Origin: Chloroflexota bacterium
Lineage (GTDB): Bacteria; Chloroflexota; Anaerolineae; Anaerolineales; Villigracilaceae
Assembly (NCBI GenBank): GCA_021824575.1
Contig: JAKAKJ010000075.1
Coordinates: 1 to 64,000 of the forward strand
DNA length: 64,000 bases
Direction of reading: 5' to 3'
The first letter of the stretch is position 1. Every line of letters begins with the position of its first letter. Position numbers and translations under genes: made by a program. Below are positions 1 through 64,000 of the stretch, piece after piece. The notes under the pieces are model-generated. The model searched no databases and was not told where the DNA came from. It saw only the letters and a program-made list of their open reading frames with translations.

Positions 1-26
1 GGTAGTGGTCAGGTAATAAGTGATAG
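1..26 (+). repeat. Left terminal inverted repeat of the IS1-family element
   Basis: Starts GGTAGTGGTCA and matches the inverted right end exactly over 11 bases, then partially (AAGTGAT). It lies just beyond the transposase stop codon. Confidence 0.85.
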
Positions 27-437
27 GTTGTGATGGATAATAAACAGTCTGATTACGATTTCGTGCATCGCATCGGATTTTGAAAATGAGAGTGTTTTTC
101 GGACGAACCGCGCACACGATTGTCGCAAGGTGCAATACCAACGTTCCATGTGATTGGTTTGGCCGCTTCCTTTGCCAACGCATGCATGAGTTTTTTCAGG
201 AAAGACCCGTTGATAGGCTTCCCAAAAATCACTGTAACTCTGACAACCCTTGTAGGCTGCAGGAATTCGCTCCCAGAGTGTACGACAAGTTGCCTCGCTC
301 CGATCTCCGATCACAAACGCCACAATTTGGCGAGTTCGGCGGCACATGATCGTCCACAGCCAGCGTTTATTCCATTTTTCGTGGACGAATGACCACATTT
401 CATCGGCTTCCAGCACATCCTCAGGTTCCGCAGACAA
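9..437 (-). CDS. IS1-family transposase, InsB-like catalytic part
   Basis: The 142-residue reading frame matches the catalytic half of IS1 transposases, which use a DDE active site to move the element. Recognisable blocks are EADEMWSFV with the first acidic residue, KRWLW, RRTRQIVAFVIGDRS, YSDFWEAY with the second Asp, and the C-terminal NHMERW block with the Glu. The listed start is TTG, but the frame is open back to about base 476 and reads on through LEDTLLSAEPEDVLE, which is normal IS1 sequence. The natural product is therefore a fusion with the InsA frame, made by frameshifting at the A8 run (471-478). The stop lies inside the left inverted repeat region, as is usual for IS1. Confidence 0.85.
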   Translation of the reverse strand: MSAEPEDVLEADEMWSFVHEKWNKRWLWTIMCRRTRQIVAFVIGDRSEATCRTLWERIPAAYKGCQSYSDFWEAYQRVFPEKTHACVGKGSGQTNHMERWYCTLRQSCARFVRKTLSFSKSDAMHEIVIRLFIIHHNLSLIT

Positions 438-447
438 GAGCGTGTCT

Positions 448-729
448 TCAAGTTTCGGATTGGTTTCGTCTTTTTTTTAGCCAGCTCGCCAAGGTTGGAC
501 GGCTGACGCCAAATGTGCGTTGTACCCCACGCATGCTCGAACGCTCGTTATAAGCCGCTAAGATTTGTTCTTTCTGCGCCTGAGTGTATCCACGTTTCGG
601 TTCCAGTACGCCGCGTTTGCCGCAATCCTTACACCAATATTGTTGGCTGCCACTGGCATTGTGACCATTTTTCACGATTTTCTGGCTGTCGCAATTTCGA
701 CATCGGTAGACAATCTGTTTAGCAATCAT
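448..729 (-). CDS. IS1-family InsA-like zinc-finger/HTH protein
   Basis: This 93-residue protein is the N-terminal DNA-binding half of an IS1 transposase. An N-terminal zinc ribbon is visible as CRNC and CKDC, followed by a helix-turn-helix segment (SSMRGVQRTFGVSRPTLASWLKK). In IS1, InsA binds the inverted repeats and also represses transposition when made alone. The frame crosses an A8 run at 471-478 and stops 30 bases later. The catalytic InsB-like frame is +1 (equivalently -2) relative to this one. Classical IS1 instead uses a -1 shift at A6C, so either slippage on the longer A run makes the fusion or the element is frameshifted. Confidence 0.85.
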   Translation of the reverse strand: MIAKQIVYRCRNCDSQKIVKNGHNASGSQQYWCKDCGKRGVLEPKRGYTQAQKEQILAAYNERSSMRGVQRTFGVSRPTLASWLKKRRNQSET

Positions 730-744
730 GTGCCAACTATATCG

Positions 745-770
745 CCAATCACTTCATTTTGACCACTACC
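745..770 (-). repeat. Right terminal inverted repeat of the IS1-family element
   Basis: Read on the minus strand it starts GGTAGTGGTCA, the exact partner of bases 1-11. It lies just upstream of the InsA-like ORF, so it probably also carries the transposase promoter. Confidence 0.85.
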
Positions 771-792
771 AAATAATTTTCCGGATATCAAG

Positions 793-1494
793 CTAAAAAA
801 CGAATATCCCGGCAATGATCGCTGCCAGCGTGACAGTGATATTATCCACATCCTTGAACGGCAGAGACTCAACAAGCGCGCCAACGACCGCGATAATAGT
901 GATTGGCAGTAAATAACCGCTGAATGACTTTGTAAAGATTCCCGCCGAAACGTAGATGAAAAGAATCAGGGCGGTCATCAGCCAGCCGCCGAGGAACACG
1001 CTCACCGATCCGGCCACGGACTTTTGGCGGCTCCACGGAATCGAGGGCGAAGCGACGCGTCGTCCGACGATGTCGGCCAGGCCGTCGCCGCCGCACATCA
1101 ACATCAATGCGGTCATGCCGACGGGGGAATCTTTCCAATAAATGAGAGTCAGCAAAACGAAGACAATTCCATAATATAACGGGCCGCGCAGAATCTCGCG
1201 GCGGTCGCCGGTACGCGACATGGCTTGCACCGCGGCTTCGTCTTTGAGGACGCCCAATCCGACCAGCGCAAATTGAAGGACGATCATGAAGGGGACGAGC
1301 GCAGCCAGCCATCGGGATGCGGGATCGTCCGGGAAAAGCAGCCAGCACAAGACAAAGATCGGACCGGTGCCGATATGAATCAGCTTGCGGCTGAGGCGGG
1401 CTTCGATCCAGCCGCGATGGGCAAAGAAGTCCATGAGACGCAGAAATCCAAGGGCGATGGCAAAGGTGATGACCGTCGCGATGATGCTGTTCAT
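793..1494 (-). CDS. Polyprenol/phytol kinase-like CTP-dependent membrane protein
   Basis: A 233-residue hydrophobic protein with about six to seven membrane segments. Two motifs place it in the dolichol kinase / phytol kinase / phosphatidate cytidylyltransferase group: RKLIHIGTGP near residue 36, and CGGDGLADIVGRR near residue 135, the usual nucleotide-binding loop. Family members phosphorylate isoprenoid alcohols using CTP or other NTPs in the membrane. The substrate cannot be told from sequence. The start is supported by GGAG six bases upstream of the ATG. The gene ends about 20 bases from the right end of the IS element, which has not interrupted it. Confidence 0.75.
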   Translation of the reverse strand: MNSIIATVITFAIALGFLRLMDFFAHRGWIEARLSRKLIHIGTGPIFVLCWLLFPDDPASRWLAALVPFMIVLQFALVGLGVLKDEAAVQAMSRTGDRREILRGPLYYGIVFVLLTLIYWKDSPVGMTALMLMCGGDGLADIVGRRVASPSIPWSRQKSVAGSVSVFLGGWLMTALILFIYVSAGIFTKSFSGYLLPITIIAVVGALVESLPFKDVDNITVTLAAIIAGIFVF

Positions 1495-1542
1495 TGAATT
1501 CTCCGGAAAAGAGTTTTGTTTATAGAAACCCCACGATAAACG

Positions 1543-1564
1543 AAAAGACGCCCCAATGGGCGCC
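1543..1564 (-). terminator. Rho-independent terminator after the SpeD-like gene
   Basis: On the minus strand GGCGCCC-ATT-GGGGCGTC forms a short GC stem followed by TTTT (bases 1546-1543), a few bases after the SpeD-like stop codon. The opposite strand also has a T-rich tail, so it may work both ways. Confidence 0.7.
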
Positions 1565-1570
1565 TTTATT

Positions 1571-1936
1571 TTATTTTCGTTCGACTGTGTGCAGGCTGTA
1601 GCGTTTGCCCTTGAAATACTTCAATGCGAACTCTGCGACATCTTTCGGCTCATACGGCGCACAGCTGAACACGTCCAGATAGATCGCGCAGCTGGCTTCC
1701 GCAAAATGGGCGGACACGAGCGAGGTCTCGATCAGTTGCGTCATGCTGAATCCGTTCACGCGCGGATCGTCGCCGAAGTGTACAACTTGCGTTTCACCGT
1801 AACGCTTCATCTTTATCAGATCGCACAACTGTTTTACAAACTCGCGGATTGCATCCGCGTCTTTCATCAGTCCAAGGTCACATTCGTACAGATCAATACA
1901 GGAAGAGAGTCCCCAGTATTGAGGCGCATTTTTCAT
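1571..1936 (-). CDS. S-adenosylmethionine decarboxylase (SpeD) family protein, divergent
   Basis: The protein has the SpeD fold signature: a central segment that should undergo self-cleavage to form the pyruvoyl group, followed by a YLDVFSCAPYEP strand like the family's 'DVFTCG', then a C-terminal helix (KDVAEFALKYFKGK). Canonical SpeD makes decarboxylated SAM for spermidine synthesis. Aligned to the usual SESH..IH processing site, this protein reads IETSLVSAH. The pyruvoyl-forming Ser and the downstream His remain, but the Glu before the Ser and the His after it are replaced. Substrate specificity is therefore uncertain. The ATG at 1936 (121 residues) is preferred over one 48 bases upstream because AAAGGAAA precedes it at correct spacing. 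Confidence 0.7.
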   Translation of the reverse strand: MKNAPQYWGLSSCIDLYECDLGLMKDADAIREFVKQLCDLIKMKRYGETQVVHFGDDPRVNGFSMTQLIETSLVSAHFAEASCAIYLDVFSCAPYEPKDVAEFALKYFKGKRYSLHTVERK

Positions 1937-2142
1937 TCGCAAAATTTCCTTTCGATACCTGCAAAGTTTTTTAATATATATCATTGATTTGGGATTTTGA
2001 TAACGTTTTGAAAGAGGAGAAATCCCGCTGACTTTGGCGCCGGCAGGAGAAGGGCAAGTGTGAGAAGCTGACGAAATAAATGGTTCAGCCTTGAAATTCT
2101 TATTCAGGCCTGTACGGCGCTTCGGCTTCGATGCTTTATATG

Positions 2143-5100
2143 TTACTGAAATGTAATCTCTTCCACGCGCCAGGATTCCTCGCCGATCAACTTACCCAAA
2201 CGCGCCAGCATTTCGGGGCAGATGCGCGTCGTGTCGCCGGGGAAATCAATCAAATGTCCCTTGCCGTTCTCAAAGATGTGGAATGAAAACTTGTCGCGGC
2301 CGTGATATGAAATCAGCGTGCCGTAAATGGTCTTGATGCGGCGCTTATCGTGGTCCTTGTCGCCGGTCGAGCGCAGCAATACCGTGATTTGTTTCGGCGG
2401 ATGATCCTGGTCTTTTTCTTCCTTGACGAGCGGGACATACAGCGACGGCGGAATCTGCGGTTCAGGCCCGATTTCTTCAATGGGATGTAATGCCGCTTCC
2501 TCGCGCGGACTTTCCATCGGCTCGCGTTCTTCGACTTCTGATTCGGCTTCGATTGATTCCGCTAAACGCGGCTCAATAGGCTTGTCGTCAACTTTGGGCT
2601 CTGGCCGCGACGCAATCTGTTCAACTTCAAACGATGGCTGCCATTCTGCATCCCAATCGGGAGGGAAGTTATCGGGCGGGGGAGGAACATCTTCCTCTTC
2701 CCGTTCGACTTTTGCAGAAGATGGAATAGACGGCTTGGCCGCGTAAATTGCAGGGCGCTCTGCAGTCTGATTTGCGAGAACAGGTTTCGGCGCGGGTTTG
2801 ACGGGTTGTGGCGCGGGGCGCGGCATTGCTTTCGAAACAGGAGCCGTGATCGGTTTAGAAAGAGGCGGAGCCTCAGTCGGCTTGTTTGCAATATCCGCAG
2901 ACTCAATTACCTTCATCTCGGTCTTGATCGCATCCACTAAAACTTTGGGCGGGTTGCTTCCGGTATCCGCTTTGCCTTCGACGATGATGATTTGCCCGAC
3001 CGCCAGCACGCCTTGATATTGTCCCCACGTGCGCGGGAAGAGCACGAGTTCGATGTTGCCTTGAATATCTTCGAGCGTGACGAAGCCCATCGGCTTGTTG
3101 GTTTTGGTCATGTATGGGCGGACGGCTGTGACGAGGCCCGCCACGCGAATCTTTTCCTGATTCTGCGCTTCGTTCAATTGACCGGAGAAATGCGTAACGA
3201 TCTGTGCGAGATTGGCTTGATATGGCGTGAGCGGATGGTCGGAAATGTAAAGGCCGATCAGCTCGCGTTCCCAGTTGAGCATCTCGCGTTTATCAACATT
3301 ATTGACGTCGGGCAGCGTGATGACTTCGGTCACGCCTGTGGCCGCGCCGAACAAACTGAGTTGTCCCGCTTCGGCCGCGCGGAAATGATTGCTGCTGATG
3401 GCGGTGATTCGGTCGAGCGAGGCGAGCAACGCGGCGCGGTTGCCGAAGGCATCCATCGCGCCGACCTTGATCAAACATTCCAGTCCGCGTTTGCCAACCG
3501 AACGCAAATCGACGCGGCGCGCGAAGTCGTTGAGATCGTTGAACCTGCCGTTCTTCTTGCGTTCTTCAACGATCAATTCCACCGCGCTTTGACCGACGTT
3601 TTTTACCGCGCCCAAACCAAAACGAATTTGTGGTTTGGTTTGCTCTTTGCTTGAGCTGCTGCCTGAAGTGGGAGGGTCTTCAATTCCAAAATCCCAATCC
3701 GATGCATTGATGTCGGGAGGTAAAACCGGCACGCCCATGCTGCGCGCATCGGCAACATATAACGCGACTTTTTCTGTTTGTCCCGCCGAGGCGGAAAGCA
3801 AAGCCGTCATGTATTCGGCGGTGTAATGCGCTTTGAGATAAGCCGTCTCGACTGCGATTACGCCGTAATCGGCGGCGTGCGATTTGTTGAAACCGTAACG
3901 TGCGAACTCTTCCCAATCTGCATAAATCGCGTCGGCGATTTCGCGCGCCATCCCATGCTTGACCGCGCCTTCCACAAATTTTTTGCGGTGCTTCTCGATG
4001 TCTTCTTTCTTTTTCTTCGAGATGGCTTTGCGAAGTTCATCTGATTCAGAGGGCGTGTATCCCGCCAGTTCGACCGCGGCGCGCATCAACTGTTCCTGGT
4101 AGAGCGGAATGCCGTACGTGGATTCAAAAATGGGTTTCATCGCCGGATGACGATATTCGACTTCCGCCTCGCCGTGCATGCGCGCAATGTAATCGGGGAT
4201 GAACTGCATCGGGCCGGGACGATACGCCGCGACCATGGCGATGACGTGATCCAGCTTGGTCGGCTTCATCTGGACGATGTAGCGCGTCATCCCGCCGCCT
4301 TCCACCTGAAAGACGCCCGCGGTTTGACCGGAACCCAAGAGCTCGAACGATTTCGGATCATCAAGCGGGATGTTGCTCAAATCGAGATGAACGCCATGCC
4401 GCTTCTCGATCAAATCGCAGGCTTTGGCCATCACGCTCAATGTGATCAGGCCGAGGAAGTCCACCTTTAACATGCCGAGCGAATCGAGAATGCCCATTTC
4501 GAATTGCGTCACGGTTTTGATGGGCGTTTCTTCCGAGCCGGATGTTGGGCGATGCAAAGGTAAATATTCGAGGATTGGTTTATCGGAAATTACCACGCCC
4601 GCGGCGTGCGTACCGGCATTGCGCACGGTGCCTTCCATCTTGGCGGCAACATCAATCAAATCATGCAAATGTTCTTGCGATTCGTAGATTTCTTTAAACT
4701 CTGGAATTTCAAGCGCATCTTGCATCGTCGTCGTGCGGCCCGAAACGAAAGGCACGAGCTTTGCGACGCGATCCACTTCATTCAATGGAATATCCATCAC
4801 GCGGCCTACGTCGCGCAATGCGGCTTTTGTGCCCATCGTTCCGAACGTGATGATCTGCGCGACCTTGTCATCGCCATATTTGGCCGCGCAATAGGCCAGC
4901 ATCTCACTGCGGCGGTCGTCGCGGAAGTCGAGGTCAATATCCGGCATTGAGATGCGCCCCGGATTCAGGAAACGCTCGAAGATCAAATCGTGCTGGATCG
5001 GGTCAACGAGTGTAATGTTCAATGTGTACGCGACAATGGAGCCGGCGGCGGATCCGCGTGCGTTGTACCAGATTCCGTTTTCACGCGCGTAGCGGCATAA

Positions 5101-6129
5101 ATCCCACACGATCAGGAAGTACGCGTCGAATCCCATCTTGTGGATGATGCCCAACTCGTATTCGAGTCGTTCGCGGACCTCGTTGCTGGCCGCGCGTGCC
5201 CCGTAGCGACTGTGTGCGCCTTCTTCACACAGATGACGAAGATACGTTTCCGCGGTGTGTCCCTCCGGCACGGGGAAATCGGGCAGGTGATAACCTTTAA
5301 AGGAAAGGTCAACATTGCAGCGTTCGGCAATGAGCAATGTATTGCTCAGGGCCTCCGGCACTTCCGCAAATAATTGACTCATCTCCTGAGGCGTGCGGAG
5401 ATAATACGAGTCGTCCGTCATCCTCATGCGCTTCGGATCGGACAACAACGACTGCGTTTGAATCGAAAGCAGAATATCCTGCAAGCGCGCATCTTCAGGA
5501 TTGATGTAATGCACGTCATTCGTCGCGATGAATTTGGCGGAATAGCGCACGCCCATCTCCACCAGTCTGCGGTTGAGATCGGTTATTTCTTTGATGTTGT
5601 GCTGCTGCAATTCGACGAAGAACCGTTCGGGGCCGAAGACATCGTAGTACCAGTTCATGCGGCGCACGGCTTCCTGCGGATTCTCTTCGAGCAGCGCGCT
5701 TGGGATTTCTGCGGACATACAGCCCGAAGTGCAGATCAGCCCTTCGGAATGAGCCGCCAAAAAGTCGTGGTCGATGCGCGGATAATAATAGAAGCCTTCA
5801 AGTTGCGCGGCAGAGGCGATCTTCAAAAGATTCTTATAGCCGGTTTCATTTTCCGCGAGCAGAAGCAGATGATAGGATGAACGGTCCAGTTTGGAGTCGC
5901 GGTCTTGCATCCCGCGTGCCGCCATGTATGCTTCAAGTCCGATGATCGGCTTGATATTCTCTGCCTTGGCCGCCTTGTAAAAATCAATCACGCCAAACAT
6001 CGTGCCGTGGTCGGTGATGGCAACCGCGGGCATATCCATTTCCTTGACGCGTTTGACCAGCTTCTTGATATTCGAGAAGCCGTCGAGCAGGGAATATTCG
6101 GTGTGAACGTGAAGGTGGGCGAAGGACAT
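2143..6129 (-). CDS. dnaE: DNA polymerase III alpha subunit
   Basis: This is the replicative polymerase catalytic subunit, 1328 residues against about 1160 in E. coli. It starts with a PHP domain (HLHVHTEYSLLDG at the N-terminus). The polymerase active-site acidic motif PDIDLDF is near residue 400, followed by the palm/fingers with GPMQFIPDYIARMHG. Tandem helix-hairpin-helix and OB-fold regions (IRVAGLVTAVRPYMTKTNKPMGFVTLED) come next. After the OB domain, a Pro/Glu-rich low-complexity linker of about 170 residues leads to a final folded-looking segment (QITVLLRSTGDKDHDKRRIKTIYG). A PHP domain and OB fold are standard. The long linker plus terminal module is not, and it may dock replisome partners. 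No strong ribosome site is seen before the ATG. Confidence 0.95.
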   Translation of the reverse strand: MSFAHLHVHTEYSLLDGFSNIKKLVKRVKEMDMPAVAITDHGTMFGVIDFYKAAKAENIKPIIGLEAYMAARGMQDRDSKLDRSSYHLLLLAENETGYKNLLKIASAAQLEGFYYYPRIDHDFLAAHSEGLICTSGCMSAEIPSALLEENPQEAVRRMNWYYDVFGPERFFVELQQHNIKEITDLNRRLVEMGVRYSAKFIATNDVHYINPEDARLQDILLSIQTQSLLSDPKRMRMTDDSYYLRTPQEMSQLFAEVPEALSNTLLIAERCNVDLSFKGYHLPDFPVPEGHTAETYLRHLCEEGAHSRYGARAASNEVRERLEYELGIIHKMGFDAYFLIVWDLCRYARENGIWYNARGSAAGSIVAYTLNITLVDPIQHDLIFERFLNPGRISMPDIDLDFRDDRRSEMLAYCAAKYGDDKVAQIITFGTMGTKAALRDVGRVMDIPLNEVDRVAKLVPFVSGRTTTMQDALEIPEFKEIYESQEHLHDLIDVAAKMEGTVRNAGTHAAGVVISDKPILEYLPLHRPTSGSEETPIKTVTQFEMGILDSLGMLKVDFLGLITLSVMAKACDLIEKRHGVHLDLSNIPLDDPKSFELLGSGQTAGVFQVEGGGMTRYIVQMKPTKLDHVIAMVAAYRPGPMQFIPDYIARMHGEAEVEYRHPAMKPIFESTYGIPLYQEQLMRAAVELAGYTPSESDELRKAISKKKKEDIEKHRKKFVEGAVKHGMAREIADAIYADWEEFARYGFNKSHAADYGVIAVETAYLKAHYTAEYMTALLSASAGQTEKVALYVADARSMGVPVLPPDINASDWDFGIEDPPTSGSSSSKEQTKPQIRFGLGAVKNVGQSAVELIVEERKKNGRFNDLNDFARRVDLRSVGKRGLECLIKVGAMDAFGNRAALLASLDRITAISSNHFRAAEAGQLSLFGAATGVTEVITLPDVNNVDKREMLNWERELIGLYISDHPLTPYQANLAQIVTHFSGQLNEAQNQEKIRVAGLVTAVRPYMTKTNKPMGFVTLEDIQGNIELVLFPRTWGQYQGVLAVGQIIIVEGKADTGSNPPKVLVDAIKTEMKVIESADIANKPTEAPPLSKPITAPVSKAMPRPAPQPVKPAPKPVLANQTAERPAIYAAKPSIPSSAKVEREEEDVPPPPDNFPPDWDAEWQPSFEVEQIASRPEPKVDDKPIEPRLAESIEAESEVEEREPMESPREEAALHPIEEIGPEPQIPPSLYVPLVKEEKDQDHPPKQITVLLRSTGDKDHDKRRIKTIYGTLISYHGRDKFSFHIFENGKGHLIDFPGDTTRICPEMLARLGKLIGEESWRVEEITFQ

Positions 6130-6145
6130 TTTAGTTGGATAGCAG

Positions 6146-6216
6146 CGTAGTTTGATCGTTAGATGGTTGGGTAGTTCAACTACAAAACTATGTAACTATC
6201 AAACTAACCAGCTAAA
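6146..6216. repeat. Imperfect palindrome of the TAGTT/AACTA family
   Basis: The sequence alternates AGTT-rich (TAGTTTGATCGTTAGATGG, GTAGTTC) and complementary AACTA-rich (AACTACAAAACTATGTAAC, TATCAAACTAACC) blocks, so it can fold into a long AT-rich hairpin. The same word family recurs inside the SAM riboswitch near 39370-39446. It lies just upstream of dnaE. Confidence 0.6.
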
Positions 6217-6383
6217 TAGGATTATAGCACCCAGACTCAAAATTAGAACAAATGATTGCCTTAAAGATTCGCGCTTCCCTGTGAGCGTCTGAACCGAATG
6301 TTGGCTTGAAATAGGCGAAAGCTTGGAATGCAAATTCCGCGCAGTGTGCGGATGATGTGTTGATGATCAGATTGGCAGAAAGA

Positions 6384-7088
6384 TTACCGGCGCGACAGGA
6401 TTGGGGTGGTGGGCGTATCGGGCGTGATCAACCCCAGCTGCCGCGCCCTGGCGATGGCTGCCGCACGATTGCGTACCTCCAGCTTGAGATATGCGCTGGA
6501 TAGCAAGTTGCGAACTGTGGAATTGGCGACTGACATCTTGTGCGCCAACTCGCCCGTTGATGAATCCGGATAAGCCAGGCACAGGGAGAGCACTTCCCGT
6601 TGGCGTTGGGTCAGGAGATGATCGTTCTCTTCCTGTTCCCGCGGAAGAAGATGTCTGCGGGCATTCTCGCTCAAATAGATCTCCATTTCGCCTTTGGCGA
6701 TGGAGTCAATGATGGCCCCCAATTTTTGAATTGTCTCCTGGTCGTCTTTGAGGATGTAGCCGCTTGCCCCAGCATCCATCACTGCCCGGATCAACCCGCG
6801 CTCCGTGTACATGCTGATGACCAAAATGCAAAGAGCGGGATAACTTTCCAATAGATTGGGAATGAGGTGCAGAATCGGATAGGGATTTGAGTTTTCAGGC
6901 GAGGTGGGAACGTTGACATCGAGCAGCAGAACGTCGGTTGGGTACTTCTTCAAGGTTGGTTCGAGCTGTTCGCCAAAGCCAATGGTCGCGACAACAACTA
7001 TATTTGGCCTCTCTTTTAAACGATAAACATAACCATCAATGATGGATTGATGATCGTCCAGGATTGCTACGCGGATTTCTTTCGCCAT
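6384..7088 (-). CDS. NarL/LuxR-type response regulator
   Basis: A 234-residue two-domain regulator. The N-terminal receiver has the acidic pair D11-D12, the phospho-acceptor D57 (LLLDVNVP) and K114 (YILKDD). The C-terminal LuxR helix-turn-helix starts LTQRQREVLSLC and contains the recognition helix region NSTVRNLLSSAYLKL. It would bind DNA after phosphorylation by a histidine kinase, but no kinase gene lies nearby, so it is an orphan regulator here. The start at 7088 is chosen over an upstream in-frame ATG because GGGAG precedes it by about seven bases. The target genes are unknown. Confidence 0.88.
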   Translation of the reverse strand: MAKEIRVAILDDHQSIIDGYVYRLKERPNIVVVATIGFGEQLEPTLKKYPTDVLLLDVNVPTSPENSNPYPILHLIPNLLESYPALCILVISMYTERGLIRAVMDAGASGYILKDDQETIQKLGAIIDSIAKGEMEIYLSENARRHLLPREQEENDHLLTQRQREVLSLCLAYPDSSTGELAHKMSVANSTVRNLLSSAYLKLEVRNRAAAIARARQLGLITPDTPTTPILSRR

Positions 7089-7462
7089 GATGATTCTCCC
7101 ACGATGCTTCAAGAGTAGCAGAAAGCATGCCTTAATTCAAGTTTCTTGGGCAAAAACAGTACATTTGCCTATTCACTCATCTTGCTTTAATGACTACAAT
7201 GTCATTACTTCGGTTTTTAAAAGGCGGGCAATCAGCAGCAAGCTCGCATTATAGGGGAATGCCAGGGAAGGGCGGAGAAAGGGGGATGAGTTTTTTCGAC
7301 TTGGTGGGAAACGGGTCCCTTTTTGGAAAAAGTCCATTTTCCCTCGAAAAGAAATTGTATGGGATAGTGTTGTGGGCGAACGGCTTGCTTTGAGCAAAAT
7401 GCGTTTTGTTTATGGTTATAAGGCTTTGGCAGGGCTGCCCTATGCCTGGGGAACAGCCGTCA
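7089..7462. other. Intergenic stretch without a recognisable gene
   Basis: Between the two response regulators, no open frame with a ribosome site and sensible composition is seen. It presumably carries the promoter of the LuxR-type regulator and the 3' end of the downstream-reading receiver-GGDEF transcript. No clear terminator hairpin was found. Confidence 0.5.
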
Positions 7463-8482
7463 TTATAGCCTGAAATCAACTTGGGAGGTTTGGTTGGTAC
7501 CGATCGGTTTTACAGTGACCTCCCGCTTCTTGATTGGCGTTTGTCCCATAACCTGATTGCTCTGCAGAGATGAAATTAAATCAATATCGTAGGCGTTGTT
7601 GAACTCGTCCCGCGCATAAAACTTATAGCCTCCATGACCTTCAGCCTTTGCGAGTGAAAGCGCAACTTTGACGTCCTTCAGGATTTCATTGACGCTGAAA
7701 TATCCCGCGTCGCACAAGACAATGCCAACATGACTCTTGCTCTGGATGAATTTTCCTTCCATATTACTGGCAAGCCGTTCGAGAATGCGATTTGCTATGT
7801 AGATGGGAATGTCCCAGTTGGTTACTTCTTCGATTAAGACGGCAAATTGTGCGCCTTCCATTCTGGCAATGGTATCCGTGGGGCGCAAGACTCTCCTAAG
7901 TGTTCTGGCTGTATCCTGCAATAGCAGGCGGCTGTAATCCGCGCCAAGCTGTTCCTCAATCTTCTTGAATTGGTCAATGTCTGTCAAAAGTACTGCGAAA
8001 TGATTAAAGGCAATTTGCTTTGAGCGAGCCAGCGCATAATCCATCAAGCCGGCGAAAAACGAACGATTGAACAAGCCGGTTATTTCATCGGTGGGGGATT
8101 CGGTTGCAAGTTCACTAACTGGCTGCAGACGCTTAACCAGATTAGTCAACTGATCGAGGTTGACCGGCTTTAGCAAAACCAATTCAGCTTGATCTTCGAG
8201 GTTTCTGGCCGCGTTTGAATCCCCCGTGATTACGATGACCGGTTTATCCTTTAAGCGTTCGCTGGAACGGATCAGGTGGAGGATTTCTGTGCCAGAAACA
8301 CCCGGCAGGATCAGGTCCAGGAGGATGACATCTACGTCCATGTCTTCCTCGGAGAGCCGTTCGACTGCCGTCTTGCCATGCAAAATAATCTCGGTCTGGT
8401 AACCTACCAGATCAAGAACGTGCCGGAAGAGGATGACGATATCGCGGTCATCCTCAATGATTAAAGCGGTTGGCTTTTCCAC
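7463..8482 (-). CDS. Response regulator with degenerate GGDEF domain
   Basis: A 339-residue protein with an N-terminal receiver (acidic D11-D12, phospho-acceptor D56, K105) joined to a GGDEF-type domain starting near DEITGLFNRSFF. The nucleotide-cyclase signature that should read GGDEF is EGAQF at residues 209-213, so diguanylate cyclase activity is very unlikely. The domain may bind GTP or c-di-GMP, or act only in protein contacts. The C-terminal 40 residues are polar and poorly conserved in appearance. It is transcribed divergently from secA, with about 190 bases between them. Confidence 0.85.
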   Translation of the reverse strand: MEKPTALIIEDDRDIVILFRHVLDLVGYQTEIILHGKTAVERLSEEDMDVDVILLDLILPGVSGTEILHLIRSSERLKDKPVIVITGDSNAARNLEDQAELVLLKPVNLDQLTNLVKRLQPVSELATESPTDEITGLFNRSFFAGLMDYALARSKQIAFNHFAVLLTDIDQFKKIEEQLGADYSRLLLQDTARTLRRVLRPTDTIARMEGAQFAVLIEEVTNWDIPIYIANRILERLASNMEGKFIQSKSHVGIVLCDAGYFSVNEILKDVKVALSLAKAEGHGGYKFYARDEFNNAYDIDLISSLQSNQVMGQTPIKKREVTVKPIGTNQTSQVDFRL

Positions 8483-8669
8483 AGGCTAATACCAGTCTAC
8501 GCGACATAAACAAGACGCAAATTGTATAGGTAAGTTACAGGTACCCTCTGGCTAATCTGTTTGCGAATGGACCACCGCACAAGAATGGAACAACAGTGCG
8601 GGTTTGGTGGCATAATTTCTTATACTCCTCCAATTCCCCTCTGTTATAATCCCACGCCGAAAGGCGAAT

Positions 8670-12668
<3,999 letters not shown>

Positions 12669-12678
12669 TTGAACCGTT

Positions 12679-12732
12679 AGCGTGCGAAGATCGCGGAGCG
12701 TTTTTTTCTTTGTGGTCTTGGCGTCCTTTGCG
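12679..12732. repeat. GCG-AAAG/CTTTGCG-type interspersed repeat
   Basis: It contains GTGCGAAGATCGCGGAGCG, then TTTGTGGTCTTGGCGTCC and TTTGCGG, the same word family as at 20648-20722 and inside metH at 36240-36342. It fills the whole secA-add gap. Confidence 0.55.
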
Positions 12733-12755
12733 GTTTGATTATAGAAATTACAGGT

Positions 12756-13796
12756 ATGTCCGACCGAGCGACCGCACGACTGACAAATTACCGCGCCCTC
12801 CCCAAGGTTGAACTGCATCGTCACCTGGAGGGCACGTTGCGTTTGGATACCATGCTCGATATTGCCCGCCAGCATGGGATTACAATCCCTGAGGATGTTT
12901 TGCGTCTCAGCAATCTCGTGCAGATGCAGGAGGAAGAAAAATATTCGTTCCAGAATTTTCTTTCCAAGTTCAATACGCTGAGATTGTTCTATCGCTCGCC
13001 GGAAGCAATCCACCGCATCACGCGTGAAGCGATTGAAGACGCGGCGAAGGATAACGTCAGATATCTGGAATTGCGCTTCACGCCCGTGGCGTTGAGCCGC
13101 GCAGAACGCTTCCCGCTTCACGATGTATTTGACTGGGTCCTCACCAGCGCCCGGGACGCGGCTAAAGAATTTGGTATCATCGTTCGGTTGATCGCCTCTG
13201 TCAATCGCCATGAGAGCAAGGAACTGGCCGAACAGGTGGCATGGGTGGCTGCTGAGAATCAGGAGCGCGGATTGATCGGGATGGATTTGGCTGGCAATGA
13301 GGCCGAGTTCAAGTCTGAACCGTTTTATGGAGTCTTCAAGGAAGCGAGGCAGGCCGGGCTGCGTATTACCATTCATGCGGGTGAATGGGGGCCGGCGGCC
13401 AATGTCAAGGAAGCCATCGAAGAACTCGGCGCGGAACGGATTGGTCACGGCGTACGCGTGCTCGAAGATGACTACATCACCCGGCTCGCCAGGGAGCGCG
13501 GCATGGCGTTTGAAGTATGTGTGACCAGTAATTTTCAATCGGGTGTTGTGCCCGCGCTGGAGGCGCACCCGTTGAATCAAATGCTCGATCGCGGACTCAA
13601 TGTTACGCTCAATACTGACGATCCCAGCATTTCGCGGATCACACTGAGCCATGAATATCATGTGGCTTGTGATGATCTTGGCGTCCCGATGAACACGCTC
13701 AAAGAGCGCATCCTGGCAGCAGCACAGGCCGCGTTTCTTCCTGAGAAAGAGCGCGGGGAGTTGGTTAGCCAGGTAAAGAAGGATTTGAAATTTTAA
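12756..13796 (+). CDS. add: Adenosine deaminase family protein
   Basis: A 346-residue metal-dependent amidohydrolase that would convert adenosine (or a related 6-aminopurine nucleoside) to inosine in purine salvage. The zinc ligands and catalytic residues are in their usual order: HRHLEG near the N-terminus, HAGEWG, GHGVRV, and NTDDPS near the C-terminus. The substrate loop does not distinguish adenosine from aminodeoxyfutalosine or N6-substituted analogues, and no menaquinone genes lie nearby. The ATG at 12756 is preferred over a TTG seven codons upstream because the conserved domain begins just after it, although the ribosome site is weak. Confidence 0.85.
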   Translation: MSDRATARLTNYRALPKVELHRHLEGTLRLDTMLDIARQHGITIPEDVLRLSNLVQMQEEEKYSFQNFLSKFNTLRLFYRSPEAIHRITREAIEDAAKDNVRYLELRFTPVALSRAERFPLHDVFDWVLTSARDAAKEFGIIVRLIASVNRHESKELAEQVAWVAAENQERGLIGMDLAGNEAEFKSEPFYGVFKEARQAGLRITIHAGEWGPAANVKEAIEELGAERIGHGVRVLEDDYITRLARERGMAFEVCVTSNFQSGVVPALEAHPLNQMLDRGLNVTLNTDDPSISRITLSHEYHVACDDLGVPMNTLKERILAAAQAAFLPEKERGELVSQVKKDLKF

Positions 13797-13800
13797 AACA

Positions 13801-13860
13801 CACCACAAAGACCCTTAGGGTAACAAAGGCGCTCCTTTGTATCCTGCTTACTTTGTGGTG
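13801..13860. repeat. Nested palindrome between add and acnA
   Basis: Outer arms CACCACAAAG (13801-13810) and CTTTGTGGTG (13851-13860) are a perfect 10-bp inverted repeat. Inside lie ACCCTTAGGGT and ACAAAGG-CGCT-CCTTTGT, two further perfect hairpins. It follows the add stop and could end its transcript, though it lacks a clean T run. Confidence 0.75.
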
Positions 13861-13913
13861 AATGTGGTTGCATGAACTGTAACCCGTGAATTTCACCATC
13901 AAAGGAGTTAGGT

Positions 13914-16610
13914 ATGGACGATTTCTTTAAGGCGCGTGACGTTTTGAAAGCGGGGAAAAGGGAATACATTATCTACCGGCTCGACGCATTGCAAAAAGCG
14001 GGTCTCACGGATTTGAAGCGGCTCCCGTTTTCGATCCGCATCATGCTCGAGGCGGCCCTCCGTCAATGCAACGACAAGGAGATCACGCAGGAAGATGTGA
14101 AGAATATCGCCGCGTGGAAGCCAACTGGAACGCGTCCCGGCATTCCATTTTTGCCGGCGCGCGTCATCATGCAGGATTTCACGGGCGTGCCCGCAGTCGT
14201 GGATCTGGCTGCGATGCGCGCGGCAGTTGCCCGTCTAGGCGGCGACCCGAAGAAGATCAATCCGCTCGTGCCGGTTGACCTCGTCATTGATCATTCCGTG
14301 CAGGTTGATTTCTTCGCCACCGCGGATGCACTCAACCGCAACGCGGAAGTCGAATTCCAGCGCAACCGCGAACGCTATGAATTTTTGAAATGGGGACAAA
14401 AAGCGTTCAGCAACTTTCGTGTTGTCCCGCCGATGACCGGCATTGTGCATCAGGTCAATCTCGAGTACCTTGCTGAAGTTGTGAGAACGAAACAGGATGG
14501 CAAAGATACATTGGCTTTTCCCGATACGCTCGTCGGCACAGATTCGCATACTACGATGATCAATGGCCTCGGCGTGCTGGGCTGGGGCGTAGGCGGCATC
14601 GAAGCGGAAGCTGTGATGCTCGGCCAGCCAATGGACATGTTGCTGCCAGATGTGATTGGTTTCAAATTACACGGCAAGTTGAAAGACGGCGTGACCGCAA
14701 CAGATTTGGTCCTCACGGTGACTCAAATGCTGCGGAAGAAAGGCGTGGTGGATAAGTTTGTCGAGTTCTATGGTACGGGACTCGATAGTATGTCGCTCAC
14801 TGATCGCGCCACGATTGGCAACATGGCTCCCGAATATGGCGCGACGATGGGATATTTCCCGGTTGATGCCGAGACGCTGCGCTATTTGAAGATGAGCGGG
14901 CGTCCCGATGAAGTTGTGGAACGCGTCGAAGCATATTGCCGCACACAGGGATTATTCCGCGATGATTCGACTCCTGATCCCGAATTCACCGATACGCTCG
15001 AGCTCGATCTTGGATCGGTCGTGCCTTCATTGGCTGGGCCAAAGCGTCCGCAAGACCGCGTGCCAATGGCTGAACTGAAAGAGACTTTCAAAAAGGCGTT
15101 GACCGCGCCCGTCAAAGAGCGCGGTTTTGAGTTGAAACCCGAAGCCATCAACACGGAAGCCACGTTTGGCACGAATGGCGGCTCGATGAAGATGAAACAC
15201 GGCGCGGTTGTGATTGCGGCCATTACTTCATGCACGAATACGTCGAATCCATCTGTAATGATCGGCGCGGGATTGCTTGCCAAGAAAGCCGTCGAAAAAG
15301 GTCTGAGCGTCAAGCCTTACGTCAAGACATCGCTCGCGCCTGGCTCACGCGTCGTGACAGAATATCTCAAACAGGCTAAATTGATTGATCCGCTTGCGAA
15401 GCTTGGATTCAATGTCGTCGCGTATGGCTGCACAACTTGTATCGGCAACAGCGGTCCGCTCCCCGGCGAGGTGGCGAAAGCCGTTACCGGGTCCGATCTG
15501 GTTGCGGCGGCGGTCATTTCCGGCAACCGCAACTTCGAGGGCCGCGTGCATCCGCTCGTCAAAGCCAATTTCCTCGCCTCGCCGCCGCTGGTCGTTGCGT
15601 ACGCGTTGGCTGGCACCGTTGATATTGATCTCGATCAGGAACCGCTTGGAACCGGCAAGGATGGACAGCCAGTTTATCTCAAAGATATTTGGCCAACACA
15701 AAAAGAAATCGCGGATACGATTGCATCGAGCCTCGATGTGAAGATGTTCAAGGATCGCTATTCGAGCGTATTCGAAGGCTCGGACATGTGGAAGAACATC
15801 AAGGTTTCCGGCGGCGACATTTATGAATGGGACGAGTCTTCGACGTACATCCATCATCCGCCTTATTTCCAAACTTTGACGTTGGATGTGCCTTCGGTTG
15901 GCGATGTCAAAGGCGCTCGCGTTCTCGGACTTTTTGGCGACTCGATCACGACCGACCACATCTCGCCTGCGGGCAACATCGCCGCCGATTCTCCCGCCGG
16001 AAAGTATTTGCAGAGTTTGAATGTCCAGCCGAAGGATTTCAATTCATACGGATCGCGTCGGGGCAATGACCTCGTCATGGCGCGCGGCACCTTTGCGAAT
16101 ATCCGCCTGAAGAATTTGCTTGTTGCTCCAAAAGAAGGCAACTGGACGAAACATTTTCCTGACGGCGCGGAGATGCCCATCTTCGATGCCGCGATGAAAT
16201 ATCAAAGTGAAGGTGTACCTTCCATCATCCTTGCCGGCAAAGAATACGGAACCGGCTCCAGCCGCGACTGGGCCGCGAAAGGTCCAAACCTGCAAGGCGT
16301 CCGCGCGGTGATCGCCGAATCCTTCGAACGAATCCACCGCTCAAATCTGGTCGGCATGGGAATCCTGCCGCTTGTTTTCATGAACGGTCAAAATGCCGAA
16401 TCGCTTGGACTCAAGGGCGATGAAGTTTATGACATCGTCGGCTTGAGCGATAAGATGACGCCGAAGAGTGTGGTTACTGTCAAAGCGAAGAAGGCGGATG
16501 GAAAAGTTGTGGAATTCAAAGCCACCGCGTTGTTGAATACTGAAGTTGAAGTACATTATTTCCGCAATGGTGGTATTCTGCACACGGTGTTGAGAAATCT
16601 TGTTGCGTAA
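13914..16610 (+). CDS. acnA: Aconitate hydratase (AcnA/IRP type)
   Basis: An 898-residue TCA-cycle enzyme converting citrate to isocitrate through cis-aconitate with a [4Fe-4S] cluster. Cluster Cys residues appear in [11 protein letters not shown] and [13 protein letters not shown], as expected. The swivel domain at the C-terminus carries [13 protein letters not shown] and [15 protein letters not shown]. Length and domain order fit the AcnA/IRP1 type rather than AcnB. AAAGGAG precedes the ATG by seven bases. The gene stands alone, with a palindromic repeat upstream and plsC downstream. Confidence 0.95.
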
Positions 16611-16805
16611 TTGAACGACGAAACATCCAAATGGACGTGCGAATTCCTGACTCGAACGAGCCGGGAATTCGTTTTGTTTTCGCTTCAAAGCATTGTAAAA
16701 TTATGTTGGCGTCAGGGCGAACTTGAATTTGCCGAATCACTTGTTAAATCTGTAAATGGCAGCCGGCGCATTCTGTGTTATCTTCATCGCTCCAGAGGAG
16801 ATTGC

Positions 16806-17495
16806 ATGTACGCAAATTTTCTTTATAAGTTATCTGTTCGAGTTATCAGGCTATATGCCCGCATTATGCTCCGGCTCGACGTGCGCCTGACGAGCGAATT
16901 GCCTTTTGGCCCGAAGCTGTTTATTGCCAATCATCCAAGCGCCACGGACCCATTCCTTCTGCCCCTGCTTTCGTCGAAACATCTTGGCGTTTTGATCAGC
17001 GGGAATGCCTTTGCCATGCCTCTGTTTGGAGATTACCTTCATTACTGCGGACAGATTTGTGTAAGCCCGGGACAAGGCAAGGAAGCATTGGACGAAGCCA
17101 AACAACGCCTCCAATCAGGACATTCGGTCGGCATCTTCCCCGAGGGCCTGGTCAGCCCTCGAAGCGGGGGCTGCCATCCGCCGCGGACAGGCGCGGCGCG
17201 GCTGGCCATCAGCACGGGTGTGCCCGTCATTCCGGTTGGAATTTATTTGCCGCGCGAACGCAGCGTCTATATTTCATCCAACCTAAGCGGGAAACATACC
17301 GCGGCGTACTGGTATTTGCACGGCCCGTATGGAATGACCATCGGCGAGCCAATGCGATTCTCTGGCGATGTCGAAGATCAAAATCTTGTCCAATCGGTGA
17401 CGATGAAAATGATGGAAAAGATACATGAGCTGGCTGAGGAAAGCGAGCGGCGCGTCCGCATTGCGCCTGCCGGTGCGCGTCTGCCTGCCATGTAA
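16806..17495 (+). CDS. 1-acyl-sn-glycerol-3-phosphate acyltransferase family (PlsC-like)
   Basis: A 229-residue lysophospholipid acyltransferase-type protein. The catalytic motif HX4D is NHPSATD near residue 40 and the substrate-binding motif is FPEGLVS near residue 116. Such enzymes add the second acyl chain to make phosphatidic acid at the membrane. The frame is open upstream to the acnA stop, but AGAGGAG before the ATG at 16806 and the start of the conserved domain fix the start there. About 195 bases between acnA and plsC are then untranslated. Confidence 0.8.
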   Translation: MYANFLYKLSVRVIRLYARIMLRLDVRLTSELPFGPKLFIANHPSATDPFLLPLLSSKHLGVLISGNAFAMPLFGDYLHYCGQICVSPGQGKEALDEAKQRLQSGHSVGIFPEGLVSPRSGGCHPPRTGAARLAISTGVPVIPVGIYLPRERSVYISSNLSGKHTAAYWYLHGPYGMTIGEPMRFSGDVEDQNLVQSVTMKMMEKIHELAEESERRVRIAPAGARLPAM

Positions 17496-17508
17496 AAAAT
17501 GATCTACA

Positions 17509-17564
17509 GATTTCCAGATTGCACAGATGAAAAAATCTGCGGAATCTGAGTAATCTGTGAATGG
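17509..17564. repeat. AT-rich repeat built from AATCTG/CAGATT words
   Basis: CAGATTTCCAGATTGCACAG and AATCTGCGGAATCTG with AATCTGTGAATGG form an imperfect inverted pair. This is the type of short intergenic repeat seen elsewhere in the window. Confidence 0.4.
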
Positions 17565-17590
17565 ATTTTTTGATGCTGGCAATCAAATAA

Positions 17591-17617
17591 CAAGAGCAGC
17601 CAATTTGGCTGCTCTTG
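17591..17617. terminator. Bidirectional terminator between plsC and a small membrane protein gene
   Basis: CAAGAGCAGCCA-ATT-TGGCTGCTCTTG is a perfect 12-bp stem with a 3-base loop, with T-rich sequence on both sides. It lies between convergent genes. Confidence 0.8.
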
Positions 17618-17625
17618 TTTGTAAT

Positions 17626-17934
17626 TTATGATGCGGGTGGTAGCGGCTCGTTCGGCGGCATGGGCGGCGTCGTGGACGCAGCAGCAGGCTTATTGCGAAG
17701 CATGAGGAACCCCACCACGATTGGAATCGCAATGAATATGAGTGACAGGCAAAGCATGGCAAATCCATAGCTGGCGGGCACAGTGCCTGTGCTTGTCACG
17801 TCATTAAGAGTAGTGCTGTAAGGCATCGAGCCGGTGGCGCTTATTGCGCCAAAGATGCACAGGAAGATTCCCGGACATCCGCATAAGACAACAGACGCGA
17901 TGGTTGCAATGATCCCGGTCGTTTTCTTGTCCAT
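17626..17934 (-). CDS. Small two-helix membrane protein of unknown function
   Basis: A 102-residue protein with an N-terminal hydrophobic helix (TIASVVLCGCPGIFLCIFGA) and a second near residue 60 (FAMLCLSLIFIAIPIVVGFLML), followed by a Pro-rich tail (TTPPMPPNEPLPP). No family is recognised. GAGGAG lies 10 bases before the ATG at 17934. An ATG nine bases upstream would be too close to that site. Confidence 0.65.
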   Translation of the reverse strand: MDKKTTGIIATIASVVLCGCPGIFLCIFGAISATGSMPYSTTLNDVTSTGTVPASYGFAMLCLSLIFIAIPIVVGFLMLRNKPAAASTTPPMPPNEPLPPAS

Positions 17935-18030
17935 GTTCTGCATTCTCCTCTTTAAGATGATTTGATTTCAGTATACAGATAAAAGAAACTGGATGCAAGT
18001 AGATCCTGCGTCCAGTTTCATATCAACTTC

Positions 18031-20637
18031 TCAGCTTCTCAACTTTGCGCCAATTTCCTGTTCCAGCCGTTTGACAATTTTATTGCGGATCGCAGCGGCT
18101 TCAGAATCGGTCATCGTTTTATCAGGAGCCTGGTAGGTCAGACTGTATGCCAGCGACTTTTTACCTGCGCCAACTTGATCGCCGCGATAAACGTCGAACA
18201 AGCGGACATTTGCCACGCTCTTTCCGCCCGTTTGGCGGATCAATGCTTCGACGCGTGACGCGGCAACTGATTCGTCCACGATGACGGCGATGTCTTCGAG
18301 GATCGGCGGGAATTCGGGAACAGGTTTGATCTCGTAAGTTGCATTCAACGCACGAAGGGTATCGAGATCAAATTCCGCAGCGAGAACCGGCGAATCGCCA
18401 AGCTCGTATTTTTCCTTGACGAGCGGATGCAGCTCACCGAACGCGCCGACAACTTGTCCGTTGACTTTTATTTCCGCGGCTTTGCCCGGGTGCAAATATT
18501 TAGCGGAGTCACTTGCAGAGTAAACGACATCTGTGAAACGGAGTCCACTCAAAAGGAGTTCGACGCGGCCTTTCATGTCGTAGAAATCCAACGCGGACGA
18601 ATCTTTTACATCCCAAGCGGTTGGCTCGCGTCGACCTGTCATTGCAATCGCAAGTTTGCGCGGCTCATTTGGTAATTCATTTGCGCGTGGCTCGAATACA
18701 GATCCGATCTCGAAGAATGCCAGCGATTCGCTCAAGCGGATATTGTGTTCGAGCGCTTCGAGAACCGATGCAAGCAAACTGCGGCGCATCACGCTTCGTT
18801 CGGGCGCAATGGGATTGGCAATGCGGACATAATCGCCGGTGACGCCGAGCCGCGCTTCGCTTTCAGCATTCGTGAGGCGGTAGCTGACAACTTCACCGAA
18901 GCCGAGCGCCACAAGCACATCTCTCAGATGCTCTTCCCATTCGTGGATGGGGTTGCCGATCTGCGGCGGAAGCGCATCGGCCATGCGCGTGGACGGAATT
19001 CGGTCATAGCCATAAACGCGTGCAACTTCTTCGAGTACATCCGCCAGGCCAACAACGCCCTCGCCGATGTCCATGCGATGCGAAGGGGCTTTGACTTTGA
19101 CTTCACTCTTTTCAACTGTGCATTTGAATTCAAGCCTCTCCAATAAACCTGCGATTTGTTTCGCGGTGAGATCAATGCCGAGCAAACGCTTCACATCTTT
19201 TGATGTGACAGTGACGGTCGGCGTTTTTGGTTTGAGCGGATATTCGTCCACGAGCCCCGGTGCGATGGTTCCGCCAGACCATTCAGCCATGAGTTGAAGT
19301 CCGCGTTTGACGCCGATCTCTGCCATGGCAGGATGAACGCCGCGCGAGAATCTGAACGATGCTTCGGATGGAAGATTATGCTGTTTCGCGGTGCGTCGAA
19401 TGTTGATGAAATTCCACGCCGCGCCTTCGAGCAAAATGTTAGTGGTGCTTTTGCCGCGCATACTGACTTTGCCCTGAGACATTTCGCCATCTTTGATATC
19501 AATGCCTTTTGCGTCAAGGATTTCTTTCGACGAATCGTAGACTTCGCTTTCAAGTCCGCCCATCACGCCAGCAATCGAGAGCGGGCCCTTCTCGTCGCAG
19601 ACGAGAACATTTAGTGAAGACAGAGTCCGTTCGGTATTGTCAAGCGTAACAAGTTTCTCACCATCTTTCGCGGGACGCGTGATGATCTTGACATTTTTCT
19701 TTCCGGCTCGTTCCTTCAAAACGTCATAATCGAACGCGTGCAGCGGCTCGCCAAGTTCGAGCATGGCATAATTTGTGGCGTCCACGATGTTGTTGATTGG
19801 ACGCATTCCAGCCAGTTTGAGCCGTCGCTGGATTTGATATGGGCTGGGCTTGATCTCGACGTTGCGAATCAATCCAAGCACAAACCGTGGATTGAGTTCG
19901 GGATTGGTAATTTCAATCGAAACCAATTCTTCAACCGATTCGCCATCCGTTTTGAATTTGATGCCCGGCTTTTTGAGTTCATGCCCGGTCAGCGCGGCAA
20001 GTTCACGCGCCACACCGATGACGTTCGCATTGCGCGCCATGTTCGGCAGGATGGAAATATCCAGAACCGCGTCACCCATGTAATCCGCAAGCGGCATTCC
20101 GACTGGTGCATCGTCATCGAGCAGAATGATGCCCTCGTGTTCTTCGGTGATGCCCAATTCTTTTTCCGAGCAGACCATCGAATACGAATCCACGCCGCGG
20201 ATTTTTGCGCGCTTGAGCGTCATCAACTGCAAGCCTTCGGCGTGTCCATCGTAAAGCGTCGAGCCTTCTTTGGCATACGCGACTTTGATCGGCTTCGGCA
20301 ATTTGCCCTGACCTTTCAAATGAAAGATATTCGGCGCGCCGGTCAACACGACTTGAGTCTGCTGACCATCGAATAAGTCGAGTAGAGTCAATCGGTCCGC
20401 GTTGGGATGCGGTTTGACTTCGAGAATCTCAGCTACGACGATTTTGTCGCGATCCCATGCAATACCGCTGGTTTTGAATTCGTGCTTTTCACCTTTGCCA
20501 TAAGCGGGCATGGGCAGACCAACGTATTGAATCTCGTCCACTTCGAGACCGGCGAGAGTCAATTTGCGGGCAATGTCTTCAACGGATAGACCCTCGAGGT
20601 CAATGAAATCTTTCAGCCATGATAGAGGTGTTTTCAT
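18031..20637 (-). CDS. pheT: Phenylalanyl-tRNA synthetase beta subunit
   Basis: The 868-residue beta subunit of the PheRS heterotetramer, which charges tRNA-Phe. The order is the N-terminal tRNA-binding OB domain (FKTSGIAWDRDKIVVAEILEV onward), B3/B4 core, B5 domain with the DNA-binding-like fold, and the C-terminal anticodon-binding ferredoxin-like domain (EFPPILEDIAVIVDE). The length is somewhat above the usual 790-830, with extra sequence around residues 370-400. It is the second gene of a pheS-pheT unit, with an interspersed repeat in the gap. Confidence 0.95.
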   Translation of the reverse strand: MKTPLSWLKDFIDLEGLSVEDIARKLTLAGLEVDEIQYVGLPMPAYGKGEKHEFKTSGIAWDRDKIVVAEILEVKPHPNADRLTLLDLFDGQQTQVVLTGAPNIFHLKGQGKLPKPIKVAYAKEGSTLYDGHAEGLQLMTLKRAKIRGVDSYSMVCSEKELGITEEHEGIILLDDDAPVGMPLADYMGDAVLDISILPNMARNANVIGVARELAALTGHELKKPGIKFKTDGESVEELVSIEITNPELNPRFVLGLIRNVEIKPSPYQIQRRLKLAGMRPINNIVDATNYAMLELGEPLHAFDYDVLKERAGKKNVKIITRPAKDGEKLVTLDNTERTLSSLNVLVCDEKGPLSIAGVMGGLESEVYDSSKEILDAKGIDIKDGEMSQGKVSMRGKSTTNILLEGAAWNFINIRRTAKQHNLPSEASFRFSRGVHPAMAEIGVKRGLQLMAEWSGGTIAPGLVDEYPLKPKTPTVTVTSKDVKRLLGIDLTAKQIAGLLERLEFKCTVEKSEVKVKAPSHRMDIGEGVVGLADVLEEVARVYGYDRIPSTRMADALPPQIGNPIHEWEEHLRDVLVALGFGEVVSYRLTNAESEARLGVTGDYVRIANPIAPERSVMRRSLLASVLEALEHNIRLSESLAFFEIGSVFEPRANELPNEPRKLAIAMTGRREPTAWDVKDSSALDFYDMKGRVELLLSGLRFTDVVYSASDSAKYLHPGKAAEIKVNGQVVGAFGELHPLVKEKYELGDSPVLAAEFDLDTLRALNATYEIKPVPEFPPILEDIAVIVDESVAASRVEALIRQTGGKSVANVRLFDVYRGDQVGAGKKSLAYSLTYQAPDKTMTDSEAAAIRNKIVKRLEQEIGAKLRS

Positions 20638-20647
20638 AACTCATTTC

Positions 20648-20722
20648 CTTCTCTGAACCGCGAAGCTCGCGAAGAGCGCAAAGCTTCTTTCCTCTTTCTT
20701 TTCCTTTGCGTTCTTTGCGTTA
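20648..20722. repeat. GCGAAG/CTTTGCG interspersed repeat between pheS and pheT
   Basis: GAACCGCGAAGCTCGCGAAG and GCGCAAAGC on one side face TTTGCGTTCTTTGCGTTAAA on the other, giving a long imperfect hairpin inside the operon. It belongs to the same family as 12679-12732 and 36240-36342. Confidence 0.7.
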
Positions 20723-20729
20723 AATCTTT

Positions 20730-21788
20730 TCAGAACTGCTCCAAGAATCGAATATCGTTTCCCCAGAAATAACGAATGTCTTCGATCTTGTAGCGCAGCA
20801 TCAACTGGCGTTCGGGTCCCATGCCCCACGCGAAGCCGGAATAAATCTTTGGATCGTATCCGCCATTTTGCAGGACGGTCGGATGCACCATGCCCGAGCC
20901 GAGAATTTCAAGCCAGCCCGAATTTTTGCAGACGGCGCAGCCTTTTCCTCCGCATACAAAACATTCCACGTCCATTTCGGCGGACGGTTCGGTGAACGGA
21001 AAATACGACGCGCGAAAACGCGTGCGCGCGTTCTGTCCGAACATGCGATGGGCAAATTCGATCAACGTGCCTTTCAAATCGCTGAACGTGATTCCTTTGC
21101 CAACCGCCAATCCTTCCACTTGATTGAATTGCACTTCGGATCGCGCCGTGATCTGTTCGGCGCGAAAACACATGCCGGGCAACGCAATGCGAATCGGCGG
21201 CGGGTCTTTTGGATTCATCGCGGCGAACTCGCGCATGGCATGAATTTGTCCGGGCGAAGTATGCGTGCGCAATAGAATTGGATTTTCGCCGCGCTCGCCT
21301 GCTTCAATGTATAACGTGTCCTGCATATCACGCGCGGGGTGATGCGGTGGGAAGTTGAGCAATTGGAAATTTATTTCATCTGTCTCGACTTCGCGCGACG
21401 TATAAACCTGGAATCCCATTTCAGCCAGAATCGCGAGCACGCGTCGAAGTTGCTGCGTGGATGGATGCAAGCGTCCGCGGTGGATGGGACGGCCTGGCAA
21501 AGTTACATCCAATTTTCCTTCGTTCAACGAGCGCTCCAACGCGGACCGTTTAACGGATTCTGTTTTTTCGGCTAAAGCCGCCTCGAGCGCCACCTTGACG
21601 CGGTTCGCGGCCTGCCCGACCGTTGGGCGCTCCTCCTTTGACAGTTTTCCCAGTTCTGAGAAAACCGTCATCAGCGGCGAACTGCGTCCGAGATGCGCGA
21701 CCCGCCACGCGTCGAGGGATGATGCGTCCTGCACTGATTCCAACGCGTCCAACGCGGACTTTTCGATCTCGCTCAATTTATCCAGCAT
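20730..21788 (-). CDS. pheS: Phenylalanyl-tRNA synthetase alpha subunit
   Basis: The 352-residue catalytic alpha subunit. An N-terminal coiled-coil tRNA-binding arm (to about residue 85) is followed by the class II core. Motif 2-like MCFRAEQITARSEVQFNQVEG and motif 3-like GFAWGMGPERQLMLRYKIEDIR are visible. A Cys cluster, CFVCGGKGCAVCKNSGW, lies in the insertion, as in many bacterial PheS proteins. GGAGG is correctly placed before the ATG. A T-box leader upstream ties expression to uncharged tRNA-Phe. Confidence 0.95.
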   Translation of the reverse strand: MLDKLSEIEKSALDALESVQDASSLDAWRVAHLGRSSPLMTVFSELGKLSKEERPTVGQAANRVKVALEAALAEKTESVKRSALERSLNEGKLDVTLPGRPIHRGRLHPSTQQLRRVLAILAEMGFQVYTSREVETDEINFQLLNFPPHHPARDMQDTLYIEAGERGENPILLRTHTSPGQIHAMREFAAMNPKDPPPIRIALPGMCFRAEQITARSEVQFNQVEGLAVGKGITFSDLKGTLIEFAHRMFGQNARTRFRASYFPFTEPSAEMDVECFVCGGKGCAVCKNSGWLEILGSGMVHPTVLQNGGYDPKIYSGFAWGMGPERQLMLRYKIEDIRYFWGNDIRFLEQF

Positions 21789-21855
21789 TCAAACCTCCGT
21801 TATTCGATACTTGTTATTTGCTCTTCGTAAGTCGAGTATCGCTTATTGAATATCG

Positions 21856-22190
21856 AAAAACAAAACCTCCCGCCCGCAAATGGGGCGGGAGGGAGTTCCC
21901 GCGGTACCACCCAAATTAGTCACATGTGTGACTCGCTTTGTGCCGACCAACATCGGCTTCCCAGATAACGCTGAGATGACGGTTCAGACTACCTGGCAGC
22001 ACAAGATATTATCTTGTGCTGCTTTCACCCGAACGGCTCAAGAGGGAACTTCAACTGGTTTCTACCGGGCGCAGGTTTCAGCACTTGTCCATGTCCACAT
22101 TGGGGATTGCGCCTGCGCCTCTCTGACGGCTTGTACCAGTTTACTTTCCTCTGTCACAGCCTTTTGTTTATTGCCGTAATTATCCGCAAA
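21856..22190 (-). promoter_or_regulatory. T-box riboswitch controlling pheS-pheT (Phe specifier)
   Basis: Read on the minus strand, the leader has the AGAGA-type bulge of stem I (GTCAGAGAGG), a specifier-side sequence GAAGTTCCC where TTC (22048-22046) would be the Phe codon, and a perfect stem III hairpin (AGCACAAGAT-AAT-ATCTTGTGCT). The T-box proper, TGGGTGGTACCGCG (21913-21900), follows. A terminator hairpin at 21892-21866, CCTCCCGCCC paired with GGGCGGGAGG, ends in TTTTGTTTTT. Uncharged tRNA-Phe should pair with the specifier and the T-box bulge, favouring the antiterminator. pheS starts about 70 bases further on. Confidence 0.93.
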
Positions 22191-22213
22191 AAGATTTGAA
22201 TGTCAAGTGCCGT

Positions 22214-22969
22214 TTAGATGACTTTGTTGCCGCCGGTTTGCTTGGCGCGATAGAGCGCGATATCGGCCTTGTACAGCAACTCATCCAGTGTGCTGGCGGC
22301 TGTGTTGAAGGTAAATAATCCAATGCTGACGCGCGGATGAATTTTTGTCGCGCAACTGATCTCCGCTTCTTCCAAACGAAGAAGAATTCTTTGGAGACAT
22401 TCGCGGGCCTGCGCTTCATCGGTTTCCGGGAACAACATGACGAATTCGTCGCCGCCGTATCTGGCAAAGATGTCCATTTCACGGATGTTGGCGCGGCATA
22501 TATTGCTGACCAGCGCCAAGGCTTGGTCGCCAACCAAATGCCCGTAATGGTCATTGACCGCTTTGAAGTTGTCGAAATCCAGAATGGCGAGTGAAAGCTT
22601 GCCGCCGTATCTCTCGATCCGGGCCAGCTCCGCGTTTGCCAGCTCGATGAAATGCCTGCGATTGTAAGCACCGGTCAGGTCGTCGGTGGCCGCTAAAACT
22701 CTGAGTTTTTGCTCGGCCCTATCCAATTCAGCCAGCAAGTGAAAGGAGCGGTATTCGAAGCCCGGAGCCAGGATGAGCGGAATTCCGATGGATAGCGCAG
22801 TGGCATACATCGAGAGTTCGTGTTCGATGACAAAGTCCAGGGCAGTCGTAATGACAAGGGAACACAACATGACGATCAAAGTAACGCCTATTGTCACTTT
22901 GACAGCACCATACCGCCGCAGCAGGCTTCGAATTAGGGTATGTCTTGTTTTTGGAGCTTCGATGTCCAT
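22214..22969 (-). CDS. Membrane-anchored diguanylate cyclase (GGDEF)
   Basis: A 251-residue protein with two predicted N-terminal membrane helices (residues about 24-43 and 55-70) followed by a complete GGDEF domain (DDLTGAYNRRHF onward). The active site GGDEF is intact at 172-176. An inhibitory site R163xxD166 lies exactly five residues before it, so product feedback is likely. It should make c-di-GMP. No sensor domain beyond the membrane part is seen. It contrasts with the degenerate domain at 7463-8482. Confidence 0.88.
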   Translation of the reverse strand: MDIEAPKTRHTLIRSLLRRYGAVKVTIGVTLIVMLCSLVITTALDFVIEHELSMYATALSIGIPLILAPGFEYRSFHLLAELDRAEQKLRVLAATDDLTGAYNRRHFIELANAELARIERYGGKLSLAILDFDNFKAVNDHYGHLVGDQALALVSNICRANIREMDIFARYGGDEFVMLFPETDEAQARECLQRILLRLEEAEISCATKIHPRVSIGLFTFNTAASTLDELLYKADIALYRAKQTGGNKVI

Positions 22970-23010
22970 CTGTGATTCTGTTGTCGCTTTGCCTGCAAAA
23001 GGTTCGATAG

Positions 23011-23397
23011 CTACCGGATTCCACTGTCGTAACTCACATTCAACTGGACAAATTCATGCGGAGGAACAGTGAAGGTTTGATCGCGGCCGCGCGGCAGGGC
23101 GCCGGGTGATTCAGGATGCAGGATATATACTCCGGGGGCCAATGCAACGCGGAAACTTCCATTTGCATCGGTCTGGAATTGTATAACTTTGCTGTGATCT
23201 GTGGTTGTCAAAACGGTAAGGGTGGCCCGGTAGGGTTTATCGGGGCACGGATTATTGATCTGCTGAACCGGACAAGTTGGCCCAATCGTGACTTGTCCAT
23301 AGATGCCGCTGTCGGCTGGCGCGGCAACAGGCATGGACGTTGGAATACATGCCGTGAACAAAAAAGCAAACAGAGCGAAAAGAAGTTTCAGTCGCAT
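23011..23397 (-). CDS. Small lipoprotein with carboxypeptidase-regulatory-like fold
   Basis: A 128-residue protein with a lipoprotein signal peptide and lipobox (LFTAC, Cys at about residue 17). The mature part begins with an IYGQVTIGP strand and contains a DANGSFRVALAPGVYIL segment, typical of beta-sandwich carboxypeptidase-regulatory-like or SdrD-B-like domains that occur in surface proteins. There is no enzymatic motif. AAGGAG precedes the ATG. It is probably co-oriented with the deacetylase lipoprotein upstream (57 bases apart). The function is unknown. Confidence 0.7.
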   Translation of the reverse strand: MRLKLLFALFAFLFTACIPTSMPVAAPADSGIYGQVTIGPTCPVQQINNPCPDKPYRATLTVLTTTDHSKVIQFQTDANGSFRVALAPGVYILHPESPGALPRGRDQTFTVPPHEFVQLNVSYDSGIR

Positions 23398-23454
23398 AAC
23401 AGACTCCTTTTCGGTATCAGACTCGCAATCTCTGATATTTGTTCCGTCAAGGCA

Positions 23455-24474
23455 CTACGGAATCGGCGTTGTTCCTGGAGTCCGCGTTGGATATTGGGTA
23501 TACGTTGGGATGGGCGTGCGCGAAGCTGTCGGCGTGGGCGTTGGCGTATCTGTGGGCAGGAAGGATGGATCGCCCAGCCACGGCAGGAAGCGGATAAAGC
23601 TCTTTACATCTTCCGTGCCTCGGATTTCTTCCCGCTGCAACAGGAACAGATTCCCCTTGCCCTGATCGGCGGCAAAACCGGTGGCTCCCATTGCGGCGAT
23701 GTATCCGGCAAAGTGAACATAATCCACGGCGGCACTGCCTGCATCGCCGAATGGATATGCAAAGGTCAAGATCGGAACGCCAAGCATGGTCTGCAAATCC
23801 TTGCGGGATTGGACAATTTCATAGCGCAAGGCTGTGGCGTCCGCCAGCAAATCGGGATGCGTCTCGGTGTGGCTCCCAATTTCCCAGCCAGCCGCGGCCA
23901 TTTCCTTGAGTTGATCCGTCGTCAGGTAATTGGGATCGGCCTCCAAACCGCTGGATTTGTTTATATAACCAACAACGGTATAAAGCACTCCGGTAAAGCC
24001 ATATTTTTTCATGATGGGAAACGCGTTGGTGTATTGACTTCCCCAACTGTCATCGAACGTGATAATGACAGGGCGCGGCGGGAGAGACGCGCCTTGCGTG
24101 ATGGCCTGCACCAGCATGGACGTTGTGATGGACGTGTAATTCCAATCGTGGAGAAGTTTGATCTGCGCTTCGAACTTGTCAGGCGGGACGTAGAAGATGC
24201 TGCCAACTGGCGAGACCGCGATGTGATGATACATCAGGATCGGCACAAGAACATGATCCGGACCCTGCGCCACCCATGTCGGCGTTGGCGTGAGCGATGG
24301 CGTTGCGGTGTTGGGGGTGATCGCGAAGGTCGGCAAAGCGGTGGCCGTTTCAGTCGGCGGAAGCTGCGTTTCCGTCTGCGTGGCAGTCGGCACGGGCGCG
24401 GCGAAAACATTGACGCCGCATCCAGTCATCAATGCGGATATTAGCAAAATAAAAAACAAAACACGATGATTCAT
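23455..24474 (-). CDS. Polysaccharide deacetylase (NodB-type) lipoprotein
   Basis: A 339-residue exported protein with a signal peptide and lipobox (LMTGC), a Thr/Pro-rich spacer, and a NodB homology domain. MYHHI starts the domain, ITFDDSWGSQ holds the catalytic Asp pair, and GSHTETHPDL holds the metal-binding His residues. FAYPFGD is also typical. Such enzymes remove acetyl groups from cell-surface polysaccharide or peptidoglycan. A second Thr/Pro-rich low-complexity tail (TPTPTASRTPIPTYTQYP) ends the protein. GGAG precedes the ATG. Confidence 0.85.
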   Translation of the reverse strand: MNHRVLFFILLISALMTGCGVNVFAAPVPTATQTETQLPPTETATALPTFAITPNTATPSLTPTPTWVAQGPDHVLVPILMYHHIAVSPVGSIFYVPPDKFEAQIKLLHDWNYTSITTSMLVQAITQGASLPPRPVIITFDDSWGSQYTNAFPIMKKYGFTGVLYTVVGYINKSSGLEADPNYLTTDQLKEMAAAGWEIGSHTETHPDLLADATALRYEIVQSRKDLQTMLGVPILTFAYPFGDAGSAAVDYVHFAGYIAAMGATGFAADQGKGNLFLLQREEIRGTEDVKSFIRFLPWLGDPSFLPTDTPTPTPTASRTPIPTYTQYPTRTPGTTPIP

Positions 24475-24544
24475 TCAGCTCCTGAAGACACGAATGGCGA
24501 TTGTATCCCCAATCCGCGTGTCGAAGAAATTTGCTTATCGAATT

Positions 24545-25309
24545 CTAACGGTTGAGTTCCCAGATGAACCGCAGGCCGTCGAGCGTGAGCCACGGCGCGA
24601 GGATGTTGATGACTTTGGTCTCCTGCGCGACGATTTCCGCGAGACCGCCGGTGGCGACGACTCTCATGTCGCTTCCCAACTCGGACCGGAAGCGGGCAAC
24701 CATTCCCTCGACCATGCTCACATATCCGAAGAGGAGTCCCGATTGCATGGCGTGGACAGTGTTCCGCCCGATGACAGACGGTGGGCGCTGTAAATCAATA
24801 CGTTGAAGTTTCGCGGCATGCGTGAAGAGCGCGTCTGCGGCCAGATTGATTCCTGCGGTGATCGCGCCGCCGAGATAATCGCCATCTTTGGTCAGCGCAT
24901 TGAACGTGGTGGCCGTGCCAAAGTCCACGATGCAGGCCGGGCCGCCGTAAAGATTCATCACCGCCACCGCGTCCGCGACGCGGTCCGCGCCGACCGCTTT
25001 TGGATCTTCGTAACGAATCCGTATGCCGGTCTTGACGCCGGTATCCACAACGAGCGGCTCTTGTTTCAAATATTCGCGGCAGGCCTGGATGACTCGTTGA
25101 GTTAATTGCGGCACAACCGAAGCGAGGCTGATGCCGGTTAAATCTTTGTTTGATTTGCCGACGTGCTCGAGCAATCCAAGAAATTGCAGGCCGTATTCGT
25201 CCGGCATCCGGTCATGGTCGGTGGCGAGCCGCCAGTGCGGGCCGAGTTGATCGGCTTCGTAAAGGCCAAGTGCCAGATTTGTATTTCCAACGTCAATTGT
25301 CAGCAGCAT
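24545..25309 (-). CDS. coaX: Type III pantothenate kinase
   Basis: It catalyses the first step of coenzyme A synthesis. The ASKHA-type phosphate loop is DVGNTNLALG at the N-terminus. GADRVADAVA, DFGTATTFNAL and GAITAGINLAADAL follow, as in CoaX. Length (254 residues) fits the family. ATG at 25309 is preferred over a GTG three codons earlier because the phosphate loop begins just after it. The start overlaps the 3' end of the upstream glycosyltransferase gene, so the two are translationally coupled at the end of a long minus-strand operon. Confidence 0.93.
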   Translation of the reverse strand: MLLTIDVGNTNLALGLYEADQLGPHWRLATDHDRMPDEYGLQFLGLLEHVGKSNKDLTGISLASVVPQLTQRVIQACREYLKQEPLVVDTGVKTGIRIRYEDPKAVGADRVADAVAVMNLYGGPACIVDFGTATTFNALTKDGDYLGGAITAGINLAADALFTHAAKLQRIDLQRPPSVIGRNTVHAMQSGLLFGYVSMVEGMVARFRSELGSDMRVVATGGLAEIVAQETKVINILAPWLTLDGLRFIWELNR

Positions 25310-26726
25310 TTTGATCACGGATTTGCGAAACAGGGGCGATGTATCGAATTATATCTTCCGGTGCTGACGCTGCCCAGAAAAACAGGAACAGCGCCGACGG
25401 AAACAATTGGAACAAAAGGCGGTCCAATGAATATTGTAAATGAAATTCCAGGGGCAGGGGAGTAATCACATAAACGAAAATATAGCCGATCAGCTGGATG
25501 GCAAGAATTGCTGCGCCGACTCTCATCTCCTTCCAGATGGAATTTTCCGTTCGAAAGCCAATGATCGCAAGAAAAATGGCGAGCGCGATAAGAATGCTCA
25601 AGGGCCAGTCTCCGAACTTGAGCAGAGTTGTCCCAATGGCAGTGAAAATCGTTTCGTAGCGCTGGAGCGAAAGTAATTTGCCAATAAAAACTGCTGCGTT
25701 GAAATTTGCAAACAAGTCGTTGGATGGTGCCAGGGTAACTTTATAGGAAAGTATGATGAGTGCCGGGACCGACAAGCCGAGCCAAAACAGGCGAAGCGTT
25801 TTCCACAGTTGTTTTTGCATCAGCCCGTAGATGGCACAGCCCGTCATCGCAGACACGATGAAAAGGATGCCTTCGTTTTTTGTCCATGCGGAAAGCCCTG
25901 TTGATAAACCAGCCAGGATCAGCAACCCGGGCTTCTTCTCAACGAAGTAAAAGGCAAACAACACGATGGTTGAGAGAACAAAATAAGCAAAGGGAACATC
26001 TGCGGTCTGGAATGTGCCGAGCAAAATGAAATAAGGCGTGCCCATTAAGACCAAAGATGCCAGCGCCGCCTGGCCCCAGGTTTTCAGGCTGTTCAACGAC
26101 ATAAACAGCAAACCGACCATCCCAAACGCGAAAAGACCGGCCAGCACAATGGGCACTCGAGTCGTTTCGGAGTTCAGGAGATTCCACCCCCAAACCACAT
26201 CGAGCGGAGTCAGCAGTGGATAATCGGGGTGAAACCGGGAATCGAATTCCGGCGAGAATACTGTTTTCCAGTTCGCAGGATCCCGGTAAATGATGCGGGC
26301 ATGCAGATTCCAAATTGCCTGTGCGTCGCGGTCGCCGTGCTGATGTGTCAGGGAATAGGAGATGAAACTGTTGTAAGACAGGATGAGCGTTATGATGAAA
26401 GCAATTGACAATAGGATGCTCAACCAATTTGGCGCAAGGCGGATTCCCGGAAATCGAAATCCAAACGGCTGCTTCATGGAACGGTAGATTTTTATCAGGA
26501 TGCCGCCGACGATAATTCCGGCCAGCAGCCATGCAAAGCCGTTTAATTGATTGGTCAGCCACAGCCACACAAAGAGAAGCAGGGAAGTAGCTCCCAGACC
26601 TATTCCCAATCCCAGGAATAACTTCAGGACAGCCTGGCGCTTGTTGGCTGTCTGCCAGATGAAGTCAACGATCAGGTATCCAAGAAGGATCGGCGGGACG
26701 AAACTTAGCAGGCTCTTGTACATCAT
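25293..26726 (-). CDS. GT39-like multi-membrane glycosyltransferase (copy A)
   Basis: About 477 residues with roughly a dozen hydrophobic segments. The first periplasmic loop contains HQHGDRDAQAIWNLHARI, in the place where GT39/ArnT-type enzymes keep acidic catalytic residues. Later LSTGLSAWTKNEGILFI is nearly repeated in copy B (27155-28639). Such proteins transfer sugars from polyprenyl phosphate donors to proteins or lipids outside the membrane. The donor and acceptor are not known. The tandem ATGATG start overlaps the stop of the upstream small gene (26723), so the pair is coupled. An extended upstream frame only shadows that gene. Confidence 0.75.
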   Translation of the reverse strand: MMYKSLLSFVPPILLGYLIVDFIWQTANKRQAVLKLFLGLGIGLGATSLLLFVWLWLTNQLNGFAWLLAGIIVGGILIKIYRSMKQPFGFRFPGIRLAPNWLSILLSIAFIITLILSYNSFISYSLTHQHGDRDAQAIWNLHARIIYRDPANWKTVFSPEFDSRFHPDYPLLTPLDVVWGWNLLNSETTRVPIVLAGLFAFGMVGLLFMSLNSLKTWGQAALASLVLMGTPYFILLGTFQTADVPFAYFVLSTIVLFAFYFVEKKPGLLILAGLSTGLSAWTKNEGILFIVSAMTGCAIYGLMQKQLWKTLRLFWLGLSVPALIILSYKVTLAPSNDLFANFNAAVFIGKLLSLQRYETIFTAIGTTLLKFGDWPLSILIALAIFLAIIGFRTENSIWKEMRVGAAILAIQLIGYIFVYVITPLPLEFHLQYSLDRLLFQLFPSALFLFFWAASAPEDIIRYIAPVSQIRDQNAADN

Positions 26727-27151
26727 GGCTTGACTCTGTGAATAAGGTAAATGCCCCAGCCGTAGTAATGGATGTCTGCGCCTTTGAAATTCTGATTGAG
26801 CCAATCATTGGTTTGTGGAAGGGTCAAATTCCCGACGATCCATTCATACCCGCTTCCTCTTTTGACGATCAGCGGTGCGAGAGTGTATTGAGTTAAAACA
26901 TACTCTTCATCCTGGCCAATAGGATCGGAGTTCGGATTGATATCCCAATCAGCGACATAACCGATTTCATTGCCTATGTTGGAAGGCAGGTTAATCGCCA
27001 GGATTCTTTTCTCCCATTTTGATTGGGGATCATTGATGACAAAAGCAGGATCCAGATTCCTGCGTATCGCCGCCCAATATTGAAAGGATGAATAGACGCT
27101 AAAGCCCGCCAGAAGAATGATCGCGAAGACTTGTATGTAGCGACGCCACAT
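26723..27151 (-). CDS. Small membrane-anchored partner protein (copy 1), unknown family
   Basis: A 142-residue protein with one N-terminal membrane helix (IQVFAIILLAGFSVYSSFQYW) and an extracytoplasmic domain. Shared with its paralogue at 28761-29186 are GYVADW/GYISDS, EEYVLTQYTLAP/GEYTLTQYVMSP, IVKRG/IVKGT, EWIV/EWNI and a final YLIHR/YLLHR. Each copy sits immediately upstream of a GT39-like gene, or separated from it only by a repeat. No known family is recognised. It probably binds or activates the adjacent glycosyltransferase, or is its substrate carrier; this is inference from synteny. Confidence 0.75.
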   Translation of the reverse strand: MWRRYIQVFAIILLAGFSVYSSFQYWAAIRRNLDPAFVINDPQSKWEKRILAINLPSNIGNEIGYVADWDINPNSDPIGQDEEYVLTQYTLAPLIVKRGSGYEWIVGNLTLPQTNDWLNQNFKGADIHYYGWGIYLIHRVKP

Positions 27152-27154
27152 ATA

Positions 27155-28639
27155 TTAATTCCCGTCCTTGTTTAAAGGTTTTGAACGAAATATATTTTCG
27201 GGTATCTGTGTGGCAGAAAGAATCAAGAATGCAATCAGAGGAAAAACCTGCAGAACGATCCGCTCGATGGAATAGGAAAGATGCCAGGTCAAATCATACG
27301 GCGTGATCAGATAGACGCCGTAATCGCCAAGCAGTTGGACGGCCAGCATTGTGATTCCGGCGATATACGCCGGGCGTTGTTCTTTATTGACCGGTGCTCG
27401 AAAGAGCAGAAGATAAATAATCAAAATGGGTAGGATGCCAATCAGGCTTGTCCAGCCGCCGAAATAGAAAAGCTCGCGCCCGAGAAATTGGAGGATTTCC
27501 AGATGGCGCGGCAATTCGAGGATTTGCTGGATCGAACGCGTTGGTCCGCTGCTCAAAACATCGCTGGGAGGCGCGAGGAAAAGTTTGAAACCGATCACGA
27601 TTGCCAATGGAAACGCGAGCCCGAGAACGAAGCGAAACAAAACAGGCAAGGCACTGTTCCGAAATTTCATCACTACCCCCCCAAGTCTCGAAGTCACCGT
27701 TTTTTCTTGTTTTGTGGCAAGTTCAGGATTGTTTCCAAACAGAAACGCGACAGCAATTGCAATCCCGGCTGAGACTACGAACAGGCTGCCTTCGTTTTTC
27801 GTCCACGCCGCGAGACCGGCAGTCAAGCCAGCCAACGCAATCAAGGCGGGTTTCTGGTGGATCACATAAAAATAAATCAAGATGCCGGTTGCCAGAATGA
27901 AAAATGCCAGCGGCAGATCTGCCATTTCGCGCGCGCCTTCGTTGACCAGCGTGGGCGTGCCCCACAAAATGATCAGCCCGAGCGCGGCCTGTCCAAGCGA
28001 TTTGGTCGAGGCCAGCGCGCTGACCAGAATTCCGATGCAGGCAATTGCGAACAGCGCGCTTTGCGTCATCGGGATGCGCGGCGTTTCGCTTCCAACAGCC
28101 TGCCAGCCCCAAGCGGTGTTCATGGCGAGAAGCAAAGGATAATCGGGATGGAAGATCGGGTCCATCTGGTGCGAGAAGGACGCGGCCACCCAATTTGATT
28201 GACCGCGATAAACAAAAAGGGCGGAACGGTTGTACATCATCCACGCGTCCCAGTCGCCCTGTTTTCTTCGCAAGAGATAGCTGATTGTGCTTAATAATGA
28301 GATGACAAAAATGACGAGGGCGATTCCAAGGAAGATATTTTGCGCACGAGTCAAATTCCATCGCGGAAGGGAAAGTCCGCCGCGTTTGCGTTCGACCCAA
28401 ACAACAGCAATTAGCAGACCAATGACAATGGCAATTTGGACAAAAATAAACCAATGTTGTCCCGCGAACAAAAGCATGTAGAGAAAGTATAAAAGGGATG
28501 AAATCCCAAGTCCAATCCCAATCCCCAAGAATGCCTTGAAAAATAAAAGCGATATTTTTCTTTCGGGCCAAACCAAATGCAGAAGCAATGCGCCTGTCAG
28601 GGTTGGCAAGATAAAGACAGCCGGGCTCAGCAAACTCAT
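27155..28639 (-). CDS. GT39-like multi-membrane glycosyltransferase (copy B)
   Basis: A 494-residue polytopic protein. The first long loop reads RRKQGDWDAWMMYNRSA, paralogous to GDRDAQAIWNLHA of copy A, and the segment LAGLTAGLAAWTKNEGSLFVV is nearly the same in both. Hydropathy suggests about 11-13 membrane helices. It belongs with dolichyl/undecaprenyl-phosphate-sugar-dependent transferases. It is three bases upstream of small copy 1, in an apparent operon with it and copy A. The exact substrate is unknown. Confidence 0.75.
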   Translation of the reverse strand: MSLLSPAVFILPTLTGALLLHLVWPERKISLLFFKAFLGIGIGLGISSLLYFLYMLLFAGQHWFIFVQIAIVIGLLIAVVWVERKRGGLSLPRWNLTRAQNIFLGIALVIFVISLLSTISYLLRRKQGDWDAWMMYNRSALFVYRGQSNWVAASFSHQMDPIFHPDYPLLLAMNTAWGWQAVGSETPRIPMTQSALFAIACIGILVSALASTKSLGQAALGLIILWGTPTLVNEGAREMADLPLAFFILATGILIYFYVIHQKPALIALAGLTAGLAAWTKNEGSLFVVSAGIAIAVAFLFGNNPELATKQEKTVTSRLGGVVMKFRNSALPVLFRFVLGLAFPLAIVIGFKLFLAPPSDVLSSGPTRSIQQILELPRHLEILQFLGRELFYFGGWTSLIGILPILIIYLLLFRAPVNKEQRPAYIAGITMLAVQLLGDYGVYLITPYDLTWHLSYSIERIVLQVFPLIAFLILSATQIPENIFRSKPLNKDGN

Positions 28640-28659
28640 TTGATCAACCGCTTTTCACA

Positions 28660-28746
28660 TGTCATTGCGAGCGTTTTTTGCGAAGCAATTTCCTCGATCA
28701 ACCATGAGATTGCTTCGCAGCGCCAAAGTGCCGCTTGCAACGACGC
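28660..28746. repeat. REP-like palindrome (GTCATTGCGAG...GAAGCAAT family)
   Basis: GTCATTGCGAGCG and CGAAGCAATTTCCTC on the left face GAGATTGCTTCGC and CGCTTGCAACGAC on the right, forming a long imperfect hairpin. This word family is common as intergenic repeats in several phyla. It separates copy B from small copy 2 within the operon. Confidence 0.8.
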
Positions 28747-28760
28747 AATGTTGTTTAGTG

Positions 28761-29186
28761 TCATTTGCTTAACCTGTGCAGAAGATATAAGTTCCCCTTG
28801 AAAGGAATCACATCAAACTGGCCGTTGCTCGACTCGCTCCAAACTTTATAAGCAGTTGGAGTCAGCAAGGCAATATTCCATTCCTGATTTGTGCCTTTGA
28901 CGATCACGATCGGCGACATCACATATTGCGTCAATGTGTATTCCCCCTCATCGTTGGCTGCGTCGTATTTGATCCCCGGAATGCTCGAATCGGAAATGTA
29001 TCCAACTGTGCCAATTTTGAACGGAAGTTTTGCTTTCAGCGGATCGAAGCGTTTTGAAAAATCCGCCACCGGGTCATCAGTCAGACTGCCGAGGTCTTTC
29101 GTGGCGATCAAATTTCGGATGCTTGCATAAAGGCTCACAACGACAATCAACGTGAGCAGGCCACGCTGCAACCATTTAATAATCAT
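28761..29186 (-). CDS. Small membrane-anchored partner protein (copy 2), unknown family
   Basis: A 141-residue paralogue of the protein at 26723-27151, of almost the same length. It has one N-terminal helix (GLLTLIVVVSLYASIR) and then KIGTVGYISD, DEGEYTLTQYVMSPIV, NQEWNIALL and a C-terminal NLYLLHRLSK. The ATG at 29186 overlaps the stop of the upstream methyltransferase/reductase gene as ATGA, so that start is preferred over a longer upstream frame. A REP-like repeat lies between it and GT copy B. Confidence 0.75.
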   Translation of the reverse strand: MIIKWLQRGLLTLIVVVSLYASIRNLIATKDLGSLTDDPVADFSKRFDPLKAKLPFKIGTVGYISDSSIPGIKYDAANDEGEYTLTQYVMSPIVIVKGTNQEWNIALLTPTAYKVWSESSNGQFDVIPFKGNLYLLHRLSK

Positions 29187-31042
29187 GTGGCGCTCTCTGG
29201 CTGTTTCACTTTCTCGATGATCTCCGCGATCAAGTCGAAACGGCTGAATTGCGGCATGATGTAAACACCCTGCGCCCACGGCTTGATCTGCTCGATCAAT
29301 TCTACCGCGATCCGCGCGCCCTCCTGCGCGGCATGGTCGCCCGCTTTTTCCATTCGCGCGATGATGTCGTCGGGGATGGAAATGCCGGGCACTTCATGAT
29401 TCAAAAAATTGGCGTGCTTCAAACTGACCAATGGAAGAACACCGATCAACACCGGACGATCAAGCGGCCCATGCTGTGATTCGTTTTTCGCCAGGAATTT
29501 TTCTCCGTCTTCCGCGCGATAAATTGGCTGGGTGATGAAGAAATCGGCTCCGGCCCGGACTTTGCGGCGGAGATTCTTGATCTCGTTATCGGGATCAGGC
29601 GGACAGAGATTCAGCGCCGCGCCGACGAAGAAATTTGTCGGCTGGCCGATGCTCGTCCCGGAATGATCCACGCCCGCGTTGAATCCTTGTTTGATAAGTT
29701 TGATCAAGCCCGAAGGCACAAGGTCGTAATTGTCTGTCGCTTCGGGATAATCACCGATGGCCGTCGGATCGCCCATGATAACGAACACATTTCGGATTCC
29801 AAGTGCGTGAGCCGCGAGCAAATCGCCCTGCACTCGAAGCAGATTCCGGCCGCGGGTCGGGAAGTGAAGCGTCGTCTCGACATTGACGCGGCGTTGAACC
29901 ACATCGCATACCGCCCACGCTGACATTCTCATGCGCGCCATCGGGCTGTCGGCAATGTTGATGACATCCGCGCCGGCTTCGGTCAGGAGCGAGGCGCCCG
30001 CAATCAATTTATGCGTCGAGAGTCCGCGCGGCGGATCCATCTCGACCGAAATTACAAATTTTCCATCCGCAAGTTTTTGCGCCAGTTGAGTTGGTTGTTC
30101 CTGTGCGGCTTCGATGATTTCGTCAGCGGGCATCATCGTGATGTGCGATGGATTGATCTCCGGCGCAGTATCGAGCGCTTTTCTCATGGCCGCGATGTGT
30201 TGCGGTGTTGTGCCGCAGCACCCGCCGACGATGCGGGCACCAGCCTCGCGAAACGAAAGCGCATAATCGCCGAAGTAATCGGGATCAGCCGGGTACATGA
30301 TCCGCCCGCCAACTTGTTCGGGCCAGCCCGCGTTCGGCTTGACCCAAAACTTTCCATCGGGCACCGCGTGAACCATTTGCTTGAGCAAACGCAAAAGCTG
30401 CGCGGGACCGCCGGAGCAATTGACGCCGATCACATCCGCACCAACTTCATGAAGCGCGCGCGCGACTTTGACTGGATCATCGCCCAAAACCGTTCGATCA
30501 TCGCGCGTGAAAGTAACCGACGCGACCACTGGCAAAACACAAGTTTCCTTCTTGGCTTTTACTGCCTCGCGAATTTCATGCAGATCAGCTATGGTCTCGA
30601 TGACGATCAAGTCCGCGCCTGCCTCGCAAAGCGCATTGATCTGTTCTGAAAACGCGGCGCGCGCCTGCTCCGGTTGGACGCGTCCGAACGGCGCGAGACG
30701 CACGCCCAACGGACCGACATCGCCCGCGATCAAAACATCTTTGAAGGATGCCGCGACGATTCGTTTGGCAAGTTCGACACCGGCTTTGTTTATTTCAACT
30801 GTTTGCTTTTCAAGTCCATGTTTGCTCAATTTGAATCGGTTTGCGCCGAATGTATTGGTCAGGATAATTTGTGCGCCCGATTCGATGTATGCGCGGTGAA
30901 CGTCAGCGACGGCGGCAGGGTTGGTGAGATTAAGTTCATCGAAGCATTTGTCGAAACCGATGCCGTGGCTGTGGAGCATGGTTCCCATCGCGCCGTCGGC
31001 GAGGAGAGTTTCTTTTGTGAGTCGTTCCAGTAAGTCGTTCAT
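29183..31042 (-). CDS. Homocysteine S-methyltransferase / methylenetetrahydrofolate reductase fusion
   Basis: A 619-residue bifunctional protein. Residues 1 to about 300 are a Pfam homocysteine S-methyltransferase domain with LLADGAMGTML at the start and the zinc Cys ligands in GVNCSGGP and GGCCGTTP. Residues about 325-619 are a MetF-like TIM barrel with FVISVEMDPPRG and, near the end, an F-I-T-Q-P segment (ADFFITQPIYRAE). Together they would reduce methylene-THF and methylate homocysteine. The layout resembles Bacillus YitJ. It lacks the B12-binding module, which full-length MetH at 33038-36682 supplies. It heads a minus-strand operon. Confidence 0.9.
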   Translation of the reverse strand: MNDLLERLTKETLLADGAMGTMLHSHGIGFDKCFDELNLTNPAAVADVHRAYIESGAQIILTNTFGANRFKLSKHGLEKQTVEINKAGVELAKRIVAASFKDVLIAGDVGPLGVRLAPFGRVQPEQARAAFSEQINALCEAGADLIVIETIADLHEIREAVKAKKETCVLPVVASVTFTRDDRTVLGDDPVKVARALHEVGADVIGVNCSGGPAQLLRLLKQMVHAVPDGKFWVKPNAGWPEQVGGRIMYPADPDYFGDYALSFREAGARIVGGCCGTTPQHIAAMRKALDTAPEINPSHITMMPADEIIEAAQEQPTQLAQKLADGKFVISVEMDPPRGLSTHKLIAGASLLTEAGADVINIADSPMARMRMSAWAVCDVVQRRVNVETTLHFPTRGRNLLRVQGDLLAAHALGIRNVFVIMGDPTAIGDYPEATDNYDLVPSGLIKLIKQGFNAGVDHSGTSIGQPTNFFVGAALNLCPPDPDNEIKNLRRKVRAGADFFITQPIYRAEDGEKFLAKNESQHGPLDRPVLIGVLPLVSLKHANFLNHEVPGISIPDDIIARMEKAGDHAAQEGARIAVELIEQIKPWAQGVYIMPQFSRFDLIAEIIEKVKQPESAT

Positions 31043-31075
31043 CGCTTTTCCTTGTCCGTTAATCTTTGCTTGCTT

Positions 31076-31140
31076 CGGGCTGGGTCTCGACCCTGAAAGG
31101 GCGCAGGGCGTTACGCAAAGAGTGCTACTCGACCACCAGC
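31076..31140. repeat. Palindromic repeat, GGTCGAGTAGC...GTCGAGACC type
   Basis: On the minus strand GGTGGTCGAGTAGC is followed by a variable middle (TTTGCGTAACGCCCTGCG) and CAGGGTCGAGACCC. Dispersed palindromes of this word family occur in many high-GC and Chloroflexota genomes. It lies between a glycosyltransferase gene and the methyltransferase/reductase gene. Confidence 0.6.
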
Positions 31141-31159
31141 CCTCGCAGCGACAGAATAA

Positions 31160-32983
31160 TTACGGTTGTTTGATTGTTGTCAACACCGCGCCATCGCGCG
31201 TGATGGTGTAAATTACTTTTGCATTTGGATACGAGGTCAGATCGAGATTATAGCGGCTGGTCGCAACAACATAATCGTAATGGTCAGCGCGCGTTGCTTC
31301 ATAGGTTGAATAGATTTTCAAATCGGGCCGTACATACAAAGCCAAAATGTGTGTTGGACCTTCGACCCAAATCGGCGCGTTTGCCGGAGCATTTTTGTCG
31401 AGCCATTCTGCGGCTTCGCGGTAGGAAGTTCCCCAATAATCCAGTTCAAATTTTCGATACGCGCCCTGCACGCCGCCGATGAAACTGTTGTAATAAATAT
31501 ATTCATACGGATGCAGATTAATACCGCCAATGATTCCCGGCAAAACAAGCAGTCCGATCAACGCGGCTTGCAGCGCGGGGCGTTTGATTTTTTCGAACAC
31601 AACTCCAGCCATCATGAACACTGGCGGCAAAATAAAAAAGACCTGACGGAAATTATCGTATAACGGCGAGCGCGTAACAATGAATCCGATAAGTGGGATG
31701 ATGAACCAGACGAGAGTCAGGATCAACAATATGCGGCTCTCGATCCGCTTCTTTATGGCCCCGTAAACGGTTACCGCCAAACCGGCCGCAAACAAAAACC
31801 AGACCGGTTCCGTTAATTGAATCCCAAGCAGGACGGGTAAATACGAGCGCGGAATTTCCGTGGAAAGGTAAAATGTGCCGTCGAATAAAACCTGTCCGCG
31901 CCACGGATATTCTGACATGACACGCACGCTCTCGATGAAATGCCCGATTGGATCAGGCCAGAGATAAGGCCATGTGAGATACATCGCAATGAGCGCGACA
32001 ATGCCATACGCGATCAACGCCGGGATGGATTTCCATCTCCATTTCCACAACGCGTATGCTATAACCATCAATCCGGCGAACGGGCCGAGGATGCGGATGG
32101 AAGTTGCAACGCCGAGGAAAATCGCCGCGGGCAAAATGGAAAGCAGAAAGCGGAATGCAGAGGAAACTTTATGCCAGAGCCAGAAGATGATGAACGAAGA
32201 AAGAAGAAAAAAGATGGCGCGAGTCCACAAGAATAAGACGAAGAATTTTTCGATATAAACTTCGGGCTTGACTTTGTGAATTCCTGATGCGAGGCTTGCG
32301 ATCAATGATGGCAGAAACGATGTGTTTCCCGCGGCCGCGGCGCGGACAAGGCTGTCAATCCACGCGGAAAAGATTGGAGTGGCGAGATAAAGCCCAAAAA
32401 TGGAAGCCAGCCAGAGGGCGCTCAGAACGAAGAGAGTCCGCTTGAAGCGCGGAGAAAGCCCGTCGAACGAAACGGTCACCAGCGAATCAAAAGCCCTCAA
32501 TCCGAAAAGAAGAGCAAGAAGAAAGAAAGTGAGGAACGGAATGTCTTTCGGGCTGATGAAAGCGTGCCCCCAAAAAAGCGGTTGCGTCGCAAAAAGAAGA
32601 GTTGCGCCAAAGCTCGCAATTTGATTCAACCAGCGTTTGCAGAGTTCGTAAAAAGCCCAAATGCAAACAAGATACGTGATGAAGTAAATCAAGTGGCGTA
32701 AATCGGAGATGCTATACGGAATGAAGAGGTGAAGAAAGCGCGCGCCCAACGCGACAATCATCACATACGCCGGGCCATAATTGTCGTAGGTGTTGCCCGT
32801 GAGTTGAATCGTGCCGGTCAGCGGCCATGTTGAATAAGACTTCAGCGCGTTATCGGCGTATTTGAAAAATTGAAGCTCGTCCCACGACTCGCCGTATTGG
32901 GTGAGGGTGAAGATGCCAATGAGCAAACTCACAACTAACAAAATAATGATCGGCAGATGTTCGGAACGAAGGAATTTTTTCAT
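31160..32983 (-). CDS. GT39-family membrane glycosyltransferase
   Basis: A 607-residue polytopic protein with the canonical GT39/PMT first-loop signature, YGESWDELQFFKYADNAL, in which adjacent acidic residues serve catalysis. About twelve membrane segments are followed by a soluble C-terminal domain (residues about 500-607). It should transfer a sugar from a polyprenyl phosphate to an extracytoplasmic acceptor. The ATG at 32983 is preferred over a TTG two codons upstream. The gene lies between metH and the methyltransferase/reductase fusion, though its own role is envelope glycosylation. Confidence 0.8.
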   Translation of the reverse strand: MKKFLRSEHLPIIILLVVSLLIGIFTLTQYGESWDELQFFKYADNALKSYSTWPLTGTIQLTGNTYDNYGPAYVMIVALGARFLHLFIPYSISDLRHLIYFITYLVCIWAFYELCKRWLNQIASFGATLLFATQPLFWGHAFISPKDIPFLTFFLLALLFGLRAFDSLVTVSFDGLSPRFKRTLFVLSALWLASIFGLYLATPIFSAWIDSLVRAAAAGNTSFLPSLIASLASGIHKVKPEVYIEKFFVLFLWTRAIFFLLSSFIIFWLWHKVSSAFRFLLSILPAAIFLGVATSIRILGPFAGLMVIAYALWKWRWKSIPALIAYGIVALIAMYLTWPYLWPDPIGHFIESVRVMSEYPWRGQVLFDGTFYLSTEIPRSYLPVLLGIQLTEPVWFLFAAGLAVTVYGAIKKRIESRILLILTLVWFIIPLIGFIVTRSPLYDNFRQVFFILPPVFMMAGVVFEKIKRPALQAALIGLLVLPGIIGGINLHPYEYIYYNSFIGGVQGAYRKFELDYWGTSYREAAEWLDKNAPANAPIWVEGPTHILALYVRPDLKIYSTYEATRADHYDYVVATSRYNLDLTSYPNAKVIYTITRDGAVLTTIKQP

Positions 32984-32997
32984 GGACAAAATAAAGC

Positions 32998-33025
32998 GAG
33001 TCTTCCGAATGCAGAACGGACTCGA
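32998..33025 (-). terminator. Probable terminator after metH
   Basis: On the minus strand CGAGTCCG ... CGGAAGACTCG pairs with one bulge and is followed by CTTTATTTTG, between the metH stop and the next start. Confidence 0.55.
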
Positions 33026-33037
33026 AAGATTTGAATT

Positions 33038-36000
33038 CTACTTCATCAATTGCTCAACGCGCGACTCGCCAACGCTATAATATTTCGCGTCCTTGTGATG
33101 GACGATGATCGCGGCGGTAGATTGTTCCGGCATCAATTGGTATGCGGCTGTAAGGTCCATGCCGAGTTCGGTTCTGACGGCAGGCAGCAACTCGAAAACT
33201 TTCTTATGATCTTCGAGTTCGGGAATGGCGGGATAGCCCCATGAGTAACGTTTGCCTTGATCTTCACCGATGCCGAGTTCGCGGCGGATATGTCCGTGTA
33301 AATAATCTGCGGTGGCTTCGGCGGACTGGACAGCGAGCCCGTGGGTGAAATAGCCTTCCGAATAATCACCCGCGGCTTGCAATTTGTCGAAACGTTCGGT
33401 CGCTTCCTGACCAACTGTTACAACCTGGAATGCAACCACATCCATCTTGCCAGACTCAACCGATGCAAAATAATCCGACAAGGCAAGATGATCGTCATAA
33501 GGTTGGCGCGGAAAAGTGAAGCGCGTCAACTCATCGGGCGAAGCAGAGTTGATCGTTTCGGGATCGTAAATAATCAATTCGTCGCCGTCGGATTGACACG
33601 GAAACAAACCATAAACGCCCTGTGGCTTTAGCCACTTGAATCGCAACGCGTCCTTGGTCATTTTCTCAAGCCGTGCATCGAACTCCTTTTGCAGCTTTTC
33701 CCATTCTTCACCATGGGCATTTTTTGCACCCCACGAAAGACGATACAGTTCATTGATGTTGAGATGCTTCAACACAATTTCCAGCGGCATGTCTTTGACG
33801 ACGCGCGGACCCCACTTGAGCGGATGCTTGATCGGCTCAGGCTGGATCGTGGAGCGGGTTTCCGTTTTTCGATATGCGGGTACCTGTGAGGCGCGTCCCA
33901 TTTCCATGTCTGCTTCCTTGCGGATTTGCGCAAGAAGTTCTTCGCGCTTCTCCGGGACGATGAGCTGGTCCATCGTCTCGAGACCCTCGAATGCGTCCTT
34001 GCAATAAAAGACGCCCGGCTCGTGAGCATGGCCATCCTCGGCAAAAAATATGCGCCGTCCAAAGCGACGATTGATGGCCGCGCCGCCAACCAGCACGGGG
34101 AATTTCAAATTGCGGCGATGCAGCTCATTGATGATCAGCGGCATTTGCTTAGAGGTTGAAACCAGCAACGCTGAAAGTCCGATTGCAGTGGCGTTGACTT
34201 CCACAGCTTTGGAAATAATTGTTTCGGCTGGGACTTGCTTTCCAAGATCAATCACATCATAGCCATTGTTGGAGAGAATCGTTTTGACTAAATTCTTGCC
34301 AATGTCATGCACATCGCCGTAGACGGTTGCCAAAACAACCAGTCCCTTGCTTGTGCCTTCTTTCTTCTCAAGATAATTTTCGAGATGCGCGACGCTCTTC
34401 TTCATTACCTCAGCGGATTGGAGCACGAACGGCAAAATTAATTCGCCCGCGCCGAATTTGTCGCCGACTTCTTTCATAGCAGGAAGCAGGACCGTGTTAA
34501 GAATTTCAACGGCCTTCAAGTGATTCGCTTCCCTTTTCCCCTTGTCCCGTATTCCTTCAGGGGTTAAGGGATAAGGGACGAGGGAATCAATATCTGCCTC
34601 GACGCCTTCCTTGTGACGGTGCAGAATGGCCCAATGCAAACGTTGTTCGGGCGTCATGTCTTTTGTTGGATCGGACGCGGCGGATTGTTCAGTGGGCGAG
34701 ACCTTTTCAAAATATTCGATGTAATGTTGGAGCGCGTCGGGATGGCGGTTGAAGATCAAGTCTTCGGCCAACTCGCGTTCCTTCGCGTCGATCTCAGCAT
34801 AAGGCTTGACCTGTGCGGCGTTGACGATAGCCATGTCGAGTCCAGCCTGGATGCAGTGATACAACATGACCGAGTTCAAAACGGGCCGCGCATGTGGGGC
34901 GAGGCCAAAGGACAGATTGCTCACACCAAGCGATGCCATCACGCCGGGTAGATTCTGTTTGATGAGTCGAATGCCTTCAATGGTCTCAATGGCTGAGTTT
35001 GAAAATTCAGGGTCACCAGTTGCGAGCGTAAATGTCAATGCATCGTAGACTAAATCTTCTGGCTTGAGGCCAAACTCATTAACGGCGATGTCGTAGATTC
35101 GTTTGGCAACTTCAAGTTTGCGTTCGCGCGTCTTGGCCATGCCGCTTTCGTCAATCGTCAATACGATGACGGCCGCGTTATGTTCTTTTGCCAGTTTGAA
35201 AACTTTATCGGCTTTCGTGCGGCCTGCCTCGAGATGCGTTGAATTAATTAAACATCGTCCAGGCGCAGTCTTTAGCGCGGTTTCGAGAACATCGAGTTCG
35301 GTTGTGTCAATCACGAGCGGAACGTCCACGCCCATCTCAAGTTTCTTGACGACTTTACGCATCAGTTCGACTTCATCGGGGCGTTCAGTGACGGCGCAGG
35401 AAATGTCCAACGCGTGTGCGCCGCCATTGACTTGCTCGCGCGCCAATTCCAAGATGCCATCGTAATCTTCTTCGAGCAGCATCTTCTTGAACTTGCGCGA
35501 GCCTTGCGCGTTGCATCGCTCGCCGAGCAGAGTTGGCGGAGGATCCTGTCGCATGAGAGTCGCTGACATGGCGGAAGCCAGCTTCGGGTCCGCATGATGC
35601 GGACGCGCGGGGTGCGGACGCGTCCCAAGTTTTTCAATCAACAACTTCAAGTGTTCGGGAGTCGTCCCGCAGCATCCACCGACAACAGAAATATTATGCT
35701 TGGTCACGAATTCATAAAGGTCATTCGCGAACGGTTCAGGCTCGAGCGGATACACTGCTTGACCATCAACGTTCAACGGAAGTCCCGCGTTGGGGATGCA
35801 CGAAACGGGCAGCGTGGAATTTTCGCCGAGGATGCGGATTGGCTCGCGCATATGCTCGGGCCCGGTGGAACAGTTAAGGCCGATGACATCAATGCCCATG
35901 CCTTCGAGGATGGCGAGCGCGGCAGCCACATCGGTGCCGAGCAGCATGCGTCCGGTCGTGTCGAGCGTGACCTGGGCCTGGATCGGCAAATAAATTTGAG

Positions 36001-36682
36001 TCTCGTCGAAGGCTTTGTGGATGCCGGTGATGGCGGCTTTGACTTCGAGAATGTCCTGCGAGGTTTCGATGAGCAGAACGTCCACGCCGCCTCGAATCAG
36101 ACCGATAGCTTGCTCGCGGAAAACATCAGCGAGTTCATCGAAGCCGACGTTGGACAGTTCGGGATCATTCGCGGATGGAAGTTTGCCCGAAGGTCCAATG
36201 GAACCTGCCACGAATCTTGGTTGACCTTCATCAAGATTCTTTGAACCGCGAAGGCCGCTAAGATCGCCAAGATTTAAATCTTTTTCCACTTCGGCTTCGC
36301 TCAGTGCAGGCTTCGCGCTCTTTGCGTGCTTTGCGGTGGAATATTCGTCTGCCAAACGGCGCGCAAGTTTTGCGGCGGTTTCGTTGATCTCGATCACGCG
36401 ATCTTGCAGACCGTATTCCTTCATCGTGATTCGATTTGAACGGAAGGTATCCGTTTCGATCACATCCACGCCGACTTCGAGGAACGAGCGATGGACTTTT
36501 TCCACGGCTTCGGGGTACGAGATGACAAGGTAGTCGTTACATCCGTTGTATTGCTCACCGCCGAAATGCTCGGCAGTGAGATGCTGGTTTTGCAGGCTGG
36601 TTCCCATCGCGCCGTCGAAGACGAGGACTTTCTTTTCGAGGGCGTCAAGGTAGCGGCGGTTGGGGTATTTGCGTTCGATCAT
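33038..36682 (-). CDS. metH: Cobalamin-dependent methionine synthase
   Basis: A 1214-residue four-module enzyme that methylates homocysteine using methyl-THF and B12. The homocysteine module has zinc Cys in GLNCSTGP and GGCCGTTPEH. The pterin module has DISCAVTERPDE. The B12 module has the cobalt-ligand motif DVHDIGKNLV with ALLVSTSKQMP. The C-terminal reactivation domain binds SAM (RYSWGYPAIPELED). Two oddities are seen. Residues about 114-147 are encoded by an intergenic-type repeat (PALSEAEVE-like peptide), and residues about 699-716 by a second palindrome. Both keep frame. GGAGA precedes the ATG. No riboswitch lies directly upstream; a SAM-I element is 2.6 kb away beyond accessory genes. 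Confidence 0.95.
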   Translation of the reverse strand: MIERKYPNRRYLDALEKKVLVFDGAMGTSLQNQHLTAEHFGGEQYNGCNDYLVISYPEAVEKVHRSFLEVGVDVIETDTFRSNRITMKEYGLQDRVIEINETAAKLARRLADEYSTAKHAKSAKPALSEAEVEKDLNLGDLSGLRGSKNLDEGQPRFVAGSIGPSGKLPSANDPELSNVGFDELADVFREQAIGLIRGGVDVLLIETSQDILEVKAAITGIHKAFDETQIYLPIQAQVTLDTTGRMLLGTDVAAALAILEGMGIDVIGLNCSTGPEHMREPIRILGENSTLPVSCIPNAGLPLNVDGQAVYPLEPEPFANDLYEFVTKHNISVVGGCCGTTPEHLKLLIEKLGTRPHPARPHHADPKLASAMSATLMRQDPPPTLLGERCNAQGSRKFKKMLLEEDYDGILELAREQVNGGAHALDISCAVTERPDEVELMRKVVKKLEMGVDVPLVIDTTELDVLETALKTAPGRCLINSTHLEAGRTKADKVFKLAKEHNAAVIVLTIDESGMAKTRERKLEVAKRIYDIAVNEFGLKPEDLVYDALTFTLATGDPEFSNSAIETIEGIRLIKQNLPGVMASLGVSNLSFGLAPHARPVLNSVMLYHCIQAGLDMAIVNAAQVKPYAEIDAKERELAEDLIFNRHPDALQHYIEYFEKVSPTEQSAASDPTKDMTPEQRLHWAILHRHKEGVEADIDSLVPYPLTPEGIRDKGKREANHLKAVEILNTVLLPAMKEVGDKFGAGELILPFVLQSAEVMKKSVAHLENYLEKKEGTSKGLVVLATVYGDVHDIGKNLVKTILSNNGYDVIDLGKQVPAETIISKAVEVNATAIGLSALLVSTSKQMPLIINELHRRNLKFPVLVGGAAINRRFGRRIFFAEDGHAHEPGVFYCKDAFEGLETMDQLIVPEKREELLAQIRKEADMEMGRASQVPAYRKTETRSTIQPEPIKHPLKWGPRVVKDMPLEIVLKHLNINELYRLSWGAKNAHGEEWEKLQKEFDARLEKMTKDALRFKWLKPQGVYGLFPCQSDGDELIIYDPETINSASPDELTRFTFPRQPYDDHLALSDYFASVESGKMDVVAFQVVTVGQEATERFDKLQAAGDYSEGYFTHGLAVQSAEATADYLHGHIRRELGIGEDQGKRYSWGYPAIPELEDHKKVFELLPAVRTELGMDLTAAYQLMPEQSTAAIIVHHKDAKYYSVGESRVEQLMK
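34535..34586. repeat. Palindromic repeat inside metH (CCCTTGTCCCGTATTCC type)
   Basis: TTCCCCTTGTCCCGTATTCC faces GGGATAAGGGACGAGGGAA, an imperfect inverted repeat around a short centre. It encodes about 17 residues (VPYPLTPEGIRDKGK) in the linker between the pterin and B12 modules. Confidence 0.65.
36240..36342. repeat. Interspersed CGCAAAG-type repeat inside metH
   Basis: Starts TTTGAACCGCGAAGGCCGC and ends TTTGCGTGCTTTGCGGTGG, with TTCGGCTTCGCTCAGTGCAG in the middle. The ends match the intergenic repeats at 20648-20722 and 12679-12732. It lengthens the homocysteine-binding domain by about 34 residues without a frameshift. Confidence 0.8.
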
Positions 36683-36727
36683 TAAGTTCTCCTAGTCTTA
36701 CCGTGCTAATATGTTGAATTAGCAAGA

Positions 36728-38023
36728 TTATGTTTTTTGTAAATAAAGTTCTTTTAGAACGTCAAGAATGGCTGAATAAGATGGTTTTGGATTGAAGTCT
36801 TCGTCCAAAATTAAAGGCGCGGCATCAGTATCGCTTGTACCTAAGGCTTTATACCAAGAATCTCCATCATAAACACCATAGTAACCAAAACGACTGTTTG
36901 TCTGAGTGTATGCTTCAAAGGTGTCTTTATATATTTGGGCTTGAGCTTGAAGTTTGTCGTCAACAGTATTTACTGTTCTTCGCCTATTTGGTTCAATTGG
37001 GAATTTGTCGCTTAACACTACAGTAGTTTGAGCATGCCCAACTTTATATCCCATACCCTGAACTTTATTTATTGTTTCAAGCATGCTTTCTGCGCTAGGT
37101 GGTGCAAAAACCCAAAAATTATTTTCAAACGAAACGCCATCAATTGGAATTTGATTTTGTTTTAGATCATCCAATAGTTGGAAGAATGCGTTATATGCCT
37201 GTTGTCGCGCATCCTCGGTTGTTGCATCTAAAATGTTGTCTTCAATTAAATTCAATTGACCAACGGCTCCAACTTCATGTGCCCATGTAAAAGCTAAATG
37301 CACAATATTTGGGTAGCCAATACGTCTCTCCCAAAACGCCGACTTGCTGTCACCCCATAGGTTGCGTGCAACAGGTTCTGATATAACAGACCATTCAGCC
37401 ACTTTGTCTTTGTACCGCAACATTTTTGCCTTTAGCATATACTCCGCTATCTTTGTCAAATCACTTTTAGCAAAGTTAGACGAAAGCAAAGATGGAGGTA
37501 TGTCTTCACTCCAAAGCAAGTTGTCAATCGCTACTTCCATATTGTACTGAGATGCAATGCTAAAGAGACCACCCGCCTCACCACGTCCCCAGGGATTCCA
37601 CAGGATTTCATCAACAAAAGGAATTTGCCCATCTGCTAATTGCTTTTGAACCGTATCCCAATTATCTATAACTTTCTGAAAATCAAATTGACTAAAAATA
37701 TACCTAAAGAACAGATCGTCAGTAATCATTACTTCGTTGGCGATGTTCGCTGCCGTCGTGACATATTGAGGGTTATCTAATTTATCAGTATTAAGCATCA
37801 CGGCGATTTTTATTTTAAGAGCGTCAGCAAATTCTCGGATCGTTTCTGGTGGATGTGGCGTAACAGTAGATGTGGGTTGATGAGTTGAAGTCTCAGTTGA
37901 CAATATTGTTGGAGTTGATAGAGATACTTCGGTGGCCTTCACACCACATGCGGAGAGCGCCAATCCTGCTGAAGTGGCACCAGCTAATTTTAGAAAATCC
38001 CGCCGAGACAGTTTTTGTTTCAT
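36728..38023 (-). CDS. Tat-exported lipoprotein with degenerate GH10 (xylanase-like) domain
   Basis: A 431-residue protein with a twin-arginine signal (SRRDFLKLAG) and a lipobox ending at LSAC, then a Thr-rich spacer and a GH10-like barrel. In GH10 the acid/base Glu is in a WDVVNE strand and the nucleophile in a TELD strand. Here the first site reads EWSVISEP and keeps Glu, but the second reads KVGHAQTTV and has none. Xylanase activity is therefore doubtful; it may bind a glycan. It is visibly more AT-rich than metH and has different codon use, suggesting recent transfer. GGAG precedes the ATG. Confidence 0.65.
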   Translation of the reverse strand: MKQKLSRRDFLKLAGATSAGLALSACGVKATEVSLSTPTILSTETSTHQPTSTVTPHPPETIREFADALKIKIAVMLNTDKLDNPQYVTTAANIANEVMITDDLFFRYIFSQFDFQKVIDNWDTVQKQLADGQIPFVDEILWNPWGRGEAGGLFSIASQYNMEVAIDNLLWSEDIPPSLLSSNFAKSDLTKIAEYMLKAKMLRYKDKVAEWSVISEPVARNLWGDSKSAFWERRIGYPNIVHLAFTWAHEVGAVGQLNLIEDNILDATTEDARQQAYNAFFQLLDDLKQNQIPIDGVSFENNFWVFAPPSAESMLETINKVQGMGYKVGHAQTTVVLSDKFPIEPNRRRTVNTVDDKLQAQAQIYKDTFEAYTQTNSRFGYYGVYDGDSWYKALGTSDTDAAPLILDEDFNPKPSYSAILDVLKELYLQKT

Positions 38024-38042
38024 GAACTACTCCTTTTGAATC

Positions 38043-38164
38043 TTAGTCAGAGCTGACTTTCAATCCTTCTGCATCTTCCAGTGCGGACCTCGCCCAAGCT
38101 TTGATATCTTCGCAATAAACCTCTGTGTTCTCAGTGCGAACATCCAGAATCGTTTTTGTCCATG
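38043..38164 (-). pseudogene. 3' remnant of a second DUF5946 gene
   Basis: On the minus strand this stretch encodes TKTILDVRTENTEVYCEDIK, AWARSALEDAEG and a stop. That is the C-terminus of the DUF5946 protein at 38803-39237 with few amino-acid differences. At DNA level 38071-38164 aligns without gaps to 38831-38924, and most differences are silent. The upstream 5' part is missing, so it cannot be a working gene. Together the two copies flank the DUF433/DUF5615 pair. Confidence 0.85.
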
Positions 38165-38165
38165 C

Positions 38166-38202
38166 AAAAAAATCAAACCCGTTTTCAGGGCGAAAACGGG
38201 TT
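38166..38202 (-). terminator. Rho-independent terminator after the DUF5615 gene
   Basis: AACCCGTTTTC and GAAAACGGGTT form a perfect 11-bp stem around AGGGC. On the minus strand it ends in ATTTTTTT, six bases after the DUF5615 stop. Confidence 0.9.
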
Positions 38203-38207
38203 GGCGT

Positions 38208-38564
38208 CTACTTTATCTTGCGGATGCGATGGCGATTTTCTTCGACCACCACGAACGCTTTTGCCAGCTCCGTTTCGCCGTAGGTTTCAAGAACCTTTTT
38301 CATTTCCATATGAACCGCCTCCATTGTGGAGGGCAACATCCTCATGTAAATCACACCGCTTCCTGCGCCATGCACAAAGACCAGGTTGCCGTAATCCCTG
38401 TCACGGGTTACAAAAATGCGTTTCTCGTCTGTTGCGCGTTTCAAAAGGTCAATATCTTGCGCGCGGGACAAGCCCAGTTGCGAGGCAGTGACAACGTCAT
38501 GTCCATGCTCGATAAGAAAGCGTACGGTCAGGGCGTACACATCCTGATCCAGCAGGAACTTCAT
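38208..38564 (-). CDS. DUF5615 PIN-like toxin of a type II toxin-antitoxin pair
   Basis: A 118-residue protein beginning MKFLLDQDVYAL, with the N-terminal Asp typical of DUF5615 PIN-like nucleases, and a second acidic site in FVTRDRDYGNLVF. Related toxins cleave RNA. The ATG overlaps the stop of the DUF433 gene upstream by four bases, the usual gene order for this pair (antitoxin first). A strong terminator follows. It is not proven to be toxic here. Confidence 0.8.
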   Translation of the reverse strand: MKFLLDQDVYALTVRFLIEHGHDVVTASQLGLSRAQDIDLLKRATDEKRIFVTRDRDYGNLVFVHGAGSGVIYMRMLPSTMEAVHMEMKKVLETYGETELAKAFVVVEENRHRIRKIK

Positions 38565-38791
38565 GCCGTCACCGACGAAATATGAATATCCTCTGCCGCC
38601 ACGAGCGCGATGGCATATTGAAGACAGGCATGAATGTCATCCTTTTTCAAATCGGGATAATAATCTCGAATGATCTGGTCAAAGCTCAAACCTTCGTTGA
38701 CCAGTTCCAGCACGTTTTGCACAGTGATGCGTGTGCCTTTGATGACAGGCTTGCCAAAATGGATTTTGGGGTCAACGGTAATTCGTTCCAT
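38561..38791 (-). CDS. DUF433 antitoxin
   Basis: A 76-residue protein of the DUF433 (VapB-like HTH) family, with the hallmark segment DPKIHFGKPVIKGTRITVQNVLELVNEG. It should bind DNA at its own promoter and neutralise the DUF5615 partner. GAGGTGA precedes the ATG. The gap to the DUF5946 gene upstream is only 11 bases, so all three may be one transcript under the SAM-I riboswitch. Confidence 0.82.
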   Translation of the reverse strand: MERITVDPKIHFGKPVIKGTRITVQNVLELVNEGLSFDQIIRDYYPDLKKDDIHACLQYAIALVAAEDIHISSVTA

Positions 38792-38802
38792 AGGTCACCT
38801 CT

Positions 38803-39237
38803 TTATTTGATTTTATCACCAACGTTCTCGGCGTCTTCCAGTGCGGACCTCGCCCAAGCTTTGATATCTCCGCAGTACACTTCCGCATTCTCCGTGCGGA
38901 CATCCAAAATCGTTTTCTTCCATGTGGTTTTGCTGATGATGCGTTTGCCATCTTTAGATGTGATTTTGAACTTTCTCTTACCGCTGTCAACCAAATCCTT
39001 GTTTTGCTTTCTGATAAAAGATGGCGATTTATTTTCCACGAGAAATTCTCTCAATAACTCTCGCTCGTAAAGCCAGCCTTCCTTTGTCAGCTTGCTGGAA
39101 TGTTGAAGCATGAACGTTGCCACAGTTAAATTATGTACCGTGCCGAAGTAGGCTGGGTCTGAGAATTCCAGCGCCATCAATTCATCGAAACGGGTTCTGC
39201 ATAAAGAATCAACCGCACCGCATTCGGGACAATTCAT
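38803..39237 (-). CDS. DUF5946 family protein
   Basis: A 144-residue protein. The N-terminus MNCPECGAVDSLCRTRFDELMALE carries three Cys (CPEC plus a third) that may hold zinc, followed by EFSDPAYFGTVHNLTVATFMLQH, the family's most recognisable part. The role of DUF5946 is unknown. ATG 39237 is preferred over an upstream in-frame start since GAAGGT lies before it. It sits directly downstream of the SAM-I riboswitch terminator, and its 3' end is duplicated at 38043-38164. Confidence 0.7.
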   Translation of the reverse strand: MNCPECGAVDSLCRTRFDELMALEFSDPAYFGTVHNLTVATFMLQHSSKLTKEGWLYERELLREFLVENKSPSFIRKQNKDLVDSGKRKFKITSKDGKRIISKTTWKKTILDVRTENAEVYCGDIKAWARSALEDAENVGDKIK

Positions 39238-39280
39238 TTCTGCAACCTTCAAACTTTCCAACTTTTTAACCAATTACAAC

Positions 39281-39305
39281 AAAAACGCCTCTCACATGAG
39301 AGGCG
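39281..39305 (-). terminator. Expression-platform terminator of the SAM-I riboswitch
   Basis: CGCCTCTCA-CA-TGAGAGGCG is a perfect 9-bp stem. On the minus strand it is followed by TTTTTG, 44 bases before the DUF5946 start. Confidence 0.88.
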
Positions 39306-39322
39306 ACATAATCATATCATCA

Positions 39323-39498
39323 TCTCTCATCTCCCAGACTGTTGTCTGCCGAAATTGGCACCTGATTTAGTTTCGTAGTTTGTTAGTCGTATAGTTTGAT
39401 GGTTTTTGAACTATCAGACTACCTAACTATTGAACTATCTAACTACATTCGGTTGCCGAGGCGTCATCGGGTCGGTCCCTCAGCCTCTCTGGATGAGT
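39323..39498 (-). promoter_or_regulatory. SAM-I (S-box) riboswitch
   Basis: On the minus strand CTCATCCAGAGAGGCTGAGG, then GACCGACCCGATGACGCC and TCGGCAACC, give the conserved S-box 5' half. AGGTGCCAATTTC followed by GGGAGATGAGAG gives the 3' half and closes P1 (CTCATC with GATGAG). High SAM should favour the terminator at 39281-39305. The nearest downstream gene is DUF5946 rather than a methionine gene; metH starts at 36682. The third stem region is enlarged by a TAGTT-type repeat. Confidence 0.93.
39369..39446. repeat. TAGTT/AACTA repeat inside the SAM-I aptamer
   Basis: Blocks such as AGTTTCGTAGTTTGTTAGTC and ACTATCAGACTACCTAAC with AACTATTGAACTATC form an imperfect palindrome between the conserved 5' and 3' halves of the aptamer. 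It shares words with 6146-6216. Confidence 0.65.
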
Positions 39499-39638
39499 CG
39501 GGCGCAAAACATTGCGTCCCTACTATTGAATTGTTGCGGGAGTTTATCACGGCGGCGAGGGAATGTCAAACCGACGCGTGGCGAGGAGCGGCGATTATAA
39601 TAAGCGTAAATTTTCTAAGTTGAAATGCAGGAGCAATC

Positions 39639-41174
39639 ATGCAGGTTGTGTGGAAGCGATTCAAAGGCTGGATTGGAAAGCCTTTATGGGCGGAGTGGTT
39701 GCTTATACTACTCGCTCTTATTCTTCGCCTGCGTCAATATATTGCAAATCGTTCCTTTTGGGTGGATGAAGCCAACCTCGCTTTAAACATTGTTGAGCGA
39801 ACCTTCCTCGGTCTGACGCAACCATTGGATTATGAACAGGGCGCCCCAATTGGTTTTCTTTTCATAGAAAAATCTATTATTACTGTTCTGTGGAATCAAG
39901 ATTACATTCTTCGACTCTTCCCGCTTATCTCAGGCATTCTCGTTTGTTTTCTTTTTTATCTAATTGCAAAATCGTTTTTAAAAAGTAAGGTAGCGCTTTT
40001 CTTTGCTCTTTTTGTGCTGGCCATTTCCTGGCCGTTGATTTATTATTCCTCCGAGCTTAAACAATATTCCAGCGACGCGATGATCGGCCTGCTGCTCATT
40101 TATCTGTCGCTTCGATGCTTTGGCGATAAGGCTCGATTCAGGGATTTCATCTTGCTCGGAGCTGTGGGTTTTGTGTCCATTTGGATATCACACCCATCGG
40201 CCTTCGTTCTGGCGGGGATCGGCGTTGTGCTTGCGTTTGAGCGATTCATCAAAAAAGCTTACGCGTCTCTTTTCTGGACGATGGGGCTGGGCGCTGCGTG
40301 GGCAGTTTCGTTGGGCACTGAATACTTGGTCTCCCTTCGTTATTTGGTTGGGAACGATTATCTTCGTAATTACTGGGAACATGGCTTTATGCCGTTGCCG
40401 CCCTGGAGCGATCCGGGTTGGTTTCTGCAATCCTATTTGTCCTTGCTGATCACTATCAGTCCGAGCTTGGACCGCTGGTATCTCGCCAGTATTTGTTCAT
40501 TGTTACTTGTCATTGGTATCGTCTCCTTCCTTCTCCGCGATCGGATCAATGGGCTATTGGTTCTCTTGCCTTTTGTGATGGTATCCATCGCCTCTGAGAT
40601 GCAACGGTACCCACTGAGGGGACGGTTCATGCTTTTTTTAGTTCCCTATGCGATTTTGCTGATGGCCGAAGGATTGGGCCGAATATATTCCCTTATCAAT
40701 AAATGGAATCGCGTTGCTGCAATTTTGGTCATTGCGGCCTTGGTCGTAGCACTGCTTTGGGTCCCTCTTACCGGGATAAATGTGAAGTTTCGTACGCCCC
40801 CGCTCGGACAGGATATTAAACCTGTGATGGCTTTTGTCAGCGCAAATAGGGCGCAGAATGATGTTGTTTATGTTTTTCATGGAGCGCGGCCCGCATTTAA
40901 TTACTATGCAACCTTCTACGGGTTTGATAAAGGCGACGTGATTACTGGCCAGGACCTTCCGAACAATCCTGCCCTCAAACAATTCTTCAATGATGTTGAT
41001 CAGTTAAAGGGAAGAGGCAGGGTATGGTTCATCTTTTCAAATATTATCGATTGTGGTGGATGCAAAGGAGATATGGAGACCTATTATGTACAATACCTGA
41101 ACCAATTTGGTTCGGTAATAGATAGCTTTCAAGCCACCGGCGCAGATGTATATTTGTATAATCTAAATCAGTAA
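39639..41174 (+). CDS. GT39-like membrane glycosyltransferase
   Basis: A 511-residue polytopic protein. The first extracytoplasmic loop reads SFWVDEANLALNIVER, the normal acidic DE signature of the family. Then YYSSELKQYSSD follows, as in PMT-like bacterial proteins. About eleven helices precede a soluble C-terminal domain containing VVYVFHGARPAFNYYA. AGGAG precedes the ATG. It is transcribed away from the riboswitch and has lower GC than the housekeeping genes. Acceptor and donor are unknown. Confidence 0.75.
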   Translation: MQVVWKRFKGWIGKPLWAEWLLILLALILRLRQYIANRSFWVDEANLALNIVERTFLGLTQPLDYEQGAPIGFLFIEKSIITVLWNQDYILRLFPLISGILVCFLFYLIAKSFLKSKVALFFALFVLAISWPLIYYSSELKQYSSDAMIGLLLIYLSLRCFGDKARFRDFILLGAVGFVSIWISHPSAFVLAGIGVVLAFERFIKKAYASLFWTMGLGAAWAVSLGTEYLVSLRYLVGNDYLRNYWEHGFMPLPPWSDPGWFLQSYLSLLITISPSLDRWYLASICSLLLVIGIVSFLLRDRINGLLVLLPFVMVSIASEMQRYPLRGRFMLFLVPYAILLMAEGLGRIYSLINKWNRVAAILVIAALVVALLWVPLTGINVKFRTPPLGQDIKPVMAFVSANRAQNDVVYVFHGARPAFNYYATFYGFDKGDVITGQDLPNNPALKQFFNDVDQLKGRGRVWFIFSNIIDCGGCKGDMETYYVQYLNQFGSVIDSFQATGADVYLYNLNQ

Positions 41175-41248
41175 TTTTTGATTTTGCGGTTTTTTATATT
41201 TTTTCCATGCGGTCTTAAAAAAACAAGTTTGGCTGGGCGCGTACTATT

Positions 41249-42793
41249 ATGGATATTCATCCAAAATCAACGGCTTCTGACTGGGCAAAGAAATTTCAGG
41301 TATTTCTGTTCGAACATATATTTCTGATAATTGCTCTAGCAATTTGTGCACCTTTGTATCTTACCAATGCACTGAGGTATTCGATTCCGATGGGCTATGC
41401 GGGGCTTTTTACCCAAATGTCACAACAAATTGCAGACGCGAATTTTCGACTCCCTTTTTCCTCACCGTTCTACGGTCCGGGCGGTATTCCTTTTGCATAT
41501 CCGCCATTAGGTCTGTACTTGCTGGCCGTTTTTATCAAATTGACGGGCAAATACTATATCTTTCTCCGCCTGTTGCCTCCGCTGTTCGGGCTGATCGCTT
41601 TCATTCCACTTTATTACCTGACTTTGGAATTATCAAAGTCCATGATTGCAGCCGTTGCCGCGGTAATCATTGCAGCCGGTTCAACAGATATTTACATCGC
41701 GCATGCATGGGCGGCTGGAATTGTCCGCGCGCCGGCCTTTATTTTTGCTTTGACATCGATTTTGTTTTTTACTTTTCAATCAAATGGACGTTCGTTGCGC
41801 CGTGTCATCTTAGCAGGTATTTTTCTGGGGCTGGCATTCCTGTCCCACCTTGAATATGCATTATTTGGCTTTCTGTGGATTTGGTGGTGGAGCGTTTTTA
41901 GCAAAAACGCCATTTCTAGAGTTAAGGATGCATTGCTCTCTACGGGTGTCAGCCTGCTAGTTGTTTCGATATGGCTGCCTTTTATAATTGTGCGCTATGG
42001 TGTTGATGTATTTATCAATGCCTTTGGCTCTCACGGGGGACAGGGCCTGCTCTCGGTCTGGAGCAATGTAAGTGGGCTAGCCGGTTTATTTTTGGATCAT
42101 TTTGGGTCAATCAGTTCTAACCCAGTCTTATTCGTTTTGGTTCTGTTGGGTGTGATTGTCCTGGCAATAAAAAAGGAATTTGCCGCGCTTCTGTTTTATT
42201 TGTTCATCATCCTCGCCTTCCCGGATGGATCACGGTTTGTCTTTCTGATTGGAAGCATTGTAGCTGGAGTCGGATTATCTGTTATTGTAAATCGTGTCTC
42301 TGCCATTTTACCTTTTTGTGCAAAACCAATAGCCGTTTTAGCATTTCTTATCCCTATCCTTGGATTCTTGTGGTGGCGTGGTTTCTCAACTTTCAATAAA
42401 CAATCTCCAATTCTTGACACCACCACATTTGATCTTGCAAAGAATATCCAGTCAGCCATGCCATCCGATAAAAACTATCTGGCTTTGATTAACCAGGATG
42501 AAGCAGAGTGGCTTCCTTTTTTATTCCAGCGTGAGCCTGTCGTTGCACAATGGGGCAGCGAATGGCTGGGAAAATATGATGAACAAACTTATTTAATGGG
42601 TCTCTTTCGAGATTGTCAAAGAGCTCAGGATTGGAATTGTGTAGCAAACGTTGCTCAAGACAATCAGATTAAGATGGATTACATTATTACTTACATAAGG
42701 GATAATAAGCTCAATTCAAGCATTCTATCGACCGGTGAATGGCAAGAAGAATTTGCAAATGGTCGTTATAAGGTTTGGATGAAAATAAATTAG
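41249..42793 (+). CDS. Polytopic membrane protein, glycosyltransferase-like
   Basis: 514 residues with about twelve hydrophobic segments and a soluble C-terminal tail starting near residue 400. The first loop (GYAGLFTQMSQQIADANFRL) lacks the DE pair seen in the neighbouring gene but resembles GT-C proteins (AYPPLGLYLLAVFIKLTG). It is probably a GT-C-fold transferase or an O-antigen-like membrane enzyme. It follows the gene at 39639 by 74 bases and may be co-transcribed. No strong ribosome site is seen before the ATG. Confidence 0.65.
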   Translation: MDIHPKSTASDWAKKFQVFLFEHIFLIIALAICAPLYLTNALRYSIPMGYAGLFTQMSQQIADANFRLPFSSPFYGPGGIPFAYPPLGLYLLAVFIKLTGKYYIFLRLLPPLFGLIAFIPLYYLTLELSKSMIAAVAAVIIAAGSTDIYIAHAWAAGIVRAPAFIFALTSILFFTFQSNGRSLRRVILAGIFLGLAFLSHLEYALFGFLWIWWWSVFSKNAISRVKDALLSTGVSLLVVSIWLPFIIVRYGVDVFINAFGSHGGQGLLSVWSNVSGLAGLFLDHFGSISSNPVLFVLVLLGVIVLAIKKEFAALLFYLFIILAFPDGSRFVFLIGSIVAGVGLSVIVNRVSAILPFCAKPIAVLAFLIPILGFLWWRGFSTFNKQSPILDTTTFDLAKNIQSAMPSDKNYLALINQDEAEWLPFLFQREPVVAQWGSEWLGKYDEQTYLMGLFRDCQRAQDWNCVANVAQDNQIKMDYIITYIRDNKLNSSILSTGEWQEEFANGRYKVWMKIN

Positions 42794-42916
42794 GCGGGCA
42801 TTCTTGTTTTTTTCAATCATGCTTCAGGGTGAACCATAATTTTTGGCCGGGCTGCAAAGATTTGACTAACCATAGTTGCATGTGCTACACTTCGATTAAG
42901 TTTTTCCTTAATCGCA

Positions 42917-43891
42917 ATGGATTCAATCCAAACACTCAGCGCTTTTGATCAGATCAAACTTCTTGCGGACTCACGCCGGATGGCGATCCTGCGTCTGCTG
43001 ATGGCCGAACCAGCCACGCTCACACATCTCGCGCGGACGCTCAAGCGGTCCCCGGCATGGATTCGTCACCACATCCTGGCACTTCAAGCCGCCAACCTGG
43101 TTGAGCTAGCCGAAGTCCGCACGACAGGTACAGTCACTGAAAAATATTATCGGGCGAAATCCGGAGCATTTCTTTTGCAGGAATTGATTTTGCCAAAAGG
43201 CAAAAAGCCCGCAGTAATCTTTTCGGGCAGTCACGATCTGGCAATGGAAAGCATCGCCGAACATCTTGCTAAAAATATTCTATTATTAAGCCTGCCGGTT
43301 GGTTCATTAGATGGCTTGATGAATCTTCGTCAGGGGCTTTGCCAGATTTCGGGCGCGCATCTTCTGGACGAAAACGGCGAATATAACACGCCTTATATTC
43401 ATCGTTTCTTTCCTGATCGTGAAATGGAAATGGTGACGCTTGCCAACCGCACGCAGGGATTAATGGTTGCATCGGGCAATCCGAAAAATATCAAGCGCAT
43501 TCCTGATCTTGCTCGCACGAATGTGCGTTTCATCAATCGCAATCTTGGTTCGGGAACGCGATTGTGGCTCGATCATGAATTGAAACGATCTGGTCTTGCA
43601 CCTGACTCAATTCGCGGATATGGCCGCGTAGTCAAAACTCACAGCGAAGCGGCATCTTTGATCGAATCAGGGAAAGCCGATGCCGCGCTTGGTTTACAGG
43701 CCGCCGCGCATCAACATAGACTCGATTTCATTCCGCTCTTCGAAGAACGTTATGATCTCGTCTTGCCGCGCGAGAACGAAAAAACGCTCACGCCTTTGCT
43801 GGACTATCTTCAAACCGCGGCTTTCCGCAATGAGCTCAATTTGCTGACGGGCTACAACTCGACGCACAGTGGAGAACAAATTCCAATCTAA
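42917..43891 (+). CDS. One-component regulator: ArsR-type HTH plus periplasmic-binding-like domain
   Basis: A 324-residue cytoplasmic protein. Residues 1-90 are a winged helix-turn-helix (SRRMAILRLLMAEPATLTHL, then SPAWIRHHILALQAANLVE). Residues about 105-320 look like the PBP_like substrate-binding domain (NRNLGSGTRLWLDHELKRSG; HSEAASLIESGKADAALGLQAAA), which in relatives binds molybdate or tungstate-like anions or cofactors. It is the first gene of a compact cluster and likely senses the ligand that the cluster handles. The ligand cannot be told from sequence. Confidence 0.8.
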   Translation: MDSIQTLSAFDQIKLLADSRRMAILRLLMAEPATLTHLARTLKRSPAWIRHHILALQAANLVELAEVRTTGTVTEKYYRAKSGAFLLQELILPKGKKPAVIFSGSHDLAMESIAEHLAKNILLLSLPVGSLDGLMNLRQGLCQISGAHLLDENGEYNTPYIHRFFPDREMEMVTLANRTQGLMVASGNPKNIKRIPDLARTNVRFINRNLGSGTRLWLDHELKRSGLAPDSIRGYGRVVKTHSEAASLIESGKADAALGLQAAAHQHRLDFIPLFEERYDLVLPRENEKTLTPLLDYLQTAAFRNELNLLTGYNSTHSGEQIPI

Positions 43892-43907
43892 AAAACCGAG
43901 GACCGGG

Positions 43908-44351
43908 ATGAAAAGATTTTCTTTGATCATTTTGTTTATTGCATTTTGCGTTTTGATTTCTTCATGCTCGCCTGCATCCAATGCGCCAAAGACTCCTCAA
44001 GCCTTGCAACCGACTGCTGTTTCAACCGCGCTATTTCAAATCGTCAAACCGGATGGCTCAAAAGTCGGGATGACAGTGGATGATTTGAAGAAACTTCCGC
44101 TTGCGCAACTCACTATCGAAGGCAAAGTGGAGGAAGGTCCGAAGCTGATTGATATTTTGACCGCGGCTGGCGTGACCGATTTCACCGAAGTTGCGCTGAC
44201 TGGAAGTTCAAGTCCCGTCACGCTGACGCGCGCTCAGGTGGACAACAATACCATTTTAGATTTCAACAATCACGGCACGATGAAGCTGGCAACAACCTAT
44301 GTTCCCAAACCAAATTGGACAAAAGATATTTCTGAGATCACTGTCAAATGA
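43908..44351 (+). CDS. Small lipoprotein with molybdopterin-oxidoreductase-like fold
   Basis: A 147-residue lipoprotein with a signal peptide and lipobox (LISSC). The mature domain contains KVGMTVDDLKKLPLAQ, then EEGPKLIDILTAAGV, resembling the core of sulfite-oxidase-type molybdopterin-binding domains (MTLDDLKALP ... GVPLADLLEAAG). It is too short for a full cofactor site and has no obvious Cys ligand there. GAGGACCGGG precedes the ATG at 43908, which is preferred over an upstream start. It overlaps the next gene by four bases. Confidence 0.7.
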   Translation: MKRFSLIILFIAFCVLISSCSPASNAPKTPQALQPTAVSTALFQIVKPDGSKVGMTVDDLKKLPLAQLTIEGKVEEGPKLIDILTAAGVTDFTEVALTGSSSPVTLTRAQVDNNTILDFNNHGTMKLATTYVPKPNWTKDISEITVK

Positions 44352-45067
44352 AATTTCTGATTGGCGTTGACGACACTGATAATCTGGAAAGCCGTGGCAC
44401 GGGACACCGCGTCCGGCAGTTGGCCGATGGATTGCAAGCCAATCGTTTGGGCGAGCCGCAGAGTATCACGCGCCATCAATTGTTGGTTGATCCGCGGATT
44501 CCTTATACGTCTCATAATAGTTCGGCGTGTGTGCTGCTTGAATCTGGCGACGCTGATAGCGTCTGGAATTTCTCGCGCGAATTTCTTTTGCATGAAAGCG
44601 CCTCCGGCTCGGACGTTGGGCTTTGTCTCGCAGTGTGGGATTCGGTCAATGCTGACGTTGTCGCGTTTGCACGGCGCACAAAGCTTGAAGTGTTGACCAT
44701 GCCCGAAGCGCGGGAGATCGCTTCAAAGTCCGGGATAAGATGCGAAGGCTTGACCGGAACCGGCGGCGGAATCATTGGCGCGTTGGCTGCCGTTGGTTTA
44801 CGTCACGCGGGCAACGATGGACGTTTCCTCTGGCTGCCTGGTCTGCGTGAACTTGAAGGCAAATATCCTGTGTCGGCATTGGCTGTGGCACACATGGATT
44901 GCGTCTGCACGTTGGACGGAACTCAACTTCGCCCTGAAACGTTGGTGGATGTCGGAGAATGGGGCCGACCGATCTTGAAAGACGGTAAGGCAACACTTTT
45001 CGTCGAGGAGAAAAATCATGAATGGTATGTCATCTCAAAAGATCGCATCAAGAGTCTTTCTGACTGA
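44348..45067 (+). CDS. TiaS-like (COG1571-type) protein, short bacterial form
   Basis: A 239-residue protein starting MKFLIGVDDTDNLESRGTGH, the signature of the N-terminal domain of archaeal TiaS (agmatidine synthase for tRNA-Ile2). It ends after this domain and lacks the OB fold and zinc ribbon of TiaS, so tRNA modification is unlikely to be conserved. EGLTGTGGGIIGALAAVGLR is probably the nucleotide-binding part. ATGA overlap with the lipoprotein and a 50-base overlap with the next gene show tight coupling. The function in bacteria is not known to me. Confidence 0.7.
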   Translation: MKFLIGVDDTDNLESRGTGHRVRQLADGLQANRLGEPQSITRHQLLVDPRIPYTSHNSSACVLLESGDADSVWNFSREFLLHESASGSDVGLCLAVWDSVNADVVAFARRTKLEVLTMPEAREIASKSGIRCEGLTGTGGGIIGALAAVGLRHAGNDGRFLWLPGLRELEGKYPVSALAVAHMDCVCTLDGTQLRPETLVDVGEWGRPILKDGKATLFVEEKNHEWYVISKDRIKSLSD

Positions 45068-45593
45068 CTGGGCGTTGACCTGGCTGGAAGCGCTGCTCCT
45101 GCTTGGCAGCGGCGCGCTGATCGTCGTCTTGCATCAAAGCTTGCGTTTGCCGCTGGGCATGCCAGGTTGGCAGGGCACCGGCTGGATGGCTTTGTTAATC
45201 GCCGGACGCATGTCATCGCGCTTTCGCGGTGCGGCCAGTGTTGCGAGTGTCGGCGCATCGCTTACATCGTTAGTGCCTATGTTGCGCGGCGGTGATTCTT
45301 TTATGTGGCTTCTTTATCTTTTACCGGGACCGGTGATGGACGTTGCGTTTTATTATCTGCCTCGCTATGCCAATAAACTTTGGTTTCTTGTTTTGCTCGG
45401 CGGCGTGGCGCACATTACAAAGCCATTGATCCGCCTCGCGATTAATCTCATCACGGGCTGGCCGTTTGGCTCGTTTCGCTTCGGGGTTGAATACCCTGTG
45501 ACGACTCACTTTTTGTTTGGCTTGATCGGCGGATTGCTTGGCGCTCTGGTGGTGCTTGGCCTCCATTGCGTTTCGCAAAAATCAGAAGCATAG
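45018..45593 (+). CDS. Membrane protein of the HTH-PBP/TiaS-like cluster
   Basis: A 191-residue protein with five or six hydrophobic segments (LEALLLLGSGALIVVLH; FMWLLYLLPGPVMDVAFYYL; THFLFGLIGGLLGALVVLGL). General features (G-rich helices, RFRGAASVASVGASLTSLVP) recall substrate-binding S components of ECF transporters, but no family is certain. GAGGAG lies eight bases before the ATG, inside the previous gene. As last gene of the cluster it may import the ligand sensed by the first gene; this is inference. Confidence 0.6.
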   Translation: MNGMSSQKIASRVFLTDWALTWLEALLLLGSGALIVVLHQSLRLPLGMPGWQGTGWMALLIAGRMSSRFRGAASVASVGASLTSLVPMLRGGDSFMWLLYLLPGPVMDVAFYYLPRYANKLWFLVLLGGVAHITKPLIRLAINLITGWPFGSFRFGVEYPVTTHFLFGLIGGLLGALVVLGLHCVSQKSEA

Positions 45594-45726
45594 AGATCGG
45601 CAAGAGATTTCTGTGCTGATGGCTATTTAACGGCTTGCCCCGCGATCGCTCGCGGGGTAGCCAAAGACCAACTCAGAGGGAGGAGAGAGAGTCTGCCAAG
45701 TGGGCTTTGATAGCCCAACGAGGTAT
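45594..45726. other. Intergenic region with a perfect GC hairpin
   Basis: CCCCGCGA-TCGC-TCGCGGGG at 45638-45657 is a perfect 8-bp stem, with TTGCC and GGTAGCC beside it. There is no T run, so it is more likely a repeat element than a terminator. Confidence 0.5.
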
Positions 45727-46017
45727 TTAGATTGGATTGTGGTCAGGGTTCGTGCCGCACCACACGCAGACTGGTTGATCAAGCTGGTTGCAAACCATTG
45801 CGTTGGAACAGCGGCGGGCGACCACTCTGGGGGGCTGGTCAGGCAATTGCTCGGCTGGATAAACCACCTCAGTCTCGAGCGCAATCTCATGCCTAACGTG
45901 TTCACAGTACTGGATCTTGCTCACTTGCCAGGTACGGAAGGCCATTTGAACCTCCAGATTACGCCCCAAGTGTACGAGAAGTGGAAAACGCCTGCCAGTG
46001 ACACGCGTCACGCGCAT
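45727..46017 (-). CDS. Small zinc-ribbon protein, hypothetical
   Basis: A 96-residue frame with sensible composition: a beta-rich N-terminal part (MRVTRVTGRRFPLLVHLG; VQMAFRTWQVSKIQYCEH) and four Cys at the C-terminus (RRCSNAMVCNQLDQ then VCVWCGTN), spaced like a zinc ribbon. AGGGTGG lies about 10 bases before the ATG. No family is recognised. Evidence is composition and the Cys pattern only; the complementary strand is also open but lacks any motif. Confidence 0.5.
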   Translation of the reverse strand: MRVTRVTGRRFPLLVHLGRNLEVQMAFRTWQVSKIQYCEHVRHEIALETEVVYPAEQLPDQPPRVVARRCSNAMVCNQLDQPVCVWCGTNPDHNPI

Positions 46018-46074
46018 TTGTGACAAACCACCCTAATTTAAGACTAAAACGACCGAGTTTATTGCACGACTCCC

Positions 46075-47322
46075 TTATTTTGTAAGGCGATAGATGGTGC
46101 CGCGCCGGTCTGCAAAATAGATTTCACCGGACGGGTCTTGCCCGAATGTGGTGATGTTGGCTCCCGTCTCGTACAGGAGTTGTGACTGCCAGCCGTTATT
46201 CGAGCGGATCAATCCCCAGATTTTTCCACTGCACTCATCGCCGTAAAAATATACACCTTGCCACTCGGTCATTGCGCCGCGATAGACGTGCCCGCCGATG
46301 ATGGCGCATCCGCCAACAGTGTGGCTGTATTCCGTTACCGGAAATGTAAAGTTCATGCCCGCGGGAGGCTGTCCCGCATATGGATGCATTCCCTCGTAAT
46401 AGTTCCAGCCGAAGTTCAAGCCACCAGCATTCGCGGGGACGACATCCACTTCCTCCCAGGTGTCCTGCCCAACGTCGCCGATATATAAGCTGCCGGTCGG
46501 AATATCAAACGAGAATCGCCATGGATTACGCAATCCATACGCCCAAATTTCCGGCCTGCCGCCGCCATTGGCGAATGGATTGTTTGCGGGAATCGAATAT
46601 GGATCGCCGTGATTCACATCAATCCGCAAAATTTTTCCGAGCAAGACATTTTTATTCTGTCCATTGCCATGCGGATCGCCTTGCGAGCCGCCGTCGCCGA
46701 GTCCCATATAAAGATAGCCATCGGGGCCGAAAACCATCTGGCCGCCGTTGTGATTGGAAAACGGTTGCTGAACGTGAAGCAAATCCTTTTCGCTGTTCGG
46801 GTCGGCGATATTGCCATTGACGGTGAAACGGGCGATCACAGTATTCCCATTGACATCAATATAGTTGACGTAAACGTACGGATTCTGCTTGAAGTTCGGA
46901 TGAAAAGCCAAACCCAATAATCCCTGTTCGTTGCCCTGACTATCCACTTTCGAAATAATATCGAGAAATGGCGGATCGAGCATTTGTCCGTTTTCGATGA
47001 TGCGAATTCGCCCATCCTGCTCGATGACGAACATGCGCCCCGAGCCATCGTCAGGAAATTGAATGTCCACCGGCGAGGCCATACCTGAGATCACTGGCGT
47101 CCAATGATAATTCGATGGATTTGGAAATATGCTCGCGTTGGGCGGTGCGGTTGTTGGGGCAACGGTTACTGTCACTGGAGGGTTGGTGAGAGTCGCCGTC
47201 AGTGGGACAGAAGTTTCGGTAACGGGAGCCGGTGGAGGCGTCGAAGGAAGCATCGCAGTGGTTGATTGGCCCGCGCAAGCTGTCAAAAAAGTCACCAATA
47301 AAAATGCCAGAGCGCGTTTCAT
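46075..47322 (-). CDS. PQQ-dependent sugar (glucose-type) dehydrogenase lipoprotein
   Basis: A 415-residue secreted six-bladed beta-propeller of the soluble glucose dehydrogenase family (GSDH). A lipobox (FLTAC) gives membrane anchoring, then a Thr/Pro-rich spacer. LGLAFHPNFKQNPYVYVNY, the catalytic-side GGQMVFGPDGYLYMGLGDGG, and GLRNPWRFSFD are family hallmarks. Members oxidise aldose sugars using PQQ. No PQQ synthesis genes lie in this window. It ends a two-gene unit with DUF1232 four bases upstream. Confidence 0.88.
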   Translation of the reverse strand: MKRALAFLLVTFLTACAGQSTTAMLPSTPPPAPVTETSVPLTATLTNPPVTVTVAPTTAPPNASIFPNPSNYHWTPVISGMASPVDIQFPDDGSGRMFVIEQDGRIRIIENGQMLDPPFLDIISKVDSQGNEQGLLGLAFHPNFKQNPYVYVNYIDVNGNTVIARFTVNGNIADPNSEKDLLHVQQPFSNHNGGQMVFGPDGYLYMGLGDGGSQGDPHGNGQNKNVLLGKILRIDVNHGDPYSIPANNPFANGGGRPEIWAYGLRNPWRFSFDIPTGSLYIGDVGQDTWEEVDVVPANAGGLNFGWNYYEGMHPYAGQPPAGMNFTFPVTEYSHTVGGCAIIGGHVYRGAMTEWQGVYFYGDECSGKIWGLIRSNNGWQSQLLYETGANITTFGQDPSGEIYFADRRGTIYRLTK

Positions 47323-47326
47323 CGTC

Positions 47327-47695
47327 TTATTTCTTTTCGTTTTTCACTTCCACCGAGTCGGCGTCCACCACATCCTGGTTGTCTACAATGTCCATATTGC
47401 TGGTCAACTTTCTGACGTGCTCCTGCACAACGTCAGATGGGCAGAGTTCGATGAACAAATAATTGGTGAGCCAGAGAATCGCAGCATCATCCAATTCGCC
47501 GATGATGGGAAGCGCAATATCAGGGATGAGATCAATCGGCGAGATCAAATAGAGCAATCCGCCGATGGGAAGGATCTTCAGCCAGGGACTGACGCGCCGG
47601 TCACCGACCAGGCGCAGGATCAGCTTGATCCGCAAAATAAAGTCGCGCATCATGCCTCCCTGCGACGGAATGATCGAACCTTTTTTAGAAGCCAT
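47327..47695 (-). CDS. DUF1232 (YkvA-like) small membrane protein
   Basis: A 122-residue protein whose middle (LLYLISPIDLIPDIALPIIGELDDAAILWL) is the YkvA/DUF1232 signature of a short membrane-inserted segment with acidic residues. The Val/Asp-rich C-terminus is polar. AAGGA precedes the ATG. The family's role is not established. Confidence 0.85.
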   Translation of the reverse strand: MASKKGSIIPSQGGMMRDFILRIKLILRLVGDRRVSPWLKILPIGGLLYLISPIDLIPDIALPIIGELDDAAILWLTNYLFIELCPSDVVQEHVRKLTSNMDIVDNQDVVDADSVEVKNEKK

Positions 47696-47914
47696 ATCTT
47701 GTTCCTTTCATGGAGGATGTAAATTATACACGCGGAAAATTTTTGTGCTTTCTGAAAATTGACTGTGAGATAAGCAGGGCGTTTCTTGTTTATTTTTTCT
47801 CTGAGGACTTTGTGATCCGGTAACGAAAATTTTCGTGTCACTTGCATTTTATGTACGAAAAAATGATTGGGCAGTGGCAGCGATTCCTGCGTGGACGCGC
47901 GTATAATCGAGCAA

Positions 47915-48376
47915 ATGCCTTATCTGGTTGATGGTCACAACCTGATTCCAAAGCTTGGCCTGCGGTTGGATTCGCCCGACGATGAAATGGAGTTGGTCGC
48001 GTTCCTTCAGGAATTCTCGCGGCTCTCGCGCCACACGGTCGAAGTTTATTTCGATGGCGCGCCGACGGGCCATTCGGGCACACGAAAGTTTGGTGTAGTG
48101 ACCGCGCATTTTGTCCGGCAGGGAAGGACAGCGGACTCCGCCATCAAAGCGCGGCTCCAGCAAATGGGGCGCGCCGCGCGCAATTGGATCGTGGTCAGCT
48201 CAGATCATGAGGTGCAGGGCGCAGCGCGGGCCGCGCACGCGAGCGTCACTTCGTCTGATAAGTTTGCAGGGTTGCTGAAAGGAACCGAATCATCTGCTTC
48301 GCGTTCAAGTGGGAAGAGTGAGATGTCGCAGGAAGAATTGGAAGATTGGCTAAAGTTGTTTGGCAGACAAGAATAA
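47915..48376 (+). CDS. NYN-domain (YacP/Rae1-like) ribonuclease
   Basis: A 153-residue PIN-like protein starting MPYLVDGHNLIPKLG, with the usual acidic residues: DGHN at the start, an acidic EVYFDG in the middle, and VVSSDHEVQGAAR later. Relatives such as Bacillus Rae1/YacP cut mRNA within the ribosome. The longer frame upstream lacks a better ribosome site, so the Met before YLVDGHN is chosen. The Ser-rich tail is unusual. Confidence 0.8.
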   Translation: MPYLVDGHNLIPKLGLRLDSPDDEMELVAFLQEFSRLSRHTVEVYFDGAPTGHSGTRKFGVVTAHFVRQGRTADSAIKARLQQMGRAARNWIVVSSDHEVQGAARAAHASVTSSDKFAGLLKGTESSASRSSGKSEMSQEELEDWLKLFGRQE

Positions 48377-48442
48377 ATTCGGACAGTTTGTGTCTCGTTT
48401 CTCTAATGCGAGTTTAATGTTATATGGATAATTCGGAGGTAT

Positions 48443-48600
48443 ATTAGACGCACGACACCTGCCCTCCCTTTTACTGGTATTAAAGGTGTCAACCACCGAC
48501 AAATCGGTCCGCATGCCCCCCCCATGTTGACTGACGGTGGTGTCCCTCCCCCCTCAAGGTTGCCAGGTGACACTTTAGTGCCACCTGGCAACCGTTTAAG
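48443..48600. repeat. Cluster of palindromes between the NYN and deacetylase genes
   Basis: GACACCTGCCC ... AAAGGTGTC, ACCACCG ... CGGTGGT, and GGTTGCCAGGTG ... CACCTGGCAACC (a 12-bp perfect stem) lie one after another, with a C8 tract between. They look like mobile palindromic repeats or a structured non-coding element. Confidence 0.65.
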
Positions 48601-48606
48601 GGCATG

Positions 48607-48612
48607 TATAAT
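48607..48612 (+). promoter_or_regulatory. Possible -10 box at a near-leaderless start
   Basis: TATAAT lies seven bases before the ATG of the deacetylase-family gene, so a transcript started there would have almost no leader. No good -35 is seen at the usual distance. Confidence 0.4.
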
Positions 48613-48618
48613 GATTTC

Positions 48619-49620
48619 ATGACCACGGCTTATTCATTCGTCCCCTCGCCGAAACATTTTTATCCCGATCATCCCGAAGAGCCGCGACGCTTCGATCTTT
48701 TAGCGCCGCGGCTCGATTCGTTTGGCGCACAAAAATTGGATGCGGATCCCGCAACGCGCGAGGAAGTCGCGCGTGTTCATGATCCCAACTTGATTGAAGC
48801 CTTGGAAAATATTTGCAAACAGGGGCCGGCGATCATTGACTCTGCGCCGACGTTCGTAACGCGATCTTCGTTTGATGACGCGCTTCTCGCCTCAGGCGGG
48901 ACGTTGAGCTGTGCGCGTGCTGTATTGAGCGGATCAGCCCGGAATGCTTTTGCCCTCGTCCGCCCGCCGGGACATCACGCCGAGCCGACTCGTTCGATGG
49001 GATTCTGCATCTTCAATAACGTTGCCATCGCAGCCTGCGACGCGTTGACGCGCGGAATCAATAGCGTTGCCATCGTGGATTATGACGCGCACCACGGCAA
49101 CGGAACTCAAGCCGCGTTCATGGATGATGAGCGCGTGGCATATTTGTCAACGCATCAATGGGGAATCTATCCCGGCACAGGTTGGTATGAAGAAGCACCG
49201 AATGCCAAAAAGAGAATTGTTAATGTGCCATTGCCTGTTGGTTCAGGCGATCAAACGTATAAAAGAATTGCGGATGAAATCATTATGCCGTTCATTCAAA
49301 CATTCAAGCCAGAAATGGTTTTGGTCTCCGCCGGCTTCGACGCGCATTGGAATGATCCCATCACCACGCTTGGATTATCCACGACAGGGTTTTATATGCT
49401 CTCCAAGAAATTAGTTGACTTAGCCGAGGAACATTGTGGCGGCAAAATCGTGTTTGTGCTCGAAGGCGGATATGATCCAGTGAATCTTGCCAATGGGGCG
49501 GACGCTGTTTTTGCCGCGTTGACCGGAAAAGATTTTGTTGATCCGCGCGATGTGTCACTGCGCAAAGAGGTGGATGCAAGCGAGATGGTTGAAAAAGTTT
49601 GTGAGTGGCATGGATTTTAA
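48619..49620 (+). CDS. Histone-deacetylase-family zinc hydrolase
   Basis: A 333-residue arginase/deacetylase-fold enzyme. Active-site segments occur in order: RPPGHHAEPTRSMGFCIFNN with the catalytic His pair, VDYDAHHGNGTQ with the zinc ligands Asp and His, and SAGFDAHWNDP. Bacterial members deacetylate acetoin-pathway proteins, acetylpolyamines or lysines. The substrate here is unknown. The ATG at 48619 is preferred over one five codons upstream, which overlaps the TATAAT box. Confidence 0.9.
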   Translation: MTTAYSFVPSPKHFYPDHPEEPRRFDLLAPRLDSFGAQKLDADPATREEVARVHDPNLIEALENICKQGPAIIDSAPTFVTRSSFDDALLASGGTLSCARAVLSGSARNAFALVRPPGHHAEPTRSMGFCIFNNVAIAACDALTRGINSVAIVDYDAHHGNGTQAAFMDDERVAYLSTHQWGIYPGTGWYEEAPNAKKRIVNVPLPVGSGDQTYKRIADEIIMPFIQTFKPEMVLVSAGFDAHWNDPITTLGLSTTGFYMLSKKLVDLAEEHCGGKIVFVLEGGYDPVNLANGADAVFAALTGKDFVDPRDVSLRKEVDASEMVEKVCEWHGF

Positions 49621-49850
49621 ATTTGCGAGGACGAACGTTGTATCCCTGCTTTGAACAAACCCTCTTGCAGTGCAAACTCTACCAATGCAGTGCGTATCCT
49701 CTTCCATTCCAGCGCGCCCAATACGTTTCCGCAGTCTTTGCGCTCAGACGCAATGGATCGGCGATTTCTGCGCTGGTAAATCCCAATGCTTTAATAACTT
49801 CCTGCTCACGCCCGCTGAGGCTGTCCCAGCCTGTGGCGCAATAGAGCGTA
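49620..49850 (-). pseudogene. Remnant of a LuxR-type HTH regulator
   Basis: On the minus strand DSLSGREQEVIKALGFTSAE followed by DPLRLSAKTAETYWARW is a LuxR helix-turn-helix. It then continues in a different frame as RTALVEFALQEGLF, the expected C-terminal end. The N-terminal part is gone, and a frameshift plus several odd residues mark it as decayed. It lies between the deacetylase gene and the molybdate transporter. Confidence 0.8.
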
Positions 49851-49944
49851 GGCACGCAGCAATGGAGCCCACCGCGGCTTGAAAGACTCAGGCTTGTGTC
49901 AACTTTTCAACTGACAGCCTCTGACAGCAGGATTGTGGCAGAGG

Positions 49945-51129
49945 CTATTTTCCTGCCGCCAGCCAGCCCCACGCGTGATAAAAAACTGCCGCGCTGATAA
50001 AACCGATGGCGAGGTTATTTGTCCAGAGCGTAAGAGCAAGGACGAGCAAAGCGGTGAGCCAGGCTTGCGCACCGCGCAGGTCGCGCGCCAGAAGCGTGTG
50101 TTGAAAACCAACGTATGCCAACAGGACGCCCAGCACGGGGAAGGGAATCAGCCCGAAGATTTGCATACTGGCTGAGCCGCCGAGCAATCCCAGCAAAAGG
50201 AAGATCGTGCCGAGCATGAGCGGCGCGCCGCCCGAACGCGCGCCGAGGCGGTAATGCGAGGTCAGCCCGCCGCAGCCGTGACAGAGCGGCACTCCGCCGA
50301 TCAGCGCGGTCATGGCGTCGGTGGCGCCCATTGTCAGCATGAGTTTACGCTCGGTGACGTGCGCGGCTTTTTCGCCGAAGTACTGGCGCGCCGCGTCGGC
50401 GGTGGCGTAGATGGAGTTGCCGAGGCTGAGCGGAATTTGCGGCAGGGCGAGCAGAATTAGTCCTTGCCAAAGTTGACTCCAGGTAGGGATGAGCGGGAGA
50501 AGATGGGGGAGAGTCAAATGCAGGGAAACGGGGGGCATGCCGAGGCGGAGTCCCGACGCGCCAATCCCAAAGATGACGACTCCCAGCGCGGCGAGGTCGC
50601 GTTTCCAAAAGAGAAAAATCAAGAGGAAGATCAACGCACCGCCAACCAAAATCCACAGCCAGTTGATCGTCTGACCCGAAAGTGTGAAGCCGCCCTGCCA
50701 GCCTTGCGGCGCTTTGGTGACCAGCGTCCAAGCGGATTTGAACAACAGCCAAGCCAGTCCCAATTGAATGCCGCGCACGACGGGTTTTGGGAATGCTTTT
50801 TGCACCCAGCGGTCGAGACCAACCAATCCCATGCCAAGAAAAGTGACGGCATTCCAGATCGCGCCCGTGACGATGACAACAGGGGCAAGCCCCATTGCCA
50901 GCGCCAGCGCCGAAACGGACTTAAGCGGCTGGACAGGAATGGGCAGACGGTAAACCAGCGCGACAAAAATGTAGGCAAGACCCACGCCGAAGAAAACAGC
51001 GGTGGCGTCCATGCCATTCAGGGCGATCAGCGCCAGGATGAGCGGAAGCATGACGCCGAGGTCGGCGAGCGCGCCGGAGAATTCGGCGAAGGAGAATATA
51101 AAAGAATTACCAGTAACTTGCCTTTGCAT
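49945..51129 (-). CDS. MOT1-like molybdate/sulfate permease
   Basis: 394 residues with about ten to eleven helices. Motif 1 of the MOT1 group, PIPVQPLKSVSALALA, and motif 2, PLCHGCGGLTSHYRLGARSGG, are both present and mark a high-affinity molybdate transporter rather than a SulP with a STAS domain (none is seen). AGGAG lies seven bases before the ATG at 51129, deciding this start. It follows the FmdE-like gene by 20 bases, so the pair forms a molybdenum uptake/use unit under the riboswitch upstream. Confidence 0.85.
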   Translation of the reverse strand: MQRQVTGNSFIFSFAEFSGALADLGVMLPLILALIALNGMDATAVFFGVGLAYIFVALVYRLPIPVQPLKSVSALALAMGLAPVVIVTGAIWNAVTFLGMGLVGLDRWVQKAFPKPVVRGIQLGLAWLLFKSAWTLVTKAPQGWQGGFTLSGQTINWLWILVGGALIFLLIFLFWKRDLAALGVVIFGIGASGLRLGMPPVSLHLTLPHLLPLIPTWSQLWQGLILLALPQIPLSLGNSIYATADAARQYFGEKAAHVTERKLMLTMGATDAMTALIGGVPLCHGCGGLTSHYRLGARSGGAPLMLGTIFLLLGLLGGSASMQIFGLIPFPVLGVLLAYVGFQHTLLARDLRGAQAWLTALLVLALTLWTNNLAIGFISAAVFYHAWGWLAAGK

Positions 51130-51149
51130 GTCTCGACTCCTGATGGGAT

Positions 51150-51776
51150 TCATCTGCCTGTCATTTGCAAATCCATTTCTTGCGTAGAGATGCGGACAGC
51201 CGCATGATAATATGAATTCCCCGCGCAAGCGCGGCAGAGCATGAGACCTTCGTGCTGAATCTCGCGCTCGTTGATGATCTCCTCGCCGCATACGTCGCAG
51301 TTGACGCGCGCGCCAGGTCGCGAGACGATGGCTTCGATGGGGGTGGTCAGTTGCACTTCGGCGACGGTGAACATTTCGCAATCGGGCATGATTTGATAGG
51401 CTTGCATTTGTGCGAAGTAGTGACGCGGCTCATCGGGTGCGTAGGCGTAAGCCTTCTGGCGGATGTCCAGTGCAGGAGCGACGCGCACGGCGCGGCCGGT
51501 TTGCGTATCCACAAGTGTCGCGGCGGTCTTACCGTAATCCTCCACGCGCAATGTGCGGTGACCGACGGTGCAGTTGGTGGCGGCGATGACGCCGTCCGCA
51601 AAACAGCCGTCAGATTCGACGATGACCAGCAAACGTTTTTTGTCTGGTGGCGAATCAAAGCTGAGCGCTTTCATGCCCAGCAATCCCAGCCGCACGCCGA
51701 GGATTTGTCGCGGACAAAGGTGGGAATGATGCAAGGCGGATCGCTCGAGGAGTTCAGATAAATCATTTTTATTCAT
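51150..51776 (-). CDS. FmdE-like protein with C-terminal zinc ribbon
   Basis: A 208-residue protein similar to FmdE of formylmethanofuran dehydrogenase operons. Its N-terminal domain starts with a His/Cys-rich segment (HHSHLCPRQILGVRLGLLG), contains ESDGCFADGVIAATNCTVGHRT, and ends with two CxxC pairs (CDVCGEE and CRACAG). In bacteria such proteins go with molybdenum-dependent enzymes; the role is not settled. GGGAG lies before the ATG at 51776. The long frame upstream of it lies in the riboswitch and is not coding. Confidence 0.82.
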   Translation of the reverse strand: MNKNDLSELLERSALHHSHLCPRQILGVRLGLLGMKALSFDSPPDKKRLLVIVESDGCFADGVIAATNCTVGHRTLRVEDYGKTAATLVDTQTGRAVRVAPALDIRQKAYAYAPDEPRHYFAQMQAYQIMPDCEMFTVAEVQLTTPIEAIVSRPGARVNCDVCGEEIINEREIQHEGLMLCRACAGNSYYHAAVRISTQEMDLQMTGR

Positions 51777-51782
51777 GAGTTC

Positions 51783-51818
51783 TCCCTCACCCCGGCCTCT
51801 CCCAAAGGGAGAGGGGGA
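51783..51818. repeat. CCTCTCCC-AAA-GGGAGAGG hairpin repeat
   Basis: The perfect stem CCTCTCCC / GGGAGAGG with CCCTCACCCCGG on one side belongs to a very common class of palindromic repeat (CCCTCACCCC...GGGAGAGGG). It lies between the riboswitch terminator and the fmdE-like ribosome site and might hinder translation. Confidence 0.75.
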
Positions 51819-51822
51819 AATG

Positions 51823-51983
51823 AAAAAGGCTGTCTCATGGAAAAGAGACAGCCTCTGCAAACGCATCAGCCTGATCTCCTTTCCAAAGTCGGGGGGACGA
51901 AGCGTTTCCGCTGAATCCTGGATCACGATGGTGATCGGCCGGCCGCCATGCTTTGATGTTTAGGCGGATAGGCTTCGGAGAGA
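51823..51983 (-). promoter_or_regulatory. Probable Moco-type riboswitch with terminator, upstream of fmdE-mot1
   Basis: On the minus strand TCTCTCCGAAGCCTATCCGC opens a compact structured leader whose ends pair (TCTCC with GGAGA at 51879-51875). Inside, AGCG-GAAA-CGCT is a GNRA tetraloop hairpin, a hallmark of Moco RNAs. AGGCTGTCTC ... GAGACAGCCT (51854-51827) followed by TTTTT is a terminator. Genes downstream are molybdenum-related. The assignment to the Moco class rests on context and partial motif matches; a covariance model would settle it. Confidence 0.65.
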
Positions 51984-52018
51984 CGATACTAATATAACCT
52001 GTTTGTTGATTAGCCATT

Positions 52019-52034
52019 AGTGACAAGCGTCACT
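52019..52034. promoter_or_regulatory. Palindromic site AGTGAC-N4-GTCACT upstream of the riboswitch
   Basis: AGTGACAAGCGTCACT is a near-perfect dyad with half-site AGTGAC. It lies where a promoter for the fmdE-like unit would be, about 35 bases before the leader. It resembles sites of CRP/FNR-type regulators only in general form. Confidence 0.4.
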
Positions 52035-52199
52035 GATTCTCATCCTTGTTTCCGTTGATTCCTTTCTTGAAGGCGTGGATGCCAGAGCCAACGTTCGTCC
52101 ATGTTCAAAGTAGTTCTGCAGCCCGAATCATTTTATCGGTTTCCAAAGCCCTTCAGGGTTGGTCCCTTGGTAACATTCTAGCCGACAGAATGCACATGC

Positions 52200-52228
52200 T
52201 TGACAGGGGCGCAAGCCAAATCTAAAAT
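52200..52228 (+). promoter_or_regulatory. Sigma-70-type promoter of arsR1
   Basis: TTGACA at 52200-52205 and TAAAAT at 52223-52228, spaced 17 bases. The ArsR operator begins at once after the -10 box. Confidence 0.8.
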
Positions 52229-52248
52229 ATATTCAAGTGGACGAATAT
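52229..52248. promoter_or_regulatory. ArsR operator (ATTC-N8-GAAT), arsR1
   Basis: ATATTC-AAGTGGAC-GAATAT is a perfect inverted repeat ending two bases before the arsR1 ATG. It covers the transcription start, so bound repressor would block the gene. Confidence 0.75.
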
Positions 52249-52249
52249 T

Positions 52250-52603
52250 ATGGCGAAACGAAAATACAATTACGATCCGCAGGCAAAGCTATTCAAAACC
52301 TTGATGCATCCGGCGCGTCTTGCCATCCTCGATGTGCTTCGCACGCGCGAAGCCTGTGTCTGCCATTTGGAAGCGGCGCTTGGATACCGGCAGGCATATA
52401 TTTCACAGCAGTTGATGGAACTGCGAAAAAATGGAATTGTCGAACCGAGGCGCGATGGGCTGAACATTTTTTATCGTGTCAGCAAACCATACATTTTCTC
52501 CGTGCTGGATTCTGCGCGGACAGTGTTGGGAGAAGAGACACAATTCACTTGGCCGGAGACGTTGCCCAGTTGTGATTGCCCGCATTGCTCACAGCAGGAA
52601 TAG
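52250..52603 (+). CDS. arsR: ArsR/SmtB arsenic-responsive repressor (copy 1)
   Basis: A 117-residue winged-helix repressor. FKTLMHPARLAILDVLRTRE precedes the As(III)-binding Cys-x-Cys in ACVCHLEAAL, then the recognition helix RQAYISQQLMELRKNGIVE. The C-terminal CDCPHC adds three more Cys, also seen in copy 2. It should release DNA on binding arsenite or antimonite. Only a weak ribosome site (AAGTGG) lies inside the operator. A terminator follows. Confidence 0.9.
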   Translation: MAKRKYNYDPQAKLFKTLMHPARLAILDVLRTREACVCHLEAALGYRQAYISQQLMELRKNGIVEPRRDGLNIFYRVSKPYIFSVLDSARTVLGEETQFTWPETLPSCDCPHCSQQE

Positions 52604-52614
52604 TTGTGAACAGG

Positions 52615-52640
52615 AAAAGCGGCTTGCCCGTTTTTCTTTT
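52615..52640 (+). terminator. Terminator after arsR1
   Basis: AAAAGCGG-CTTGC-CCGTTTTT forms a stem followed by CTTTTTTG. The sequence closely resembles the terminator after trx2 (AAGCGGCTTGTCCGCTTTTT). Confidence 0.75.
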
Positions 52641-52845
52641 TTGGGACAATATTCATGTTTTTGAATGATTATCATTGTTTAATGATGATGTAAATCACAT
52701 TGACTTCGACCCAGGCAGGATATATTATGTATTCGGAAGTTTGAATATATCGAAAATCCGCATCCACATCAGAGACGATCCATGGCGCGGCGGGTCAATA
52801 TTTATATGACGCCGGTCATTTTGAAAATTGAAGGAGGCTTCTTTA
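52641..52845 (+). promoter_or_regulatory. Promoter and ArsR operator of the thioredoxin-acr3 unit
   Basis: TTGACT (52700-52705), 17 bases, TATTAT (52723-52728), then operator ATTC-GGAAGTTT-GAAT (52731-52746). The operator starts three bases after the -10 box. The leader to the ATG is about 100 bases. Confidence 0.75.
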
Positions 52846-53097
52846 ATGATTACTATCAAAGTTCTTGGTTCTGGTTGTGCCAATTGCAAGCGCGTGGAAC
52901 AGATTGCTCAAAAGGTTGTTGCCGAGATGGGCTTTCAGGCGGAGATCGTCAAAGTCACCGATTACAAAGATATTATGGCCTACAACGTTCTCTCCACTCC
53001 TGGTCTGGTCATCAACGAAAAACTTGTTTCATCGGGGCGCATCCCCACGCCAGCCGAAGTAACCACCTGGCTGGCAGACGCGCTGGAAAACGTATAG
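52846..53097 (+). CDS. Small thioredoxin-family protein (copy 1), CANC active site
   Basis: An 83-residue thioredoxin-fold protein of the 'redox-active disulfide protein 2' group. VLGSGCANCKRVEQIAQ carries the CxxC active site, and the cis-Pro loop is STPGLVINEKLV. AAGGAGG is nine bases before the ATG. A paralogue (trx2) lies in the second module. It sits between arsR1 and acr3, so it may deliver electrons for arsenate reduction or handle As-thiol intermediates; this is inference from context. Confidence 0.85.
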   Translation: MITIKVLGSGCANCKRVEQIAQKVVAEMGFQAEIVKVTDYKDIMAYNVLSTPGLVINEKLVSSGRIPTPAEVTTWLADALENV

Positions 53098-53215
53098 ATT
53101 TTTGCAAGAACGTTTTGAAATTGCCTCATTATCAATATGTCGTGCGAGGCAAGTCGGTGATTGTGCGGTCAACCAGTGACTTGTTCTACAATATTGTTGA
53201 GCGTGGAGCTTATCA

Positions 53216-54342
53216 TGTCTGAAACAAAGAGTCTGAGCAAGCAACTCTCTTTCCTTGACCGCTACCTGACGCTATGGATTTTCCTGGCGATGGCGGTGGG
53301 AGTGGGGCTTGGTTTTTTGTTTCCTGACGGAGTCAAGAGTTTCAATGACGCCGTTTCGGTGGGAACCACCAACATCCCGATTGCGATTGGCTTGGTCCTG
53401 ATGATGTATCCGCCTTTTACCAAAGTCAAATACGAGGAGTTGGGGGATGTCTTTCGCAACAAAAAAGTGCTGACGCTCTCGCTTATCCAGAACTGGATCA
53501 TTGGTCCCATTCTGATGTTCGTGCTGGCGATCATCTTTTTGCGCGGCTATCCCGAATACGCGGCGGGACTGATCATGATCGGGCTGGCGCGTTGCATCGC
53601 GATGGTCATTGTGTGGAATGAACTGGCGCACGGCGACACGGAATACGCGGCGGGACTGGTGGCGTTCAACAGCATCTTTCAGGTACTGTTCTACAGCGTG
53701 TATGCCTACATTTTCCTGACCGTCCTGCCGACCTGGTTTGGTCTGAAAGGCGTGGTGGTGAACATCACCATCGGGCAGATTGCCGAGAGTGTCTTCATTT
53801 ATCTGGGCATTCCGTTTTTGGCTGGATTCCTCACCCGCCTGATTTTGGTGCGCGCCAAAGGCAAGGACTGGTACTACAAGAACTTCGTGCCGAAGGTCAG
53901 CCCGTTGACTTTGATCGCCCTGCTGTTCACCATCATTGTGATGTTCTCGCTCAAGGGCAACCTCATTGTACAGATTCCGTTGGACGTGGTGCGGATCGCC
54001 ATCCCGCTCCTGATCTACTTCGTGGTCATGTTCCTGGTCTCGTTCTGGATGGGACACCGCCTCGGCGCGGACTACTCGAAGACGACCACCCTCTCCTTCA
54101 CCGCCGCCAGCAATAACTTTGAACTGGCGATTGCGGTGGCGGTGGCGGTCTTTGGCATCAACAGCGGCGCAGCATTCGCGGCGGTGATCGGTCCGCTGGT
54201 GGAAGTGCCGGTGATGATCGGGCTGGTGAATGTTGCCTTCTATTTCCAGAAGCGTATGTTCGGCGGTATGGTTTCACCTAATCCAGCGATGGCTGCAGCA
54301 GCAGCGGAAGCCTGCCCGCCCGATCAGAAATTGATCAAGTAA
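53216..54342 (+). CDS. acr3: Arsenite efflux permease Acr3
   Basis: A 375-residue transporter with about ten helices that pumps As(OH)3 out of the cell. The key Cys lies in [20 protein letters not shown] and the essential acidic helix in [20 protein letters not shown], both matching Acr3. The ATG at 53216 ([10 protein letters not shown]) is preferred over an upstream frame, with GTGGAG before it. About 118 bases separate it from trx1; no terminator is seen, so one transcript is likely. Confidence 0.93.
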
Positions 54343-54348
54343 ACAATC

Positions 54349-54378
54349 AAATCCCCGTTTGCCCAACGGGGATTTGTA
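54349..54378 (+). terminator. Terminator after acr3
   Basis: AAATCCCCGTT-TGCCC-AACGGGGATTT is a perfect 11-bp stem with TTT at its foot, six bases after the acr3 stop. Confidence 0.8.
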
Positions 54379-54388
54379 TCAATAGATA

Positions 54389-54408
54389 ATATTCAAAAGG
54401 ATGAATAT
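54389..54408. promoter_or_regulatory. ArsR operator (ATTC-N8-GAAT), between the two modules
   Basis: ATATTC-AAAAGGAT-GAATAT is a perfect inverted repeat, about 60 bases before the next operator. No -10 box was found directly before it, so it may be an auxiliary site. Confidence 0.7.
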
Positions 54409-54457
54409 AATACAAATCTTGTGACATTGCGTACCTTTCAAATTTTCTCCTCCTCGC

Positions 54458-54482
54458 TACAATAACATTCAATAGATTGAAT
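54458..54482 (+). promoter_or_regulatory. -10 box and ArsR operator of arsR2
   Basis: TACAAT (54458-54463), three bases, then ATTC-AATAGATT-GAAT (54467-54482). The distance from -10 to operator is the same as upstream of trx1. The -35 is weak. Confidence 0.72.
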
Positions 54483-54494
54483 AAAGGTGTTTCC

Positions 54495-54875
54495 ATGTAC
54501 GATTATCCTGAAGAAGTCAAATTACTCAAGGCGCTGACCCATCCGGCGCGGCTGGCGATTTTGGAAATCCTGCGCGGCGGCGAGGAATGTGTCTGTCACC
54601 TGGAAGCGGCGTTGGGTGTTCGGCAGGCTTACATCTCGCAACAGTTGATGGTGCTGCGAGATGCTGGTCTCTTGCAGGATCGCCGCGAGGGCTGGAACGT
54701 GTATTACCGCATCATCCGCCCGGAAATTTATTCGGTGTTGGATGCCGTGCGTCAAATGGCCGGTATGCCGGAAGCAAGATTGACGCTGACGCCCATCGTC
54801 TGCACATGCCCGAATTGCAAAGAAGAAAATACACACCAGGTGAATATCCCGGTGGAACTCCTAAATGTGAGGTGA
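54495..54875 (+). CDS. arsR: ArsR/SmtB arsenic-responsive repressor (copy 2)
   Basis: A 126-residue paralogue of copy 1. ALTHPARLAILEILRGGE, the Cys-x-Cys in ECVCHLEAALG, and RQAYISQQLMVLRDAGLLQ match the first copy closely. The C-terminal CTCPNC motif is also shared. The ATG at 54495 (MYDYPEEV) lies 13 bases after the operator. The stop is three bases before the trx2 start, so arsR2 and trx2 form one unit. Confidence 0.9.
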   Translation: MYDYPEEVKLLKALTHPARLAILEILRGGEECVCHLEAALGVRQAYISQQLMVLRDAGLLQDRREGWNVYYRIIRPEIYSVLDAVRQMAGMPEARLTLTPIVCTCPNCKEENTHQVNIPVELLNVR

Positions 54876-54878
54876 AAA

Positions 54879-55118
54879 ATGTTAAACGTCAAAATTCTGG
54901 GAAGCGGCTGTGCGAACTGCAAACGATTGGAAAAGAATGTCCGCGCGCTGGCGGAGAAACATAATCTGCAACTGGAGATCGAAAAGGTGACGGATTATGC
55001 CGAGATCATGAAATGGCCGATCCTTTCGACCCCGGGGCTGGTCGTCAACAACCGGCTGGTTTCGGCGGGAAAAATTCCCAGCGACCAGCAACTGCTGGAG
55101 TGGCTGAATCCGGCTTGA
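54879..55118 (+). CDS. Small thioredoxin-family protein (copy 2), CANC active site
   Basis: A 79-residue paralogue of trx1: ILGSGCANCKRLEKNVRALA, the KVTDYAEIMKWPILSTPGLV segment and the final LLEWLNPA match copy 1. The CxxC is intact. It follows arsR2 by three bases and is followed by a terminator before the permease. Confidence 0.85.
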   Translation: MLNVKILGSGCANCKRLEKNVRALAEKHNLQLEIEKVTDYAEIMKWPILSTPGLVVNNRLVSAGKIPSDQQLLEWLNPA

Positions 55119-55130
55119 TGTCCCGGCAAG

Positions 55131-55152
55131 AAGCGGCTTGTCCGCTTTTTTT
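55131..55152 (+). terminator. Terminator after trx2
   Basis: AAGCGG-CTTGT-CCGCTT followed by a T run (TTTTTTT). Confidence 0.8.
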
Positions 55153-55165
55153 ACGGTGAGAATCC

Positions 55166-55181
55166 ATTCGATAAATTGAAT
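55166..55181. promoter_or_regulatory. ArsR operator (ATTC-N8-GAAT), permease gene
   Basis: ATTC-GATAAATT-GAAT lies 20 bases before the permease ATG and just after the trx2 terminator. Thus the permease has its own controlled start. Confidence 0.72.
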
Positions 55182-55200
55182 ATAACTCAAAGGAAACAAT

Positions 55201-56250
55201 ATGGATCAAACACTTTCCACACAACATAAACCTGAAATTCCGTGGCGCATGATCGGCCTGCTGGTTCTGGCGGCTATCGCCTGGCTCGCGGCTTATAACA
55301 TCATCCAACCGCTCGCAAATTGGATCGCCTATGGTCTGTTGGCGCAGCCGCAAGGTTCGCATCTCGGCGACGCGCTGGCCTTCTTTTTCTATGACGTTCC
55401 GAAAATCATCTTGCTGTTGGGCGGCATGATTTTCCTGATCTCGCTCCTGCGAACATTTTTCAGTGCAGAGCAGACGCGCGCCTGGCTGGGCGGGAAGCGC
55501 GAGGGCGTGGGCAACGTGCTGGCGGCCATGCTTGGCATTGTCACACCATTCTGTTCGTGCTCGGCGGTTCCACTCTTTATCGGATTTGTCGAATCGGGTA
55601 TTCCGCTCGGCGTAACCTTTTCATTTTTGATTGCCGCGCCGACCATCAATGAAGTGGCGGTGGTATTACTCTTCGGTTTATTTGGTTGGAAGGTGGCCGG
55701 GATATATATCGCTTCTGGGCTGATCATTTCCATCATCGCCGGTGTGGTGATCGGGCGGCTCAAGATGGAGCGCTATGTGGAAGATTTCGTCTGGCAAATG
55801 CAGAGCCAGGGCGAAGGCTTGACTGAAAAGCTCACGTTCCAGGAACGCATCGAACGTTCGTGGGATTCGGTCAAGGAAATCGTTGGCAAGGTTTGGCTGT
55901 ACGTAGTGGTGGGTATCGCGGTGGGCGCTGGCATTCACGGCTATGTTCCGGATGCGGCGTTGGCGGGAATTATGGGCAGGCAGGAATGGTGGTCGGTGCC
56001 CGCAGCTGTCTTGGTCGGCATCCCGCTGTATTCCAACGCGGCAGGCGTCATCCCCATTGTCAGTGCGTTGATGGAAAAAGGCGCCTCGCTGGGCACCGTG
56101 CTGGCGTTCATGATGTCGGTGGTGGGTTTGAGCCTGCCGGAGACGATCATTCTGCGCCGCGTACTCAAGCCGCAATTGATCGCGGTCTTTATCGGCGTAA
56201 TCGCCGTGGCGATCATCATCACCGGTTATTTGTTCAACTGGATCATGTAA
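55201..56250 (+). CDS. ArsP-type permease (DUF318/PF03773)
   Basis: A 349-residue membrane protein with about eight helices. The paired-Cys motif TPFCSCSAVPLFIGFVESG and the SFLIAAPTINEVAVVLLFGLF segment identify the ArsP/DUF318 family, some members of which export trivalent organoarsenicals. AAAGGAAA precedes the ATG. Substrate identity (methylarsenite or another thiol-reactive compound) is not shown by sequence. Coupling with arsR2-trx2 supports an arsenic role. Confidence 0.85.
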   Translation: MDQTLSTQHKPEIPWRMIGLLVLAAIAWLAAYNIIQPLANWIAYGLLAQPQGSHLGDALAFFFYDVPKIILLLGGMIFLISLLRTFFSAEQTRAWLGGKREGVGNVLAAMLGIVTPFCSCSAVPLFIGFVESGIPLGVTFSFLIAAPTINEVAVVLLFGLFGWKVAGIYIASGLIISIIAGVVIGRLKMERYVEDFVWQMQSQGEGLTEKLTFQERIERSWDSVKEIVGKVWLYVVVGIAVGAGIHGYVPDAALAGIMGRQEWWSVPAAVLVGIPLYSNAAGVIPIVSALMEKGASLGTVLAFMMSVVGLSLPETIILRRVLKPQLIAVFIGVIAVAIIITGYLFNWIM

Positions 56251-56270
56251 CTCACCTCGCCCCTGACTTT

Positions 56271-56660
56271 ATGCCAAACACTGCAACGATGAAATATCAC
56301 GTCAACGTGATCATTCAGGATGTGGCCCGCGCTTTGGCTGATGCAATCCTTGCCGATTCGCAGGCTCGAGGCTATCAATCCGCCATCCGAACCTTTGAAG
56401 ATGATCCGCAAGTCGTGGCGCTTGAAAAACGTTTCATGGATCTTTATGCAGAGCTGATCGCCCGCCAGCAGAAAGGCGAAATTCTCAGCCAGCAGGATAT
56501 GGCGCCGTTCTACACTCTGCGAAGCGAATATTATGCTCACCCATTGATCGTTGCGCGCAATGATGCGCTTAGCGCGTTCAAGCCTTTGCTCGCCGACATG
56601 GCGGAACAAATCAGTGTCCAGCTTGGACTCGATTTCACCGAACTTGCCAGCGCCGCGTAA
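56271..56660 (+). CDS. YlbF-like helical protein
   Basis: A 129-residue mostly helical protein. DVARALADAILADSQARGYQ followed by VVALEKRFMDLYAELIARQQ resembles the YlbF/YmcA family, which in Bacillus forms a complex that stimulates RNA processing. A further Met six codons downstream is an alternative start; neither has a strong ribosome site. It follows the permease by 20 bases. Its role here is unknown. Confidence 0.65.
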   Translation: MPNTATMKYHVNVIIQDVARALADAILADSQARGYQSAIRTFEDDPQVVALEKRFMDLYAELIARQQKGEILSQQDMAPFYTLRSEYYAHPLIVARNDALSAFKPLLADMAEQISVQLGLDFTELASAA

Positions 56661-56719
56661 CGCGAAATTCATTCCGCAAACCAAGCGCAAAATAAATTTT
56701 GCGCTACAAGGAGATTCTC

Positions 56720-57124
56720 ATGTCTATCAAAATTGCCGCCATCACCGATGACGGCCAGACCATCAGCCAGCACTTCGGACGCGCCAAATATTACGCCGTC
56801 CTGACCATCGAAAACGGGCAAATCATCGCCCGCGAACAACGCGAGAAAATGGGGCATACCCATTTTGCAGGCGAAGAATACGCCGAAGAAAGCGATCCGC
56901 GCGGCCACGGCTTTGCGCCCGCCGAACAGGACCGCCACTTCCAAATGGCCGAAGCCATCCGCGATTGCCAGTTCCTTTTGGCGCGCGGCATGGGAGCGGG
57001 TGCGTATTACAGCATGGAACAGGTGGGAATCAAACCCGTCATCACCGATGTCGCCAACATTGATGAAGCCGTGCTGCAAGCCGCGCAGGGCGTCATTGTG
57101 GATCACAAAGAAAAACTGCATTAG
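56720..57124 (+). CDS. NifX/NifB-type dinitrogenase iron-molybdenum cofactor domain protein
   Basis: A 134-residue protein of PF02579. The N-terminal KIAAITDDGQTISQHFGRAKYY and VLTIENGQIIAREQR match the cofactor-binding fold, and a His-rich middle and a Gly-rich turn (LARGMGAGAYYSMEQVGIKP) follow. No nitrogenase genes lie near, so it probably carries a metal or Fe-S cluster for another task. AAGGAG lies before the ATG. Confidence 0.82.
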   Translation: MSIKIAAITDDGQTISQHFGRAKYYAVLTIENGQIIAREQREKMGHTHFAGEEYAEESDPRGHGFAPAEQDRHFQMAEAIRDCQFLLARGMGAGAYYSMEQVGIKPVITDVANIDEAVLQAAQGVIVDHKEKLH

Positions 57125-57192
57125 AGGAAATCGCTATATGATTTGCTTGCACTTATTAACGCGGATGCTGCAATCGAAACGGATCTCATACA

Positions 57193-57774
57193 ATGGCTGA
57201 CCGTCTCGCCCGCTGGGTTTCCATTCTCTTCGACAGTTCGATTCTCTCCCTGCCGATTTTCATCGCCTTTGGATACGCCTCTGCGCGGACCCCTGGCCTG
57301 CTCTGGGCAATCCTGATGCTTCTCCTCGTGACGGGCATTCCGCTCGCCTACTTGATTCTCGGAAAGAAGCGCGGCTGGGTAAGCGACATGGAGCTCACGC
57401 ACCGCGAAGAACGCCCACGCTTCATCCTTGTCAGTTTGAGCAGCGATGTTTTTGCATTGATTGTGTTGTGGCTAGGTCACGGGCCGCACCTCTTGCGCCT
57501 GATTATATTGACCTATTTCTGCCTCGCCATCGTCATGTTCACAATCTCCAGTTTTTGGAAAATCAGCATGCACATGGCGGGTGTGGGCGGGTTTTCAACT
57601 GCGCTGGTCTTTGTCTTTGGCGCACCTGCGTTGTGGGCGTTTCTCTCCCTGCCATTGGTCGCTTGGGCACGCCTGAATCGCCGCAAACATGACATACCAC
57701 AACTGATTGTTGGCGCGCTGGCAGGTGCGTTGATCACCGTGCTGGTATTTGGCTGCCTCGGCAAATTTCTATAG
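57193..57774 (+). CDS. PAP2-like membrane phosphatase, minimal
   Basis: A 193-residue protein with about five helices. A THREERPRF segment, ISMHMAG, and ARLNRRKHDIPQLIVGALAG resemble in order the three PAP2 motifs (KX6RP, PSGH, RX5HX3D). The second motif has SMH instead of SGH, so activity is plausible but unproven. It closes the arsenic-region transcript. Confidence 0.6.
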   Translation: MADRLARWVSILFDSSILSLPIFIAFGYASARTPGLLWAILMLLLVTGIPLAYLILGKKRGWVSDMELTHREERPRFILVSLSSDVFALIVLWLGHGPHLLRLIILTYFCLAIVMFTISSFWKISMHMAGVGGFSTALVFVFGAPALWAFLSLPLVAWARLNRRKHDIPQLIVGALAGALITVLVFGCLGKFL

Positions 57775-58124
57775 AATCAGCAGTTCACGAAAAGGCTTGA
57801 GCATGGTTAACTTGGTTCCGACCAATGAGACCAACAGCCATGTGCAAGCCTGCCACAAGATTAACCGAACAATTTGTTCTAAGTAAGTGTTAAAAGTAGT
57901 TCGGAAGAACTTACCGCTTGAATTGAAAAACACGCGGATCACGTCAGAAGATATTACTTATGCGCTGGCGTAGTTATGCAGATAGGCATCTTCGTATTTG
58001 TGGGCGAGCCACAGTCTTTCGTGAATCCATTTTATGGATCAGAGGTGCCATACGCTGCGAAGCAAACTTGTTCTTATACCGGATATAGATATATAAACAG
58101 ACTCGATTGCCTATCCCTGTTTAT
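57775..58124. other. Intergenic stretch without a recognisable gene
   Basis: It lies between convergent genes. A short minus-strand open frame (WIHERLWLAHKYEDAYLHNY) is present but too short to assign. No clear terminator is seen. Confidence 0.5.
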
Positions 58125-59624
58125 TTAACTTGTCTGGCCCATCTTCTCGAAACTTGCTTTCAAAGCCGGATACAACGCACGATACAGATCGTACGCCCTT
58201 TGATATGCCTCCACCTCCGATGGATTGGGGTGTGTACTCCCCGTCACTTGGATACACGCTTTACACGCGGCCGCCACATCGCCCCACGCACCCATGCCGA
58301 CGCCTGCAAGCAAGGCTGCGCCGTATGCGCCGCCCTCGGTGGTGTTGACCGTGACCAGCTCCACATTCAATACCGTAGCCATGATCTGACGCCACAGCGG
58401 GCTCTTCACCCCACCGCCCGATGCGCGGACTTGTGTAATATTCCCCAGTCCTGTGTTTTGAATCAAGGTAAACGAATCCTTCAACCCAAATGTGACTCCC
58501 TCCAGCACCGCACGAGTCATATGGGCGCGGCTGTGGCGGAGAGTCAAGCCGATAAAAGCTCCCCTAGCCAACGGATCGGGATGAGGTGTGCGTTCTCCCG
58601 ACAGATACGGCAGAAACTGCAGGCCTTCACTCTCCGCGGGGCTTGTTTCCGCCTCCATCAACAAATCATCAAAACTCATATTGGGTGCAAGCGTATCACG
58701 ATACCATTGCAGACTTCCTGCTGCCGAAAGCATCACCCCCATGAAATGCCACATGCCCGGCACCGCATGACAAAACGCATGCAGGCGCCCCTCGGGTTCG
58801 ATCAGCGCTGACGGTGTTGTTGCAAAGACCACACCACTCGTACCGACCGTTAGCCCAACAATGCCGGGCTCAACTGCACCAACGCCCACCGCGCCCGTCG
58901 CCTGATCACCGCCGCCCGCCACAATAGGTGTGCCAGCTTTCAGTCCAGTGAGTAACGCGGCTTCTTCGGTAACACAACTTGTAATCTCCGTCCCCTCATA
59001 AGTTTCCGGCATCCATGTGCGCGGAATGTCAAGCGCGGATAAGACTTCATCCGACCAATGACGCGCTTTCAAATCGAATAGCACCGTACCCGCGCCATCG
59101 GCTTTATCCATCGCGTATTCGCCAGTGAGTTTGTAACGTACATAATCCTTTGGAAGCAGCATATGTTTCGCTTTCGCGAACACAGCAGGCTCGTTCTCTT
59201 TCACCCACAAAATCTTCGGCGCGGTGAAACCCGTCAGTGCCACATTGCCTGTGATCTGAATGAACTTTTCCCTCCCAATCCTGCGGTGTATCTCATCGCA
59301 CTGAACTTGCGCGCGTTGATCATTCCACAGGATGGCGGGCCGAAGAACATTTCCATCATCATCCAACAGGACAAGCCCATGCATTTGCCCTGTAAGACCG
59401 ACGGCTGCGACTCTTTCCCCACCGATACCTGCTTTTTCCAACACAGAGCGGATACTTGCCGATGTCGCTTTCCACCACTCGCGCGGATCCTGCTCCGACC
59501 AAAGCGGCCTGGGCATTTGAAGCGTATGCGGGTTGGATGTCACCGCAACGACGTTGCCATTTTCATCAATAAGCAGCGCCTTGCTGGAAGTTGTGGAGGT
59601 ATCAATACCGAGGAAAAAGTTCAT
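58125..59624 (-). CDS. xylB: Xylulokinase
   Basis: A 499-residue FGGY-family kinase that phosphorylates xylulose. The N-terminal phosphate loop FLGIDTSTTSSKALLIDENG and TGQMHGLVLLD, then GGGDQATGAVGVGAVEPGIV and the C-terminal VRASGGGVKSPLWRQIMA match XylB. It is the last gene of the xylose operon and starts three bases after the DUF4380-like gene. Confidence 0.93.
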   Translation of the reverse strand: MNFFLGIDTSTTSSKALLIDENGNVVAVTSNPHTLQMPRPLWSEQDPREWWKATSASIRSVLEKAGIGGERVAAVGLTGQMHGLVLLDDDGNVLRPAILWNDQRAQVQCDEIHRRIGREKFIQITGNVALTGFTAPKILWVKENEPAVFAKAKHMLLPKDYVRYKLTGEYAMDKADGAGTVLFDLKARHWSDEVLSALDIPRTWMPETYEGTEITSCVTEEAALLTGLKAGTPIVAGGGDQATGAVGVGAVEPGIVGLTVGTSGVVFATTPSALIEPEGRLHAFCHAVPGMWHFMGVMLSAAGSLQWYRDTLAPNMSFDDLLMEAETSPAESEGLQFLPYLSGERTPHPDPLARGAFIGLTLRHSRAHMTRAVLEGVTFGLKDSFTLIQNTGLGNITQVRASGGGVKSPLWRQIMATVLNVELVTVNTTEGGAYGAALLAGVGMGAWGDVAAACKACIQVTGSTHPNPSEVEAYQRAYDLYRALYPALKASFEKMGQTS

Positions 59625-59627
59625 GGT

Positions 59628-60512
59628 CTACTCCAATTTCAGAGCTTCTGCGAGGGCCTGCACATCTTTCTCATTTTGCGGAAAGGGAATGTCTTCGTAA
59701 AGATTCCATGTTTCAACATGGGAAGCGGTCTGCTGCGGCTCGATGACCGTGATAGGCGCAAGAGTTTCCAATTCCAGGAATTGGTCGTTGCAATAGCACT
59801 CGCTGGAGCTGTTGAAATCATAATACTGCGCCTGTGCGTTATAGCCAGCGTGTTTGACGAACAACGAGCCATTGAACCAATATGCTAGCCACCCGCGCGG
59901 GTTGGGAAATCCCACCTTGAAGGGTAATTTCATATTCGCATGGAGCAGAATGTAATCTTTCCCCCATGTTACATTCGTATCGGACATATCGGTATAGGTC
60001 CACAATGCCAATGAGCGATTGGGAAGAACGCATGCGTCATGCCGCGCCTGCGGCAGGATCGCCACTCCGCCTGTTTTGAATTGTGTAATCGCCCAAGGCG
60101 CACAGGTAACGGGTTTAGTTCGATGGTTAGTGATGTGGTGTTTAATGACCACCTGTGTTTCATCGCCCAGAAGTATCTCCAGCGATTTCTGCAGGCCGGT
60201 CTGCGGTTCAATAAGTTTGGTAACAAGGTATCCATCCTTGACCGGCGAAATGTTAACGGGAGAGTCGTCAGGGGCATAGGTGGTGGCAAAATCTTCAGGA
60301 GCAACCCACAAACGGTGTCCGCCGTAAAAATGGAACAAACCGCCGCCGGGAGGTTCAGCGACAAAGCTTGGCAGATCGGCAAAAAGATTTTCATCGTTTT
60401 TGAAACCAAACCATAGGACGCGAGGACCAATGTTACGCGTCACCAGAAGGCGTAGCATCGAATTTTCCAGCACAGAACATTCCTGGCCGGAGTAATAATG
60501 TACTGTATCCAT
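59628..60512 (-). CDS. DUF4380 / aldose-epimerase-fold protein
   Basis: A 294-residue beta-sandwich protein of the galactose-mutarotase-like superfamily. GGHRLWVAPEDFATTYAPDDSP and the HHITNHRTKPVTCAPWAITQ segment are family-like. It lies between xylA and xylB, so it may interconvert sugar anomers or bind a pyranose in xylose uptake. The catalytic residues of classical aldose 1-epimerase are not clearly placed. Confidence 0.7.
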   Translation of the reverse strand: MDTVHYYSGQECSVLENSMLRLLVTRNIGPRVLWFGFKNDENLFADLPSFVAEPPGGGLFHFYGGHRLWVAPEDFATTYAPDDSPVNISPVKDGYLVTKLIEPQTGLQKSLEILLGDETQVVIKHHITNHRTKPVTCAPWAITQFKTGGVAILPQARHDACVLPNRSLALWTYTDMSDTNVTWGKDYILLHANMKLPFKVGFPNPRGWLAYWFNGSLFVKHAGYNAQAQYYDFNSSSECYCNDQFLELETLAPITVIEPQQTASHVETWNLYEDIPFPQNEKDVQALAEALKLE

Positions 60513-60523
60513 TCACTTATGGG

Positions 60524-61690
60524 CTAGCGTACACCGAGCAAAATTTCCGCGGTCAATTGGTCGAGACGTTCGTATCTCAAGCCGCGCGAGGCGATGGCAT
60601 TGCGATCGAACGATTGCGCTTTGAGAGTGTTGGCCTTCTCCGCCGAATACTTACCGAAGTACTGGCTCATCGAGCCATCATCTTCATTGATTTCTGCCAG
60701 AAGCGCTTGGATTTCCTTGTCGGCATTGAACTGGGCGGCCTTCTCTTTCAGGATGAGATAGGTGCGCATACAGCCGCGCGCGAAGTCCTTGACGCCTTCG
60801 AAATCCTCGGTGCGATAGGCATGCGCGTCAAAATGACGCGAACCTTCATAACCAACATCTTCGAGGAACTTGACCAGGTAGAAAGCGGCTTTGATGTCAC
60901 GCGAACCGAAACGCAGGTCCTGGTCATAACGACCGGGATACTGGTCATTAAGGTCAATGTGGAAGAGCTTGCCTGCCTCCCAAGCCTGAGCCACGCCGTG
61001 CATGAAGTTGATGCCAACCATGTGCTCGTGCGCCATTTCCGGGTTGACGCCAACCATCTCGGGGTGATCAAGAGACTCTATGAAGGCCAGCATGTGCCCA
61101 GTGGTTGGATTGTAGAGGTCACCGCGTGGTTCGTTAGGCTTGGCCTCGAGGGCAAATTTCAGGTCATAGCCTTGATCGAGTGCGTATTCGCAGAAGAAAT
61201 TTATAGCTTCGCGATTACGCTTGATTGCTTCTGTAGCTTTCTTGGACGAATCCGTCTCGGTGCCTTCGCGCCCGCCCCAGAAGACGTAAACTTTAGCGCC
61301 AAATTCCACGCCAAGATCAATGGCCTTTAGCGTCTTTTGGATTGCGTAAGCGCGCACTTTCGGGTCATTGCTGGTGAAAGCGCCATCCTTGAAGACTGGG
61401 TCATAGAACAGGTTAGTGGTTGCCATTGGAACAACCAGTCCTGTATCCGCCAGTGCCTTGCGGAAATCTTTCTTGATGGCTTCTGCCTCAGTGAATGTGG
61501 CATCAATCGGAATCAGGTCATTATCGTGGAAATTGACGCCATAAGCGCAAACTTCGCCGAGCAGATAAACCAGTTCCGCGGGAGTTTTCGAAGAGCGAAC
61601 GGGTGCGCCGAAAGGGTCGCGGCCTGGATTGCCGACCGTCCATAGTCCAAAGGTAAATTTGTGTTCCGGTTTGGGGGTGTAGTCAGACAT
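60524..61690 (-). CDS. xylA: Xylose isomerase
   Basis: A 388-residue class I TIM-barrel enzyme converting xylose to xylulose, the shorter form common in Actinobacteria and Chloroflexota. [18 protein letters not shown] opens the barrel. [40 protein letters not shown] and [13 protein letters not shown] hold the metal and catalytic residues. The ATG at 61690 with AAGAGG upstream is preferred over a 55-codon longer frame. Confidence 0.95.
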
Positions 61691-61912
61691 TCGTAACCTC
61701 TTGAAGATATAAGTGATTTTTGCGGTTCTTCCTGAAATTTGTGTTGAGAGAAACGGATGGAACGGAAGCAATGGCCTTCCAAAGACATTGCCGCGCAGAT
61801 TCAATAACCGGTTTTTTATAGGGCATTGGTCGGGCAACCCAATGCCCAACATTTCCATACTTCAGAATAATACGTTGCCAGAATAACATAGTGGCTCTGT
61901 TATCTGGACGAA
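61691..61912. other. Intergenic region between xylH and xylA
   Basis: About 220 bases without a gene. It probably contains a second promoter for xylA-xylB. No operator or terminator was identified with confidence. Confidence 0.4.
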
Positions 61913-63115
61913 TTAGCGGTTTCTTTTCAAATACACATCACCGAGGACGGCGATCACCAACACTACGCCCGAGACCACATACTGCCAGGCGGCTGGGAAG
62001 TTCATAATTTGCAGGCCGTTGGTCAGACTGGCCATGATCAACGCACCAATCATGGCGCCGACGATGGTGCCCTCCCCGCCGAGGGTGGAGGTTCCGCCCA
62101 GGAAGCAGGCCGCGATTGCGAACAGCTCATAACCCTGTCCAGCAGAAATTGTCCCATATCCCACGTAGGAGGCCATCACAATGCCTGAAACACCGCACAG
62201 GAATCCCATCAGGACGAAGATCCAGAAGGTGTTGGCGGTAATGTTGATGCCTGAGAGTCGTGCGGCCTCACGGTTGCCGCCGATTGCATAGACATAGCGA
62301 CCAAACTTGGTATTGTTCGAGATATAAGTCACGATCACAACGAGGATCGCAAGCAGCAGGACGGGATTCTGGACACCGCTGTATTTATTGACATAGAACA
62401 CATAACCGAAGAGCAGGGCCGCGAAAAAGCCAGTCTTTAACAAGTCCATGCCTAGTGGTGGCAGACTAAAACCATACCGGGTCTTTCTACGCCTGCCATC
62501 GAACATCAACACAAACATTAACACTGCGACCACTACCGCGCCAATCCACCCAACTGTTGGCGAAACATACCCTTGTGCGATCTCAGAGAAGAGAGGCTGG
62601 TTTGCGGGTATAGTCTTCCCTGCCGTTTGAACCAGGATCAGGCCGTTGAGAATCCACATGCTGCCCAGTGTCACAATGAAGGCGGGTACGCGTTGAACGG
62701 CGATGATATACCCTTGTAGGACACCATAGAGTGTCCCGACAAGCAACCCGATGAGAACGGAGAGGGTCGTGGTCAGCACAGGCGACGCGCCGGGCAGGAG
62801 TTGGTTCCAAGTGCGAGCTTGAAGAACCGCCACAACAACAGATATGTATCCGGCTAGCTTGCCTACCGACAAGTCAATGTGGGTAGCCACAATGACCAGC
62901 ACCATGCCGACTGAGAGGATCGCGGTGATCGTCATCTGCCGGAAAAGGTTGGAAAAATTTTGCGGTGAGAGATAGACTCCGTCAGTCACGATATAGAAGA
63001 AGGCCCAAATGACAACCAGCGCGATGATCAGACCATACGTCTGGAAATTAAAGCGGAATCGCTGGTTGACTGGGGAGATGGTTTTCTCATTCGAAGAGGT
63101 GGTTGTTGTGCTCAT
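61913..63115 (-). CDS. xylH: Sugar ABC transporter permease, XylH/RbsC type
   Basis: A 400-residue membrane protein with about ten helices. THIDLSVGKLAGYISVVVAV and YAIGGNREAARLSGINITAN followed by FLGGTSTLGGEGTIVGAMIG are hallmarks of the ribose/xylose permease group. The ATG overlaps the ATPase stop by four bases. With xylA and xylB adjacent, xylose is the likely substrate. Confidence 0.9.
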   Translation of the reverse strand: MSTTTTSSNEKTISPVNQRFRFNFQTYGLIIALVVIWAFFYIVTDGVYLSPQNFSNLFRQMTITAILSVGMVLVIVATHIDLSVGKLAGYISVVVAVLQARTWNQLLPGASPVLTTTLSVLIGLLVGTLYGVLQGYIIAVQRVPAFIVTLGSMWILNGLILVQTAGKTIPANQPLFSEIAQGYVSPTVGWIGAVVVAVLMFVLMFDGRRRKTRYGFSLPPLGMDLLKTGFFAALLFGYVFYVNKYSGVQNPVLLLAILVVIVTYISNNTKFGRYVYAIGGNREAARLSGINITANTFWIFVLMGFLCGVSGIVMASYVGYGTISAGQGYELFAIAACFLGGTSTLGGEGTIVGAMIGALIMASLTNGLQIMNFPAAWQYVVSGVVLVIAVLGDVYLKRNR

Positions 63116-64000
63116 AAAGATTGCCTTTCGGGAATATGATAGGTTTCTGTGCCTGTTGCCAGTGTCATGATCTTTTCCTCCGTCGCCTCAGAAATATCAA
63201 GAGTGCAGACGGAGCGACCCTCGCACATAACCATGATCCGGTCGCTCATACCCAGAACCTCCTCCAGATCGCTGGAGATCATGACAATTGCTATGCCTTT
63301 CTCAGCCAGATCATTCATGATCTTGTAGATCTCATATTTTGTCCCAACATCAATGCCGCGCGTGGGATCGTCCATAATCAACACTCTTGGGTTTGACATC
63401 AACCATTTGGAAATCACCGTTTTTTGCTGGTTTCCGCCGGAAAGGGAATCGGCCCTGGCATGCAAGTTGTGCGCCTTGATGGCCAAGCTTTTGGCAAAAT
63501 CCATGCTTTCCTTCAATTCGGCCACATCGTTGATGCGCATGAAAGAGGCAAACCGGTCCAGGTTGGCCAGTGAAATGTTGCGCAGGATGGACTGGATTAA
63601 TACCAGCCCATGCAGTTTGCGGTCTTCAGGCACAAGACTGATGCCATGCTGCATAGCCTGACGCGAATTGCGTATGGTGATCTCCTCCCCTTCCATTTTG
63701 ATCTTTCCCCGGCCAATCTTGGCATATTCACCAAATAATGTCATTACTAATTCTGTACGCCCAGAACCCATCAGGCCGGCAATTCCAAGGACTTCACCAC
63801 GACGCAGGTTGAAATTCACGCCTTTTAGAATCTCATAATTTCGATCTTGGGGATCGAACGCATGCAAGTCTTCGACCTCGAGAATGATTTCACCGGGTTT
63901 GCGGTTGCCTTTCGGGAATCGTTCCTTCATTTCGCGCCCTACCATGTTCTTCACCAACAGTTCTGTGGTCAGTTTCTCGGTAGGTCGGGTGATAACCACC
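63112..64000 (-). CDS. xylG: Sugar ABC transporter ATP-binding protein (XylG type), C-terminal part
   Basis: The frame is open to the end of the window, so its N-terminal half, including the first ABC, lies outside. The visible part has the second ABC: a Walker A-like GIAGLMGSGRTELVMTLFGE, the signature LSGGNQQKTVISKWL, and Walker B VLIMDDPTRGIDVGTKYEIY. It would energise uptake with XylH. The binding protein gene is presumably further upstream. Confidence 0.92.
   Translation of the reverse strand, partial: VVITRPTEKLTTELLVKNMVGREMKERFPKGNRKPGEIILEVEDLHAFDPQDRNYEILKGVNFNLRRGEVLGIAGLMGSGRTELVMTLFGEYAKIGRGKIKMEGEEITIRNSRQAMQHGISLVPEDRKLHGLVLIQSILRNISLANLDRFASFMRINDVAELKESMDFAKSLAIKAHNLHARADSLSGGNQQKTVISKWLMSNPRVLIMDDPTRGIDVGTKYEIYKIMNDLAEKGIAIVMISSDLEEVLGMSDRIMVMCEGRSVCTLDISEATEEKIMTLATGTETYHIPERQSL

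Follow-up and report, generated by a model that had tools for sequence, protein, structure and literature searches.

In its aptamer, its leader hairpin and its targets, the locus described here resembles the classical S-box regulon, with metH as the last gene of an array and metK and metY as targets elsewhere in the family. It differs in that variable, small and unrelated genes occupy up to ~3 kb between the leader and metH in most leader-bearing relatives. Flexible (replacement) islands, such as O-antigen or capsule loci, have conserved borders and fast-changing content, possibly exchanged by homologous recombination via those borders; in contrast, the SAM-I/metH interval is short, keeps to one orientation and one order, and has a riboswitch in front. 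Integron arrays consist of small single-gene units that lie behind a common leader and all point in one direction, whereas gene order in the SAM-I/metH interval is fixed across genera, none of 57 ordered pair types being reversed anywhere and 16 of them recurring in at least two genera. The DUF433-DUF5615 pair is regarded as a toxin-antitoxin system, in which we take DUF433 to be the putative antitoxin and DUF5615, a Mut7-C/PIN-like protein, the putative toxin; the copy studied here has the same compact build of two overlapping genes, the second Mut7-C/PIN-like, with a trailing hairpin, but it sits behind a SAM riboswitch. In the open-licence literature we found no description of a variable SAM-I/metH array and no papers on DUF5946 or on DUF433 together with DUF5615.

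Layout and composition of the locus

The window, i.e., the whole stretch of 64,000 nt that was analysed, carries on its minus strand a SAM-I riboswitch with its terminator, followed in order by genes for DUF5946, DUF433, DUF5615, a GH10-like lipoprotein and metH (Table 1). The original prediction of an S-box with terminator pointing toward metH, with accessory genes in between, was borne out by the Rfam and Pfam matches. It had also held metH to be without a riboswitch of its own, in agreement with the Rfam scan, which gave none directly 5′ of metH and zero matches above cut-off between SAM-I and metH in the window.

Table 1. Features of the SAM-I/metH locus in the window.
Feature	Position	Strand	Evidence
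SAM-I (S-box) riboswitch aptamer	39324..39499	-	RF00162, 71.4 bits (gathering cut-off 44.4)
Riboswitch intrinsic terminator (predicted)	39286..39305	-	CGCCTCTC ATGT GAGAGGCG then TTTTT; 8-bp stem, -14.0 kcal/mol
Sigma-70-like promoter candidate, immediately 5′ of aptamer	39541..39569	-	TTGACA-17-TAAACT, TG preceding second hexamer
DUF5946 protein (CxxC...C, helical)	38803..39237 (ORF 39273-38803)	-	PF19371, 87.1 bits (cut-off 28), 2.1e-24; likely ATG start at 39237
DUF433	38561..38791	-	PF04255, 83.9 bits, 6.7e-24
DUF5615/Mut7-C-like protein	38208..38564	-	PF18480, 82.5 bits, 2.4e-23; PF01927, 3.4e-5
Terminator-like hairpin 3′ of DUF5615	38176..38202	-	AACCCGTTTTC ... GAAAACGGGTT, then TGATTTTTTT; 12 pairs, -14.7 kcal/mol
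Remnant, second DUF5946 3′ end	38068..38164	-	Direct repeat of 38828-38924
AT-rich GH10-like lipoprotein, TAT signal	36728..38023	-	PF00331, 99.3 bits, 3.3e-28
metH, final gene of array	33038..36682	-	S-methyl_trans, Pterin_bind, B12-binding_2, B12-binding, Met_synt_B12

The window's leader is a SAM-I riboswitch with a predicted terminator hairpin as its expression platform. A hairpin and T-tract 3′ of the aptamer were present in 57 of the 69 listed intervals of the family under strict settings and in all 69 under lenient ones, while pairing of the P1 3′ strand with the terminator arm came to 5.26 bp against 5.13 bp in shuffles (69 leaders) and did not beat them. The promoter candidate is weak when taken alone, the sigma-70-like consensus scan having returned 5 sites in 3.1 kb against a shuffle mean of 5.8. 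The aptamer also carries a ~78-nt insert in its P3 loop, which the original prediction had overlooked along with the 97-nt copy of the DUF5946 tail and the hairpin behind DUF5615. This insert had a single other match in the genome, a partial one, which left the idea of a mobile repeat unsupported.

The base composition of the genes (GC/GC3) was 0.44/0.52 for DUF5946, 0.46/0.52 for DUF433, 0.51/0.61 for DUF5615, 0.40/0.32 for GH10 and 0.53/0.59 for metH, at a window GC of 0.515. Because the per-gene values differ in this way, the accessory block is not uniformly AT-rich, although GH10 is, as the original prediction had stated. The DUF433 and DUF5615 reading frames are adjacent with a 4-nt overlap; GH10 lies ~45 nt from metH on the same strand, with a gap of 185 nt on its own 5′ side.

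Variable intervals between SAM-I and metH across the family

The comparison covered at least 111 metH-upstream stretches in 110 genomes of the window's GTDB family, a group of uncultured, Anaerolineales-type bacteria, matches without the N-terminal half of MetH being excluded. Among the matches listed, 69 of the 111 stretches had a SAM-I riboswitch on the metH strand, at 56-3186 nt from metH. The junction was direct (≤308 nt) in 10 of these 69 intervals, and at least one gene, with intervals of up to 3.2 kb, lay between SAM-I and metH in 58 of them; a species of the window's own genus (G045) has a direct junction of 91 nt, so that the undivided riboswitch-metH arrangement sought in relatives does exist. 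The other 42 stretches showed no SAM-I, in some cases because of contig ends, and their metH contigs held none besides one 11 kb off, beside metY (G068), and a degraded one (G126). Among the matches listed, the 69 intervals had 46 distinct gene contents. The window is thus one example of a family-wide variable SAM-I/metH interval and not a single accident.

In spite of this variety, the genes keep to one order, typically a YdeI-like gene, then SnoaL-like, alpha/beta-hydrolase or DinB genes, then DUF5946 or GNAT, followed by HSDR_N-like, membrane, peptidase S51 and other genes and finally metH. The short YdeI-like protein is so called here for its sequence resemblance; the representative that was scanned matched no Pfam or NCBIfam model. 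All 73 repeated pair orders agreed, against a mean of 51.4 and a maximum of 61 in 2000 shuffles, in a test that left out the near-twin intervals L100 and L161, hits scoring below 90 bits and c14, c16, c17 and c18, four clusters regarded as doubtful. Since the gene clusters had been built from metH-strand ORFs alone, the opposite strand was checked separately; it held 52 ORFs of at least 100 aa in the 69 intervals, none free of metH-strand genes, and these were therefore regarded as shadows. Spacing was tight, with neighbouring ORFs ≤30 nt apart in 49 of 82 cases and the final ORF ≤60 nt from metH in 44 of 59. Internal terminator-like hairpins occurred in 12 of the 69 intervals against 5-11 in six dinucleotide shuffles; as they are not depleted, how few of them there are lends no support to a single transcript, and this argument was dropped.

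DUF5946 occurred in 20 of the 69 intervals and in 10 genera of the family, among the matches listed, and because of this it is a recurrent member of the interval and not an intruder. The G047 copy, in the equivalent position, is 86% identical to that of the window, with a dN/dS of 0.14 indicating purifying selection. DUF5946 distances were correlated with metH distances (r 0.63, 0/999 permutations), within a range of 0.41-0.63 for YdeI-like, SnoaL-like and DUF5946 genes. On a metH tree of ~230 residues, which is weakly resolved, DUF5946 presence required 14 changes against 17.6 in shuffles, and 2 of the 200 shuffles made per gene were equally low. An AlphaFold2 model of the protein reached a pLDDT of 88; a fold search of the PDB with it gave 15 matches at E ≤10 and none at E ≤0.001, so that the fold pointed to no function, and NCBIfam had no name for the protein. 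Given that 13 of 41 DUF5946 loci lie beyond 6 kb upstream of metH or elsewhere, and that neither metH nor SAM-I adjoined DUF5946 in any locus examined outside the family, its role need not be related to methionine.

As controls we used the metK and metY riboswitches of the same family, pairing each with a gene ≤20 kb away on the same contig and strand. The first set comprised 153 SAM places among those listed, with 85 metK and 55 metY rows picked by eye for a common contig, and the second 34 further SAM places with 22 metK and 8 metY rows. Among the places listed, the junction was direct in 84 of 84 metK cases (62/62 and 22/22, 69-113 nt) and in 62 of 62 metY cases (55/55 and 7/7, 90-271 nt). 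Thirteen of the 187 places (8 + 5), several of them at contig ends, were assigned to neither gene, and weaker SAM places of other genomes were excluded.

Origin and control of the window's array

The reading we favour, with a probability of about 0.68, is that a native metH-operon leader precedes an interval whose genes turn over fast while their order is preserved, the window's array being one case. Throughout the family the metH operon would have this riboswitch as its native leader, and the small genes behind it would be gained and lost rapidly at constant order and orientation. When SAM is scarce the leader would antiterminate and the array would be transcribed, metH last; when SAM is plentiful it would terminate. 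Spacing and orientation would fit co-transcription from the leader to metH, while the hairpin inside the window's array speaks against it. Like co-transcription, a response of the array to SAM, gene exchange through recombination and any role of the small proteins are what we infer from sequence.

In the window, recurrent DUF5946 would have been joined by DUF433-DUF5615, a module that brought a terminator along and arrived through recombination inside DUF5946 alleles, leaving a DUF5946 tail behind. The tail copy, 97 nt long, is 86% identical to its counterpart, and the differences fall at codon positions 1, 2 and 3 in the numbers 2, 2 and 10. With 10 of 14 in third positions, both tails were apparently still coding sequences when they diverged; this suggests that a DUF5946 allele came in from elsewhere and makes a target-site duplication an unlikely source. 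By tblastn against the 111 metH-upstream stretches, among the matches listed, GH10 was in no other stretch and DUF433-DUF5615 in one only (G070), from another genus, where the pair lies upstream of metH with no SAM-I within the 5.5 kb examined. Compared with G070, dN/dS was 0.08 for DUF433 and 0.13 for DUF5615, again indicating purifying selection; PADLOC at E 0.01 matched neither protein. DUF433-DUF5615 and GH10 thus look newly inserted, GH10 being the most foreign-looking gene of the array, and for these genes the insertion claim of the original prediction survives on their rarity and on the DUF5946 scar, while for DUF5946 it fails in the face of the recurrence in 10 genera, the very outcome that the original prediction had named as its refutation.

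A different division of control is possible, with the odds somewhat against it: the window's riboswitch would govern DUF5946-DUF433-DUF5615 only, transcription would stop at 38202-38176, and GH10-metH would depend on a promoter lying within the DUF5946 remnant or on read-through alone, so that SAM control would for the most part have been lost by metH and have been gained by the putative toxin-antitoxin pair. The 12-pair hairpin followed by TGATTTTTTT, the similar hairpin that trails DUF5615 in G070 and the gap preceding GH10 fit this account. Hairpins as strong as this one (-14 kcal/mol or stronger) occurred in 3 of the 69 listed intervals against 0-2 in shuffles. However, a hairpin is no proof of termination, the scan of the window region having given 3 against 3.3 in shuffles; the consensus scan, which leaves other promoter types aside, gave no promoter-like site in 38175-38024; and GH10 and metH are still co-oriented and closely spaced. 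With so strong a terminator-like hairpin separating DUF5615 from GH10, it is doubtful that transcription in the window genome reads through into metH, and SAM control of metH may thus be weakened there. Because a terminator-like hairpin follows DUF5615, a SAM-controlled putative toxin-antitoxin pair and a partly uncoupled metH, both raised by the original prediction, are possible.

That the interval descends by losses only from an ancestral full operon, with YdeI-like, SnoaL-like and DUF5946 genes as old members of a methionine regulon repeatedly lost without exchange, would agree with the fixed order, the correlated gene and metH distances, the slight clustering of DUF5946 on the tree and the tail remnant in the window. 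We consider it unlikely, given that no more than two of the 69 intervals have genes such as APH, TauE, thymidylate-kinase-like, Mrr or GH10, each present in one or two, that the window's DUF5946 tails point to an incoming allele, and that interval content was common to just 1 of the 7 genome pairs whose metH N-termini are ≥97% identical. Integron-like site-specific cassette capture or transposition is quite improbable: the units are small and single-gene, IS200-like transposase matches, fragments included, occur in 9 intervals, and YdeI-like presence is nearly random on the metH tree (20 changes vs 21.9 in shuffles), but random entry at one site is disfavoured by the order fixed in 73 of 73 pairs, gene distances track metH distances, and a repeat search of 36000-39700 found, apart from the DUF5946 tail, nothing between units but short pairs at chance level. 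A single recent foreign block that split a riboswitch-metH junction is highly improbable in spite of the direct junctions in G045 and 10 of the 69 stretches, the AT-rich GH10 and the scar adjoining DUF433-DUF5615, since at least one gene was present in 58 of the 69 intervals and a block including DUF5946 is ruled out by that gene's recurrence at this place in 10 genera, under constraint and with an 86% identical copy in G047.

Implications for SAM control in the family

Within the favoured reading of a native leader and a fast-changing interval, we suggest only tentatively that the interval serves as an accessory bay gated by the riboswitch, where newly acquired genes, among them toxin-antitoxin pairs, would come under the SAM level, with YdeI-like, DUF5946 and SnoaL-like genes as the core of a hidden methionine-cycle regulon. 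Riboswitch regulons are normally taken as lists of metabolic genes. In the same genomes and with the same expected ligand, the metK and metY leaders lie always directly at the enzyme gene, whereas between the metH leader and its gene stands an array of small genes that varies, a contrast that separates membership in a regulon from mere riding on its transcript, which are usually confounded. The family thereby offers a graded set of natural cases, running from direct junctions up to five-gene arrays, in which the reach of SAM control along an operon could be tested. DUF5946 and the short YdeI-like family also gain a concrete genomic context.

The riboswitch-metH locus in the window

The original prediction had placed a SAM-I riboswitch with its terminator ahead of metH, separated from it by genes for DUF5946, DUF433, DUF5615 and an AT-rich GH10-like lipoprotein. 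This description was right, since the aptamer, the terminator, the gene order and the GH10 composition were all recovered by Rfam, domain matches and composition counts. It had also held that metH lacks a riboswitch of its own, and the Rfam search of the window indeed gave no match between SAM-I and metH that lies closer to metH. The composition scan upheld the AT-richness of the GH10 gene (GC 0.40, GC3 0.32), but the remaining block genes were less AT-rich. One further SAM-I was found in this genome, 76 nt 5′ of metK. Aptamer length across 69 metH leaders of the family was 96 to 233 nt.

Features of the window at the riboswitch-metH locus, with two other structured leaders
Feature	Position	Strand	Remark
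SAM-I aptamer	39499-39324	minus	Rfam 71.4 bits (cut-off 44.4); single SAM-I in window
Insert in aptamer P3 loop	39369-39446		~78 nt, AT-rich; folds as long hairpin
Riboswitch terminator	39305-39286	minus	3′ of aptamer
DUF5946, DUF433, DUF5615, GH10-like TAT lipoprotein, metH		minus	3′ of terminator, in this order
Terminator-like hairpin	38202-38176		between DUF5615 and DUF5946 remnant
Second copy of DUF5946 3′ end (remnant)	38164-38068		97 nt; 3′ of DUF5615
Part of metH	36218-36352		~45 residues; low similarity to many relatives
T-box leader	22166-21878	minus	Rfam 105.7 bits
Molybdenum-cofactor riboswitch	51994-51860	minus	Rfam 54.8 bits

The hairpin and the remnant 3′ of DUF5615 were absent from the original prediction. 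The remnant differs from the complete DUF5946 at 14 positions; because 10 of these are third codon positions, the copies apparently diverged at a time when each was coding, and recombination between two DUF5946 alleles fits better than target duplication. The order DUF5946-DUF433-DUF5615 seen in the window recurs upstream of metH in G070, which belongs to a different genus, likewise with a hairpin 3′ of DUF5615, and therefore DUF433-DUF5615 looks, from sequence, like a module with its own terminator; Rfam found no SAM-I in the 5.5 kb examined upstream of the G070 metH. In the window, the hairpin may stop the transcript there. Within metH, tblastn matches of relatives start near residue 152, and the part listed in the table, which matches 13 other genome places in pieces of 22-47 nt, seems to be a dispersed repeat translated in frame.

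Distance and gene content between SAM-I and metH in the family

SAM-I was present in 149 of the 152 family genomes, metH in at least 120 (E 1e-100) and DUF5946 in 40. Up to 5.5 kb of upstream DNA (less at contig ends) was taken for 111 metH starts from 110 genomes, and a scan of all 111 stretches with Rfam showed SAM-I on the strand of metH in 69. The aptamer-to-metH distance in these 69 intervals was 56 to 3186 nt, and 58 held at least one gene. Direct riboswitch-metH junctions were present among the relatives, with 10/69 at ≤308 nt and with SAM-I adjoining metH at 91 nt in G045, a genome of the window's genus. Within that genus, the interval contains DUF5946, DUF433, DUF5615 and GH10 in the window, YdeI-like and SnoaL-like genes in G046, and DinB, DUF5946 and peptidase S51 in G047; the metH contig of G044 has a partial DUF5946 match and no SAM-I, and no metH was among the matches listed for G043. 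Single-contig genomes (e.g., G136 and G011) likewise show a long populated interval. The controls rest on a list of 187 SAM places, of which all but 13 could be assigned. SAM-metK distances in the family were 69-113 nt in 62/62 cases and 69-101 nt in a further 22/22, and SAM-metY distances were 90-271 nt in 55/55 and 97-217 nt in a further 7/7. Because these junctions are short, the populated long interval is peculiar to metH rather than typical of SAM-I leaders or of these assemblies in general.

Gene families were built from metH-strand ORFs, and a single representative of each cluster was scanned for domains. The 69 intervals showed 46 distinct gene contents. At ≥90 bits the commonest genes were YdeI-like (28/69), SnoaL-like (23/69), DUF5946 (20/69) and GNAT (9/69); rarer ones include DinB, IS200-like transposase, HSDR_N-like, peptidase S51, alpha/beta hydrolase, methyladenine-glycosylase-like, TauE, APH, Mrr, 2′-5′ RNA ligase and DUF2199. 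Since the families came from the metH strand only, the opposite strand was examined separately, and none of its 52 ORFs of ≥100 aa was free of a metH-strand gene. For family pairs co-occurring at least twice, order agreed in 73/73 cases (2000 shuffles: mean 51.4, maximum 61); none of 57 ordered pair types was reversed anywhere, and 16 recur in at least two genera. Neighbouring ORFs were ≤30 nt apart in 49/82 cases, and the last ORF was ≤60 nt from metH in 44/59. Such counts are inflated by kinship, with one genus supplying 28/69 intervals.

The interval genes are constrained while present, yet their presence shifts fast. Only one of seven genome pairs with metH N-termini ≥97% identical shared the same interval content. 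Mapped onto a weakly resolved metH tree, with 200 shuffles per gene, presence required 14 changes for DUF5946 (17.6 in shuffles; 2/200 as low), 20 for YdeI-like (21.9; 53/200), 16 for SnoaL-like (19.4; 13/200) and 6 for GNAT (8.6; 0/200). Gene and metH distances correlated with r 0.62 for YdeI-like, 0.63 for DUF5946 and 0.41 for SnoaL-like (each 0/999 permutations), and 0.39 for GNAT (32/999). The dN/dS was 0.14 for DUF5946 against G047, and 0.08 for DUF433 and 0.13 for DUF5615 against G070.

DUF5946 at metH and elsewhere

DUF5946 precedes metH on the same strand, by no more than 6 kb, at 28/41 family places, as do YdeI-like genes at 38 of their 47 best places; a role of DUF5946 in the methionine cycle is plausible. 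Its predicted structure is confident (pLDDT 88), and a PDB search at E 0.001 matched no solved fold. In G111 (stretch L188, 602-4374), a series of YdeI-like, DinB, DUF5946 and c5-type membrane genes leads up to a homocysteine methyltransferase/methylenetetrahydrofolate reductase fusion, and no MetH at E 1e-100 was among the matches listed for that genome. In G125 (L190, 1875-4423), DUF5946 is directly 5′ of an ATP-sulfurylase/APS-kinase gene; no comparable neighbour was evident at the G113 and G002 places. The window's genome has a second, distant DUF5946 (G000:C14:3324-3761, L184), also in G045, that is 24% identical to the first. Outside the family, a draw of 396 genomes from the class, which takes in family members too, gave 28 with weaker DUF5946 relatives; at these loci, metH was within ~1.5 kb in 0/24 examined and SAM-I was found in 0/20. 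One DUF5946 peptide pattern searched against named genomes gave 23 loci, all labelled as Chloroflexota MAGs (Chloroflexi, Anaerolineales, Anaerolineae or Anaerolinea).

Proposed mode of action of the array

The locus would operate as a SAM-I leader and terminator followed by a gene array with metH last; at low SAM, polymerase would pass the terminator and the array would be transcribed. A leader hairpin 3′ of the aptamer was found in 57/69 intervals by a strict scan and in 69/69 by a lenient one. A further terminator-like hairpin occurred in 12/69, several within genes, a count no lower than the 5-11 of shuffled intervals, so that these hairpins speak neither for nor against one continuous transcript. 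A statistical test for antiterminator pairing across SAM-I leaders gave no excess over shuffles. In G134 (L125), a single array has a pair of SAM-I aptamers (minus strand, 2316-2221 and 1224-1129); the second lies ~0.4 kb from metH, downstream of SnoaL-like and GNAT genes, as if direct control of metH had been restored. In G126, a degraded SAM-I (G126:C125:5197-5275; 28.7 bits, under the cut-off) precedes YdeI-like, SnoaL-like and apparently frameshifted DUF5946 genes, all upstream of metH. Searches of an open-licence library turned up no description of an order-preserving variable SAM-I/metH array.
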